Source: Planctomycetota bacterium (GTDB lineage Bacteria; Planctomycetota; Planctomycetia; Gemmatales; Gemmataceae). Taken from it: a DNA stretch of 35,110 bases. The stretch is from assembly GCA_021807595.1 (NCBI GenBank), contig JAKBCS010000046.1:1-35110 (forward strand), in the 5' to 3' direction. The notes beneath the pieces were generated by a model, which saw only the letters and a program-made list of their open reading frames with translations, was not told the DNA's origin and made no database searches. A program made the translations under genes and the position numbers. Below are positions 1 to 35,110 of the stretch, piece after piece (positions within the stretch are counted from its first letter, which is position 1; each line of letters starts with the position of its first letter).

Positions 1-75
1 ATAGCTATTCGACTCAAAGAACTCGCAGCAACGACGATTGGCATCGCCGCTGCCGGCAAGGATGAGTCGGACTAA
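1..75 (+). CDS. C-terminal end of an unidentified protein (partial)
   Basis: Frame 1 is open from the window edge to a TAA at 73-75 and encodes 24 residues ending in AAAGKDESD. The fragment is too short to assign a family. It lies on the same strand as purQ, 376 nt upstream of the purQ start. Another purine gene such as purL or purS is possible by context, but nothing in the residues proves it. No convincing terminator follows: the CTCTCT/AGAGAG hairpin near 138-155 is followed by A rather than T on the coding strand. Confidence 0.5.
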   Translation: MAIRLKELAATTIGIAAAGKDESD

Positions 76-451
76 AAAAGACACGACCACACCCTCGCTT
101 TGGCTCATCACACCAACTTGTCAAAGAGCAACGATCCTCTCTCTCCGAAGAGAGAAAAAATCGACTCGTCCTTTAGCGGGACAGAGAGAAGTATAGTCTC
201 GTTCGGATAACTGTCAAGGGTTCGATGAAAAAAAATGGAAAAGAATTCCGCCGCACCCATCGGACCAGAGATCGAGGCGACTGGCCTCCCGGTTGGATTC
301 CCTCCAACCCCCCTGGCGTTGGGTACGTTCGACGTGTACAAAAACGATTATGCGGCGGACGTTCCACCGCGTCAAGCGCAAATACCCCCGGTCGGGCTAT
401 CTGCCCCACTCAATCCTGTCGGGCCGTGAAGCTCGATCCACAAAGAATTCC
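76..451. other. Non-coding stretch before purQ
   Basis: No recognisable gene is present. Several overlapping short reading frames run through it, but they have no family resemblance and continue out of frame or merge into purQ. A TATAGT hexamer near 193-198 could be a -10 element, with no good -35 partner. The small CTCTCT/AGAGAG hairpin (about 138-155) is the only clear secondary structure. Confidence 0.4.
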
Positions 452-1222
452 ATGACGAAACCGCGCGTCTTGATCTTGAGAGCACCGGGGGCGAATTGCG
501 ACATCGAAACGCAATTCGCTTTCGAAAGGGCGGGGGCCGACGCCGAGCGCATTCACATCAAGCGCTTGCGCGAGCGGCCCAACGAGTTGATGCGCTACCA
601 AATCTTGGTCGTTCCCGGCGGATTCACCTACGGCGACGACGTGGCCGCGGGCAAGATCTTGGCCAATCAACTCGCCCACTTTCTCGGCGACGTTTTACGA
701 CGGTTCCGCGACGCCGAACGGCTGATTCTCGGCATTTGCAACGGCTTTCAGGCGCTTCTTAAGGCAGGCTTGCTCGTGCCGCCCGACGAAGAAGGCCCGT
801 TGGCCACTCTGGCGCACAACGATTCGGGCAAATTCGAGGATCGCTGGGTTACGCTGCGCGCCACGCCGGGTAAGTGTCCGTTCCTCAACGGATTGGAACG
901 GCTTTACTTGCCGGTGGCTCATGGAGAAGGGCGATTTGTGTGCCGCGAGCAATGGCTGCTGAGTGGATTGCAACAGAGCGGGCAGGTCGTTCTCCGCTAC
1001 GTCCATCCGCAGGATGAAGCCGTCGCTTATCCGTTTAACCCCAACGGATCGCAGGACGAAGTCGCCGGTTTGTGCGATGCCAGCGGGCGCGTCTTGGGGT
1101 TAATGCCCCATCCAGAACGCCACGTTCTCCCGACGCAGCATCCGCGTTGGACGCGCGAGGGATTGGCCGAGGAAGGAGACGGCCTGTCTCTGTTCCGCAA
1201 CGCCGTGCGTTGCTTCCTCTAA
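452..1222 (+). CDS. purQ: Phosphoribosylformylglycinamidine synthase, glutamine amidotransferase subunit PurQ
   Basis: A class I glutamine amidotransferase of 256 residues, which supplies ammonia from glutamine to PurL for the FGAR to FGAM step of purine synthesis. The N-terminus RVLILRAPGANCDIE matches the PurQ signature with its conserved Asn-Cys. The oxyanion region GGFTYGDDVAAGKI is followed by the nucleophile elbow LGICNGFQ, and the C-terminal catalytic His-Pro-Glu lies in LMPHPERHV. The reading frame extends upstream to 293, but that part (rich in W, R and P) has no family resemblance, so the ATG at 452 is chosen. The Shine-Dalgarno is weak there. The DUF58 gene follows 12 nt downstream on the same strand. 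No purL or purS is visible in the window. Confidence 0.93.
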   Translation: MTKPRVLILRAPGANCDIETQFAFERAGADAERIHIKRLRERPNELMRYQILVVPGGFTYGDDVAAGKILANQLAHFLGDVLRRFRDAERLILGICNGFQALLKAGLLVPPDEEGPLATLAHNDSGKFEDRWVTLRATPGKCPFLNGLERLYLPVAHGEGRFVCREQWLLSGLQQSGQVVLRYVHPQDEAVAYPFNPNGSQDEVAGLCDASGRVLGLMPHPERHVLPTQHPRWTREGLAEEGDGLSLFRNAVRCFL

Positions 1223-1234
1223 TGCGAGAACGGC

Positions 1235-2131
1235 ATGAGCAACGCCGAGAAGTATTTGCAGCCGCGCGTCATCCGCCAAGTCGCGCGCCTCGATCTGCGC
1301 GCCAAGTTCATCGTCGAAGGTTTCCTCTCCGGTTTGCACGCCAGCCCGTTTCAGGGGTTCAGCGTCGAGTTCTCCGAGCATCGCAAGTACGTCCCCGGCG
1401 ACGATTTGAAGGATCTCGATTGGAACGTCTATGCCAAAACGGATAAGTATTATCTTAAGAAGTTCCAGGCCGAGACCAATGTCACCGGCTATCTGGTGAT
1501 GGACCTCAGCGCGTCGATGGCCTGGACGTATCGCCAGGAATTGACCAAGTTTGACTATGCCGTTTGCCTGGCGGCGGCGCTGGGTTATCTGATGATTCAT
1601 CAGCAAGATCCGGTCGGCCTCGTGACGTTCGATTCGCGCATCCAAACCAGCCTGCCGCCGCGCAGCAAACGCACGCAGCTGGGGACCATTCTCTCGGTGT
1701 TGGCCAATTTGAAGCCGTCCGGCGAAACGGCGATTGGTTCCTCGCTGCATCAGTTGGCCGGCATGATTCGCGGCAAAAGTCTGGTGATGATCTTCAGCGA
1801 CCTGTTGACCGATCCAGAGCCGGTTTTAGAGAGTCTGCACCACCTGCGCCATCGCGGCAACGAAGTGATCTTATTCCACATTCTCGATGAGGCCGAGGTG
1901 CATTTTCCCTTCGAGGGGCTAATCGAGTTCGAGGACGTGGAATCGCCGGATCGCTTGGTCCTCGATGCCAAGGGCATGCGAGGCGACTACCTGCAAGCAA
2001 TCGAGGAGTTTCAAGATCGTTATCGCAGAGAATGCGCCAAGATTCAGATCGACTACGTTCCCATCGACACCAGCATCAGTTTCGACAAAGCGCTTCTGGA
2101 GTACCTCGTCCAACGGCAGCGGCGCTTTTGA
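1235..2131 (+). CDS. DUF58 domain-containing protein with a vWA-like core
   Basis: 298 residues. The N-terminal part contains FLSGLHASPFQGFSVEF followed by EHRKYVPGDDLKDLDWNVYAKTD, the hallmark of DUF58 proteins. A MIDAS-like stretch, LVMDLSASMAW, occurs near residues 88-98 and resembles the DxSxS metal site of von Willebrand A domains. The family usually works with a MoxR-type AAA ATPase in envelope or protein-complex assembly. No MoxR gene is adjacent, so the partner is elsewhere or is lost. The start ATG lies 12 nt after purQ, so the two may be co-transcribed. There is no signal peptide or membrane helix, and a cytoplasmic location is inferred. The exact role is unknown. Confidence 0.85.
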   Translation: MSNAEKYLQPRVIRQVARLDLRAKFIVEGFLSGLHASPFQGFSVEFSEHRKYVPGDDLKDLDWNVYAKTDKYYLKKFQAETNVTGYLVMDLSASMAWTYRQELTKFDYAVCLAAALGYLMIHQQDPVGLVTFDSRIQTSLPPRSKRTQLGTILSVLANLKPSGETAIGSSLHQLAGMIRGKSLVMIFSDLLTDPEPVLESLHHLRHRGNEVILFHILDEAEVHFPFEGLIEFEDVESPDRLVLDAKGMRGDYLQAIEEFQDRYRRECAKIQIDYVPIDTSISFDKALLEYLVQRQRRF

Positions 2132-2288
2132 ACGATCCGTTCGTCGTCCTTCGGCGGTACGGCACCCCTCACCCCACCCGGTGAAGGTATGAAAGTTTCG
2201 TTTTGATAATCCAAGTCGATCCTTGTCCGGCGCGGGCGAATCTGGTAAGTTGGGGAGTTCGACGATACCTCATTGGGAGATTGCAGCC

Positions 2289-4385
2289 ATGAACGCCGCT
2301 TCTCTCCGCGATCGCGGGTTGCAACTGCTGCGCACGGCTTTGGACGATGCCTCTGCCGACTTTCGAGAAGGACAATGGGAGTCTATTGAGGCACTGGTGG
2401 AGCGGCGGGCGCGGTTGCTTTTGGTGCAACGAACCGGCTGGGGCAAGAGCGCGGTCTATTTTCTGAGTACGCGTATGCTGCGCGATCGAGGGGCAGGACC
2501 GACTTTGTTGGTGTCGCCTTTATTGGCCCTGATGCGCAATCAGATCGACGCGGCGGTTCGGCTCGGCGTTCGGGCGGCAACCGTCAACTCCACCAACTCC
2601 GACGATTGGAAAGCCATCGAACAACGCTTGCGAACCGATGACATCGACGTGCTAGTCGTGTCGCCGGAGCGCTTTGGCAACGAGACGTTTCTGACGCAAA
2701 TGCTCATGCCGCAGGCGGCGCGGGTGGGTTTGTTCGTGGTCGATGAGGCGCACTGTATCTCCGATTGGGGGCACGATTTTCGCCCGGATTATCGGCGGAT
2801 CGTTCGCATTCTGGAACGCCTGCCAGGTAATGTGCCGGTGTGCGCGACGACGGCGACGGCCAACGATCGCGTGGTGGCCGATGTGGTGTCGCAACTCGGT
2901 TCGCATCTCGAAGTGCAGCGCGGGCCGCTGCGGCGCGAAAGCCTGCACCTGCAAACGGTCGCCCTGCCCGACGATGCGTCCAAGCTGGCCTGGTTGGCAC
3001 ACTATCTCCCCAGCTTGAAGAAAAAGGGCGGCAAAAGCGGCATCGTCTATGCGTTGACCATTCGCTGGACCGAACGCATCGCCGATTGGCTCCGCAGTCG
3101 AGGGATGAAGGCCGAGGCGTACCACTCGCAGCTGGACGACCGCGAAGAGCGCGAGGGGCTGCTGCTGCGCAATGAAATCGACGCCTTGATCGCCACCACG
3201 GCCCTGGGCATGGGATACGACAAGCCCGATCTCGGTTTCGTCGTCCACTTCCATCAACCGGCTTCCGTGGTGCATTACTATCAACAAGTGGGGCGGGCGG
3301 GACGGTGCATTAGCGATGCCTATGGCGTGATGCTGTCCGGGAGCGACGACCGCGCCATCAACGATTATTTCATCGAACAGGCGTTTCCGACCGAGGAAGA
3401 GGTTACGACGATTCTCGGCGTGGTGGAGCAATCGGCCCAAGGGTTGACGATGGCGCAACTCGAAGCGGCGGTCAATCTGTCGCGGACGCAGATCGAGCGC
3501 GTTCTCAAAACGCTGGCGGTGGAGACGCCTCCTCCGTTGGCGAAATTGGAGACGCGCTGGGTGGCCACGCTTCAGCGTTACGATCCCCGGCGTCGCCACG
3601 AACTCATCGAACGCTTGACGCGGATTCGACAAGCGGAACAGAAGCACATGGATGCGTACGGTCAACATAACGGCTGTCTCATGGAGTTTTTAGCGAGAGC
3701 GCTCGACGATCCGACCGCTTCGCCGTGCGGTTGTTGTGCCTATTGCAAAGGCCAGCCGGAGGCGTTGCGGCGCGTACCGGAGAATCTGATCCGCGAAGCC
3801 GTCGTCTTCCTTCGCCGCTGCGATCTGCCGATTGAGCCGCGCGCCCAGTGGCCGAGCGATGCCCTGCCCAACTACGGCTGGCGCGGTCGCATCGCCGTCG
3901 AGAGGCGTGCGGAACCGGGACGCGCTTTGTGCATCCTCAACGATTCCGGCTGGGGGAGCATGGTTCGGCATGGGAAGAAAGAAGGTCGATTCGCCGAGGA
4001 ACTGGTGGAAGCCCTGACGGATCTGATCCAGCGCCATCGCCCCCATCCCGCGCCGGAGTGGCTGACCTGCATTCCCTCGCTGCTCCATCCGGATCTGGTC
4101 CCCGACCTGGCAAATCGAGTGGCCACGCGCCTGGGGTTGCCCTTCGTTCCCGCCGTGCGCAAAGTGCGCGCCGTCCGACCGCAGAAAGACATGGAAAATA
4201 GTTGGCAGCGGGTACATAATTTAGACGGCGCGTTCCAGGTCGAGCGCCGGCAAGGCATGGCGGGGCCAGTGCTGTTGCTCGATGACATCGTGGATTCCGG
4301 TTGGACGTTGACGATTGCATCGGCCCTGCTCCGCCAGGAGGGCAGCGGCCCCGTATCGCCGTTCGTCCTGGCCGCCAGTCGCTAA
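2289..4385 (+). CDS. RecQ-family DNA helicase fused to a C-terminal phosphoribosyltransferase-like domain
   Basis: 698 residues from the ATG at 2289, preceded by GGGAG. The frame is open to 2223, but the extra 22 residues look unrelated. Residues 20-350 form a superfamily 2 helicase: Walker A RTGWGKS (48-54), DEAHC (152-156), motif III TTATA (187-191) and motif VI QVGRAGR (333-339). A winged-helix-like part follows, then a RecQ-type zinc cluster with Cys at 463, 480, 483 and 486. Residues of about 500-698 replace the usual HRDC domain with a phosphoribosyltransferase-like fold whose PRPP loop is LLLDDIVDSGWT (662-673). RecQ enzymes unwind DNA 3' to 5' using ATP; the substrate of the transferase-like domain is unknown. 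The DprA-like gene starts 14 nt after the stop, so the two probably form an operon. Not a housekeeping recQ in architecture. Confidence 0.88.
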   Translation: MNAASLRDRGLQLLRTALDDASADFREGQWESIEALVERRARLLLVQRTGWGKSAVYFLSTRMLRDRGAGPTLLVSPLLALMRNQIDAAVRLGVRAATVNSTNSDDWKAIEQRLRTDDIDVLVVSPERFGNETFLTQMLMPQAARVGLFVVDEAHCISDWGHDFRPDYRRIVRILERLPGNVPVCATTATANDRVVADVVSQLGSHLEVQRGPLRRESLHLQTVALPDDASKLAWLAHYLPSLKKKGGKSGIVYALTIRWTERIADWLRSRGMKAEAYHSQLDDREEREGLLLRNEIDALIATTALGMGYDKPDLGFVVHFHQPASVVHYYQQVGRAGRCISDAYGVMLSGSDDRAINDYFIEQAFPTEEEVTTILGVVEQSAQGLTMAQLEAAVNLSRTQIERVLKTLAVETPPPLAKLETRWVATLQRYDPRRRHELIERLTRIRQAEQKHMDAYGQHNGCLMEFLARALDDPTASPCGCCAYCKGQPEALRRVPENLIREAVVFLRRCDLPIEPRAQWPSDALPNYGWRGRIAVERRAEPGRALCILNDSGWGSMVRHGKKEGRFAEELVEALTDLIQRHRPHPAPEWLTCIPSLLHPDLVPDLANRVATRLGLPFVPAVRKVRAVRPQKDMENSWQRVHNLDGAFQVERRQGMAGPVLLLDDIVDSGWTLTIASALLRQEGSGPVSPFVLAASR

Positions 4386-4399
4386 CGAGGTGTGCCTTC

Positions 4400-5701
4400 A
4401 TGTCGCCGCCGACCGCCGTTCATCCGGATACCCAGGCCGTTTTGTTGTTGTGCGGCGTCTTCACCCAGGGGGACGGCTCGAATGTTAAGCCGTTGTCACT
4501 CGGCGAATACAACGCCGTCGCTTCGTGGTTGGCTCGGAGCGGCCGGCGTCCCGCCTCTCTCGTTCGCGCCGACGAGGAATCGCTTCCCGACCACGAACCG
4601 GGCTTTCCCGATGCGAAGCGCTTGCGCGGACTGTTGGGGCGCGGCTTTCAGTTGGCCGCCGCTCTGGAACGATGGCAGCGTTTGGGATTGTGGGTCATCA
4701 GTCGAGGCGAGGACGGCTACCCCGAACGGCTGCGGCGGCATCTGCGTTCGTCCGCGCCGCCGCTCTTATACGGCATTGGCGATCCCCGTCGTCTCAATGG
4801 GGGAGGCTTGGCGGTGGTCGGCTCGCGCAACGTCGATGACGAGGCGTTGGCGTTCACGCGGCGAATCGGCGCTCGCTGCGCCGACCAGGGAGTGTCGATT
4901 GTGTCCGGCGGCGCGCGGGGCGTCGATCGCGCCGCTGTGGCCTCGGCTCTGGAAGCGGGGGGCAATGCCGTCGCCGTCTTGGCCGAACGGCTCGATCGCG
5001 CCGCCACGGCGCGAGAGATGCGCGAGCCGCTGCGCGAAGGACGACTGACGCTGCTGACTCCCTACGAACCGGAATCGGGATTCACCATCGGCAAGGCGAT
5101 CGGTCGCAATAAAGTCATCTACACGCTCGCCGATTTCGCCCTGGTCGCCCGTTTCAAGACCAACGAAGGCGGCACTTGGTCCGGTGCGGTCGAGCAACTG
5201 GTCCGCAATCGGAACCATTCACCGGGCATCCCGGTCTTCTTTCGCACCGCTCACAATCCCGAGGAAGGCTGTGCGGAATTGCAACGGCGCGGTGCGATTC
5301 CGTTTCCCGAAGACGATTTCGTCTCTCGTCCCCTCGTGGAGTTATTGGCCGCGTCGGTCCCCGCCCCACCCCCATCCAAGCCGCAACCCCAGACTACTCC
5401 TCTCGACGACATTCCGAAGACCGAAGATGCGGACACTTGCTATCGGCTTTGTCTACCACTGCTGTTGCATCAATTACAAGAAGAGAGAACGACAAAGCAA
5501 ATTGCCGAGATGTCGAAATCACTGGAGCTATTGCCAAAGCAACTCGAACTTTGGCTCAAACGAGCGATTGGCGAGGGAAAAGTGAAGAAGAAAAAGACGG
5601 GTCGGGTGGTCTACGTCGCCACCTCCGCCCCGAGCGAACAATCGCTCTTCGACGGCTCCCATGCGAGCAAACCCAATGAAGAGGAAGCGACGCGCGATTA
5701 G
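4400..5701 (+). CDS. DprA-like (Smf/DprA Rossmann fold) DNA-processing protein
   Basis: 433 residues from the ATG at 4400, 14 nt behind the RecQ-fusion stop and with AGGTG ahead of it. The central domain carries DprA features: YPERL (107-111), PLLYGIGD (121-128), AVVGSRN (138-144), SGGARGVDRAA (169-179), GRNKVIYTLAD (235-245) and GGTWSGA (257-263). DprA proteins bind single-stranded DNA and load RecA during transformation. Here the substrate loop differs from classical DprA, and a distinct C-terminal extension is present. This has a Pro-rich linker near 345-365, a helical segment that could be a winged helix, and a KKKKTGR basic stretch. The N-terminal 90 residues are also divergent. The pairing with a helicase suggests a dedicated DNA-processing or defence role rather than competence, which is inference. 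Confidence 0.82.
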   Translation: MSPPTAVHPDTQAVLLLCGVFTQGDGSNVKPLSLGEYNAVASWLARSGRRPASLVRADEESLPDHEPGFPDAKRLRGLLGRGFQLAAALERWQRLGLWVISRGEDGYPERLRRHLRSSAPPLLYGIGDPRRLNGGGLAVVGSRNVDDEALAFTRRIGARCADQGVSIVSGGARGVDRAAVASALEAGGNAVAVLAERLDRAATAREMREPLREGRLTLLTPYEPESGFTIGKAIGRNKVIYTLADFALVARFKTNEGGTWSGAVEQLVRNRNHSPGIPVFFRTAHNPEEGCAELQRRGAIPFPEDDFVSRPLVELLAASVPAPPPSKPQPQTTPLDDIPKTEDADTCYRLCLPLLLHQLQEERTTKQIAEMSKSLELLPKQLELWLKRAIGEGKVKKKKTGRVVYVATSAPSEQSLFDGSHASKPNEEEATRD

Positions 5702-5703
5702 AG

Positions 5704-5787
5704 TGGCCAAGGTGGGACTCGAACCCACACGCCCGTGAAGGCACTGGATTTTGAGTCCAGCGCGTCTGCCAGTTCCGCCACTTGGCC
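5704..5787 (-). tRNA. tRNA-Leu (anticodon CAA)
   Basis: The reverse complement folds as an 84-nt class II tRNA. The acceptor stem GGCCAAG pairs with CTTGGCC, and the T arm is GTGGG-TTCGAGT-CCCAC. The anticodon arm is CTGGA-CTCAAAA-TCCAG, giving CAA, which reads the leucine codon TTG. A long variable arm is present, the discriminator is A, and CCA is not encoded. It ends only 2 nt from the stop of the DprA-like gene on the opposite strand. Confidence 0.95.
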
Positions 5788-5834
5788 AGTGGACGATTTG
5801 CATCACTCACAGTGTACGGCAGCCGTCAAGGGCG

Positions 5835-7292
5835 TCAAGGCTTGCCCGCGCCGATAAGCGATTCCGGTGGCTGCTGCTGGGCGGGCATGGAGGGAGGCGA
5901 GCGTCCGCTTTCGATTTCTAGGGCCGCCACGCGCCAAGTCGGCGGACCATTCGCCGCGCCCAATCCTTCCACGACGAGTTGAACTTCGACCAAGTATTGA
6001 GGCGTCAGGCCGTCTTCGGCCATATAGCGCACGATCGCATCGAAAGCCATCGTCAATCGACCGTCGCTCTCTTGGATTCTCGGCATGTTCGGCTGAACGG
6101 TCAGCATGAACCGGGGGCGGCCCGCGCTCGGCTGAAACGTCTTCTCGACGCGCTCCAGGATTTTCTTTTTCTGCAAGCGCGTTGCCCAAAAGCGCGCGAG
6201 GTCGATGCGGATGATTTTCGCTTCGCTCAGCTTCTCGGCCGCGTTAAGATATTCGCGGCACACGGCATCGCACAACCCCAACGAGGCCACGCCCGTCAAC
6301 GGCGCGGCTGCCATCAAACGAGCCGCCATCTGCCCTCGGTGCAACCGTTCGCGCTCGGCGAGAGGCAGCGTATCCAAATAGGCTTCCGCCAGTCGTTGCT
6401 CGGAAACCTTCTCCGCCCACGACCGGGCGAAATCTCCCGCCGATCCGGCCACTTTAATCACCTCTTCGCCGCGAGGCGTCCAGGCCAGCGTTTCCTTGAT
6501 TACATTCGTTTCGCCCTTGGTGAGCTGGACTTGCCATTGACGCCCCTTGGTCTCGCCGGGCTTGGGATCGGGGCCGAACGCTACTACTTGCATCTCCAAG
6601 GAACCCAGCGGAGCAGTGATGCGATAGCGCATCCCCACCCGATACCCGCCCTTGTCGTAATTCCATTCGCTGACGCCCAACGGTTCAATCTCCGTCTGCG
6701 GACCACCGATCTGAATGAATCGAACGAATTGCGATTGGCGAAATTGCGTGAATGGTCCCGGATTCTGACCGGACGAGTTGTTGAAGCGTGCCTCAATCGC
6801 ATTGCGGAGTTCGCCGGCATCCATGTCTTTGAGGGCGACGCCCGAAGACAAGGCGAAGGCGCGTTCGTAGTTACCCTGTTTGATTTGCTCGAAGAAGCCA
6901 TCGACCCATTCGACGGCGGAGCCGCGCACGGCAAAGAACGTGGCGGCGTAATAGGCCGCATAGGTCAGCCCGACGACGATGGTAAGCCGAAGTCCCCAGG
7001 TGGTGAAGGCTGTGCCGCTGAGCGTGTTTTCGGAAGCAAGGATGCGCGCGCGTCCGGCCCAGCAGACGATGAGCGCGGCGAGCGGCAACAGAAAGCTCCA
7101 ACCCGGCAGCAGAAATGGAGTACGGCCGAACAGGTTGATTCCACCGCCCACGGCCACGACTAGCGCGAAGACGGCGGACAAGCCGAAGCCGACCAGAGCC
7201 AACAGCGACAGAGGCCGATACGCCGAGGTCGGCGCGGACAACTCCGCCGGCGCTTCGGCCTCGCCGCGCGGGCGATCCGTTGTTTCTGCCAT
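5835..7292 (-). CDS. Uncharacterised membrane protein with three N-terminal helices
   Basis: 485 residues with a GAGGAGAG ribosome site before the ATG. After an Ala/Pro-rich cytoplasmic leader come three hydrophobic segments at about 28-50, 59-80 and 101-122, an arrangement like DUF4190-type proteins. A soluble region of about 350 residues follows, with a segment near 130-200 (WVDGFFEQIKQGNYERAFAL) resembling a small ligand-binding or DUF4864-like fold. I do not recognise a catalytic motif. It starts 21 nt after rpoZ and is the last gene of the minus-strand housekeeping run before tRNA-Leu, so it is probably co-transcribed. Function unknown. Confidence 0.7.
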   Translation of the reverse strand: MAETTDRPRGEAEAPAELSAPTSAYRPLSLLALVGFGLSAVFALVVAVGGGINLFGRTPFLLPGWSFLLPLAALIVCWAGRARILASENTLSGTAFTTWGLRLTIVVGLTYAAYYAATFFAVRGSAVEWVDGFFEQIKQGNYERAFALSSGVALKDMDAGELRNAIEARFNNSSGQNPGPFTQFRQSQFVRFIQIGGPQTEIEPLGVSEWNYDKGGYRVGMRYRITAPLGSLEMQVVAFGPDPKPGETKGRQWQVQLTKGETNVIKETLAWTPRGEEVIKVAGSAGDFARSWAEKVSEQRLAEAYLDTLPLAERERLHRGQMAARLMAAAPLTGVASLGLCDAVCREYLNAAEKLSEAKIIRIDLARFWATRLQKKKILERVEKTFQPSAGRPRFMLTVQPNMPRIQESDGRLTMAFDAIVRYMAEDGLTPQYLVEVQLVVEGLGAANGPPTWRVAALEIESGRSPPSMPAQQQPPESLIGAGKP

Positions 7293-7313
7293 AAATGCTC
7301 TCCTCTTCCTGCG

Positions 7314-7595
7314 TTAATCGCCGCCTAGATCGGCGGAAATGTCGCCGAGCATGGCGTTGCGCGCCGCGTCGCTGGGAGACGGACCGCGCGTTTGCAATTG
7401 CCCCGACATATCGAGATAGATTTTATCCTGTAAGATTTCCTGAATCACCGTCGCCATTTTATCGCCGCCGCGAACCTCGACCAACGGCTTGGCTCCGCTG
7501 TTGAGGGCGACCATCCGCTTTTGAATCAGCGTCGAGAGCTTGAAACGCCCGCCGACCTTGTTGACGATTCCTTCTTCCTTCAATTCATCCAGCAT
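7314..7595 (-). CDS. rpoZ: DNA-directed RNA polymerase subunit omega
   Basis: 93 residues. The segment GGRFKLSTLIQKRMVALNSGAKPLV corresponds to the omega core that wraps the beta-prime C-terminus, with the NRFELV..AAKRA pattern of other bacteria altered in a planctomycete-like way. The ATG at 7595 is preceded by AAAGGGAA inside the 3' end of gmk and overlaps that gene by 11 nt. This indicates translational coupling in the common gmk-rpoZ order. The frame is open upstream to 7634, but the additional residues lie within gmk and look spurious. The protein promotes RNA polymerase assembly. Confidence 0.85.
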   Translation of the reverse strand: MLDELKEEGIVNKVGGRFKLSTLIQKRMVALNSGAKPLVEVRGGDKMATVIQEILQDKIYLDMSGQLQTRGPSPSDAARNAMLGDISADLGGD

Positions 7596-8169
7596 CCGCG
7601 TTCCCTTTCTGAAAAGCCTCGACAATGGCGGCACGAACCTCGGCCACCGCCGATTCCAATTCGTCGTTCATCACGACGCGGTCGAACTCTCCCATGCGAT
7701 CCAACTCACGCCGCGCCGTGTCCAATCGACGGGCGATCTGCTCTTCGCTTTCCGTGCCGCGCTGGCGCAGACGTTGCTCGTAAATCTGCCACGACGAGGC
7801 CCGAAGAAAGATCGACAGACATTGGGGGCAGCGGGCGCGTACCTGAGCCGCTCCTTGCACGTCGATATCCAGAATCACCCCCACGCCCCGCGCGCGATAA
7901 TCGTCCACCTCGCGGCACGGCGTGCCATACCACTGCCCGTTCACTTCGGCCCACTCGAGGAATGCCCCGGCTTGCACTTGTTCTTGAAACCGCTCGCGCG
8001 TCCAAAACCAGTAGTGAATGCCATTGCGTTCGTAGGACCGCGGAGGCCGGGTCGTCGCCGACACCGACAACCGCAGAGGCACATCGCCCTTCTCCACCAA
8101 TCGGGCGATGAGAGTGGATTTCCCACTGCCGCTCGGACCAGACACGATGATTAACGGCGCTATTCCCAT
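7585..8169 (-). CDS. gmk: Guanylate kinase
   Basis: 194 residues, the typical family size. P-loop GPSGSGKST at 11-19, then SVSATTRPPRSYERNGIHYWF, the GMP-binding segment, and VILDIDVQGAAQV, the core strand. The enzyme phosphorylates GMP or dGMP to the diphosphate using ATP. It overlaps the start of rpoZ by 11 nt and lies downstream of yicC, the usual bacterial arrangement. No clear Shine-Dalgarno precedes the ATG, where the upstream DNA is the inverted repeat at 8180-8277. It may rely on read-through translation or an unusual initiation context. Confidence 0.96.
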   Translation of the reverse strand: MGIAPLIIVSGPSGSGKSTLIARLVEKGDVPLRLSVSATTRPPRSYERNGIHYWFWTRERFQEQVQAGAFLEWAEVNGQWYGTPCREVDDYRARGVGVILDIDVQGAAQVRARCPQCLSIFLRASSWQIYEQRLRQRGTESEEQIARRLDTARRELDRMGEFDRVVMNDELESAVAEVRAAIVEAFQKGNADAG

Positions 8170-8179
8170 TAGTAAAAAA

Positions 8180-8277
8180 GTAGTCGGTAGCCAGTAGCCA
8201 AAAAGCAGTAGGCAGTGAGGGTGGATAGATCGTACTATTTCTCCGCCGATTTCTACGGACTACTGGCTTGTGACTAC
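8180..8277. repeat. Imperfect inverted repeat between yicC and gmk
   Basis: The left arm at 8180-8199 (GTAGTCGGTAGCCAGTAGCC) is nearly the reverse complement of the right arm at 8257-8277, with about 57 nt between. The arms are built of GTAG/CCAGTAG-like short iterations. The yicC stop codon at 8274-8276 lies inside the right arm. It resembles the inverted repeats at 11632-11691 and 30446-30538 in design but not in sequence. Confidence 0.7.
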
Positions 8278-9164
8278 TCCAAGTTTTGCACCAACTCGCG
8301 GATTTTCTCCAAGGTTCCTTTGATCTCGACAACGTGGCGCGAGATTTCCACGTCGCTGGCTTTGGAGCCGATGGTATTCGTCTCGCGGAACATCTCTTGG
8401 GTAAGGAATTCCAGCTTGCGGCCGGCGCTCTCCGGCTCGTTGACGATCTCCTGAAACTGATCGAGGTGGCTGGCCAGACGCACCACCTCTTCGGCGATGT
8501 CGCTGCGCTCGGCGAAAACGGCCACCTCTTTGATAAGATCACTACGATCAATCTGCACGTCTAGTTCACCGATTAGATTGCGCACGCGGTCGTAGAGGCG
8601 GTCTCGGAACAAAATCGACACGCGCGGAATCTGCACGCGGATGCGTTCTAGTTCGGCGGCGATGTGGTCGCGCATCTGCATGAGTTCTTGCGCCATGGCG
8701 CGGCCTTCTTCTTGCCGCATCGTTTGCAGGCGGCGCAGGGCATCCTCCAGCACCCGCTCGACGCGCGGCCATTCTTCGTCCAGTTGAATCGAGGACGAAG
8801 CCGGCTCCGGTACCACGCCCGGCAGAGCCAGCACCTGGGCAATCAACGACGTGCCTGGATCGGCCCATCCCAACGATCCGCCCAGTTCGCGCAGCTGGCG
8901 GATGTAACTTTGCAGAGCCACGCCGTTGATCTGAAAGTCTTGCGGAGACAATCGACGCTGACAGCGAAGGTGTACTTGGATGGTGCCGCGCCGGACGATA
9001 CGGCGAATGACCTTTTCAAACTCCGCCTCCAACAGGTTGTACGGCTCGCCGGCGCGGAGCGATACTTTCAAATAGCGATTGTTGACCGAGCGCACTTCAA
9101 TGGCTAGATGGAGATTGTCGTCCTGGTAGCTCGCTTCGCCGTAGCCGGTCATGCTGCATAGCAC
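8274..9164 (-). CDS. yicC: YicC-family endoribonuclease
   Basis: 296 residues from a GTG start at 9164, chosen because AAGGAG lies 6 nt upstream and the family starts with a short lead into SMTGYGEA. An upstream extension to 9248 overlaps secG and has no family resemblance. Conserved parts are SMTGYG, the segment EVRSVNNRYLKVSLR, and the C-terminal part EFLTQEMFRETNTIGSK. YicC proteins are reported as RNA endonucleases linked to small-RNA turnover. It lies between secG (28 nt upstream) and gmk, the usual linkage. The final codons fall within the inverted repeat at 8180-8277. Confidence 0.93.
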   Translation of the reverse strand: MLCSMTGYGEASYQDDNLHLAIEVRSVNNRYLKVSLRAGEPYNLLEAEFEKVIRRIVRRGTIQVHLRCQRRLSPQDFQINGVALQSYIRQLRELGGSLGWADPGTSLIAQVLALPGVVPEPASSSIQLDEEWPRVERVLEDALRRLQTMRQEEGRAMAQELMQMRDHIAAELERIRVQIPRVSILFRDRLYDRVRNLIGELDVQIDRSDLIKEVAVFAERSDIAEEVVRLASHLDQFQEIVNEPESAGRKLEFLTQEMFRETNTIGSKASDVEISRHVVEIKGTLEKIRELVQNLE

Positions 9165-9192
9165 GCGCGTCTCCTTCGTCGGAGGGTTTCGG

Positions 9193-9558
9193 TTACTGCC
9201 CGCCGTCTTCATCCGCTGGGGCGGTAGGCGCGGGAGTGACTTTGCCACTCGGTCCCGGCCCGGCCGTGGTCGGCTGTACCATCTTGATGATAATCATGAT
9301 GAGCAAGATCCACACGGCGGCGACGTAAATGGTGACGCGCGTGAAGGTATCGCCGGCGCGCGAGCCGAAGGCGCTCGAACCCCCCGCCCCGCCGAACGCT
9401 CCGGCCAATCCGCCCCCCTTGCCCTTTTGGATTAGAACCAACAAGATCAGGAACAGACCTACCACCAACAGTACGATGTTCAGCACCGAGGGCAGCCAAC
9501 CGCGAATGCCCCCTTCTCCTTCGGCGAAGATCGTCCCTAACGCGGCCCACACGGTCAT
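9193..9558 (-). CDS. secG: Preprotein translocase subunit SecG
   Basis: 121 residues with AAGGAG 7 nt before the ATG. Two hydrophobic helices (about 23-43 and 74-93) flank a Gly-rich cytoplasmic loop, [17 protein letters not shown], which is the diagnostic SecG loop followed by [13 protein letters not shown]. SecG joins SecYE in the inner membrane and assists SecA-driven export. The Thr/Pro/Ala-rich tail is longer than in the E. coli protein. It is placed just after tpiA, a widespread bacterial linkage. Confidence 0.95.
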
Positions 9559-9632
9559 GTGCGAACTCCTTCATTTGTGGCAAAACGGAAACCGTCATTA
9601 TAGGCAATCGCGCGGAAGATGGAAGGCGTATC

Positions 9633-9731
9633 GGCGAACCGCCAGCTTACGCTGCCGGGGACGGCGAACCGGCGGCGTCAGCCGCCCGGTGATGAATCCA
9701 CAACCCGCCAGCTTACGCTGCCGGTTCGCCA
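9633..9731. repeat. Cluster of three GGCGAACCGGC-type repeat units
   Basis: Three related units of about 25 nt sit side by side: a minus-orientation unit near 9635-9657 (CCAGCTTACGCTGCCGG), a plus-orientation unit near 9663-9690 (GCGAACCGGCGGCGTCAGCC) and a second minus-orientation unit near 9704-9730. The last overlaps the 3' end of tpiA and supplies its final residues and TAA stop. A fourth copy lies inside the gene at 34075-34971. Confidence 0.75.
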
Positions 9732-10483
9732 AGGGAGGCGCGAGCGATGGCCAGGAACGAATCGGCGTTGAGACTGGCCCCGCCGATCAGTCCGCCATCG
9801 ACATCCGGCTGGGCGAACAGGATGGCGGCGTTGTCGGGTTTGACGCTGCCGCCGTACTGGATAGGAAGCGCCGAGGCCGTTTCCTCGCCGAACCGAGCGC
9901 GGATTTTGCCGCGGAGGAAGGCATGAGCATCTTGAGCCTGCTGAGGCGTGGCATTCTGCCCGGTGCCGATGGCCCATACGGGTTCGTAGGCCAGCACCAC
10001 ATGCCGCAGCGCGGCCGCCTCCAAACCGGCGAGGCTGCCGTTCAGCTGCGTCTCCAAAACCGTCTCGGTGCGTTGGCTTTGGCGCTCTTCCAACGTCTCT
10101 CCCAGACAGAGGATAACCTCCAGTCCGGCGGCGAGGGCGGCGTGGACTTTGCGATTGATGAAGGCGTCGGACTCGCCGAGTTTCTGGCGGCGTTCGCTGT
10201 GACCGAGGATGACGTATCGGCAGCCGACATCGACGAGCATGGCGGGACTGACTTCGCCGGTGAACGCTCCCTCTTTCTCGTGGTAGCAGTTCTGCGCCCC
10301 CAGCGCCACGACACCGCCCTTGAGAATCTCGGCGACGGCGGACAGATACGGAAACGGCGGACAGACGGCGATGGAGACGCGCATCTCGTTGCCCAGTCCG
10401 TGCGCCACCGCCGACGCCAATTGGCGCGCCGCGGCCGCATGGGTGAACATCTTCCAGTTCCCGGCGACGAATTTCTTACGCAT
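9713..10483 (-). CDS. tpiA: Triosephosphate isomerase
   Basis: 256 residues. FVAGNWKMF carries the substrate-binding Asn-Lys, VILGHSERR the catalytic His, and AYEPVWAIGTG the catalytic Glu and the flexible loop. IQYGGSVKPDN forms the phosphate site. The enzyme interconverts dihydroxyacetone phosphate and glyceraldehyde 3-phosphate in the cytoplasm as a dimer. It is followed by secG at 154 nt. The last five codons (GEPAA) and the stop fall inside the repeat unit at 9704-9730, so the natural C-terminus has probably been replaced or trimmed by the repeat. Confidence 0.97.
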   Translation of the reverse strand: MRKKFVAGNWKMFTHAAAARQLASAVAHGLGNEMRVSIAVCPPFPYLSAVAEILKGGVVALGAQNCYHEKEGAFTGEVSPAMLVDVGCRYVILGHSERRQKLGESDAFINRKVHAALAAGLEVILCLGETLEERQSQRTETVLETQLNGSLAGLEAAALRHVVLAYEPVWAIGTGQNATPQQAQDAHAFLRGKIRARFGEETASALPIQYGGSVKPDNAAILFAQPDVDGGLIGGASLNADSFLAIARASLGEPAA

Positions 10484-10499
10484 AAGACGAAACCTCTGT

Positions 10500-10567
10500 G
10501 GTTAGCCGCGACGCGGAGCGGAGCGCGTGAATCGATTCACGCGCTCCGCTCCGCGTCGCGGCTAACC
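10500..10567. repeat. Perfect 68-bp palindrome (family copy A)
   Basis: Two 34-nt arms are exact reverse complements with no spacer, centred on TGAATCGATTCA. The arm core is GCCGCGACGCGGAGCGGAGC. It begins 6 nt past the stop of the DAHP synthase gene (minus strand) and lies before the tpiA start. Four related copies occur at 19797-19864, 23496-23559, 25150-25212 and 34980-35045. Confidence 0.97.
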
Positions 10568-10573
10568 GGGATC

Positions 10574-11611
10574 TTAGATCGTTTTCCCCATCAAGTCGGC
10601 GAGGCGACGGAGATCGCGCATGAGCGCGGCGTACTGAGCGGGCAAGAGCGCTTGGGGGCCGTCCGACAGTGCCTTTTCGGGGCAGTTGTGAACCTCGACG
10701 TGAACGCCGTCCGCTCCAGCGGCGATGGCGGCTCGCGCCATGGCCGGGATCAAATCGGGACGACCGGTGGCGTGGCTGGGATCGACGATGATCGGCAGAT
10801 GGCTCTGTCCCTTCACGTTGGGCACCGCGCTGAGATCGAGCATGTTGCGCGTCGAGTCTTCAAAGGATCGCACGCCGCGTTCGCACAACACCACGTCCGG
10901 ATTACCTTCGGATAAGACGTACTCCGCCGACATCAGCATGTCTTTGACGGTGGCGCTCATGCCGCGTTTGAGCAAGACGGGTTTGCGCGCTTGGCCGACT
11001 TCGCGCAGCAGATCGAAATTCTGCATGTTGCGCGCTCCGATCTGGAACATATCGGCATAGCGGCTAACCATCTCAACTTGGCGCGGGTCCATGACTTCGG
11101 TGACGACCGGCAAACCGTGTCGGTGGCCGACCTCGGCGAGAATCTTCAAACCCGCCTCGCCGAGTCCTTGAAAGCTATAGGGACTGGTGCGCGGTTTGAA
11201 CGCGCCGCCACGCAACAGGTTGGCCCCCGCCGCCTTCACATGGCTGGCAATGGCATCGAGGACTTCGGCACTTTCGATGGCGCACGGTCCGGCGATCGAA
11301 GCCAGCGAACCGCCGCCGATGCGCGCGGGTACCACGGGCGGGCCGCACTCCGCGCCCACGACGACGACGGTATCTTCGCGGCGAAACTCGCGGCTGGCCA
11401 GCTTGAACGCTTTGAGAATCGGCAACACTTGTTCGACGCCGGGTATGGCCGATAGCGGCTCGGCTTGCAGTTTATCTTCGTCGCCGATCACACCCACGAT
11501 GGTGCGTTTCTCGCCCTGACTCAGATGCGGCTTGAAACCCAGTTCGCGGATGCGGTCGAGAACGTGTTCAATTTGCTCGTCGGTCGAATCCGGTCGCAAC
11601 ACGATAATCAT
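10574..11611 (-). CDS. aroF: 3-deoxy-7-phosphoheptulonate (DAHP) synthase, AroA I-beta type
   Basis: 345 residues. The first 70 or so form a ferredoxin-like regulatory domain ([20 protein letters not shown]), as in Thermotoga-type enzymes where tyrosine binds. The catalytic barrel has [13 protein letters not shown] with the metal-binding Cys, [27 protein letters not shown] and [10 protein letters not shown] with the metal-binding His. It joins phosphoenolpyruvate and erythrose 4-phosphate, the entry step to the shikimate pathway. It lies 86 nt downstream of the chorismate mutase/prephenate dehydratase gene on the same strand, so first and late aromatic steps are probably co-expressed. Confidence 0.94.
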
Positions 11612-11631
11612 AGTTCATCGCATAGTTCTGC

Positions 11632-11691
11632 GTTCTGAGTGCTGAGTGCTGAGTTGCGAAACGGATCTACTCGGCACTCGGAACTCAGTAC
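11632..11691. repeat. Inverted repeat with iterated GAGTGCT arms
   Basis: The left arm (11632-11654) contains two and a half copies of GAGTGCT, and the right arm (11669-11691) is its imperfect reverse complement (19 of 23 positions match). It lies 6 nt past the pheA stop and about 20 nt before the DAHP synthase start. It could fold as an intercistronic hairpin. Confidence 0.75.
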
Positions 11692-11697
11692 ATATAG

Positions 11698-12882
11698 TTA
11701 GCCGCTGGTCAGCGCCATGGGATAGGAGCCGAGAACGGTTACTTCCTGGCAGTGTTCGCCGAGCGTCTGCAAGGTGCGCTTGACCTTGGGGTCCTCGACG
11801 TGTCCTTCAAAATCGACGAAGAATAGATATTCGGGCTTGGATACTTTCGCCTTGTCTTCGCCGCCGTTGGAGGCGACGCGGCGTGGCCCGGGGAACGACT
11901 CGATCCACGTCAAGTTGATTTTGGCCTGCTTAAACACGTCCAGCGCCTCGGCCAACGAACCGGGGTGATGCGGAATGCGGAACATGATCGTCGTTTTATC
12001 GTGTCCCGTTTTGCCGCACTTCTGATGGCCGACGATGGCGAAGCGTGTCTCGTTGTAGGGCGAATCCTCGATGTCGGGGAAGAGGATGCGGAGTCCGTAC
12101 TTGACGGCGGCCTGACGACTGGCAACCGCCGCCGCCCCTGGCTCATGCTGTGCCAACTCCGCAGCCGTCGCCGTGGACGAGACTTCTTTCCATAAGGCTT
12201 GAGGCAGGTTCTTGGCCAGCCAATTGCGGCACTGCGACAGCGCCTGCGGCTTGCTGTAGACGCGGCGAATCTCCTGCGGATCGCACTTGGCCATGAGATT
12301 GTGATGAATCTGCAAGCGCACCTCGGCACACACGACGATATGCGGCATGCGCAAGAACATCTCCAACGTATCGGCGATGCGTCCGTCGGTCGAATTCTCC
12401 ACCGGCACGACGCCGAAATCGACGTGCCCTCGATCCACTTCTTCGTACACTGCCGCGATGTTATTGACGCCGAGAAAATCGACGGCCTGACCGAAACGTT
12501 CGATGGCGGCGAGATGGCTATAACTGTATTCCGGGCCGAGATAGGCGACTTTCAATACCTTTTGCAAAGCGCGCGAGCCGCTCATCAACTCTCGAAAGAG
12601 GGCGCGGATGGTACCGGCGTCGAGCGGGCCTTTGTGCTTCTCGTTGAGCTGCAAGACGTTTTGCAACACTTCTTCTTCACGAGCCGGCGAGAAGATTTCC
12701 TCGCCGTGATCGTTTTTCAATCGACCGATCTCTGCGGCGACATGGGCTCGTTCGTTCGCCAACTTCAAGATTTGCAAATCGAGCTTGTCAATCTGCGTGC
12801 GGAGGCTCCGTAGGGCAGCCTGAGAACGGGCTGGACTGAGTGGGTTGCTCGCTGTCGAGGTGCCCTCGGCTTTTCGCGGCAT
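11698..12882 (-). CDS. pheA: Bifunctional chorismate mutase / prephenate dehydratase
   Basis: 394 residues. A chorismate mutase helix bundle spans about 20-108 (LRTQIDKLDLQILKLANERA). Prephenate dehydratase follows from VAYLGPEYSYSHLAA (112 onward), through VPVENSTDGRI, to NETRFAIVG with the catalytic Thr-Arg-Phe. The C-terminal ACT domain has HPGSLAEALDVF and NLTWIES, the phenylalanine-binding signatures. It converts chorismate to phenylpyruvate and is normally feedback-inhibited by phenylalanine. The ESFPGPRR end of the ACT signature differs slightly from the usual ESRP. The N-terminus carries a Ser/Pro-rich leader of about 20 residues. First gene of the minus-strand run. Confidence 0.95.
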   Translation of the reverse strand: MPRKAEGTSTASNPLSPARSQAALRSLRTQIDKLDLQILKLANERAHVAAEIGRLKNDHGEEIFSPAREEEVLQNVLQLNEKHKGPLDAGTIRALFRELMSGSRALQKVLKVAYLGPEYSYSHLAAIERFGQAVDFLGVNNIAAVYEEVDRGHVDFGVVPVENSTDGRIADTLEMFLRMPHIVVCAEVRLQIHHNLMAKCDPQEIRRVYSKPQALSQCRNWLAKNLPQALWKEVSSTATAAELAQHEPGAAAVASRQAAVKYGLRILFPDIEDSPYNETRFAIVGHQKCGKTGHDKTTIMFRIPHHPGSLAEALDVFKQAKINLTWIESFPGPRRVASNGGEDKAKVSKPEYLFFVDFEGHVEDPKVKRTLQTLGEHCQEVTVLGSYPMALTSG

Positions 12883-13351
12883 GGGCCAATCTCATCAACA
12901 AGGGGGTATAAAAATCATTTTTTCAGTCTATGAAGGATACTGGAGGGAGTCAACGGAGCGCCATAAATCCATATGAATTTTCAACTTTTGCCGCGCGCTC
13001 GGAGACACGGCGTCTGCCACATTGACCCGACCTTTATTCTCCCTGTGCGGACCAATCTGCCAAAATGACAGTCCGACGCGCGATTCGTCGCTTCTCCGGT
13101 ACGAGCGGCGAGAAACCCTTTGCAGTAAGTCTTTTAAGGATAATGGGATTCGATGCTCTCTAAACAATCGAAGGACGGCGGCATGGTCTTTGCTAATAGG
13201 TTTGGTAGTTTCTCAAGAGGACGCATCGGGTGCATTCGCCCCGGCGTATCATTCGTGAGAACCGACCCGATCCCTCTCGGAACACACGGCCGTCGACAAA
13301 CCATTTCTGCGATGGGACGTAAACGGCCGTTCAGAAAGGAGAATCATCCAA
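12883..13351. other. Divergent intergenic region between pheA and dnaK
   Basis: 469 nt hold no recognisable gene. The pheA side has an AT-rich patch (12900-12930) that could contain its promoter. The dnaK side ends in AAAGGAG (13336-13342), 9 nt before the ATG. No CIRCE element (TTAGCACTC-N9-GAGTGCTAA) is visible. Two copies of ACGGCCGT flank about 35 nt at 13286-13331, a possible small dyad, of unknown meaning. Confidence 0.45.
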
Positions 13352-15298
13352 ATGGCTGAGGAAAAAATCATCGGCATCGACCTCGGCACGACCAACTCCG
13401 TCGTGGCGGTCATGGAAGGCGGCGAGGTCAAAGTCATTCCCAACCAGGAAGGCAACCGCCTAACGCCGAGCGTCGTGGCATTCACGGATAAAGGCGATCG
13501 TCTGGTGGGCGATCCGGCCAAGCGACAAGCCATCACCAATCCGCGCCGCACCCTTTACTCGATCAAGCGCTTCATGGGCCGTCGTCGCAAGGAAGTGACC
13601 GAAGAAGAGAAGTTGGTTCCCTACAAGATGGTCGGTGGTCCGGAAGACCCGGCCAAGGTGGAGATCGACGGCAAGGCGTTCACGCCGCCAGAGATCTCGG
13701 CAATGGTGTTGCGCAAGCTCAAGGAATCCGCCGAGGCCTACCTCGGACACACGGTGCGCAAAGCGGTCATCACGGTTCCAGCCTATTTCAACGACGCCCA
13801 ACGACAGGCGACTATTGAAGCCGCCAAAATCGCCGGTTTCGACACCGAATGGGAGATCGAGGATCCGGGAACCGGCAAGAAAACGCGCCAGCGTATGCGC
13901 ATCATCAACGAGCCGACGGCCGCTTCGTTGGCCTACGGGTTGGAAAAGAAAAAGAGCGAACGCATCGCCGTCTTCGATCTCGGCGGCGGAACCTTCGATA
14001 TTTCCATTCTCGATGTCGGCGACGGCGTGTTTCAGGTGCTGGGCGTCAACGGCGACACGCATCTGGGCGGCGACGACTTCGACCAAGTCTCGATCGACTG
14101 GATCGCCGAAGAGTTCAAGAAGGAACACGGCATCGACCTGCGCAAGGACCAAATGGCCCTGCAACGCCTCAAGGAAGCCGCCGAACGGGCCAAGAAAGAT
14201 CTCTCGCAGGCCAACAGCACCGACATCAACTTGCCGTTCATCACTGCGGACGCTTCCGGGCCGAAACATTTGCAGATGTCGTTGACCCGCGCCAAGTTCG
14301 AGCAGTTGGTCGATCGCTTGATCGAACGCTGCCGCCGTCCGGTGTTGCAAGCGTTGCAAGACGCCAAACTGAAACCGTCGGACATCGATGAGATCGTATT
14401 GGTTGGCGGTATGACCCGCATGCCCCGAGTGCAACAGGTCGTCAAGGAGATCTTCGGCAAGGAAGGGCACAAGGGCGTCAATCCCGATGAGGTCGTCGCC
14501 ATCGGCGCTGCCATCCAAGGTGCGCAGCTGCTGTTGGGCAGCAAGTCGGAAGTGCTGTTGGTGGACGTGACGCCGTTGTCGTTGGGCATCGAGACGTTGG
14601 GCGGACGCCTGACGCGCTTGATCGAACGCAATTCGTCGATCCCCACGGAAAAGAAAGACGTGTTCTCGACGGCGTCGGACAACCAAACGGCAGTGACGAT
14701 CAGCGTTTATCAGGGTGAGAGCGAGATTGCCAAAAGTCCGAGCAATCGCCTCTTGGGCGAGTTCAATCTGGAGGGCATCCGCCCCGCGCCGCGCGGCGAA
14801 CCGCGCGTTGAGGTGACGTTCTCGCTGGACAAGAATGGTATCTTGCAAGTGACGGCCAAGGATCTCGACACCAACAAGGAGGCCAAGATCGAAATCAAGG
14901 GGTCGAGCGGTCTGGACCCCGCCGAAGTCGAACGGATGCGCAAGGAGGCCGAGGCGCACGCCGCGGACGATCGCCGCAAGGTCGAGTTGATTGAGGCGCG
15001 CAATCAGGCCGACGCCGTGATCTTCTCCATCGAGAAGCAGCTCAAGGAACTGGGCGACAAAGTTACGGACAGCGACCGGCAAGCGATTCAGGCGGCGGTC
15101 GAACGGACGAAGCAAGCGGCCAGCGGCGAAGACGTGGCGGCCATTCGTCAAGCCGTCAGCGATCTGCACGTCGCCGCTCAAGCGATGGCGCAGCACATGC
15201 ACCGGCCGGCCGGCGAAGAGGGCGCTCCCAGCCCCGGCGGCGAGTCCGCCAAAGGCAAGGACGACGTAATCGACGCCGAGTTTGAAGTGAAGAAGTAA
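13352..15298 (+). CDS. dnaK: Chaperone DnaK (Hsp70)
   Basis: 648 residues, usual length. Nucleotide-binding domain starts [17 protein letters not shown] (8-24), with [12 protein letters not shown] and [13 protein letters not shown]. The linker [18 protein letters not shown] leads to the substrate-binding beta domain and the helical lid. The C-terminus [12 protein letters not shown] matches the bacterial DnaK tail that interacts with partners. It refolds and protects proteins with DnaJ and GrpE, neither of which is adjacent. A strong Shine-Dalgarno precedes it and a Rho-independent terminator follows 13 nt after the stop, so it is probably monocistronic. An insertion ([14 protein letters not shown]) in the nucleotide-binding domain appears slightly longer than in E. 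coli. Confidence 0.98.
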
Positions 15299-15311
15299 TG
15301 CGCTTCTTGTG

Positions 15312-15348
15312 GCGAGCGGTGGGTTGACGCCCACCGCTCGCTTTTTTT
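15312..15348 (+). terminator. Rho-independent terminator of dnaK
   Basis: A perfect 12-bp stem, GCGAGCGGTGGG with CCCACCGCTCGC, a 6-nt loop TTGACG, and a run of seven T directly after. It starts 13 nt behind the dnaK stop and 9 nt before the end of the minus-strand gene at 15357. Confidence 0.95.
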
Positions 15349-15356
15349 GTACGGAC

Positions 15357-15791
15357 TCACGATACGACCGCGATGATGCAATTATCCGAGGAGAGGACAC
15401 TGCCCGATGCGTCGAGAATGTTCGCGCCGATCTCATAAGCCTGCTCGCCCAATCCGGACACAGGCGTGAACGACAGAACGGCTCGCCGCGTGGTGTCATC
15501 TCCAAGGGGGAAAGTGAGGGCGATGCCACCGTATGTCGGATCGTTCGCGAGATTGTCTGGGGTTCCGGCGTAGATGACGTTGCCGGTCAAGCTGTAGCCA
15601 TTGCCGGCTTGAGTTATTCCCGGACTAAACATGACGCCGACGGTCGCTACTCCGGCGTTCATCATGAGCGTATTCGCAAGTATTTTGATTTGTCCACAAA
15701 CGGGTTCGGTTGTCAGAAGACGCAGCGAAGCAATGGCCTCTTCAAAATGGCGGATGGTGTCTTTCAACCCTCGGACGAAGGCCAGGGACAT
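15357..15791 (-). CDS. Small uncharacterised protein
   Basis: 144 residues from the ATG at 15791, chosen because AAGGAG lies 6 nt upstream; the frame continues to 15839 without support. The first 40 residues (MSLAFVRGLKDTIRHFEEA) look helical, followed by a beta-rich, Gly/Thr-rich region ending NCIIAVVS. No transmembrane segment or signal peptide is apparent and I recognise no family. It lies downstream of the Ser/Thr kinase on the same strand (109 nt), and is convergent with dnaK. Confidence 0.6.
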   Translation of the reverse strand: MSLAFVRGLKDTIRHFEEAIASLRLLTTEPVCGQIKILANTLMMNAGVATVGVMFSPGITQAGNGYSLTGNVIYAGTPDNLANDPTYGGIALTFPLGDDTTRRAVLSFTPVSGLGEQAYEIGANILDASGSVLSSDNCIIAVVS

Positions 15792-15900
15792 GGACGACTC
15801 CTTAAAAGAAGGGGTTACGTTATCATTCGCTCCTCTCACTCCAACACAGTCTCCCCCGAGCGAGGACGAGAGGGAGTTGTGGGACCGAATCGAAGACGGG

Positions 15901-18006
15901 TTACTCGTTCAGTAAAGTCAAAGGATAGAATTCGATGCGGCGTATCTCCAAGGCTGCCTTGTAGACGTAGATGCCGATTCCGCCCGAAGGTGAGTACGAG
16001 AGCGCGGGCCCAGCGAGATCGTGCTGTTTTTTTTGGATGCGACGAAAGGCGTCGGCCAATTCTTGCGACGAGTAATGTCCCTTCACGTTATTTTCCGTCG
16101 AAACAACGATTCCTTCCGTTCCGAACTCGCAAGTCAGCGTTCGCCAGTAGCTGTTATCGTTCCTGGGATCGACGGCTCGCATCGGTAGGAGGCCGCGCAA
16201 TTGCGCGCGATGCGGGATGCTGGATAACTCGCGACGGTCGGCGATGCAACGCGCTCCGACACAGAGCAAGTTATCGGGCTGACCCATCGTGTCGTCGTAA
16301 GTCAACTCGATGTTCGAGTGATAAACGCCCATGGGGTGGGCGTTCCGTTGGCGTCCGAGATAAACGCCGACCAGGCTCGTTTCGTCGCCGCCGCATTGCC
16401 GCATCTCAAAAATAAGCCGGCCGCCCTTGCGTTGGGGGTTGGGCGGGAGAACCTCCAACAGCGCCAACGAGAACGTCTCGAGCGTTAGATTCTGGAAGCG
16501 ATTGCTCGCTTTCTTCCGCGGATCTAGTCCCACAAGGACTTTCGACCACGGCAACCCCTCTTGGCGTGGGAAGACAACGAGAGGTCGATTCGGACGAGCG
16601 TGCGATTCCTCAAGGAGAAGTTTGGTCTCCAAAGAGGATGGCCCGCCTGGTGGAGCGGTTGGATTGGTTGCGGGCACGAGGAGCAAAGAGAGCAACAGCA
16701 ACGGTATCACGCAGCTGAGGACAACGGCACCGGCGCGGGGAGTGATGAATCTTTGAATGGAGCGGACTAGCCTCCTGCCCAATCCGGGGCTGGGGGTGGC
16801 TAGGGGATTGCCGCCGCGCCAGCGTGCCAAATCGTCCGCCACTTCCTCGGCCGAGGCGTAACGCCAAGCCGAATCCTTATCCAGACACCTGAGGCATATC
16901 GTCTCCACGTCCGCCGGGACATCCGCTTCGAGTTGCGACGGTCGAAACGGTTCGACCCTTAGGATGCGCGCGAGAACATCGGTCTGATTTTCACCCTGAA
17001 AAGGTCGTTGGCCTGTCAACATCTCGTAGAGGATCACGCCCAGTGCCCACACGTCGCAAGACGGTGTGGCATGGCATCCTCGTCCGCGCGCTTGTTCGGG
17101 CGACATATACGGCACCGATCCGAGCATCTGCCCACTGCGGGTGTGGCCGAGGTTGCGATCGAGCAGTTTCGCCAAGCCAAAATCGGAGACCAACGGTTCG
17201 TCGCGTTCGTCGAGCAGGATGTTGGCGGGCTTCAAATCGCGGTGCAGCACGTTCTGTTGGTGGGCGTAGTGTACCGCCCGCGCCACTTTCTCGACGAAAT
17301 CCACCGTCCAGCGCGCGTCGGGCCGACCTCGCTGCAAGCGTTTTTCCAGGCTACCCCCCGTCGCCAACGGCATGGTGTAGTAGTATTCGCCGTCGATCTG
17401 GCCCGCGTCGTAGATCGGCAACAAGTTCGGATGGCGCAGCCGACGGGCGACTTCGATCTCTTTTTCGAACGTGTGGATCTCGAACTCGTCGCCGCTGTGC
17501 AGCAGCTTCAAGGCGACGATGCGATCCAACGGCCTGCCCTGCCGCGCGCGATAGACGTGGCCCATGCCGCCGCGTCCGATGCGCTCGAACAGTTCGTACT
17601 GCCCCAGGAAGCGCTGTCCGGCCCGGAGCGAACCGGCCTTGTGCCCAACCATGTCCGCTTGCGCTTCCGCTAGGGTTTCGGCTTGGTCGATCTCGCCGGC
17701 GCGCTTTTTCGACAGGTTCGTCAGCCGCGTACGCAACGACTCGCGCCATTGCGGAAACCGTTGGCAATAATCGTCCACAGAGGGCGCTAATCCGGCAGAT
17801 TCATGCAGACGATATTCCAGATCGATCAGTTCCAACACCAAGGGGGGATATTCGTTCAATTGCGGATAGCGAACCAGCAGATCCTCGACTCGGCAAGGCG
17901 TACCGGAGCGCAGGCAGCGTTCCAGTTCATTCCCGGCCTCGTTTTTCAAGGAAGTGATGCGGCGAGGTGAAGAACTGCTCGCAGAGTTCGATTGCAGAGA
18001 TGGCAT
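15901..18006 (-). CDS. Transmembrane Ser/Thr protein kinase (Pkn type)
   Basis: 701 residues from the ATG at 18006, preceded by GAGGT; a longer frame to 18105 lacks a ribosome site. An N-terminal region of about 135 residues is typical of planctomycete kinases (YPQLNEYPPLVLELIDLEYR). The kinase domain runs from QYELFERIGRGGMGHVYRA (G-loop 144-149), catalytic K167, HRDLKPANILL (255-265) and DFGLAK (275-280) to YMSPEQARG. All catalytic residues are present, so it should be active. A membrane helix at about 425-445 is followed by a C-terminal domain of some 250 residues that would face the periplasm. I do not recognise that domain, which may be a sensor. Its target is unknown. Confidence 0.9.
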   Translation of the reverse strand: MPSLQSNSASSSSPRRITSLKNEAGNELERCLRSGTPCRVEDLLVRYPQLNEYPPLVLELIDLEYRLHESAGLAPSVDDYCQRFPQWRESLRTRLTNLSKKRAGEIDQAETLAEAQADMVGHKAGSLRAGQRFLGQYELFERIGRGGMGHVYRARQGRPLDRIVALKLLHSGDEFEIHTFEKEIEVARRLRHPNLLPIYDAGQIDGEYYYTMPLATGGSLEKRLQRGRPDARWTVDFVEKVARAVHYAHQQNVLHRDLKPANILLDERDEPLVSDFGLAKLLDRNLGHTRSGQMLGSVPYMSPEQARGRGCHATPSCDVWALGVILYEMLTGQRPFQGENQTDVLARILRVEPFRPSQLEADVPADVETICLRCLDKDSAWRYASAEEVADDLARWRGGNPLATPSPGLGRRLVRSIQRFITPRAGAVVLSCVIPLLLLSLLLVPATNPTAPPGGPSSLETKLLLEESHARPNRPLVVFPRQEGLPWSKVLVGLDPRKKASNRFQNLTLETFSLALLEVLPPNPQRKGGRLIFEMRQCGGDETSLVGVYLGRQRNAHPMGVYHSNIELTYDDTMGQPDNLLCVGARCIADRRELSSIPHRAQLRGLLPMRAVDPRNDNSYWRTLTCEFGTEGIVVSTENNVKGHYSSQELADAFRRIQKKQHDLAGPALSYSPSGGIGIYVYKAALEIRRIEFYPLTLLNE

Positions 18007-18308
18007 GGGCGTAACCTCACATTTGGGGACATCTCGTGGGTATTGAGGGATTACAGCACACACGAACCGTCTCTGGAATGTAGCTAATCGCTCCAAGGAA
18101 TACAAGCTCGCAAACGCTAAAAATCGAAATGGAGGCTTGCTCTGAACGCATCAGCAAATGTCATGTCATCCGAGGCGGAGCGTCCGTCCCCAAAGCCCCT
18201 CTCCCCCGAGTACAGGGGAAAAGTGAGAATCTGAGACAGTCTCTGAGTGTGCGAAACGCCGACGAGGGTGAGTCACTCTCGTCGGCGCTTCGGGTGGATC
18301 GGGCCTTA
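18007..18308. other. Region between ahcY and the kinase gene
   Basis: 302 nt hold no gene that I recognise. They include the hairpin at 18253-18293 next to the ahcY stop, and a degenerate CCCCTCTCCCCC..AGGGG hairpin near 18199-18221. The kinase promoter presumably lies in the part nearest 18006, but no clear motif stands out. Confidence 0.4.
18253..18293 (-). terminator. Hairpin downstream of ahcY
   Basis: A 15-bp stem with one mismatch (CGAAACGCCGACGAG against CTCGTCGGCGCTTCG) and an 11-nt loop begins 15 nt past the ahcY stop. No T-run follows on the transcribed strand, so this is a terminator-like or 3'-protecting hairpin rather than a textbook intrinsic terminator. Confidence 0.55.
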
Positions 18309-19676
<1,368 letters not shown>

Positions 19677-19796
19677 TTATCGAGCATCGGCGTCGGCTCG
19701 ATACCCGAGCATCCGCCTTGATCCACAGTCGTTTTTTTAAGACTCGTGCAAGGTAGTTCAAGACGTGAGGCGAACGGGCGACGGCGATGCCCCTTC

Positions 19797-19864
19797 GATT
19801 ATCCGCGACGCGGAGCGGAGCGCGTGGGATGGAACACGCGCTCCGCTCCGCGTCGCGGATAACC
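19797..19864. repeat. Palindromic repeat (family copy B)
   Basis: 30-nt arms with one mismatch and an 8-nt loop (19827-19834). The core CGCGACGCGGAGCGGAGCGC is identical to copy A. It begins 10 nt past the stop of the gene at 19875-20312. Confidence 0.93.
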
Positions 19865-19874
19865 TTTGGCCGGG

Positions 19875-20312
19875 TTATTCCTTCTTCTGCGGCGGCGGGG
19901 CTTTCTCCTTGGGTAACGCCGGAGAAGGGACATCGGCGGGTAGGCTTTCCATCGCTTCCTTCCAGGCTTTTTTCATCTCGTCCACATTGTCGAATTCGGT
20001 AATCATCTCGACGCGCTCAAGAGGCAGCCAAACGGTGCGTTTATTCGCCCAGTGATGTCCGTGAATGTCTTCGCTGCCCTTGCCAACCAGAAACGTGGCG
20101 TCGCCCAACTTCCGCACCTCCGGGTTGTTCAGTGGAATCGAGGACCGCGAGTCCAAAAAGACGAGCAGAACTTTTCCGGGGAAGGGGTTGCCCACAGCGG
20201 CTTCGGCGGCGAAGGCCGCGGCGCGGGCTTGCAGCCGCGAGACTGCGAAGTAGCCGACGAAGGCAAGCATCGCTACCCCAGCGCACGCGAGAGAAAGTCG
20301 TCGAGTTCTCAT
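19875..20312 (-). CDS. Small membrane-anchored uncharacterised protein
   Basis: 145 residues from the second of two in-frame ATGs (20312), because AAGGAG is 7 nt before it. One N-terminal hydrophobic helix (about 8-26) follows an Arg-rich start, suggesting a single-pass anchor or an uncleaved signal. The exported part has VLLVFLDSRSSIPLNNPEVRKL and a Pro/Lys-rich tail. I recognise no family. The gene lies between ahcY and a multi-helix membrane protein on the same strand. Confidence 0.6.
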   Translation of the reverse strand: MRTRRLSLACAGVAMLAFVGYFAVSRLQARAAAFAAEAAVGNPFPGKVLLVFLDSRSSIPLNNPEVRKLGDATFLVGKGSEDIHGHHWANKRTVWLPLERVEMITEFDNVDEMKKAWKEAMESLPADVPSPALPKEKAPPPQKKE

Positions 20313-20382
20313 GGCCATTCTCCTTGTGAGGGGACGTAACTCCCAGTGAAACTATCGCGCGGAACGAAATCCGGCAATCGAC

Positions 20383-21309
20383 TCAGGAGGACGGCGGTTG
20401 ATCCGAAGACGAAGGCCGAATGCCGGTTTGGGGCGGCTGCGGACTATCCGGCGGAAGTATGCCCGTATCCGCCGCTTGAATGTCTTGGCTCGCCGCGCCG
20501 GAACTCGGATGAAAGCGCGCCGTCCACTCGTCCAGCTTGTCCGCTGCCAATTCCAGATCGAAGGATTCTTTGCGATTGCGCTGATCGAAATAGAGGAGCG
20601 TCGTGCAAATGGCACCGAATACTCCGAAGCCGGTTTGAACCAAGAGGGTCAACGTCGTGACCGCGGCATAGTTGCCGTAATGCTTGACCCGAACGGTGGG
20701 AAAGGGCGAACCGCTGTTGACTAGGACTTCCTGATAAGGGAACGCGAGCGCGCCGACGAAACCCACCATCCCGCCGACGATTCCAACGATCAATCCCACG
20801 ACGAAGAGAATACCGAAGACGCGCCAGAAATAGCCGGACACCAATTCTTGGCTCCGACCGAGCGCATTCATGCCGGACCGATTCTCGATGATGACCACCT
20901 GACTGGCAAAAACGTAGATGATCGCCAGGTAAATACCGGGGATGACGCAGGCCAGAGTGCCTAACAACACCAGCAGACCCGAAATAATCGAGGTTGCCAA
21001 CAATCCGCCGAGGCGGCTGAGGGCGAATTGAAATGCTTCCCCAAAGCTGACGGGCCGACCGAGGTATTCCTGCATGATGACGCGAATCATCGCCCCGGTA
21101 CCGATCGTTTGCAGAATAACCGTCAGCGGGATGAGGATCAAACTACCGAATCCGCCGAGCATAAAGTCGGGCAACGCCAAACGCAGCGCGAGGATGGGAA
21201 CCTCGACGAGAATCATGATGGCGTACAACAAAGCGAAGCGGGAGAACAAAATGCTGAAGCCGCGACTGAGAATGTCGCCGACGGTCATCGAGCCGATGGG
21301 ATATTTCAT
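20383..21309 (-). CDS. Multi-helix membrane protein, glycerophosphoryl diester phosphodiesterase membrane-domain-like
   Basis: 308 residues from the ATG at 21309 with GAGGT upstream; the frame extends to 21342 without support. About six hydrophobic segments occur near 22-45, 53-78, 103-126, 128-142, 163-192 and 214-240. The N-terminal MTVGDILSRGFSILFSRF and the C-terminal TTLLYFDQRNRKESFDLE resemble the DUF975/GDPD membrane-domain group, in which a run of helices ends at YFDxRxRKE. A Pro/Gln/Ser-rich cytoplasmic tail follows. No enzymatic domain is attached, so a transport or membrane-organising role is only a guess. Confidence 0.7.
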   Translation of the reverse strand: MKYPIGSMTVGDILSRGFSILFSRFALLYAIMILVEVPILALRLALPDFMLGGFGSLILIPLTVILQTIGTGAMIRVIMQEYLGRPVSFGEAFQFALSRLGGLLATSIISGLLVLLGTLACVIPGIYLAIIYVFASQVVIIENRSGMNALGRSQELVSGYFWRVFGILFVVGLIVGIVGGMVGFVGALAFPYQEVLVNSGSPFPTVRVKHYGNYAAVTTLTLLVQTGFGVFGAICTTLLYFDQRNRKESFDLELAADKLDEWTARFHPSSGAASQDIQAADTGILPPDSPQPPQTGIRPSSSDQPPSS

Positions 21310-21424
21310 GGCAAACCTCGTGGTGGACTCGCACGGGGCCATTCCTGGCCGATAATCCGTTAAGGCATCCTGCGATTATCGAGTCTGCGCCGCAACATTT
21401 CAAGCGAAAAAGGAAACTCTCCTG

Positions 21425-21448
21425 GTTCCCACGCTCCGCGAGGGAAAC
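21425..21448. repeat. GTTCCC-type small palindrome
   Basis: GTTCCC-ACGCTCCGCGA-GGGAAAC forms a short hairpin just past the trpF stop. It is a single copy here, with one mismatch near the stem end, and is unrelated to the larger palindrome family. Confidence 0.5.
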
Positions 21449-21462
21449 AGGGCGAGTACGCT

Positions 21463-22125
21463 TTACGGCAGGCGCGCCGCTGCCTCGCGGGCATTGTTGA
21501 GGAAACGACGCATTTTATCCGCATCCTTGCGCCCCGGAGCGCTCTCGACGCCGCTGGCCACATCCACGCCGTAGGGCCGCACCACGCGGATCGCCTCGGC
21601 GACATTCTCCGGCGTCAACCCCCCGGCCAAGATGATCGGCACGCCGGGACGGAACGACGCCAACAGATCCCAAGGCGCTTTCTGTCCGGTGCCGCCGTGC
21701 TGTCCGGGGACATGGCCATCCAGGAGCAACGCCGAGGGCATTCGACCCACCGGGCGGCAAGCATCAAGGTAGCGCTGTGCCGTCTGTAAGTTGGCCGCGT
21801 CGCGCACCGCGAATGCCGCGATCAGGTGATACGGAAAATAGTCGCTCAACTCGCGATTCTTGCCGTGCCATTGGATGAGGTTGATGCGCCGCAACGCCTG
21901 CAGCTGCTCGAACACATGGCGCATCGGCGTATCCACGAAAACGCCGGCCGCCGCGACGAAGGGCGGCAATTCGCGCAGAATGACTTGCGCCGTCTGAGGA
22001 CCGATGCAGCGCGGCGACCCCTGATAGAAGTTCAGCCCGACGGCATCCGCCCCCAACAGCGCCGCCTGCCGCGCATCCACTTCCGTCGTCACGCCACAGA
22101 TTTTCACGCGCACATGATAAGACAT
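21463..22125 (-). CDS. trpF: Phosphoribosylanthranilate isomerase
   Basis: 220 residues. VRVKICGVTTEVDARQA carries the catalytic Cys, AVGLNFYQGSPRCI follows, LLLDGHVPGQHGGTGQKAPW carries the catalytic Asp and the phosphate loop, and ILAGGLTPENVAEAI completes the barrel. It converts PRA to CdRP in tryptophan synthesis. The frame is open to 22305, but the upstream 60 residues look non-coding, so the ATG at 22125 is used, though its ribosome site is weak. It is not with other trp genes here. The upstream sequence (ATGAAGTATGAAG) is a short iteration. Confidence 0.94.
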   Translation of the reverse strand: MSYHVRVKICGVTTEVDARQAALLGADAVGLNFYQGSPRCIGPQTAQVILRELPPFVAAAGVFVDTPMRHVFEQLQALRRINLIQWHGKNRELSDYFPYHLIAAFAVRDAANLQTAQRYLDACRPVGRMPSALLLDGHVPGQHGGTGQKAPWDLLASFRPGVPIILAGGLTPENVAEAIRVVRPYGVDVASGVESAPGRKDADKMRRFLNNAREAAARLP

Positions 22126-22550
22126 GCAGGATGAAGTATGAAGGAGAAAGATCGAATCAAGAGGGGCGGATGAATGGAGCGAATGAAGGGACATCAACCG
22201 ACCGATCGAGCGACACCGGCGATGATGCTGGTTCCGGCGAGGGGACCCTACCCCGGCAAAGTGGCAAGGCCACATCTCCGTTTGATCCGTAAATCTATAT
22301 AGCACAGTTTGTTATGGCAATTACTCTACGTTCGTGCCGGTTTTGTGCAAAGGTTGCGACTTCTTGGCGGCGCACGGCAGCCATATGGAGGCGTTTTCGA
22401 TCGACGGTGCCGGTTATCGTGGTTTGCCGAAGGTGTGGTCAAGGTGACGATGTCGAAGTTCAAGAAGAAGAGGCCGGAGCATCGTCCCGTACCACCCTTG
22501 ATGAAACCCTCATCGGGACGGTTGTTATGCTTTGTTAAACGGTATTGAGG
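22126..22550. other. Gap between trpF and the HPF1-like gene, with weak small reading frames
   Basis: 425 nt with no supported gene. Two overlapping plus-strand frames exist. The frame at 22314-22538 (74 residues) has CRFC and CRRC about 30 residues apart, as in a zinc ribbon, but has no Shine-Dalgarno and an Arg-rich spacer. A shorter frame, from an ATG at 22450, ends at 22548. Either could be a decayed zinc-ribbon gene, and I would not call either as real. Confidence 0.3.
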
Positions 22551-23477
22551 CTAACCTTCGTTGTCGAGAATGTCCACCGACGGAAGATCGCGATTTTCTC
22601 GATGGACGCGCAGGACATTGCGCAGCACTTCGCGCCCCAATGCCGCGTAGGCCGCGTCGAGTAATTCGTAAGCATACTCGGTATGCCGTTCGCCGCCGAT
22701 TGCCCAGAGATCCTTGCCGAGTTTGAGAGCCGTGCCGGGAAAGCCGTCGTGCAATGCCTGCCTCGCTTCATCGACGATGTCGACCGGGTCGTCCGTTTGA
22801 CACAGATACGACCACAATTTTCGGTCCTTGCGGGATAGCGGTCGGTAGCGATCCGGCGGCACGACGATGCCCATCCCCTCTTGCGTTTTGGCCGTGGGAC
22901 GCCGGCGCGACCGACCGGCCCAGCGATCCACATATGCCGCACCGATCTCGTCGCGCTTCGATCCGTCGAATGCCATCCATTGGGCGCGGCGGCAATCGAG
23001 TCGCCGCATTTCCTCGTCGTATTCCGCGCGATGGTCCGGATCGTCCTCGCGGTCTTCTTCGCAATCCCGATAGCGTTCTTCCAGATGCAGGCGAACCGCT
23101 TCGAAAAGATCGTCGCCGTCCACCGAAAACTCGGAGGCATCGACGGCGTAGTACGAGGCGACACAACCGCTCCCGCGCGCCGGATCGTCGAGATAATAAC
23201 CCCAGTGCAAACCGTCGCCTTCCCCCGCGAGTACCGTGAAAAACTCTGGCGGATCAAAGGAGTAACGCCAGTGCAAAAGGAGGCTATGTCGCGGCGTGAC
23301 TTTGTCGAAGCGACCGGCCAGGATCTCGAATGGACCTACCAGTTGGATCGATAAATTGAGAAGTGCGTTCAGCGGTTCGAGCGGTTGCAGACGATTGACG
23401 AGATTCCAGAAGCGGAAGAAATCTTCGGGAAAGTCGAAGCCGTATAGTTCGCGCAGTTGTTGACGACGATCGATCAT
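22551..23477 (-). CDS. HPF1-like (DUF2228) protein, homologue of the eukaryotic histone PARylation factor
   Basis: 308 residues from the ATG at 23477; the open frame extends to 23564 only because it runs through the palindrome at 23496-23559. Compared from memory with human HPF1, the order of motifs is the same. FPEDFFRFWNLVNRLQP (16-32) corresponds to LPEDFYHFWKF. LVGPFEILAG (46-55) matches LVGPYDILAG, and HWRYSFDPPEF (69-79) matches HWRFYYDPPEF. HWGYYLDDP (91-99), GMGIVVPPD (201-209), YR (211-212) and LKLGKDLW (251-258) follow. Human HPF1 completes the PARP1 or PARP2 active site to direct ADP-ribose to serine. The human Tyr238-Arg239 pair is conserved as Y211-R212, and the catalytic Glu284 position is occupied by D244 in an ungapped local alignment. 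No PARP gene is in the window, so the partner is unknown. Confidence 0.85.
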   Translation of the reverse strand: MIDRRQQLRELYGFDFPEDFFRFWNLVNRLQPLEPLNALLNLSIQLVGPFEILAGRFDKVTPRHSLLLHWRYSFDPPEFFTVLAGEGDGLHWGYYLDDPARGSGCVASYYAVDASEFSVDGDDLFEAVRLHLEERYRDCEEDREDDPDHRAEYDEEMRRLDCRRAQWMAFDGSKRDEIGAAYVDRWAGRSRRRPTAKTQEGMGIVVPPDRYRPLSRKDRKLWSYLCQTDDPVDIVDEARQALHDGFPGTALKLGKDLWAIGGERHTEYAYELLDAAYAALGREVLRNVLRVHRENRDLPSVDILDNEG

Positions 23478-23495
23478 GCGAGCGCTAACCCGAAG

Positions 23496-23559
23496 TTCGT
23501 TTAGCCGCGACGCGCAGCGGAGCGGGATCGCGCTCCGCTGCGCGTCGCGGCTGAACGAA
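23496..23559. repeat. Palindromic repeat (family copy C)
   Basis: 29-nt arms with one mismatch around a 6-nt loop. The core is GCCGCGACGCGCAGCGGAGC, differing from copy A by one base (GCGCAGC in place of GCGGAGC). It starts 12 nt past the stop of the DUF1501 gene and ends 18 nt before the HPF1-like start. Confidence 0.93.
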
Positions 23560-23571
23560 GACATTTTGACC

Positions 23572-25032
23572 TTACGACAAAATGCCCGTGACCGGCTCGC
23601 CCTGTACCAGTTCGCGCGGTTGATTGAGATGGTTCAAGACCATCGTGTTCGGATCGATGCCGACACTGTGGTAGATGGTGGCCAACAGTTCGCGCGGGTG
23701 GACGGGATTCTCGACCGGAGCGGAAGCCGTTTTGTCGGACTTGCCGTAGACCAAGCCGCGTTTGACCCCCGCACCGGCGATGACTCCGGTGTAGCAGTAT
23801 GGCCAATGATCGCGGCCATCGTCTTGATTGTCGTTGCCGGAGGTGCTGACGCCGCGCTGAGGGCTGCGGCCAAACTCTCCGACTGCTACCACCAGCGTTT
23901 CCGAGAGCAAGCCGCGTTGATCGAGGTCGTCGATCAGAGCCGACAGAGCCGAATCGAGCATTGGCGCGGCTTGATCCTTCATGCGTTTGGTGAGTCCGGC
24001 GTGAACGTCCCACGAGTGATTGTCGGAGTTGGCAACTTTCGGCCAATTGACTTCGACGAAGCGCGTTCCCGCTTCGATGAGGCGACGGGCCAGGAGACAG
24101 CTTTGGCCGAACGTGTTCATGCCGTAGCGTTCGCGCAGCGATTTCGGTTCTTCGGACAGCGCAAACGCTTTACGCGCGCGTCCGGAGATGACCAAGCCGA
24201 GCGCTTTGCCGTAGTATTCGTCGAGGCTGTATTTCGCTGTCGCTTCTTCGATGGCGGGCATGCCTTCGTTGATGCGATCGCGCAGTCGGGCACGACGTTG
24301 CAGCCGTTGCGAGGACACCTCGTCGCGCAGCTTCAAATCGTCGGTCTTGATGCGTTCCATCTTGTTCATGTCCATGTCGTCGCCGGCCGGATAGAGCAAG
24401 TACGGATCGTAGGCGCGACCGAGGAAACCGGCGTTGCCCCCCTTGCCCACGACGTTGCTCTCTTGCAGCGGACGCGGCATCATCACGAAGGGCAGCATCG
24501 GCACGGTCGGCGGCTTGAGGCGGATGATGTTCGATCCGACGGTGGGGAAATCCTTGGGAGAGGGCGGTTCGAGTTGGCCGGACGGGCTGACTTTGTCGGC
24601 GGTGTAGCCGGTCAGCATTTGATAGATGGCCGCCGTGTGATTGAACAGGCCGACGGGAGTATAGCTGAGCGCGCGGAGCATGGTGACTTTGTCGTTGACC
24701 TTGGCGAACTTGGGCAACAACTCTGTGAACTTGCAGCCGGGCACTTTGGTGTCGATGGCCTTGAAGACGCTTTTGACGTTGGCGGGCACGTTGTCCTTGG
24801 GATCCCACAAGTCGAGATGGCTCGGCCCGCCTTGCAGATAGAGCAAAATGACGCTCTTGGCCTTGCCGAAGCCGGGACCGCCGCCGCTTTGCTTCTTGGC
24901 CTGCGCCTGTTGCAGGGCGAAGATATTGGCCAAACTGACGCCGAGCAGGGCCGAGCCGCCGACGCGCAACAATTCGCGGCGCGTCATGCCGTCGCAGGTA
25001 GCTCTGCCTGCTTGTCCAGGGATCACGAGCAT
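23572..25032 (-). CDS. DUF1501 domain protein with twin-arginine leader
   Basis: 486 residues with GAGGA before the ATG. The N-terminus [21 protein letters not shown] is a twin-arginine signal, so it is predicted to be exported folded. The body carries the DUF1501 pattern: [37 protein letters not shown] and the C-terminal [12 protein letters not shown]. It belongs to the sulfatase or alkaline-phosphatase-like superfamily. DUF1501 proteins are extremely common in planctomycetes, often next to cytochrome-containing DUF1549/DUF1553 proteins, and their substrate is unknown. Here the neighbour is a two-haem cytochrome encoded upstream on the same strand. The RR motif lies about 15 residues in, so a shorter start at the internal ATG before TRRELL is possible. 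Confidence 0.92.
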
Positions 25033-25149
25033 GATCGATTCCTCATGGAAAGTGGGATCGTCGCGGGAGGGTGGGCAAGTCTTAACTCTACCTAGTAACT
25101 ATACTGAGTCAACGATCTGGCTGTCAAACATTATCTTCGCGATTCCTTC

Positions 25150-25212
25150 GGTTAGCCGCGACGCGCAGCGGAGCGCGTTGCCGTCGCGCTCCCCTACGGG
25201 TCGCGGCTAACC
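25150..25212. repeat. Palindromic repeat (family copy D, decayed)
   Basis: The arms GGTTAGCCGCGAC / GTCGCGGCTAACC are intact at the base, with three mismatches further in and a GTTGCCG-like loop. It lies 25 nt past the stop of the cytochrome gene, and 117 nt before the DUF1501 start. Confidence 0.88.
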
Positions 25213-25237
25213 TTGGAAGTCCTTCTTCGACGCGACC

Positions 25238-26575
25238 TCAAATCGTTTTCAGATACTCGAGAATCGCTTTGCGTTCGTCCTCGCTGAGTTTATCGCCGTA
25301 GGTGTGGCCGCCGTTGCCACGTCCGATCGCGCCGGTGTCATAGATTTTGCGATACTCCAACGGCGACAGTTCGGACGCTTTGGGCTTGTTCGGCAGCACC
25401 TCTACCTTCCAACCCAATTTCTCCGCGTCGTAGGCATCGAGATCGGTACGGAACGAGCGCGTGAAAAACTTCGGCCGCGCTTTCGAGTTCAGGACGTGGT
25501 AGACCGTGGGCGAGGAGCCGTTGTGAAAGTACGGCGCGGTGGCCCAGATACCGTCGAGAGGCGGGGCTTGATAGCCAACACCGGCGCGGATCGGATAATC
25601 TCGGTTGAACCAACTCTTGGCGTAATAGTCGCCGAACTTTTGGGTGATGCCGTCGAAGCGCCGGCGATCCGTGCCGATCTTGTCGAGGGGCACAATTTTG
25701 TTCGGATAGGTCCACTTCTCGCCGTAGGTGCCGTGGCAGCGCGCGCAGTTCGACGCGAATAGTTCTTCCCCCTTGGCGGCGAGTCGGCGAGCGATGGGGA
25801 GGGGATACTTCGGCGGATTGAGCGACAGCAGGTAGGCGCGGATGTTCTTGAAGTCTTCCTCTGCCCGCATAATGTCGGAGCCGGAATTGAGCGGACTCAT
25901 CATAAACTGCATCAGAGAGCGAGCCGAGCGCGAATCCGCCCCTCCAGTAAAGTACATGGTCTTTTTCTTCTTGAGCAACCACCAAGCCGGCACGTCTTCG
26001 CAGAGATCGTCTTGCAGATCGAGATCGAGGCGCGTCAATCGGCGGTCGAGATTCGGTTCGCGGTAGCCGAGGAGATAGACCGCCATCGCTCCCGCCTCGT
26101 TGGTGCCACGGACATGGCAGAACTGAAAGGGCGTGCGCGGCGCGCGGCCGTCGGCGGCGGACATCTCCTCATAAAATGCCTGATAATCGAGGGTGGAATT
26201 GCCCAAGCCGACGTAGGACTTACCGCCGATCGAGCCGCCGTGACATACCATGCAATCCATGCTGATGCCCTTGCCCAAGCCCAGAGGCAACGGAGCGGGA
26301 CGCAGCCCCATCGGTAAGCCGCCGTTCAGATACGGCGCGACGTGCAGACCGTAGCGTTCGCGGAACAATCGGTCGTAGTCGGCCGCGGCGGGCTTTTGTT
26401 TCAGCCCCCACTGCTTCCAGACATCGTCGTAGGCGCGGCGCGTCATGGTCGGCGGCGCGTAGCATTTGGTCAGCAGCGCCTTCTCGCCTCGAACGGCACT
26501 CCCCTCCTCGGCTCGAACCGTTGCCAAGAAGCCAAAGGACAGCACGACGAGCCACAGACGAGATTTTCGCTTCAT
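25238..26575 (-). CDS. Exported two-haem c-type cytochrome
   Basis: 445 residues from the ATG at 26575, which follows GGAGGT; the longer frame to 26710 lacks support. A signal peptide (MKRKSRLWLVVLSFGFLATVRA) precedes the mature part. Two CXXCH haem motifs lie at 108-112 (CMVCH) and 277-281 (CARCH). The spacing and the C-terminal YQAPPLDGIWATAPYFHNGS segment resemble di-haem cytochrome c peroxidase/MauG-like and planctomycete PSCyt-type proteins. A role in periplasmic electron transfer is likely. It is encoded upstream of the DUF1501 gene and may act with it. Confidence 0.88.
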   Translation of the reverse strand: MKRKSRLWLVVLSFGFLATVRAEEGSAVRGEKALLTKCYAPPTMTRRAYDDVWKQWGLKQKPAAADYDRLFRERYGLHVAPYLNGGLPMGLRPAPLPLGLGKGISMDCMVCHGGSIGGKSYVGLGNSTLDYQAFYEEMSAADGRAPRTPFQFCHVRGTNEAGAMAVYLLGYREPNLDRRLTRLDLDLQDDLCEDVPAWWLLKKKKTMYFTGGADSRSARSLMQFMMSPLNSGSDIMRAEEDFKNIRAYLLSLNPPKYPLPIARRLAAKGEELFASNCARCHGTYGEKWTYPNKIVPLDKIGTDRRRFDGITQKFGDYYAKSWFNRDYPIRAGVGYQAPPLDGIWATAPYFHNGSSPTVYHVLNSKARPKFFTRSFRTDLDAYDAEKLGWKVEVLPNKPKASELSPLEYRKIYDTGAIGRGNGGHTYGDKLSEDERKAILEYLKTI

Positions 26576-26826
26576 CGCTCGAACCTCCACGCTTCCTCGA
26601 TTGCTCCGCTTCTTTTCCGCTTCTTTAATTGTAGCAACGGCGTTCAAGGGATTCCTTCTGGTTCTCGACTCGTACAATAACTTCCCTGCCCATCTCGGCA
26701 CGGAATGCAAACCGTGCCCCTGCCGGACGATTAACTCTCCTTCGCCGGCAGATTCGGTAGCGGCCGCGCGCCAAAGGGCCTCGCGGTAGGCGTGGTTCGC
26801 CGGACCTGCGCAAAGGAGCGACTCGG

Positions 26827-27765
26827 ATGGAAATTCGCACGTTTCAACGAGGCGACGAAGTCTCGCAAGTGAGCATTTACAACGAGGCCGCCGGCGAACT
26901 GCCGAAGTTCAAAGCGGCGACCCTCGACGAAGTTCGCCGCCGCGCGCTCGCTCCCGACTACGACGCGACCGCTCGATTCCTCGCAGTTGTGGACGGTCGG
27001 CCCGTGGGCTACGCCGGATTTCAGGAGAACGGCCGCGTGAATTATCCCTGGTGTCGCAAGGGACACGAGGCGGCGGCACAGCTGTTGTTCGATCGCGTGT
27101 TGCAAACGATGGCGGCGCGCCAAATGAAGACGGCATTCGCCGCCTATCGTGCCGATTGGCCCGAACCGTTGGCATTTTTCCAGGCGAACGGCTTTCGGCA
27201 GACGCGCGAGATGGTCAACTATGTCCTCGACATCGTCGAGATGCCCACGCCCACGGCGCGTCCCAACAGCAGTATCGGGCCTGCGACACCCGAAGACTTG
27301 TCCGCCATTCTCGAAATGGGCGCGAAGGTGTTGCGCGTGTCCGAGCGCGAGGCGCTGGGAGTCTATCTCTTCGACAATCCGTATTTCCCCGCCGATTCGG
27401 TTTTCGTTCTCCGCAGCCGTGCCGGGGGTCCCGCGATGGCCGTGGCCGTGCTCGTCGCCAACCCGGCCTACGCGCATCCGCGTCAAGTCGATGCCGCCAT
27501 GCCGTGTTTTCGTCTCGGCGCGTTTGGCACCGAAGGGATGACCGCGAAGCGAATCAACGGCCTATTCAGTTTCGTGACCGCCGACGCGCGCGACGCCCAC
27601 CCTCTGGCGCTCGATCTCTTGGGGTATGCGGCCTATCGTTTACAAGACACCGAGGTGGAGACATTCGCGGCCCAGGTTCCCTCGGACGCTGGCCACTTAA
27701 TGCGTTTCTACAAACAATACTTCCAACGCCAGGGAAGTTTTCCCGTACTCGAACGCGCAATCTGA
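26827..27765 (+). CDS. GNAT-family N-acetyltransferase, probably tandem domains
   Basis: 312 residues with AAGGAG 8 nt before the ATG. The first half (1-140) contains GYAGFQENGRVNYPWCRKGHEAAAQLLFDRVL, an acetyl-CoA-binding pattern (R/K-x-x-G-x-x-A). The second half (about 150-305) begins IGPATPEDLSAILEMG and looks like a second, degenerate GNAT domain. The substrate cannot be told from sequence. It is divergent from the cytochrome gene and is followed by the FIST gene after 62 nt. Confidence 0.75.
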   Translation: MEIRTFQRGDEVSQVSIYNEAAGELPKFKAATLDEVRRRALAPDYDATARFLAVVDGRPVGYAGFQENGRVNYPWCRKGHEAAAQLLFDRVLQTMAARQMKTAFAAYRADWPEPLAFFQANGFRQTREMVNYVLDIVEMPTPTARPNSSIGPATPEDLSAILEMGAKVLRVSEREALGVYLFDNPYFPADSVFVLRSRAGGPAMAVAVLVANPAYAHPRQVDAAMPCFRLGAFGTEGMTAKRINGLFSFVTADARDAHPLALDLLGYAAYRLQDTEVETFAAQVPSDAGHLMRFYKQYFQRQGSFPVLERAI

Positions 27766-27780
27766 CGAGTGGAGAGAGTA

Positions 27781-27809
27781 GAGCGGAGCGAGAAGAAATT
27801 GCTCCGCTC
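27781..27809. repeat. Short hairpin between GNAT and FIST genes
   Basis: GAGCGGAGC and GCTCCGCTC (9 bp) enclose an 11-nt loop, 15 nt past the GNAT stop. It shares the GAGCGGAGC word with the larger palindrome family, so it may be a truncated relative or a coincidence. Confidence 0.55.
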
Positions 27810-27827
27810 GATAATGGAGGGCACGAC

Positions 27828-29000
27828 ATGCCGTTCGCCGCCGCCTTGTCCACGGCCGAGCCGACCCGCCAAGCAGTGGAAGAGGTCTGCGCGCGGACGC
27901 GCGCCGGTATATCCGGCGCGGTCGATCTCGCCGTCCTCTTTTTCTCGGCGCATCACGCACGCTCCGCCGACGTGTTGGCGCAGGTAGTCCAGCAGCGTCT
28001 GTCGCCGGGCTGTCTCCTCGGTTGCGTGGCCGAGTCCGTCATCGGCGAGCAACGAGAGATCGAGCAAAGTCCCGCCGTTAGCCTGTGGGCCGCTCGTTGG
28101 GCCAAACCCGTTACAATGGTTCCGTTTCATCTGGTGTTGGAACGCACCGCCGACGGCCCCAGTCTCTTCGGTTGGCCCGACGAACTGAACGGCGACGACA
28201 CCGAGCGAACCGCCGTCCTGCTTCTGGGCGATCCGTTTACCTTTCCCATCGACTTGTTTTTGCGGCGCGTCAACGAAGAGGCTTCGGGTGTGCCGGTTCT
28301 GGGCGGCATGGCCAGCGGCATCGGCGGTGCCGGTCAATGTCGGCTGCTGTTTCAAGATGCCGTCGAGGACCAAGGCGCGGCCGGCATCTTGCTGCGCGGT
28401 TCGCACGGCTTGCGCTCCATCGTGTCGCAGGGCTGTCGTCCCATTGGTCGCCCTCTGGTTATCACACGCGCCAAGGACAACCTCATTCTCGAATTGGGCG
28501 GCAAAACGCCGTTGGCTCTGTTACAAGAACTGTGGCCGGCGCTGTCGCCGGAGGAGCAGCACTTGTTCCAACAGGGGCTGCACATCGGCCGCGTCCACAA
28601 CGAGTACAAGGGCGATTTCCAGCGCGGCGATTTCCTCGTCCGCAACGTCCTCGCCCTCGAACGCGAAACGGGGGCGCTTGCGATAACCGACCGCGTGCGC
28701 GTCGGTCAAACGGTGCAATTCCACGTCCGGGACGCCGCGACCGCCGATGAGGATTTACACGCTCTGTTACGTCTCGATTTAAGCGCTCACGACCTCGCGC
28801 CGAAATCGGCGCTGTTGTTTACCTGCAACGGGCGCGGCACGCGCTTGTTCGCACAGCCGCACCACGATGCGGGCGTTGTCCGCGCCGAGGCCGGCGACAT
28901 CCCCATTGCCGGTTTCTTCGCGCAGGGTGAGTTCGGCCCGGTCGGCGGACAAAACTTCATTCACGGCTTCACCGCCAGTTTGGCGCTTTTTGAAGAGTGA
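27828..29000 (+). CDS. FIST N- and C-domain sensor protein
   Basis: 390 residues from the ATG at 27828 with GGAGG 7 nt upstream; the reading frame begins earlier, inside the GNAT gene, without support. The N-terminal half fits FIST_N ([48 protein letters not shown]). The C-terminal half fits FIST_C ([67 protein letters not shown]). FIST domains are thought to sense small ligands such as amino acids. Here the module stands alone with no kinase or methyl-accepting domain attached, and the gene sits between a GNAT gene and the str cluster. Confidence 0.88.
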
Positions 29001-29095
29001 AACCGTCGATCCGCCGCACTGGAACGCCAACCGGAAGCCGTTGCCCCGGCAGTATCGTCGCCGCTGTCGCAGCGCATTTTCCATCGCCTTCCATC

Positions 29096-29124
29096 TTGAC
29101 CAAAGCCTTCTCGACCACTACCGT
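29096..29124 (+). promoter_or_regulatory. Possible sigma-70-like promoter before rpsL
   Basis: TTGACC at 29096-29101 and TACCGT at 29119-29124 are separated by 17 nt, about 58 nt before the rpsL start. The -10 match is weak (3 of 6), so this is a candidate only. Confidence 0.25.
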
Positions 29125-29181
29125 ATTCTTTTTACGATTCCCATAGGCCCGACGATTCGTTGGGGCGAGGATGAGAACGAT

Positions 29182-29556
29182 ATGCCGACGATCAATCAAT
29201 TAGTCCGCAAGCCGCGCGTGCAACAGTATCGCCGGCCGAAACATCCCGCTTTGCACGGCTGCCCTCAGAAAAAGGGCGTGTGCTTGCAGGTCAAAATCAT
29301 GACGCCGAAGAAGCCGAACTCGGCGCTTCGCAAGGTGGCTCGCGTCCGCCTCTCCAACGGCGTCGAAGTGACGGCGTACATTCCCGGTGAAGGCCACAAC
29401 TTGCAAGAACACTCCATCGTCTTGGTGCGCGGCGGCCGTGTCCGCGATCTGCCGGGCGTGCGCTATCACATCGTGCGCGGCGTCCTCGATTCGCAAGGGG
29501 TGGCCGACCGCAAACAGGCGCGCTCCAAGTACGGTGCCAAACGCGAAGGCAAGTAA
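29182..29556 (+). CDS. rpsL: 30S ribosomal protein S12
   Basis: 124 residues, the usual length. It begins [11 protein letters not shown] and carries [20 protein letters not shown] and [16 protein letters not shown], the universal S12 core in the decoding centre. Lys43 is conserved, but residue 88 is Arg where E. coli has Lys (RVRDLPG in place of RVKDLPG). The Lys88 to Arg change is a known streptomycin-resistance substitution elsewhere. First gene of the str cluster; a zinc-ribbon gene and rpsG follow on the same strand. GAGG lies about 12 nt before the ATG. Confidence 0.98.
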
Positions 29557-29659
29557 GGGTAGTCCGCTCGTTCCGCGAGTGGAATCGGTTGTGCGCCGCC
29601 AGGCAAAGTCGCCTGCGGCACTTCTCGCGCTCGCCCGTATCCTTCTCATTGAGGAGTGG

Positions 29660-29902
29660 ATGGACGCAATGATGGAACTGAAACTTACCCTCGATTTCGC
29701 CTGTTGTGGATGCGAACAAAACGTGGTCGTGACGCTGGAATGCAGAGGGGAAAAGTTGAGGGACCGAGACTTGCCTACCGTCCGGGTGCCGTGTCCGACA
29801 TGCGGTGCCATCAATCAGTTATCGTTCGAGACGAATGGCACCGTTCGTTCGGTGCGTCCGGCGGTGTGCTATCGGCCGTTGCCGGAACCTTCGGTGAATT
29901 AG
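29660..29902 (+). CDS. Small zinc-ribbon protein within the str cluster
   Basis: About 80 residues from the ATG at 29660; alternative ATGs at 29669 and 29672 have better spacing from GAGGAG (29651-29656). Two Cys pairs, CCGC and CPTC, about 30 residues apart suggest a zinc ribbon. It sits between rpsL and rpsG, an unusual spot. No nucleic-acid-binding signature beyond the ribbon is apparent. A ribosome-associated role is possible by position only. Confidence 0.6.
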   Translation: MDAMMELKLTLDFACCGCEQNVVVTLECRGEKLRDRDLPTVRVPCPTCGAINQLSFETNGTVRSVRPAVCYRPLPEPSVN

Positions 29903-29957
29903 GAACGTCTTGCCAGCCCGCAGCGCCAGCAAGAGACATCAAGGGACAGAAAACGTC

Positions 29958-30434
29958 ATGGGTAAGCAAACTTCCAGCGTCGAAACGCTGAAACAAAACG
30001 TGCGGTTGACCGGACTTCCCGAGTTGGCCGTCAAGTTCATCAATTGTCTGATGTGGCAGGGCAAGAAAGCGACCGCCGTGCGCATTTTCGACGGCGCGCT
30101 CGGACAGATTAAGAAACGCATGCCCGACCTCAATCCGATGGACGTGTTCATCTCCGCCGTCGAACACGTCAAGCCCACCGTCGAAGTGCGCTCCAAGCGC
30201 GTCGGTGGAGCGACGTATCAAGTGCCGATGCAGGTGAATCGGAAACGACAACAGAGTCTAGCGATCCGGTGGATCGTCGATGCCGCCCGCAAGAAGGCCG
30301 GTCGTCCGATGTACCTCCGCCTCGCCGACGAACTCATGGCCGCCTACCGACGCGAGGGCGAGGCCATGACCAAACGCGAAAACACCATCAAGATGGCCGA
30401 TTCCAACAAGGCATTCGCCCACTTCGCCTGGTGA
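29958..30434 (+). CDS. rpsG: 30S ribosomal protein S7
   Basis: 158 residues. VKFINCLMWQGKKATAVRIFDGAL and VEHVKPTVEVRSKRVGGATYQVP are the conserved S7 core, followed by LAIRWIVDAARKK and the C-terminal NKAFAHFAW. It nucleates assembly of the 30S head and contacts E-site tRNA. The N-terminus reads MGKQTSSVETLKQNVRL and lacks the PRR-rich start of most bacterial S7. An internal ATG is not a better choice, since the frame before 29958 is Pro/Ser-rich and unrelated. fusA follows after 108 nt that contain the inverted repeat. Confidence 0.96.
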   Translation: MGKQTSSVETLKQNVRLTGLPELAVKFINCLMWQGKKATAVRIFDGALGQIKKRMPDLNPMDVFISAVEHVKPTVEVRSKRVGGATYQVPMQVNRKRQQSLAIRWIVDAARKKAGRPMYLRLADELMAAYRREGEAMTKRENTIKMADSNKAFAHFAW

Positions 30435-30445
30435 GAACGGCTATC

Positions 30446-30538
30446 GTCGGCTGTCGGCTATCGGCTATCGGCTATCAGCCAACATCACAGGGATCGGGCG
30501 GTTTGCCGATAGCCAAAAGCCGATAGCCGAAAGCCGAC
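30446..30538. repeat. Inverted repeat with iterated CGGCTAT arms
   Basis: The left arm (30446-30476) holds three consecutive CGGCTAT-like heptamers, and the right arm (30508-30538) is its imperfect reverse complement. It begins 11 nt past the rpsG stop and ends 4 nt before the fusA start, so it overlaps where a Shine-Dalgarno would be. Confidence 0.8.
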
Positions 30539-30542
30539 TGTC

Positions 30543-32654
<2,112 letters not shown>

Positions 32655-32660
32655 GCCGCC

Positions 32661-33947
32661 TCATATCACCGTCCCATCCGCGATCACCGTGCCGCGCGGA
32701 ATGGTGATGATCCCTTCGCGGATGACCCATTGATCCGTCTCGGCGTCGATCACGCCCCGATGGTTGGTGATGCGCACATTGCGGCCAATGCGACAATCTT
32801 TATCCACAATGGCGTTTTCAATCGTGCAATTATCCCCGATGCCGAGGTCGGGGACGCCGCGCTGACGGTTGGACAGGCGTTCGAGGTCGGTCTCGAAGCG
32901 ATCCGCGCCGATCAGCACGGTATCGCGGAGAACGACGTTGCGGCCAATACGGCTGCGGACCCCGACGACGCAGCGCTCCAGCGTCGTCCCCTCTTGCACG
33001 ATGCAGCCGTCGCTGATGAGGCTCTCCTTCATCGACGCCGCGCTCATGCGCGAAGCCGGCAGAAAGCGCATGCGCGTGTAGATGACGCCTTCGGGACTGT
33101 GGAAATCGAACGGCGGATTATCGCTCGCCAGCGCCAGATTCGTTTCGTGATACGCTTTGACGGTGCCGAGATCTTCCCAGTAACCGTCGAAGACGTGGGC
33201 CTGAACGTGGTGCGAACCGATGCTGCGCGGGAATACCTCCTTGCCGAAGTCGATGGCCAACGGCTTGGCGGTGAGCAGGTCGAGCAGCGCGTCGCGGTTG
33301 AAAACGTAGATGCCCATGCTGGCCAGATAGGGTCGGCCTCGACCGTGGACGCCGTGCTTCGCCAGCCACTCGTCGGACATGCGAACGGGAGCCAATTGCT
33401 CCTCCGCCTTCGGTTTCTCGACGAAGCCGACCACTTTGCCGGTTTCATCGACGCGAACGATGCCGAACGCCTCGACCTGATTGCGCGGCACCGGCAGCAC
33501 GGCGAGCGTGGCGTCCGCCTTGGTCTCGCGGTGTGTGGCCAGCAGTTGGCGAAAGTCCATGCGATACAACTGATCGCCGGACAGAATCAGCACTTCCTTA
33601 CACGGATCTTCGACGACATAGCGCATCTGTTGCCGCACGGCATCGGCGGTCCCTTGATACCAGTCGGCGGCCTCGTTGGTCTGCTGGGCGGCCAGCACTT
33701 CCACAAATGCCTGACTAAACGGGTCGAATTTATAGGTATTGGCAATGTGCCGATGAAGGCTGACGCTGAGGAATTGCGTCAGCACAAAAATGCGGTTGAG
33801 TCCGCTGTTAATGCAATTGCTAATGGGTATGTCGATGAGTCGGTATTTACCGGCCACGGGTACGGCCGGTTTGCTGCGAAGTTTGGTAAGAGGATAGAGA
33901 CGTGTGCCTCGACCGCCGCCGAGGATGAGACTGAGAACGTCGTGCAT
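32661..33947 (-). CDS. glgC: Glucose-1-phosphate adenylyltransferase
   Basis: 428 residues with GAGG 6 nt before the ATG. The N-terminal GGGRGTRLYPLTKLRSKPAVPVAGKYRLIDIPISN is the ADP-glucose pyrophosphorylase signature, with the substrate-binding Lys-Pro-Ala. DQLYRMDF and FVEKP follow. The C-terminal left-handed beta-helix repeats (CTIENAIVDKDCRIG) match the family. It makes ADP-glucose for glycogen synthesis. The stop lies 6 nt from the fusA stop on the opposite strand, a tight convergent pair. No other glg gene is present here. Confidence 0.96.
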   Translation of the reverse strand: MHDVLSLILGGGRGTRLYPLTKLRSKPAVPVAGKYRLIDIPISNCINSGLNRIFVLTQFLSVSLHRHIANTYKFDPFSQAFVEVLAAQQTNEAADWYQGTADAVRQQMRYVVEDPCKEVLILSGDQLYRMDFRQLLATHRETKADATLAVLPVPRNQVEAFGIVRVDETGKVVGFVEKPKAEEQLAPVRMSDEWLAKHGVHGRGRPYLASMGIYVFNRDALLDLLTAKPLAIDFGKEVFPRSIGSHHVQAHVFDGYWEDLGTVKAYHETNLALASDNPPFDFHSPEGVIYTRMRFLPASRMSAASMKESLISDGCIVQEGTTLERCVVGVRSRIGRNVVLRDTVLIGADRFETDLERLSNRQRGVPDLGIGDNCTIENAIVDKDCRIGRNVRITNHRGVIDAETDQWVIREGIITIPRGTVIADGTVI

Positions 33948-34074
33948 GGACTGCCTCGCTGGGAGAGAACCTATTCCAGATAGATCGTCGCGAGCAGCCG
34001 TGAAGGCTGCGAGTCTCTAACATGCTAGCATAAGGGGGGCTTTGCAACCAGTTCCCCCCAAAGGAGCACCCCTC

Positions 34075-34971
34075 ATGCCGGATTTCGTCGTTATCGCAAC
34101 GTGGCCGTTCGGTCAAACCGCCGTTAAGAAAGCCGCCGCGCTGTTGCAAGACGGCAAGCCCGCGCTCGATGCCGCTCTTGCCGGAGCGCAAGCGGTCGAA
34201 GACGATCCCAAGGTGCATTCGGTCGGTTTCGCCGGACTCGGCAACGCCATCGGCACCGTGCAGCTCGATGCCTGCGTGATGGACGGCCAATCCTTGGCAT
34301 GTGGAGGTGTGGCCGGCCTGGAGAACGTCCGCCACGCCGCCGCCGTGGCCCGGCGCGTCATGGAAAAAACGCCGCACCTCCTGCTCGTCGGCCAGGGAGC
34401 GCAACAGTTCGCCATGCAACAGGGCTTTCCCCTGGAAACCCTGAACACACCGGAGAGCATCGCCGAGTGGGAGAAAGTACGCCCGGCGAACCGGCAGCGT
34501 GAGCAGCCGGGTACGGAGAAAGACCACGACACCGTGACCGTCCTCGCCCTCGACCGCAAAGGCTCTCTCGGCGGCGTTTGCACGACTTCGGGATTGGCCC
34601 ACAAGCTGCCGGGCCGCGTCGGCGATTCGCCCCTTATCGGCTCCGGCTTGTACGTCGATAACACGGCGGGCGCGGCGGGAGGAACGGGCGTCGGCGAAGA
34701 GATTGTGCGCATCGGCGGCAGTCTGCTCATCGTCGAGGCCATGCGCGCCGGCAAGAGTCCGCAGGAAGCCTGCGAGATAGCCGTGCGCAAGGTCAACGCC
34801 GTGGCAGTGCGCCGCGGCGTCCATCCGGCCCGCGTGGCGTTTCTGGCGCTCGATCCCAAGGGCCGCATCGGCGCGGCCTGCACCGAGCAGACAAATTTTG
34901 AATACGCTGTTGCCCGTCCAGGTTCGGTCGAGTTGTTGAAAGCGAAAGAAATCGGCGTGCAGGCGAAATAG
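34075..34971 (+). CDS. N4-(beta-N-acetylglucosaminyl)-L-asparaginase / isoaspartyl peptidase family (Ntn hydrolase)
   Basis: 298 residues with AAGGAG before the ATG at 34075. The autocleavage site is HDT followed by VTVLALDRKGSLGGVCTTSG, and GRVGDSPLIGSGLYVDNTAGAAGGTG is the downstream signature of glycosylasparaginase. The precursor should split before the Thr, which then acts as nucleophile. No signal peptide is obvious, in contrast to several family members that are exported. Codons about 137-147 (RPANRQREQPG) just before the cleavage site come from a copy of the interspersed repeat at 34482-34511. The palindrome copy E follows 8 nt after the stop. The natural substrate cannot be told apart from sequence. 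Confidence 0.9.
   Translation: MPDFVVIATWPFGQTAVKKAAALLQDGKPALDAALAGAQAVEDDPKVHSVGFAGLGNAIGTVQLDACVMDGQSLACGGVAGLENVRHAAAVARRVMEKTPHLLLVGQGAQQFAMQQGFPLETLNTPESIAEWEKVRPANRQREQPGTEKDHDTVTVLALDRKGSLGGVCTTSGLAHKLPGRVGDSPLIGSGLYVDNTAGAAGGTGVGEEIVRIGGSLLIVEAMRAGKSPQEACEIAVRKVNAVAVRRGVHPARVAFLALDPKGRIGAACTEQTNFEYAVARPGSVELLKAKEIGVQAK
34482..34511. repeat. Interspersed repeat unit inside a coding sequence
   Basis: Thirty bases containing GGCGAACCGGCAGCGTGAGC match the units near 9635-9730. The unit is read through in frame and lies about 20 bases before the codons of the catalytic HDT. It is flanked by a short direct repeat, GTACG (34477-34481 and 34511-34515). Confidence 0.8.
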
Positions 34972-34979
34972 GGTGAACG

Positions 34980-35045
34980 GGTTCGCCGCGACGCGGAGCG
35001 GAGCGCGGGAAGCTGCCCGAGATCCGCTCCGCGTCGCAGCGAACC
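34980..35045. repeat. Palindromic repeat (family copy E)
   Basis: The arms share GACGCGGAGCGGA with copy A. The base reads GGTTCGCCGCGAC against GTCGCAGCGAACC, with one mismatch, and the apex is larger and unpaired. It lies 8 nt past the asparaginase stop and 6 nt past the stop of the minus-strand gene at the window end, so it sits between two convergent stops. Confidence 0.9.
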
Positions 35046-35051
35046 AACGCA

Positions 35052-35110
35052 TCAATCGATGATGTTGTAGTACAGCACCACGCCGGGATCGTTGCGTGGA
35101 TTGTACCGTT
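35052..35110 (-). CDS. C-terminal end of an unidentified protein (partial)
   Basis: Reading the minus strand, the frame from the window edge ends RYNPRNDPGVVLYYNIID and TGA at 35052-35054. Only about 19 residues are visible. The tail is conserved-looking, but I cannot name the family. Confidence 0.55.
   Translation of the reverse strand, partial: RYNPRNDPGVVLYYNIID

Follow-up and report, generated by a model that had tools for sequence, protein, structure and literature searches.

HPF1 (C4orf27, histone PARylation factor 1) occurs in animals and some protists, and the human protein is the helper that makes PARP1/2 modify serines. Among eukaryotes, it is present in nearly all PARP1-bearing organisms, and its evolution was described as coupled to that of PARP1 within the eukaryotes (PMC4858568). 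The C-terminal Leu-Trp of human PARP1/2 inserts into HPF1 (PMC8634249). Within human HPF1, R239 pairs with E284 and D286. The exchange D283H abolishes PARP1 binding, and E284A removes histone modification (PMC7884425). No literature on bacterial HPF1 was found in the open literature. Here, a gene from a planctomycete of the Gemmataceae is compared with these proteins. It lies in a stretch of 35,110 nucleotides that was analysed as a whole and is called the window in the following. From its letters alone, the gene had been predicted to encode a bacterial homologue of HPF1.

HPF1 homology and domain folds

22551..23477, minus strand: gene of the HPF1-family protein, 308 aa, ATG at 23477 (PF10228, PDB HPF1 matches, AlphaFold2 model)

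The original prediction had the coordinates and the length of 308 residues right, and the minus strand is added here. An alternative in-frame ATG at 23564 leads to a product of 337 aa, but the start at 23477 was preferred because conservation in the relative L007 begins there. The gene is the only HPF1 copy in its genome. Its dN/dS was 0.17 against the same-genus orthologue and ranged from 0.05 to 0.19 over the comparisons; with such a low value, the gene is considered to be under purifying selection.

The protein matched the Pfam model HPF1 (PF10228) with an E of 2.7e-34 and 119.4 bits, which is far above the curated cut-off of 27.1 bits, and the match spans profile positions 2-247 of 251. 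Among sequences in the PDB, Nematostella HPF1 was matched with 8.9e-36 and human HPF1 with 5.4e-28. All four HPF1 motifs that had been quoted for the protein are present, namely, LVGPFEILAG, HWRYSFDPPEF, GMGIVVPPD and LKLGKDL. An AlphaFold2 model of the whole protein, for which 14 bacterial members served as input alignment, had a pLDDT of 90.4 and a pTM of 0.88. The model matched HPF1 crystal structures with a Foldseek E of 5e-16. Superposed with VIA on human HPF1 of the HPF1-PARP1 complex (6m3i_A), it had the HPF1 fold with Z 31.6 and an rmsd of 2.5 over 284 residues. The window protein is a genuine bacterial HPF1 homologue, as had been predicted, and the homology is without doubt.

Two domains were assigned in the predicted structures:

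23058..23477, minus strand: N-terminal domain, residues 1-140, predicted SMI1/KNR4 (SUKH) fold (domain modelled alone)
22575..22844, minus strand: C-terminal helical domain, residues 212-301, TPR-like in the predicted model; the human counterpart binds PARP

The N-terminal domain modelled alone had a pLDDT of 81.6. Its highest VIA matches after HPF1 itself were 3d5p with Z 8.2 (rmsd 3.2, 108 residues aligned), 2icg with 7.6 and 2pag with 7.3. Knr4 entries were found at about Z 7 (best 7.3), followed by the T6SS immunity proteins Tdi1 and Tdi2 (5.7 and 5.5), FBXO3 (5.2) and Syd (4.3). We take 2icg, 2pag, FBXO3 and Syd to be members of the SUKH superfamily. All non-HPF1 chains above Z 4 were of the SMI1/KNR4 type or its kin, and the next chain followed at 3.6. 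The SUKH-type chains cover most of the domain (residues 2-138; about 105-125 residues), and the same family was also matched using the model of the whole protein. The best SUKH chains were not among the Foldseek matches listed and emerged when the Foldseek candidates were re-aligned with VIA. A Z of about 8 alone is unconvincing; the assignment is therefore based on one superfamily filling all places above the gap.

No match to a Pfam SUKH domain was obtained in the window protein. With hhalign, the HPF1 N-terminal domain matched SUKH weakly and over the first 32 residues only (P 0.004), compared to P 0.36 for the C-terminal domain as control. The motif G...[LF]P.[DE] at the start of the domain aligns in register with SMI1/KNR4 proteins, whereas a whole-domain sequence match is absent and the window protein has an additional C-terminal helical domain. 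As the sequence-profile match is short and weak, the SUKH claim rests on the predicted structure, and in this model the SMI1/KNR4 fold takes up the first ~140 residues. No publication linking HPF1 with SUKH, SMI1 or Knr4 was found in the open literature. The C-terminal part gave VIA matches to BamD, LGN and Fis1 with Z 5.7-7.6, a level that is common among helical proteins and weak on its own.

PARP-contact residues and PARP genes

Residues known from the human complex were compared in a MAFFT alignment of the window protein with human and Nematostella HPF1:

22842..22847, minus strand: Y211-R212, corresponding to human Y238-R239 (alignment with human and Nematostella HPF1)
22740..22751, minus strand: H243-D244-G245-F246, corresponding to human D283-E284-C285-D286 (alignment; same helix-loop-helix position in the model)

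Both residue assignments of the original prediction, a Tyr-Arg pair kept as Y211-R212 and D244 at the position of E284, agreed with this alignment, including their numbering. The alignment at 283-286 is backed by the model, in which D244-F246 form the loop joining two helices, although the exact register remains a choice. Human F280, D283, E284, C285, D286 and E292 correspond to Q, H, D, G, F and K in the window protein. F280, D283, E284, D286 and E292 are identical between human and Nematostella HPF1. With Q240, H243 and F246 in place of F280, D283 and D286, the PARP-binding face is not kept in the window protein.

Residues were counted across 26 bacterial members, leaving out the KOW fusion L130 with its misaligned row. 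The E284 position was occupied by D, E, Q, K, R, S, N, L, T or A and was acidic in seven of the 26; in the window protein it is Asp244. Tyr and Arg were both present in 6/26 and Asp at 283 in a single member; no member had Phe at 280. The window protein and the members closest to it retain the Tyr-Arg pair together with an acid at the E284 position. Judged by sequence, this combination is compatible with a cofactor role; as it varies across the bacteria, however, such a role was argued not to be the shared function of the HPF1 family.

A bacterial PARP-HPF1-like pair, which had been raised as a question, was not borne out by the genomes for this lineage. The PARP catalytic domain PF00644 had no match in the window's own genome at E up to 10; since this genome is 95.5% complete, a PARP might lie in a gap. 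A profile built from the bacterial members detected HPF1 in 23 of the 95 genomes (10 of 39 genera) of the window's family. PARP was found in 9/95, and no genome had both. The hypergeometric chance of such a zero overlap is ~0.07, so that it is read as a lack of association and not as avoidance. Nine family genomes without HPF1 (L085-L094) contain clear PARP catalytic domains with E down to 1.2e-46 and up to three per genome.

The named genome collection comprises 14 HPF1-bearing genomes, some of which are also part of the family survey. PARP was above the cut-off in one of the 14, a Microscillaceae genome (L022). It is a WGR-PARP that ends in ...YLVEVGN and thus is without the C-terminal Leu-Trp. 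This genome holds the WGR-PARP as well as an HPF1-LRR protein, but the two genes are on different contigs.

Macrodomains are common in bacteria, and a macrodomain protein is encoded in the window's own genome. Together with the HPF1 fold, which includes the PARP-binding domain, and the Tyr-Arg pair and acid shared by the window protein and its closest relatives, this would suit a true ADP-ribosylation cofactor. Such a protein would dock on a diverged ADP-ribosyltransferase beyond the reach of the PARP model and use D244 as general base like human E284. However, a PF00644 match is absent even at E 10, HPF1 and PARP never occur together in the window's family, the E284 position is free to vary, Tyr and Arg are retained in few members, and F280, D283 and D286 are changed. 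We therefore consider this role quite unlikely.

The window protein resembles human HPF1 in sequence over its whole length, in its whole fold and in the kept Tyr238-Arg239. It differs from it in the lack of a PARP in the genome, in the changed F280, D283, D286 and E292 and in the replacement of E284 by Asp; moreover, the bacterial gene is tied to DUF1501 in the window's family. Thus, the protein stands as a relative of the PARP cofactor HPF1 but is not demonstrably a PARP cofactor itself. By their residues, the window protein and the other bacterial members do not seem to be made for PARP binding.

The DUF1501 locus and the spread of the family

The gene directly upstream of HPF1 encodes a DUF1501 protein, and further elements were located around it:

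23572..25032, minus strand: DUF1501 protein, 486 aa, with a twin-arginine signal-like N-terminus (PF07394, E 7.1e-102)
23496..23559, no strand: near-perfect palindrome of 64 nt between DUF1501 and HPF1 (32-nt arms, 94% complementary, no spacer)
25098..25127, minus strand: putative promoter-like site upstream of DUF1501 (consensus scan, 11/12 matches)

Of the 23 family genomes with HPF1, 20 have a DUF1501 orthologue (76-100% identity) as the immediate upstream neighbour of the gene, separated from it by about 43-235 nt. On the DUF1501 tree, the adjacency changes twice compared to 10.1 times in shuffles, which is most simply one gain and one loss. DUF1501 orthologues are present in 81 family genomes and HPF1 in 23; most genomes thus have DUF1501 without HPF1, and DUF1501 does not need HPF1. 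None of the HPF1 genes examined outside the family adjoins DUF1501. At the common locus, HPF1 has changed at a much higher rate than the adjacent gene, with ~32% identity versus ~78% for DUF1501. The consensus scan gave no promoter-like site between the two genes. The stretch between them has a folding energy of -62.7 kcal/mol, and its long palindrome could be a transcript terminator or stabiliser.

GC-rich long palindromes between DUF1501 and HPF1 were seen in three related loci, namely, the window, L007 (~7900-8000) and L008 (~3440-3690). The palindrome ends GTTTAGCCGCGAC/GTCGCGGCTAAAC are common to the window and L008, and the palindrome of L007 differs. These palindromes may be REP-like elements or terminators. 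In L018 and L019 (= L066, L067), HPF1 is flanked by a DUF1501 gene on either side, in the same orientation; the second one shares only ~33% identity with the DUF1501 of the window. The window also contains a gene with CxxCH haem motifs upstream of DUF1501 (25238-26710, minus strand) and a gene for a FIST/FIST_C sensor protein (27051-29000, plus strand); both are kept beside the DUF1501-HPF1 pair in the same-genus relative L007.

The motifs LVGPF..LAG and HWRY..DPPEF are common to the window-type group and animal HPF1, as would be expected from a recent transfer of an animal-type HPF1 into the planctomycete or from contamination of the assembly. However, the gene occupies the same locus in 20 family genomes with a divergence down to ~32%, and its neighbours are typical planctomycete genes. 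In a tree that took in two eukaryotic sequences, human and Nematostella HPF1 formed their own long branch with no supported place inside the window's group, the eukaryotic branch itself not being reliably placed. A contaminant or recent transfer was rejected on synteny and divergence and is regarded as very improbable.

Across the phylum, the Pfam model detected HPF1 in 2/392 genomes. Further members from the named collection come from Saprospiraceae and Microscillaceae (Bacteroidota), from an uncultured proteobacterium and from the cultured Ktedonobacter racemifer (Chloroflexota). A Chloroflexota sample contained HPF1 in three of 400 genomes, with two copies in K. racemifer. Bacterial members are thus found in at least four phyla. 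In Bacteroidota and a proteobacterium, the HPF1 domain is joined to C-terminal leucine-rich repeats (L011:4533-6431, L012:7995-9869 and L014:7323-9212). An HPF1-like domain also follows an N-terminal KOW-like (NusG/Spt5-type) segment in L002:682-1767 and, by eye, in L130. These KOW-HPF1 fusions stem from one planctomycete and one Chloroflexota genome. Searches of plasmid and phage records gave no HPF1 match, and neither the bacterial alignment nor human HPF1 matched in viral contigs.

Many SUKH-fold proteins are immunity-type proteins. The window protein might likewise belong to a toxin conflict system, and eukaryotic HPF1 would then have arisen by domestication of a protein that inhibits an ADP-ribosyltransferase toxin. 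The predicted SUKH fold of the N-terminal domain with Tdi1 and Tdi2 among its matches, the patchy spread over phyla and the fast divergence relative to DUF1501 point in this direction. However, a toxin or secretion gene adjoins none of the examined HPF1 genes, which are flanked, in the window as elsewhere, by DUF1501, housekeeping genes or unrelated ones; in its lack of a toxin neighbour, the window gene differs from those of SUKH immunity proteins. Vertical inheritance at one locus within the family and the lack of matches in phages, plasmids and viral contigs also speak against such a system, and we regard an immunity function as unlikely.

Proposed role and origin

The window protein combines the predicted SUKH-fold N-terminal domain with the TPR-like helical C-terminal domain. 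It is probably an adaptor that binds proteins in the cytoplasm, or a modulator similar to a chaperone, with a partner other than PARP. In the planctomycete lineage, the HPF1 gene would have been placed once behind the DUF1501 gene with its Tat-type signal and inherited together with it as a probable operon. As a specific guess, the HPF1 protein might assist or restrain the exported DUF1501 protein or another member of its pathway. In the window's family, the leading candidate for the partner is thus the DUF1501 product or its pathway, but this link, taken by itself, is less likely than not. We infer that the adaptor acts in the cytoplasm and that the DUF1501 link may be functional.

An older origin of the fold, which the original prediction had named next to a PARP-HPF1-like pair, gains support from the predicted SUKH fold of the N-terminal domain and from members in at least four bacterial phyla. 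It is conceivable, at somewhat less than even chances, that HPF1 descends from old bacterial adaptors of the SUKH-plus-helical-repeat type that worked without PARP. On this view, the face that contacts PARP and the catalytic glutamate would have been added later in eukaryotes; eukaryotic HPF1 probably acquired its PARP chemistry on this scaffold.

The predicted SUKH fold of the HPF1 N-terminal domain, which is that of a protein-binding domain common in bacteria, is new here and may hint at the origin of human HPF1. If confirmed, it connects an intensively studied human factor of DNA repair with a large superfamily that comprises protein-binding as well as immunity domains. The bacterial HPF1 proteins offer naturally occurring counterparts against which mutants of the PARP interface can be compared. 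Members without a PARP make the origin of HPF1 testable and open the questions of what role the scaffold had prior to PARP and by which substitutions (F280, D283, E284) HPF1 became a cofactor.
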